NCBI GenBank assembly: GCA_002402125.1
Contig: NVVG01000011.1
Span: 29,969 to 42,207 of the forward strand
DNA: 12,239 bases
Source of the DNA: Moraxellaceae bacterium
GTDB lineage: Bacteria; Pseudomonadota; Gammaproteobacteria; Pseudomonadales; Ketobacteraceae
Direction: 5' to 3'
A program made the translations under genes and the position numbers. Below the pieces are notes generated by a model. That model was not told where the DNA came from, ran no database searches, and saw only the letters and a program-made list of their open reading frames with translations. Numbering within the stretch: position 1 is the stretch's first letter; each line of letters opens with the position of its first letter. Of the stretch, positions 1 to 12,239 are shown one piece after another.

Positions 1-1322
1 CCGTCGATGGCGGCAATAAGGTCACCTTTACTGACGTTGTTACAAGAGCAAATGGTAGCGCTGTCAGGCAGTGCATCAACACCCAGGCCAGTCGGCGCGC
101 CGCCGTCACGCTGCGGAAGAATTAAAGCGTCGGGATGTTCTGGCAGATCAATATCATTCAGCATCATTTGCAGTAAGCCGCCATAGGCTTCCGCGTCGCC
201 GATTAATACGCTACCGAGTAATTTTTTGCCATCTTCGCTGACCACAATCTTTTTATAAACTTGATTGTACTCGTCGTTATAAGAATAGGATTTACTGTTC
301 GGCGTATTGCCGTGAGCGTCACCAATACTGGCAACATCGACACCCATTAGTTTTAGCTTAGTGCTCATGTCGGCACCGGTAAATTCGCTTGTAGCATCGC
401 CTGCAATGGCATCAACGGCAACTTGTGCCATTTGATAACCCGGAGCAACCAGACCAAAAATACGGCCATCCCATAGTGCACATTCGCCGATAGAATAAAT
501 ATCAGGGTCTGAGGTTTGGCATTTGTTGTCAACGCTAATGCCGCCGCGAGGACCCAATTCTAGACCGGATTCTTTGGCGAGTTCGTCACGAGGTCGGATG
601 CCCGCAGAGAATAGGATAAGATCGGTCTCAAGGCTTTCGCCGTCGGCAAACTCCATGCGCATTTTGCTATGGTCGCCATCGACGATTTCTTTGGTGTTCT
701 TTTCGGTATGGACGGTGACACCGAGTTCTTCAATCTTTGCCCGTAGCATGGCGCCGCCGCCATCATCTACTTGTACGGCCATTAAGCGTGGGGCAAATTC
801 AACAACGTGTGTTTCTAAACCCAAGTCACGCAACGCCTTAGCTGCTTCAAGTCCGAGTAAACCGCCGCCAACAACCACACCTTTCTTGCCGCTCTTAGCG
901 CAATCAGTAATATCTTCTAAATCTTCAATGGTGCGATAGACCAAACATTCGTTGCGGTCTTTGCCGGGGATAGGGGGTACAAAAGGGTAAGAACCGGTAG
1001 CCAGAATCAGTTTGTCGTAATTAACGACGGTGCCTTGTCCTGAGGTGACCGTTTTATTGTCCCGATCGATGCTGACAACTTTATCGTTGAGATACACCTT
1101 AAAACCGTTGTTCTCGAAAAAACCATCCTCTACTAAAGAAAGGTCTTCAGCGGTCTTACCGCTAAAGTAAGCGGAAAGTTGTACCCGGTCATACGCGAGT
1201 CTTGGCTCTTCACAGAAGGTAATGACTTCAAATTGGTCGCGATTGTCGTGCTCGGACAGATATTCTAAGAACTTATGGCCAACCATGCCATTTCCAACAA
1301 CGATAATTTTTTCTTTGCTCAC
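1..1322 (-). CDS. nirB: Nitrite reductase [NAD(P)H] large subunit, N-terminal half (runs off the window)
   Basis: Assimilatory siroheme nitrite reductase, cytoplasmic, reducing nitrite to ammonium with NAD(P)H. Reading leftwards from a GTG codon at 1322-1320 gives 440 full codons with no stop. GGAGTCC lies just upstream as ribosome binding site. Visible parts: an FAD-binding Rossmann motif (VVGNGMVG, about residues 8-15), an ATG motif (about 108-110), a second dinucleotide-binding motif (VVVGGGLLGLEAA, about 149-161), and the flavin-reductase motif around DIYSIGECA followed by GLVAPGYQMA (about 274-299). The final residues contain C-S-C-N-N (about 425-429), the first cysteine pair of the BFD-like [2Fe-2S] domain. 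NirB is usually about 850 residues, so the rest of that domain and the siroheme/[4Fe-4S] half lie beyond base 1. It is divergent from the kinase/phosphatase gene, as seen beside nirBD in pseudomonads. Identification is confident. Confidence 0.96.
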   Translation of the reverse strand, partial: MSKEKIIVVGNGMVGHKFLEYLSEHDNRDQFEVITFCEEPRLAYDRVQLSAYFSGKTAEDLSLVEDGFFENNGFKVYLNDKVVSIDRDNKTVTSGQGTVVNYDKLILATGSYPFVPPIPGKDRNECLVYRTIEDLEDITDCAKSGKKGVVVGGGLLGLEAAKALRDLGLETHVVEFAPRLMAVQVDDGGGAMLRAKIEELGVTVHTEKNTKEIVDGDHSKMRMEFADGESLETDLILFSAGIRPRDELAKESGLELGPRGGISVDNKCQTSDPDIYSIGECALWDGRIFGLVAPGYQMAQVAVDAIAGDATSEFTGADMSTKLKLMGVDVASIGDAHGNTPNSKSYSYNDEYNQVYKKIVVSEDGKKLLGSVLIGDAEAYGGLLQMMLNDIDLPEHPDALILPQRDGGAPTGLGVDALPDSATICSCNNVSKGDLIAAID

Positions 1323-1390
1323 AGAGGACTCCGCTATTCTTTATATGTAATACCTACCGAGAACGGGTAATCGGTAGTCAATGCCCCACA

Positions 1391-1421
1391 AAAATACTAC
1401 TTAGGTAATGCCTAAGTAGTA
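1391..1421 (-). promoter_or_regulatory. Terminator-like hairpin in the nirB leader (candidate attenuator)
   Basis: Read on the minus strand, a perfect 11-bp stem TACTACTTAGG/CCTAAGTAGTA with a 5-base loop (1421 down to 1395) is followed at once by TTTT (1394-1391). This is the form of an intrinsic terminator placed about 70 bases before the nirB start. A T-run follows only on the minus strand, so it acts on nirB transcripts, not on the kinase side. Nitrate and nitrite assimilation operons in proteobacteria are often controlled by leader terminators relieved by ANTAR proteins (NasR, NasT). I did not find a convincing ANTAR double hairpin with hexanucleotide loops, so the regulator is unidentified. 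Confidence 0.5.
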
Positions 1422-1607
1422 CGTAAATTTGGTGGGGGTGATCATATCAAAGCAATTACCATGCCTGGTATAGGGATTTTGTATTAATTTGTTGAAATAT
1501 AAACATAAGTGTTCTACTACAGTGATTGTTGGTATTGAATGTGTGCACAATGATCAGCCAGGCCAGGCGAGATAGAGGTCTGGTGCGCTCTAGTTGCCCT
1601 TTATTGG

Positions 1608-1624
1608 TGCGATATCTTGGTGCA
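1608..1624. promoter_or_regulatory. Possible NtrC-type binding site
   Basis: TGCGATATCTTGGTGCA keeps the outer TGC-N11-GCA frame and the full right half TGGTGCA of the NtrC consensus (TGCACC-N5-GGTGCA). The left half is poor, with about 11 of 17 positions matching. Nitrogen control of nirB would make sense, but no correctly spaced sigma-54 promoter was found towards nirB. Weak call. Confidence 0.25.
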
Positions 1625-1770
1625 CTGCTTTAATTAGCAGGGCCAGCATTATACACGAGCCTAATCATTTTTACCGGTTTCACCTGTATGTGTTAGGCTG
1701 CCAAGGTGTATAAAATGAGCAGTGTAAAAAGTAGATCAAAAATAATAATACTACTCTTGGGATCAAGACG

Positions 1771-3492
1771 TTGACGAATACTGTATTAACCATAGAGGCA
1801 GGGCAAAAGTCAGTTGCTGGGTTGAAACCACAAAATGAAGATAGTATTGGTATCCACCTGCCGGTAGGGGAGCAATTGGCCTCAAAAGGCGTAGCGATGG
1901 TGATTGCCGATGGTGTTAGCGCGGCGGAAGCTGGCAAAGAAGCGAGTGAGACCTGTGTAAGAGGGTTTCTGTCGGACTATTATTCCACACCGGACTCATG
2001 GAGTGTAAAACAATCGGCTCACAAAGTATTGGTAGCGCTGAATCGATGGTTGTACGGCTTGGGGCAGCGTTATATCGATGCCGAGAAAGGTTACGTGACA
2101 ACCTTCAGTGCGCTCATTATCAAGTCTCACACTGCTCATGTTTTTCACGCCGGTGATTCAAGAATCTATCGTTTAAGGATGGGCGCATTAGAGCAGATCA
2201 CTCATGATCATGTGGTCAAAGTATCCAAAGACACGACCTATTTGGCGCGAGCCATGGGTATTGGCTTAAGCTTAGAAATTGACTATAAAAAAATTGAAGT
2301 GGAAGTCGGTGATCTTTTTATCAGTACTACCGATGGCATTCATGATTGGATGAGTCGCACTCAGTTTAAGCAGCTAGTCGTTGAGAATGCAGCAGACTTA
2401 GATCAATTATGTGAGCGCTTGGTTGAAAAGGGCTTGGCGCAAAACAGTACCGATAATCTGAGTTGCCAAGCCTTACGCGTGCTTTCTCTCGGTGTGGAGG
2501 CGCAAGATGATGCCCTGAATAAACTAGCGAACTTACCCTTTCCACCCGACATGGAACCGGGAATGAAAATCGATGGTTGGAAGGTGTTAAAACAAATTCA
2601 TGCGAGTAGCAGAAGCCAACTGTATTATGTTGAAAATATGGTGTCGGGAAAAAAATGCGTGATGAAAACACCCTCGGTATTGTTTGAGGATGATCCCGCA
2701 TACACCGAACGTTTTGTGATGGAGGAGTGGGTTGGTGCTCGAATCTCCAGTCCATATGTTGTAGAAACGGTAAAGACCGATCATAAGAGAACATTTTTAT
2801 ATTATCTGATCGAGATGGTGGAAGGTGAAACCATCATGGCGCGCATTAAACGTGATGGTGTGATGGAGATTAACTACGTCGTGTCACTTACGGAGCAAAT
2901 TATAAAAGGCCTACGGGCGTTTCATCGCAGAGAGTCACTGCATCAAGATATAAAACCGGACAACATTGTTATTCATAATGATCAAGCCAAGATTGTTGAT
3001 TTTGGTTCGGTGTTTGTTGCGGGTGTTGATGAGATCACCCGTTCTACTACGGAAGAAGTGCCGCTCGGAACCTTAGAGTATTCAGCCCCAGAGTATCGGT
3101 TAAATCGCCCTCGGTCGGAGCGGAGCGATCAGTTCTCATTAGCAATGGTGGTGTATGAAATGTTAACCACTAAAAAACCCTATGATGAAGCCTACCAACG
3201 AGCGATGGATATAAAGCAATTCAGTACGCTAACCTATACACCGGCTTACGTGCATAACCCACTGGTACCCACATGGGTTGATGGGGCTCTACATAAAGCG
3301 CTACAGATAAACGCAGATTTGCGTTATGAAAGTTTGTCAGAATTTCTGAATGACTTAACCTATCCGAATCCGGAATTTTTAAACCCAGGCATGAAGCCGC
3401 TCATCGATCGAAACCCTTTGTTATTTTGGAAAGGTTTGAGTTTTGTCTTGATGGTCTCACAGGTGATCATGTTGTTGATTTGGCGTGGTTAA
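1771..3492 (+). CDS. Bifunctional PP2C-type phosphatase / Ser-Thr protein kinase, membrane anchored
   Basis: One 573-residue protein with two signalling enzymes. The N-terminal PP2C phosphatase (about 10-240) shows NED at 22-24, ADGVS with metal-binding D47, GDSRIYRL at 128-135, TTDGIHD around 186-192 and DN at 228-229. The C-terminal Hanks-type kinase (about 270-530) has the ATP lysine in CVMK (K299), catalytic loop HQDIKPDN (391-398), DFG (410-412) and SAPEY (438-442). A single hydrophobic helix (about 552-571) closes the protein as a tail anchor, leaving the enzymes in the cytoplasm. The start is TTG at 1771: an in-frame stop lies at 1732 and no ATG or GTG falls between, though the ribosome binding site is weak. 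The catalytic loop has HQD rather than HRD, so it is a non-RD kinase. A homologous gene adjoins nirB in Pseudomonas, linking it by context to nitrate assimilation; its substrates are unknown. Confidence 0.93.
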   Translation: MTNTVLTIEAGQKSVAGLKPQNEDSIGIHLPVGEQLASKGVAMVIADGVSAAEAGKEASETCVRGFLSDYYSTPDSWSVKQSAHKVLVALNRWLYGLGQRYIDAEKGYVTTFSALIIKSHTAHVFHAGDSRIYRLRMGALEQITHDHVVKVSKDTTYLARAMGIGLSLEIDYKKIEVEVGDLFISTTDGIHDWMSRTQFKQLVVENAADLDQLCERLVEKGLAQNSTDNLSCQALRVLSLGVEAQDDALNKLANLPFPPDMEPGMKIDGWKVLKQIHASSRSQLYYVENMVSGKKCVMKTPSVLFEDDPAYTERFVMEEWVGARISSPYVVETVKTDHKRTFLYYLIEMVEGETIMARIKRDGVMEINYVVSLTEQIIKGLRAFHRRESLHQDIKPDNIVIHNDQAKIVDFGSVFVAGVDEITRSTTEEVPLGTLEYSAPEYRLNRPRSERSDQFSLAMVVYEMLTTKKPYDEAYQRAMDIKQFSTLTYTPAYVHNPLVPTWVDGALHKALQINADLRYESLSEFLNDLTYPNPEFLNPGMKPLIDRNPLLFWKGLSFVLMVSQVIMLLIWRG

Positions 3493-3493
3493 A

Positions 3494-3519
3494 ATATATG
3501 GTTAAGATATATGGTTAAG
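3494..3519 (+). repeat. 13-bp tandem duplication between the kinase and trmK genes
   Basis: ATATATGGTTAAG occurs twice head to tail (3494-3506, 3507-3519) in the short gap before trmK. Each unit contains an ATG that opens a very short frame ending in TAA, so neither serves as the trmK start. The corresponding stretch is deleted from the partial copy at the right end of the window. Confidence 0.85.
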
Positions 3520-3526
3520 ACTGGCA

Positions 3527-4225
3527 GTGTCAGTGTTTAATTCCTTAGGACCTAGATTGCAAGCAATCTTCGATGTGATCGCATTCGCCCAGCAGGTTCG
3601 ATGCTATGACCGGGTTTGGGATTGCTGTTGTGATCATGGGTACTTAGGCATGAGTATTGTGAATGCAGCTTTGTGTGAGAAATTAATTTTTGTTGACCAG
3701 GTGCCGCATATTGCTCAGCAGTTAGAACGACAGTTGCTAGAGCAGCCATTGTTATATCCAGCAGAGCGGTATGAGGTGCTGACAAGCGATGCAAGTGACT
3801 TGGATTTTAACTCTGAGCAACGGCATTTAGTGATATTGGCCGGTGTCAGTGGCAAAACCGTAGTTGATATTGTTCGTACCATTCGAAAAACTCATCCGTT
3901 AGGCAATATAGATTTTATCCTGTGCCCAACTAATGCTCTGTTTGATGTACGAGAGTATCTCGTGGCGAAGGAGTTTGTATTGTTATCAGAAAGTATTGTT
4001 GCGGAAAAGAGCCGTCATTACGAGGTGCTGTATGTTAGCCCTGGTGATGTTGAATCAACGGGTTCTCAATTGACACATACTGGTGCAATGTGGGATGAGA
4101 AGAACATTGAACACCAGCGTTATTTGGCAAGGATCATAGCGCATTATCAGCGGGTGGTTGAGGGCGGAAATGATGATCGAGCGGAGGGTATATTGCAGCG
4201 TTATCAGTCCTGTTTTTCAAGATAG
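3527..4225 (+). CDS. trmK: TrmK-family SAM-dependent methyltransferase (tRNA adenine-22 N1-methyltransferase-like)
   Basis: A 232-residue cytoplasmic methyltransferase of the COG2384/TrmK family, whose studied members methylate N1 of A22 in tRNA. The SAM-binding motif is the variant VWDCCCDHGYLG (about residues 30-41; usual form xDIGxDHxxLP). LAGVSGK (about 104-110) stands where the family has IAGMGG, and ILCPTNALFDVREYL (about 131-145) matches the LQPxxxxxxxRxxL region. The start is GTG at 3527, or GTG at 3533 in the same frame; there is no strong ribosome binding site. It lies 34 bp after the kinase and is probably co-transcribed. Most gammaproteobacterial tRNAs are not known to carry m1A22, so the substrate here is uncertain. 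A second, diverged partial copy lies at 12076-12239. Confidence 0.8.
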   Translation: MSVFNSLGPRLQAIFDVIAFAQQVRCYDRVWDCCCDHGYLGMSIVNAALCEKLIFVDQVPHIAQQLERQLLEQPLLYPAERYEVLTSDASDLDFNSEQRHLVILAGVSGKTVVDIVRTIRKTHPLGNIDFILCPTNALFDVREYLVAKEFVLLSESIVAEKSRHYEVLYVSPGDVESTGSQLTHTGAMWDEKNIEHQRYLARIIAHYQRVVEGGNDDRAEGILQRYQSCFSR

Positions 4226-4350
4226 CAGCAAACCTCAATACTATGTATAAACGCTAAGATGTTAAAATCCCTTTGCCTCAGTATCTTGAGTGTCGGGCAA
4301 AAAACAGGCAAAATGCGTGAAATTGAAGTTTATTTCTAGGAGTTTTTTGG

Positions 4351-4945
4351 ATGTATAGGGAAATGAAGAGTTTATTGTTTGTACCATTATTATTTGGGTG
4401 TGGTAGCAGTTCTAATGGGGGGGGGCTTGGAGCCAAGGGAGGCCGTTGATCCATATTTGGGTGTTTGGGAACGACCTTGTGTACCCTATGATGAGCATGG
4501 GTCGACCGGCATTTTTGGTGATGTTCTTGACCTTTATTCTGCTCCAGCTCTTGATGATGTCGGTCCGTTTTTCTATTGGACTGAAAAGCTCACAATTGAA
4601 CCAAATAATATTATTCTAGAGTTCAGCCTATTTACTGATGATCAATGTCAGGAGCTTGGTGATACTAGTGGGCTGTTTGGCGGTTTTACAGATTACATAT
4701 TTCAGCAAATGTACGCTGAGTTTTCTGTTGGTGGAGAAATTCTTGCTAAGAATGAGTTAGTATCAGATGAAGAGTTGTCCTTTATTCAATATGAAGCGCC
4801 AGTAGGAAGATCTACTCATTATGATGAGCTATATCTTAACGTGCGCAATGTTGGGGATAGACTATATAAAGTAGAAACGTCACACCACGCTTTGGAAGAC
4901 TATACCGTTAATTTTGATAAGTACTATATTCGAACTCAAAACTGA
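4351..4945 (+). pseudogene. Lipoprotein gene, frame broken at a nine-G run (possibly phase-variable)
   Basis: AGGAG at 4338-4342 precedes ATG 4351; ATG 4363 in the same frame is also possible. The frame opens with a lipoprotein signal, MKSLLFVPLLFGC, then SSSN and enters nine G (4417-4425). As sequenced it stops soon after, at GGCCGTTGA. One frame over, a 170-residue reading frame continues from the G-run to the stop at 4945. With eight G the two join into one lipoprotein of about 193 residues, cleaved before the cysteine of LFGC. The mature part (GVWERPC, then LTIEPNNIILEF and DDQC) looks like a small beta-rich domain with two cysteines; I do not recognise the family. The gene may be phase-variable, decayed, or intact with a base-calling error in the homopolymer. 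A palindrome of attC type lies 95 bp downstream. Confidence 0.75.
4417..4425 (+). repeat. Homopolymer of nine G inside the lipoprotein coding region
   Basis: Nine consecutive G directly after the signal peptide codons. Removing one G (or adding two) restores a continuous frame across the whole gene. Tracts of this length slip readily during replication and are the usual switch in phase-variable surface genes. Confidence 0.9.
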
Positions 4946-5039
4946 TTCGAACTGGTTGCGAAAATTAAATGCAATTCAAATGAGGCACTCCATATAGTAA
5001 CGTGTACGCATTTCACATAATAGTAATCGTACAGACACC

Positions 5040-5150
5040 TTTAACGATAGCATCAAGCGCGAAAGGTAATGCCGGTGCCATTTTTCGCTTCCGTTACACT
5101 ATAGCAAAAAATAACGCCAGTACTACCTTCGCCTTATGACGGGCGTTAAA
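5040..5150 (+). repeat. attC-like palindrome A (integron recombination site)
   Basis: The ends TTTAACG (5040-5046) and CGTTAAA (5144-5150) form a 7-bp R box. Inside are mismatched triplets (ATA opposite GGG), then an L-box-like stem in which CATCAAGCG pairs with CGCCTTATG through single-base bulges. An inner stem follows: GCGAAAGGTA (5059-5068) against TACCTTCGC (5124-5132), continuing inward with mismatches to CATTTTTCGC opposite GCAAAAAAT. The length of 111 bp is within the usual attC range of roughly 57-141. A chance hairpin would not be expected to show the R box, unpaired spacer, L box and bulges in this order, but no integrase is present to confirm it. Confidence 0.55.
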
Positions 5151-5207
5151 AATATCCCAGATCGATGTGGATTGAAAATTTAATGGTTATGGCTAACGTA
5201 CAATGAT

Positions 5208-5424
5208 ATGAAAGGAATATTTTTCTCGAACCATTGTTGCAATTATTGCGATCTCGTTTGGCTTGGTTTTGTATGGAATCATATTGCTTTCGATTATACC
5301 CGTACATATTCAACTTGCAGAAAGTGAGATTCAGGCATTAGGTTGGGATGCGAGAATTTTAATTATGGTAGCGCTAGCTAGTACCAGGACACCCACGCTA
5401 GAAAATAACATACAATTTTGGTAG
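5208..5424 (+). pseudogene. Small membrane protein, frameshifted just after the start codon
   Basis: ATG at 5208 is followed by AAA, but the convincing frame (from 5212, stop TAG 5422-5424) is one base off. With one A fewer the protein would begin MKEYFSRTIVAIIAIS, about 70 residues. It has a clear transmembrane helix (about residues 8-31), then a loop with VHIQLAESEIQALGWD and a weaker hydrophobic stretch (ILIMVALA). A TGA at 5209 blocks this frame from any upstream start. It starts 58 bp after palindrome A, the position of a cassette gene. The family is not recognised. It may be a decayed gene, a sequencing error in AAA, or use an unusual start. Confidence 0.4.
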
Positions 5425-5702
5425 TGATAAATTAAGTGGGAGTCCTATTGTTTTCGACCTTATTTGAATTCTACCAAGCCTATTTTTCTTTCCCTAACTT
5501 CTAGCCTTTCCAACTATATAACCTTATGTAAGCGACGATGTTAATATGAGTATAACAAATTGATAATCTCATAACACTGAAGCGCATAAATCTGTTATCC
5601 AAATTTTATTCTGCTAAAATACCCAGTTACTATCTCGATTTATATCATCAACGTTATCGGATAAAACAGACGAAATATTTCTGTTTACTTTCAATTGGCT
5701 AA
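5425..5702. other. AT-rich intergenic stretch before the TonB receptor
   Basis: No gene found. TAAAAT at 5615-5620 could be a -10 box, but the bases 17 upstream (CTGTTA) are a poor -35. No clear ribosome binding site precedes the receptor ATG, and no sigma-54 promoter or strong hairpin was seen. Confidence 0.4.
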
Positions 5703-8700
5703 ATGATGTTAGACATGGATCAAGAGATTTACATTTTCAAAGACTCCAGTATCCGATGGTCCTCAATCATTCGATACGGATTTCTATCACTTCTAATTAT
5801 TTTATCGCCAGTATCAAAAGCTAAGGATTCTAACCCTGACAGCATATATAGCTCAAGCATTGAGGATCTTATGCTCCTTAGTTTGGAGGAACTTCTAAAT
5901 TTACACGTGGATACTCTTAGAGACTCATTTTCAAAAGCAATTAGCCTTAAACGCTTAAATAGCACTATTTCAGATACCATCGTTGCAGAAGATATTGGCA
6001 AAATGCCAGACCGAAATATCGCAGAGGCACTGCAGCGTATTCCCGGGGTAAGTATTGCAAGAAGTAAAGGTGAAGGAACGTTTGTTACTATTCGGGGCAT
6101 TGCTGATAATCTAAATGTTACCTTAATCAACGGCCAAACCATTGCTTCTGCGGGTGACGGTAGAGGTATCGACTTTAGTAGCATGCCTGCGTCAATGATT
6201 TCAGCCATTGAAATATACAAAACACCAAAGGCAAGTGATATTGAAGGTAGTATTGGTGGTACTATTAACATTATTACCTCCAGGCCTTTGGATGTAGGCA
6301 TTGAAAAAGGTAGTCTTTTTGTTGAGTATACTCATAATAATTTCAATCAGGAAAACTCCCCTTCAATCTCTATTTCTTATATAAAACCAGTCAATACGAA
6401 TTTTGGAATTGCAACTGCAGTCTCTTACGAAAAAATCGAAACTCGCACTGATGCATTGATCAACGAAAGTTGGTCAGATTCTGAAACCGGATTTTACCCC
6501 ACGCGCTGGGAAGTCTCTAGTGAAGAGAGTGAGCGCGAGCGTAGTTCATTGATGCTAAATTTACAGTGGCAACCCGCTGATAATATTGATAGCTATTTGG
6601 ATATTAGCTACAACAAAGTAAAGGACGTTATAGCTAAGCATGCCTTTGCCACATGGATCCCGAATGGATACAACTCTATTATTCCTGATTCAATAGTTAC
6701 CAATAGTTCAACAAATACCATGACTGAATTTGCTGTTGATGAACTCTACATATCACCTTTTGATGACAATTCGGAATCCGAAATTCATACCCTAACCCTG
6801 CAACTCGGCGGTGAAATAGAACTCAACAAATTCGTTGCATCAGCGGCGATTGGTTATTCAGAGGCCGAAACTGAGCAGTTAACACAACGTATCCACTACA
6901 TTGATCACTGGACATTTAACGATGATAAGCACGATGCATTTTTTAGCCAAGTGGGTGGTGGGCAATATGCCTATCTTCCCTACGTTAATGGCGCTGCAGA
7001 AGAGTATTATGATCCAGCCATTCATCAAAACCATCCCGATGATGCTTATATCGAAGGCGGGAGCAACAACAATATTAACCGCTTAAGTTTGGGGCCCGTT
7101 ATCCGTGAGCCTGTTGAGAATTCTGATAAGGATACTTCATTCAAGTTGGATATTGAATATTTAGTCGGTAACAATAAATTTATCAGCTCAGTTGAAACGG
7201 GTTTCCGCTGGAATAAACGCGAAAAACAAACACTTTCCGCCAGCCAGCATTTAGGGCCCTGGCAAATCGCAGTTAATAATGCGACCTTGTGGGGACAAGA
7301 GCCTTTATTTCATGACCTATTATCATCTCAATATTCCCCCGCTAATTTTATGGGCGGTGAGGATGGACCAGGTGTTCCATCAGCATGGAATTCGGTGCTC
7401 GATTTTGATACTGCCGCAGCAGCATACGCAACTCATATGAATCAGGGTTTTGACCTAAGTAACGATGGTAGCGACCCCTTCTTTACCGATTTTGAAAGTA
7501 TATATGCAATTGTAGGGAACACGCCAGATCGACGTGGTGCTGTGGACAATATTGAAGAGTCAAAAGCTTTCTATGTGCAGGCAAACCTGGAGATGTTGAA
7601 TGGCGACCTACTAGGCAACATCGGTGTACGATATATTGAAACAGAGCTGACAAGCCATGCGCTGGTTGGAAGCAGCTTTGACGCAACTACGGGAGGCGCG
7701 TTAGCACCGATAACACTTGAACACGACTACGATAATATTTTACCCAGTATTAATTTGCGTTACGCGCTGAACGAAGATATGTATTTTCGATTTGCTGCAG
7801 CAAAAGTTATGGCTAGGCCCAATTTTAATCAAGCCAAAGCGGGCGCCATTGCGAATACCGACGGCTGGTATGATATTGGTATCGATGGTTTTGCGGACCC
7901 TGCAAATAATGTGTTTGCCGACGAAGATTCGTTTCTCGGGGGCAACGTAGCGTTGGATCCCTATGAAGCAAACCAGTTCGATATTTCTTATGAATGGTAT
8001 TTCAGTAACAGTGGCTTATTGTCTGCAGGGTTATTCTATAAAGATATCAACAGCTTTATTTTCAACGAAGTTCAAATTGGCCATATTCTTGTACCCAATT
8101 ACGAAACAGAATTCGGCAGTCGAGAACCCTACCCCACACTAGGCGATGTAGCCAATGGTGAAGTTCGACACACTGATAACAATGGAAATATCACTGATGA
8201 AAATGGCAACGACATTGTCGTCGAATACCCACTGCTATTTGAGACCGTCCAGCGCCCTATTAATGGTGACGGAGGTTATATCAAAGGACTGGAGCTCGCT
8301 TATCAGACAAATTTTCATTTGATTTCCGGGTTAGAAGACTATGGTATCGCTATTAACTACACCTATGCAGATAGTTCAGCCGAATACTTTAAGGCATCAT
8401 TTGATAACAATTCTGTAGACCTACCTTTTCAGTATCTTTCAGAGCATACCTATAATGTGACGGGTTATTATGAGGATGACCATCTGATGATTCGTGTAGC
8501 CTATAACTGGCGCTCCGAATCGTTGGAAAACCCGGCAAATGATTTAGATGGCATGGCTATTTGGCGCGATTCCTATGGCCAACTCGATACTTCATTCAGC
8601 TATACAGTAACCGAGTTTATGCAATTAACTGCCAGTATCAGTAATGTACTGGAAGAAAGTACTGAATTCTTCTCTGCGGAAAGAATTGATGGCAACCTGA

Positions 8701-8789
8701 TTAAAGGGGATTCGGTACCGGAAGATAGAAACTACGCCCAAACCTACAATGGTCGCGTCTTTCGTCTAGGTTTTCGTGTCATTTTCTAG
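5703..8789 (+). CDS. TonB-dependent outer-membrane receptor (Xanthomonas/Caulobacter-type)
   Basis: A 1028-residue outer-membrane beta-barrel that would import a ligand using TonB-ExbBD energy. N-terminal hydrophobic segment at about 22-38 ends in SKAKD, a plausible signal-peptidase site, with an unusually long leader before it. SIEDLMLLSLEELLNLHV (52-69) is the short helix often seen ahead of the plug in such receptors. The plug (about 88-196) has EDIGKMPDRNIAEALQRIPG (96-115), VTIRGIADNLNVTLING, and SAIEIYKTPKASDIEGSIGG, the signature of the family annotated TonB-Xanth-Caul (TIGR01782). The C-terminus FRLGFRVIF ends in phenylalanine as barrel proteins do. Related receptors often take up glycans or their fragments, but no enzyme, transporter or regulator gene adjoins this one, so the ligand is unknown. 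Start ATG 5703 is uncertain, with ATG 5706 and 5715 in frame. The gene appears intact. Confidence 0.93.
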   Translation: MMLDMDQEIYIFKDSSIRWSSIIRYGFLSLLIILSPVSKAKDSNPDSIYSSSIEDLMLLSLEELLNLHVDTLRDSFSKAISLKRLNSTISDTIVAEDIGKMPDRNIAEALQRIPGVSIARSKGEGTFVTIRGIADNLNVTLINGQTIASAGDGRGIDFSSMPASMISAIEIYKTPKASDIEGSIGGTINIITSRPLDVGIEKGSLFVEYTHNNFNQENSPSISISYIKPVNTNFGIATAVSYEKIETRTDALINESWSDSETGFYPTRWEVSSEESERERSSLMLNLQWQPADNIDSYLDISYNKVKDVIAKHAFATWIPNGYNSIIPDSIVTNSSTNTMTEFAVDELYISPFDDNSESEIHTLTLQLGGEIELNKFVASAAIGYSEAETEQLTQRIHYIDHWTFNDDKHDAFFSQVGGGQYAYLPYVNGAAEEYYDPAIHQNHPDDAYIEGGSNNNINRLSLGPVIREPVENSDKDTSFKLDIEYLVGNNKFISSVETGFRWNKREKQTLSASQHLGPWQIAVNNATLWGQEPLFHDLLSSQYSPANFMGGEDGPGVPSAWNSVLDFDTAAAAYATHMNQGFDLSNDGSDPFFTDFESIYAIVGNTPDRRGAVDNIEESKAFYVQANLEMLNGDLLGNIGVRYIETELTSHALVGSSFDATTGGALAPITLEHDYDNILPSINLRYALNEDMYFRFAAAKVMARPNFNQAKAGAIANTDGWYDIGIDGFADPANNVFADEDSFLGGNVALDPYEANQFDISYEWYFSNSGLLSAGLFYKDINSFIFNEVQIGHILVPNYETEFGSREPYPTLGDVANGEVRHTDNNGNITDENGNDIVVEYPLLFETVQRPINGDGGYIKGLELAYQTNFHLISGLEDYGIAINYTYADSSAEYFKASFDNNSVDLPFQYLSEHTYNVTGYYEDDHLMIRVAYNWRSESLENPANDLDGMAIWRDSYGQLDTSFSYTVTEFMQLTASISNVLEESTEFFSAERIDGNLIKGDSVPEDRNYAQTYNGRVFRLGFRVIF

Positions 8790-8923
8790 CGTTTTATTTG
8801 TGTGCATTTAAAACATCTGAAAAGGGTTCCGGAGATGATAGGTGGGTGAGCAGTTACAACAAATTCACTTATGCCCGCGGGCTGGTTAAACTCCACCTCC
8901 AACTTCCCTCATTGTGTGCACCC

Positions 8924-9025
8924 ATGACTTTTGCTGATCTCAATCTTCATCCCGCTGTCTTAGCGGGTTTACCCTCAGCACTACTACAAGGGCACCCACT
9001 CTGTCGTGAACAATATCTGATCTAA
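8924..9025 (+). pseudogene. Fragment resembling the N-terminus of a DEAD-box RNA helicase
   Basis: ATG 8924 opens MTFADLNLHPAVLAGL, which looks like the start of DEAD-box helicases (F-x-x-L-x-L-x-P-x-x-L-x-G-L). The next residues, LLQGHPLCREQYLI then stop, look like a damaged Q motif (normally G-Y-x-x-P-T-P-I-Q followed by a region resembling EQ.I). Nothing downstream resembles the Walker A motif, so at most about 33 codons of a roughly 400-residue-plus protein remain. No ribosome binding site is visible. Within it CCCGCT/AGCGGG (8951-8956/8962-8967) forms a 6-bp hairpin, and an imperfect inverted repeat joins 8991-8999 with 9043-9052. A non-coding explanation is possible. The surrounding 8790-9118 holds nothing else I can name. 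Confidence 0.35.
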
Positions 9026-9118
9026 ACAATGGAGTTGTTGGGGTGGGTGTCCTCAAAGGTACCATAAATTTGAAATCTCCCAGCTTTCACGGACATCAGG
9101 TTTTTCACTCTGCTCCTC

Positions 9119-9232
9119 TAACGAACAGATCAGTCCGAATTTAAAAACTGTGGCGGTTTTATGCCCATTCCGCTACGCTATATTCTTGCATAAAATCGCC
9201 CCATTTTTTAAATCGGGTTATCATGGGTGTTA
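9119..9232 (+). repeat. attC-like palindrome B (integron recombination site)
   Basis: Begins TAACG and ends GTGTTA, continuing as GTTAAAT, which fits the attC core GTTRRRY. After the R box come mismatched triplets, then an L-box-like stem (CAGATCAG against TTATCATG) with single-base bulges. A long inner stem follows: 9140-9164 pairs with 9188-9212 at 22 of 25 positions by eye, around a 23-base terminal loop. The size is 114 bp. It ends 29 bp before the next lipoprotein start, the usual cassette arrangement. Its first 35 bases recur at 9705-9739 with three differences. Confidence 0.6.
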
Positions 9233-9261
9233 AATAGATCTTAGAAAATGGAAGTTAGATT

Positions 9262-9660
9262 ATGAGAATAGGAATTTTTCTATTAACCTTTTTTATAGTT
9301 GGTTGTGGTGGGAATAGTAGTTCAGATAATCCAGCGGAAGAAGAAGCGAATTTAGTTGTATCGGTAAAAGATGCAGAAGGTGGAGCTGTCGCAGTAGATT
9401 CAATTTCATATTCAACAACGGATGACCCTGAGACCGAGCACGAGTTGGAGCCTGATTGTGATAACATAAGTTGTTTTGAGTGGGTGTTTCCTGAGGAACT
9501 AACGGGAGGCATAACTATTTCAAAAAGTATTATTCTCGAGAATGTTTCAGACCCTTTATGCATGGACTATTATGGCGCGGAGCAGTATGTAGAGGTTGAT
9601 CCAAATGTCACACAATATGTTGATTTGGTTCTTTACTATGAAGCAACAGCCTGTCAATGA
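9262..9660 (+). CDS. Small lipoprotein, unknown function
   Basis: A 132-residue protein with a textbook lipoprotein signal, MRIGIFLLTFFIVGC (lipobox IVGC, lipidated C15), then a flexible acidic linker (GGNSSSDNPAEEE). The mature domain begins NLVVSVKDAEGGAVAVDSISYS, the pattern of a carboxypeptidase-regulatory-like or other Ig-type beta-sandwich. It continues with cysteines in DCDNISCF, LCMD and the terminal TACQ, which could form two disulfides. GGAAG about 10 bases upstream supports ATG 9262. It lies directly after palindrome B and is followed 45 bp after its stop by the left half of a similar palindrome, as a cassette gene would be. No residue between signal and linker is D, so it is probably sorted to the outer membrane. 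Function unknown. Confidence 0.8.
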   Translation: MRIGIFLLTFFIVGCGGNSSSDNPAEEEANLVVSVKDAEGGAVAVDSISYSTTDDPETEHELEPDCDNISCFEWVFPEELTGGITISKSIILENVSDPLCMDYYGAEQYVEVDPNVTQYVDLVLYYEATACQ

Positions 9661-9704
9661 ACTAATAACAGAATATAAAACGTATAGAGGTGTGCTTCGT
9701 ACTT

Positions 9705-9739
9705 TAACGAGCAGATCAGCCCGAATTAAAAAACTGTGG
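9705..9739 (+). repeat. Left half of an attC-like site (truncated copy of palindrome B)
   Basis: These 35 bases, from TAACGAGCAGATCAG to CTGTGG, match 9119-9153 at 32 of 35 positions. The expected right half, ending in GTTA, is absent before the next gene at 9828. The remaining 88 bases (9740-9827) are AT-rich and not clearly related. The site therefore looks truncated by a deletion or rearrangement. Confidence 0.65.
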
Positions 9740-9827
9740 TAGACTAGCAACCTTCAAACCGACATTTTACAATTAGCTCGAATGTAAAAATTAAAAAAAC
9801 ACCATTTTTCACGCTATAGGGATATTT

Positions 9828-10697
9828 ATGAATTTTAAATCTTTAGTCTTTGCCATCATCGCAGTAGTCACGTTAGCTGGGTGTAATATAACCGTCACCA
9901 ACGAGGGAGGGGGCACGGTCACTTCCGATGATGGCAACATTTACTGCGGCGACATTTGTGAAGCCTCTTACAGCAACGATACCTTAGTTACTCTTACTGC
10001 AGAAGCATTTGAAGGGTTTATCTTTCAAGGTTGGTCTGGAGTCTGTGAGGGTACGGAGAGCTGTGAAGTTTCGGTTGGTCAAGCGAGTGGGCATAAAAAA
10101 GTAACCGCAATGTTCGAGCCTGTAGTGGTCGAGTACCCTTACGTCTACCCATCAATTGAAATTGTTGGTGCTAATGTAACATCTTCAACATACTCTTCTG
10201 GAGAATACAGCGAACCAATCACCTATATGATCGGTGTTTACGAGACACACAGCAATCACTCTGGCGGTAACCACCCTATGGGTAATGCAACCGTCAACAT
10301 TTCTGAGCAACCAAGTAATATTATATTAGTACTTAGCTCTTATGAGCCTGTCACTTGGGATATTCAAGGAGAAGGTGCTGATAATATCGAGAGACTGATA
10401 GTTCATGGATATCATGATCAGGTGGTAATAGAGGATAATTTATCTATTTCTGCAGAAGAATATACACATTTGGGAACAGGATCATATATCTCAAATAATT
10501 ACTATTGGCCTCAGCCTGAAGACATATGTCGAGATGACACTGAAGTTCCACCTGAGGAGTATTCACAAAATAATCGTATATGTAATTCCATCGAAGTACA
10601 GGAAAATATTGAAGCTCTTATTGGACAAGAAATTGATGTCTTTGCAGGCACATATAGCGCTACTGAGTTTAATATATCTATAGAGTCTTCTGAATAA
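9828..10697 (+). CDS. Lipoprotein with an InlB/bacterial-repeat beta domain
   Basis: A 289-residue lipoprotein. The signal MNFKSLVFAIIAVVTLAGC has a canonical lipobox (LAGC, lipidated C19). Residues about 23-96 form one bacterial-repeat domain (Flg_new_2/PF18998-like): GGGTVTSDDG, two paired cysteines (YCGDICEASY), then FIFQGWSGVCEGTESC and the closing VTAMFEP. This fold occurs in bacterial surface and adhesion proteins. The rest (about 100-289) is a beta-rich domain with Y/S/N-rich strands and a cysteine pair (ICRDD, RICNS) that I do not recognise. AGGGA about 9 bases before ATG 9828 supports the start. The stop is 5 bp before palindrome C, as in integron cassettes. Likely displayed on the outer membrane; binding partner unknown. 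Confidence 0.85.
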   Translation: MNFKSLVFAIIAVVTLAGCNITVTNEGGGTVTSDDGNIYCGDICEASYSNDTLVTLTAEAFEGFIFQGWSGVCEGTESCEVSVGQASGHKKVTAMFEPVVVEYPYVYPSIEIVGANVTSSTYSSGEYSEPITYMIGVYETHSNHSGGNHPMGNATVNISEQPSNIILVLSSYEPVTWDIQGEGADNIERLIVHGYHDQVVIEDNLSISAEEYTHLGTGSYISNNYYWPQPEDICRDDTEVPPEEYSQNNRICNSIEVQENIEALIGQEIDVFAGTYSATEFNISIESSE

Positions 10698-10702
10698 TAA
10701 TT

Positions 10703-10791
10703 TAACAAGTAGCTGCAATGGTCTCCGTAAGCTGTCACGATTTTTTATTCAAAAATCCTGCCAGCTTACTACGCAATTCAGCTAGGCGTTA
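10703..10791 (+). repeat. attC-like palindrome C (best-formed integron recombination site)
   Basis: R box TAAC (10703-10706)/GTTA (10788-10791); 3x3 unpaired spacer AAG opposite GGC; perfect 6-bp L box TAGCTG (10710-10715)/CAGCTA (10779-10784); one extrahelical C (10716); then AAT/ATT. The inner stem pairs 10727-10745 with 10751-10769 at 17 of 19 positions around the 5-base loop TATTC. This order of elements is the attC secondary-structure plan, and 89 bp is a normal size. It starts 5 bp after a stop codon. The core reads GTTACGT, a departure from GTTRRRY. Confidence 0.65.
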
Positions 10792-10801
10792 CGTAAGTTT
10801 A

Positions 10802-10830
10802 CGAGAGACCTAATTTTATTAGATCTCTCG
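10802..10830 (+). other. Strong hairpin beyond palindrome C, with a competing pairing
   Basis: CGAGAGA-C-CTAAT, loop TTT, ATTAG-A-TCTCTCG: 12 of 13 pairs form. GAGACC at 10805-10810 can instead pair with GGTCTC at 10720-10725 inside palindrome C, so the two structures exclude each other. No U-run follows on the plus strand, so a simple terminator is unlikely. The rest of 10831-11010 is AT-rich with no gene seen. Confidence 0.5.
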
Positions 10831-11010
10831 AGCTGTGAATATTGAGGGCATCTATATCCTTTAAAACCTTCTTAAGGACTATATCATCCAGAGGCAAATC
10901 TCCCTTTTACACCGATCTTAAGCCAAAGCATGTCGATATAGTTTACATATCATCACTTTAATAACCATCTAGCATATATAACCTATTGATATATATAGTA
11001 TTTTGTGAAT

Positions 11011-11026
11011 CGGCATATTTATTGCA
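11011..11026 (+). promoter_or_regulatory. Sigma-54 (RpoN) -24/-12 promoter of the PEP-CTERM-like gene
   Basis: CGGCATATTTATTGCA has GG (11012-11013) and GC (11024-11025) with exactly 10 bases between, plus the GGCA and TTGCA contexts of the consensus TGGCAC-N5-TTGCA. Transcription would begin near 11037, about 25-40 bases before the start codon. RpoN-dependent expression of PEP-CTERM genes through PrsK/PrsR is known in other proteobacteria, which fits. Confidence 0.55.
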
Positions 11027-11074
11027 TTCCAATATCCTTCCCTAAACACTAAACAACAAATGGAATGCAACTTA

Positions 11075-11878
11075 ATGCAAAAACTATTAAATTTTGCCAT
11101 TGCTAGTGCCGCCCTTTTCACTTCCTCACTAGCACTTGCTGTGCCCTTTTCAGGACCCGATGCTTTTGGCTATAACGGTAGTGATATAGCTTTTGGCCTA
11201 ACAGATATCCGTACTTCTGGTACCAATATCGGCCTTGATAATCAAGATGATGGCTCCTTCACGAATGCCATAGGCTTTGATTTTGATTTCTACGGAAATA
11301 TTTTCACGGAAACACACGTTTCTACTAATGGCTTTATCAGTTTCGGCGCGAATAACGCTGGCAAATCTGGCTGCTGTAGCGGCGACCCCATTCCAACGCC
11401 GGGTAGTGGTCTAGATAACTTTATCGCAGGTTTCTGGGAAGATCTCAATCCAGGAAATGGCGGCTCAATCCGAACACAGACTATCGGTGATGTAGGCTCA
11501 CGTGAGTTTATTGTAGGGTATTACGATGTTAGAGATTTTGATGATCCAGGCAGTTCAATCAACACTTTCGAAATCATTCTGCACGAATTGACAAATGACA
11601 TCGAGATTCAAATCTTTCAAATTCAATTTGATGATGTCGACGATAAGACCGTTGGTATTGAAAATGAAGATGGCACAGACGGTATCGAAATATTGTTTGT
11701 CGAATCTTCTGATCCAAACTATAGCAACGGTGACATTCTAATTCAAAACCAAGCATTCTGCTTTAGCACTGGCGGTACCAACTGCGGTCAATCAACTAGT
11801 GTTCCAGCTCCAGCGACAGTAGGTCTATTCCTCTTGGGCTTGCTAGGGATTAAAAGAGCTCGAAAAACCAAGGCTTAG
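11075..11878 (+). CDS. PEP-CTERM-type exported protein with a nidogen-like domain
   Basis: I chose ATG 11075 over the in-frame ATG 11060 because it gives a standard Sec signal, MQKLLNFAIASAALFTSS then LALA before VPF, and GGA lies 10 bases upstream; the protein is then 267 residues. The central part matches nidogen-like extracellular domains: FDFDFYGN, HVSTNGFISFG, DNFIAGFWEDLNPGNGGS, REFIVGYYDV, NTFEIILHE. A CC pair and two late cysteines may form disulfides. The C-terminus is a sorting tail: VPAPAT, a hydrophobic helix (VGLFLLGLLGI) and a basic end (KRARKTKA). This is the PEP-CTERM plan with PAP in place of PEP, so an exosortase elsewhere in the genome would process it. Such proteins are linked to exopolysaccharide, biofilm and floc formation. 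It is preceded by a sigma-54 promoter match and followed by a hairpin, so probably forms its own transcription unit. Confidence 0.85.
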   Translation: MQKLLNFAIASAALFTSSLALAVPFSGPDAFGYNGSDIAFGLTDIRTSGTNIGLDNQDDGSFTNAIGFDFDFYGNIFTETHVSTNGFISFGANNAGKSGCCSGDPIPTPGSGLDNFIAGFWEDLNPGNGGSIRTQTIGDVGSREFIVGYYDVRDFDDPGSSINTFEIILHELTNDIEIQIFQIQFDDVDDKTVGIENEDGTDGIEILFVESSDPNYSNGDILIQNQAFCFSTGGTNCGQSTSVPAPATVGLFLLGLLGIKRARKTKA

Positions 11879-11907
11879 TAACGCTGCAATTGATACCTAG
11901 AATACGT

Positions 11908-11940
11908 GTAGTGGCTTCTAAACAATCATAGAGCCACTAC
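11908..11940 (+). terminator. Hairpin after the PEP-CTERM-like gene, probable terminator
   Basis: GTAGTGGCT (11908-11916) pairs perfectly with AGCCACTAC (11932-11940). A register with one bulged T extends the stem by TCTA/TAGA. It lies 29 bases after the stop codon. The following CATTTCAG is only weakly U-rich, so termination may be inefficient. Confidence 0.5.
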
Positions 11941-11986
11941 ATTTCAGCACACAGCATCAACTCCTCTTCTATTCATATTTATCTGT

Positions 11987-12091
11987 TTTTTAAACCCAGG
12001 CATGAAACCACTCATCGATCGAAACCCTTTGTTATTTTGGAAAGGTTTGAGTTTTGTCTTGATGGTCTCACAGGTGATCATGGTTATTTAG
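11987..12091 (+). pseudogene. 3'-end fragment of a second kinase/phosphatase gene copy
   Basis: Bases 11987-12082 match 3376-3471 (last part of the kinase/phosphatase gene) with only two differences, both silent third-position changes (AAG to AAA, CCG to CCA). The frame covers the FLNPGMKPLIDRNPLLFWKG region and most of the tail anchor, then crosses a deletion junction and ends at TAG 12089-12091 after VIMVI. Upstream of 11987 similarity stops abruptly, so all catalytic parts are missing. No function expected. Confidence 0.85.
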
Positions 12092-12239
12092 GCATGGGCA
12101 TTGTGCCTGCAGCTTTGTGTGAGAAATTAATTTTTGTTGACCAGGTGCCGCATATTGCTCAGCAGTTAGAACGACAGTTGCTAGAGCAGCCATTGTTATA
12201 TCCAGCGCATCGCTATGAAGTGCTGACAAGTGATGCGGG
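12076..12239 (+). pseudogene. 5'-truncated second copy of trmK (continues past the window)
   Basis: Bases 12083-12239 match 3639-3795, the intact trmK, without gaps. The frame is open from DHGYLG through QVPHIAQQLERQLLEQP to the window end, but the first 34 or so codons and start are gone. In their place the kinase tail is joined directly at GTGATCATG. Differences lie mostly in third codon positions plus a few replacements (S to G, N to P, E to H), and a core of roughly 100 bp is identical. The missing 5' part should inactivate it; whether the 3' part is complete cannot be seen. Confidence 0.85.

Follow-up and report, generated by a model that had tools for sequence, protein, structure and literature searches.

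An integron cassette array with lipoprotein genes in a draft gammaproteobacterial genome

The window (the whole stretch of DNA analysed, 12,239 nt, on contig C90) carries an integron cassette array, which is a real but ordinary instance of a known gene-collecting system. Its three palindromes, A, B and C, are attC sites, C being weakly supported. They lie on the + strand in the direction of the genes, as the original prediction had placed them. We observed these sites (C weakly), an intact integrase gene with its own cassette array elsewhere in the genome, and related sites in sister genomes. We consider it highly probable that the array is an integron cassette cluster that lies 3' of a kinase-trmK pair on the chromosome, apart from the integrase gene, and is served by IntI in trans. 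Such an attC cluster lacking an integrase is termed a CALIN. The features are listed below; R1 and R2 are the covariance models described in the next section.

4262..5145, +, cassette 1, from the G/TTAAAA left boundary (by eye) to the G of attC A (right end from R2)
4351..4449, +, split lipoprotein, 5' piece with lipobox LFGC, stop after 32 codons
4367..4945, +, split lipoprotein, remaining open frame
4417..4425, +, nine-G run, site of the frame change
5039..5151, +, attC site A, long type (R2 79.4 bits, E 1.2e-17)
5146..9229, +, cassette 2 interval, attC A to attC B, enlarged by insertions to 4 kb
5386..5446, +, MITE-like hairpin AGGACACCCAC...GTGGGAGTCCT, with three relatives on C261 (76-83% identical)
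5703..8789, +, TonB-dependent receptor, 1028 aa (TIGR01782 546.6 bits, cut-off 310)
8862..8977, +, copy of the region upstream of a DEAD-box helicase gene (gene name by eye) plus its first codons, 92% identical to C261:888-1003
8989..9053, +, second MITE-like hairpin GGGCACCCAC...GTGGGTGTCCT, right end 23/23 bases at C260:5815-5837 (whole element by eye)
9116..9235, +, attC site B, long type (R2 84.5 bits, E 6.5e-19; reverse strand 17.9 bits, E 0.016)
9262..9660, +, intact lipoprotein gene, 132 aa (lipobox by eye)
9702..9739, +, 5' half of an attC, 3' half missing, 97% identical to C98:4939-4976 and 89% to site B
9828..10697, +, intact lipoprotein gene, 289 aa, InlB-type repeat PF18998 (lipobox by eye)
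10700..10794, +, attC site C, short type (R1 16.9 bits, E 0.016 within the window, 0.2 in 153 kb)
11060..11878, +, PEP-CTERM-type protein gene past the last attC (TIGR02595 17.0 bits, cut-off 16; Pfam PEP-CTERM 19.0, under its cut-off of 20.7)
11987..12239, +, fused fragment at the contig end, a copy of the kinase 3' end and the trmK 5' part

The three attC sites

Two covariance models of our own were needed to score the sites. R1 was built from distant integrons, with two of 14 distant sites omitted for odd spacers (L071:7071-7129 and L067:9290-9395). R2 was trained on 14 sites, nine from the same genome and none from the window. In the paired columns of the R2 training sites (n=14), pairing was 86.4% versus 75.2% after shuffling and at most 41.9% when slid, and both sides had changed in 9 of 17 pairs; this test leans to itself because the structure was drawn from those same sites. 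Alignment A2 (full-length, with Chloroflexi sites) was dropped as misaligned and alignment A3 because its spacer lengths differ, and in alignment A4 the boundaries of row L037:4935-5056 are a few bases off.

All three sites have the attC fold with R''/R' and L''/L' arms and an extra-helical base. A and B were scored strongly by R2, and C weakly and by R1 only, which bears out the attC identity first proposed from their layout. In the window, C was the sole site that R1 recovered with default filters; with filters off, R1 gave seven matches that included none of the three sites, probably because its maximum hit length falls short of the 95-120 bases that such sites span. C was absent from the R2 list at E <= 10 in the window and from the whole-genome R1 list at E <= 1 (150 of 1166 candidates scored). 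The weakness of C in R1, its absence from R2 and the nine R2 training sites from the same genome are points against our reading. A scan by a hand-written R/L-box rule failed to pick up B and returned spurious hits, among them 8897-9043; once a folding term was added, all three sites were on its list, still alongside spurious hits. Four Rfam matches were listed at E <= 10; none came close to the cut-off of its family, and none belonged to an attC family.

The bottom strand, folded as single-stranded DNA, was more stable than the top in each of A, B and C (z -1.85, -3.78 and -5.94 against -1.46, -3.44 and -2.80; 200 shuffles). No shuffle folded as well as the bottom strand of B or C (0/200 each) and 9/200 did so for A. 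Since A is weak by fold alone, it rests on its model score.

Gaps of 3964 bp (A-B) and 1464 bp (B-C) separate the sites. The suggested grouping of A and C against B was wrong: A groups with B, being 63% identical to B and 47% to C (B-C 49%). Relatives of A, 86% and 84% identical and both scored by R2, occur in two same-genus genomes (G001 and G002), and those of B, 93% and 92% identical, at C98 and C236. No close relative of C was found among the sites compared, the best being 61% identical.

The integrase and the place of the array

The intI gene that the original prediction proposed to look for lies on another contig of this genome, at C98:1832-2812. It is intact (326 aa) and exceeds the TIGR02249 cut-off (382.8 bits, cut-off 265). 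An integrase was also present in 4/4 same-genus genomes examined. Downstream of the C98 gene, R2 placed attC sites at 3968-4078, 4406-4492 and 4939-5058. All three are R2 training rows; R1, which was not trained on them, scored the last part of 3968-4078 and the whole of 4406-4492. By eye, a GTTAAAC boundary precedes the first C98 cassette. Across the genome, R2 found at least 20 distinct sites on nine contigs at E <= 3.3e-4 (150 of 998 candidates scored), of which eight were in the training set and 12 outside it, two of the 12 being A and B. The shorter attC type also occurs in this genome, and mean pairwise identity is 59% among 22 sites of at least 95 bases. At C145 and C269, candidates for a second integrase scored below the TIGR02249 cut-off (among seven of 10 genome matches listed); the transposase-like ORFs beside them are presumably of IS91 type.

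Taken with the relatives of A and B in cassette arrays, the models and the integrase with its adjoining attC sites uphold the core claim of an integron cassette array. A Phage_integrase profile search of the genome contigs gave six matches on six other contigs and none on C90, so no intI gene adjoins the array on this contig, which ends 1.4 kb past C. The left flank of the array is the chromosomal kinase-trmK pair, adjoining the start of cassette 1. From this position behind kinase-trmK and the lack of a tyrosine-integrase match on the contig, we read the array as a CALIN, with three clustered attC sites where two are required according to an excerpt of PMC9024848. At four same-genus trmK loci (L092-L095), R2 found no attC at E <= 1.

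The claim of a separate CALIN competes with the possibility that the cassettes here form the distal portion of the main integron array, parted from the integrase contig by assembly only. The source genome is a draft of 302 contigs (87.1% complete, 2.68% contamination), C98 stops just past an attC (at 5077), C90 stops shortly after C, and draft genomes tend to overestimate CALINs, according to a portion of the IntegronFinder 2.0 paper (PMC9024848). An array continuing from attI would, however, have cassettes where the window has the kinase-trmK pair. The other side of the C98 integrase holds an ORF which we take to be dehydrogenase-like, and this also speaks against the split. We regard it as unlikely.

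If the array is a separate cluster served in trans, the folded bottom strand of each attC is the predicted substrate of an IntI encoded elsewhere in the genome, so that the cassettes would be excisable and capturable. The C98 IntI would act on A, B and C, and cassette 1 would have come in through a GTT secondary site at 4261. The lipoproteins would be expressed.

Cassette contents and decay

The array is decaying: one lipoprotein gene has a frame break, one attC is cut to its 5' half, and insertions surround the TonB-receptor gene. As first described, two lipoprotein genes are intact and a third is broken at the G-run. Loss of the 3' half of the attC at 9702-9739, a half site not listed in the original prediction, leaves the two intact genes within a single unit that extends to site C.

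The TonB-receptor gene had no match at E <= 1e-60 in 13 other genomes searched. Two repeated hairpins bracket it; neither the receptor gene nor this arrangement was listed in the original prediction. The presence of this MITE-like family in the A-B interval could suggest that A, B and C are themselves a MITE or REP family without a tie to cassettes. We consider this very improbable, as the family is unlike A, B and C in sequence, and relatives of A and B sit in cassette arrays, some behind an integrase, with no copies of these two seen scattered outside cassette boundaries; R2 also found no site at E <= 1 in 10 of 22 sources searched, L035, L044, L046 and L048 among these. Least probable of all is that the three are intrinsic terminators, for although they are stem-loops 3' of genes, they contain the R and L boxes plus an extra base, they are picked up by attC models, and a terminator scan listed none of them (six found elsewhere, 5.1 expected).

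Lipoprotein cassettes and known integrons

The array was first thought to supply variable surface proteins. This was not borne out: searches with the split-lipoprotein piece (4379-4945) and the 132-aa lipoprotein matched only themselves, the 289-aa lipoprotein gave remote partial matches, and enrichment was modest and confined to this genome. A recount by a crude rule in hand-chosen regions gave lipoproteins in 9/56 cassettes versus 3/89 (Fisher p 0.011), two of the nine being the window's own genes and at least one other (L037, 87 aa) doubtful. It replaced a first count that included doubtful calls (9/51 cassettes versus 3/99; 54 sites, three without an ORF). In the arrays of four relatives the figures were 1/31 versus 3/84. 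Lipoprotein cassettes thus look over-represented in this genome, not in relatives. Excerpts of published work give signal-peptide enrichment in cassettes of 13.2% versus 6.9% in archaea (PMC9668308), and signal peptides in 11% of cassette ORFs in macroalgal biofilm and 14% in seawater (PMC10963911). It seems quite doubtful that in this lineage the integron mainly shuffles surface lipoproteins from a pool biased towards them, with at least one cassette lipoprotein switched by slippage in the nine-G run, so that two variation systems would act on the same surface genes.

The array agrees with the IntegronFinder definition of a CALIN in having three attC sites in one orientation on a contig without an integrase match, and differs from it in that an intact integrase lies elsewhere in the same draft genome and one interval has grown to 4 kb. 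With the sedentary chromosomal integrons of the Vibrio superintegron type, found in marine Gammaproteobacteria, it shares a TIGR02249 integrase and long attC sites (~110-120 bp) in which R and L boxes occur together with an extra-helical base. Vibrio superintegron attC sites are generally uniform, whereas those here are not and include a second, shorter type. The integrase is 80% identical to that of the integron in CAJXZM010000022.1, 79% to that in MAAL01000021.1 (42_54_T18) and 76% to that in CAJXXT010000094.1; attC sites of the last were aligned with those of this genome, and its integrase gene has an in-frame stop. The arrays of the four relatives differ in the rarity of their lipoprotein cassettes.

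With these findings, a gammaproteobacterial genus known here from draft genomes only gains an integron whose attC sites are of two types, together with a probable CALIN located apart from it. The partly eroded array suggests a route to cassette fixation, in which half of an attC is lost and hairpin elements insert. If the lipoprotein bias holds true in complete genomes, the notion that integrons supply surface proteins would become testable.

Three palindromes of attC form

The three palindromes of the original prediction were present on the + strand. Each was matched by one of two attC covariance models, R1 and R2, that we built for this analysis.

Candidate attC sites in the window
5039–5151, + strand, attC site A (R2 match)
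9116–9235, + strand, attC site B (R2 match)
10700–10794, + strand, attC site C (R1 match)

The canonical attC layout has RYYYAAC- and GTTRRRY-type ends and an extra base in the L arm. By eye, A, B and C all have RYYYAAC-like and GTTRRRY-like ends, and an attC-like single extra base in the L arm. When folding was computed for single-stranded DNA, bottom strands were more stable than top strands at all three sites (−18.2 versus −15.7 kcal/mol for A, −20.3 versus −18.8 for B, and −20.9 versus −14.1 for C). None of 200 shuffles folded as stably as B or as C, and nine of 200 did so for A (z −1.85).

For R1 we took the arms of 12 sites, each on an integrase-bearing contig of a distant genome (Arenicellales, Microbulbifer, Pseudomonadales, Chloroflexi and one further gammaproteobacterium); the sites were chosen by our own scan and two of 14 were left out. 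With default filters, site C was its sole match in the window (16.9 bits, E 0.016), the E-value being 0.2 when 153 kb were searched. C was absent from the R1 whole-genome list at E≤1 (150 of 1166 candidates scored), and with filters off R1 listed none of A, B and C in the window. R2 was built from 14 full-length sites, five from the related genome at locus L054 and nine from contigs of the own genome other than that of the window, so that no window site was used. It scored B at 84.5 bits (E 6.5×10−19) and A at 79.4 bits (E 1.2×10−17); its one further window match at E≤10 was the reverse strand of B (17.9 bits), and C was unlisted at that threshold. Because R2 scores A and B and R1 alone finds C, we assign A and B to the long attC type common to related genomes, and C, less certainly, to a shorter type. 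At L054 (7695–8675), an in-frame stop divides the relative's integrase gene into ORFs of 149 and 167 aa; its attC array is well preserved despite this.

Integrase and attC sites in the genome and its relatives

The draft genome, of 4.6 Mb, comprises 302 contigs, with a completeness of 87.1% and contamination of 2.68%. The window takes up the final 12.2 kb of its contig, which is 42,207 bases long and has no Phage_integrase match. Another contig, C98, encodes an intact integron integrase of 326 aa (382.8 bits; cut-off 265; ORF 1459–2439 of locus L004), divergent from cassettes with attC at 3968–4078, 4406–4492 and 4939–5058. The match was listed with one stop, which is taken to be the natural gene end. 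Across the genome, R2 found at least 20 distinct attC sites at E≤3.3×10−4, eight of the 20 being training sites, on contigs C71, C90 (the window's), C98, C139, C143, C170, C180, C236 and C262; the count is a lower bound, since 150 of 998 candidates were scored. With R1, for which 150 of 1166 candidates were scored, at least 16 sites passed E≤1, 11 of the 16 below 0.1 and 10 on contigs without an R2 site. At loci L144–L148, L043, L045 and L047 the attC are mostly short (about 45–105 bases); they may form a second pool of cassettes, or the contigs may be foreign to the bin. Near short attC arrays, tyrosine recombinase genes are paired with transposase-like genes, which we take to be IS91-like (L045 5634–7792 and L047 9198–11202).

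Integrases above the cut-off occurred in all four same-genus genomes and in 28 of 38 genomes searched, own genome counted. Site A was 86% identical to a stretch of G001 and 84% to one of G002, both same-genus genomes, which R2 scored at 70.2 and 82.9 bits, respectively; the G002 locus carries six R2 sites in a single orientation (E≤2.1×10−11). The predicted integron cassette array was borne out by the R2 matches to A and B, the weak R1 match to C and the integrase in the own genome. It is a real array of known kind.

Position, contents and decay of the array

Ahead of the array lie nirB, on the opposite strand, and the genes for a PP2C kinase and a trmK-like methyltransferase. trmK was found in all four same-genus genomes, and R2 gave no attC at E≤1 at their trmK loci (L092–L095, of which L094 ends shortly after trmK); the array therefore lies at a place where relatives show none. 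The CALIN definition in a passage of PMC9024848 sets a two-site threshold, by which the window array would be a CALIN (an attC cluster lacking an integrase), unless the missing sequence past the contig end shows otherwise. At that end (11987–12239), a copy of the kinase 3' end (98%) is fused to one of the trmK 5' part (93%), with the junction over a short shared stretch, GTGATCATG. The 124 bases following the PEP-CTERM gene (11868–11991) are 96% identical to the start of contig C247 (L163 1–124), where they are followed not by a kinase fragment but, by eye, by an apparent transposase start, presumably Y1 of RAYT type, which was not among the listed ORFs of ≥90 aa.

For cassette 1 (4262–5145, ending at A), the probable left boundary is a GTT at 4261, located by eye. 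Its lipoprotein gene is broken at a nine-G run (4417–4425), and possible origins of the break are slippage, a mutation that became fixed and an error in sequencing; a protein search with the downstream piece matched the window's own protein only. The A–B interval (3964 bp) contains a 1028-aa TonB-dependent receptor (TIGR01782) that had no match at E≤1×10−60 in 13 other genomes searched. Hairpins with AGGACACCCAC-like ends flank its gene on both sides.

Hairpins flanking the TonB-receptor gene
5386–5446, MITE-like hairpin, AGGACACCCAC...GTGGGTGTCCT, one side
8989–9053, MITE-like hairpin, AGGACACCCAC...GTGGGTGTCCT, other side

The hairpin family has three more copies on contig C261, one end on C260 and a weaker match on C164. 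One C261 copy (L149, about 7698) lies near sequence whose start resembles a long-type attC, and R2 found no whole attC there at E≤1. Beside the second hairpin, 8862–8977 repeats at 92% identity the beginning of a DEAD-box helicase gene, which sits at the start of C261 and runs off the contig end; similar stretches occur in G001–G003.

Downstream of B follow a 132-aa lipoprotein gene, a 5' half attC (97% to a C98 site), a 289-aa lipoprotein gene and site C, and the two lipoprotein genes now share one unit. The 132-aa protein matched only itself in a protein search; the 289-aa protein matched itself and, partially, 16 remote proteins (32–39% identity over 42–67% of its length).

Lipoproteins among cassette genes

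Lipoproteins were called by a home-made lipobox rule in ORFs of 80–400 aa. The own genome had nine among 56 array ORFs versus three of 89 elsewhere (P=0.011), two of the nine coming from the window, itself picked for lipoproteins, and one other being doubtful; relatives had one of 31 versus three of 84 (P=1.0). Passages of PMC9668308 and PMC10963911 describe signal-peptide enrichment in cassettes, and one of PMC4032106 lists a lipoprotein cluster in the Vibrio cholerae superintegron. A lipoprotein bias of cassettes appeared in none of the integron paper titles among the matches listed, and may still be in print. The reading in which the array would contribute to surface variation is weakly supported.
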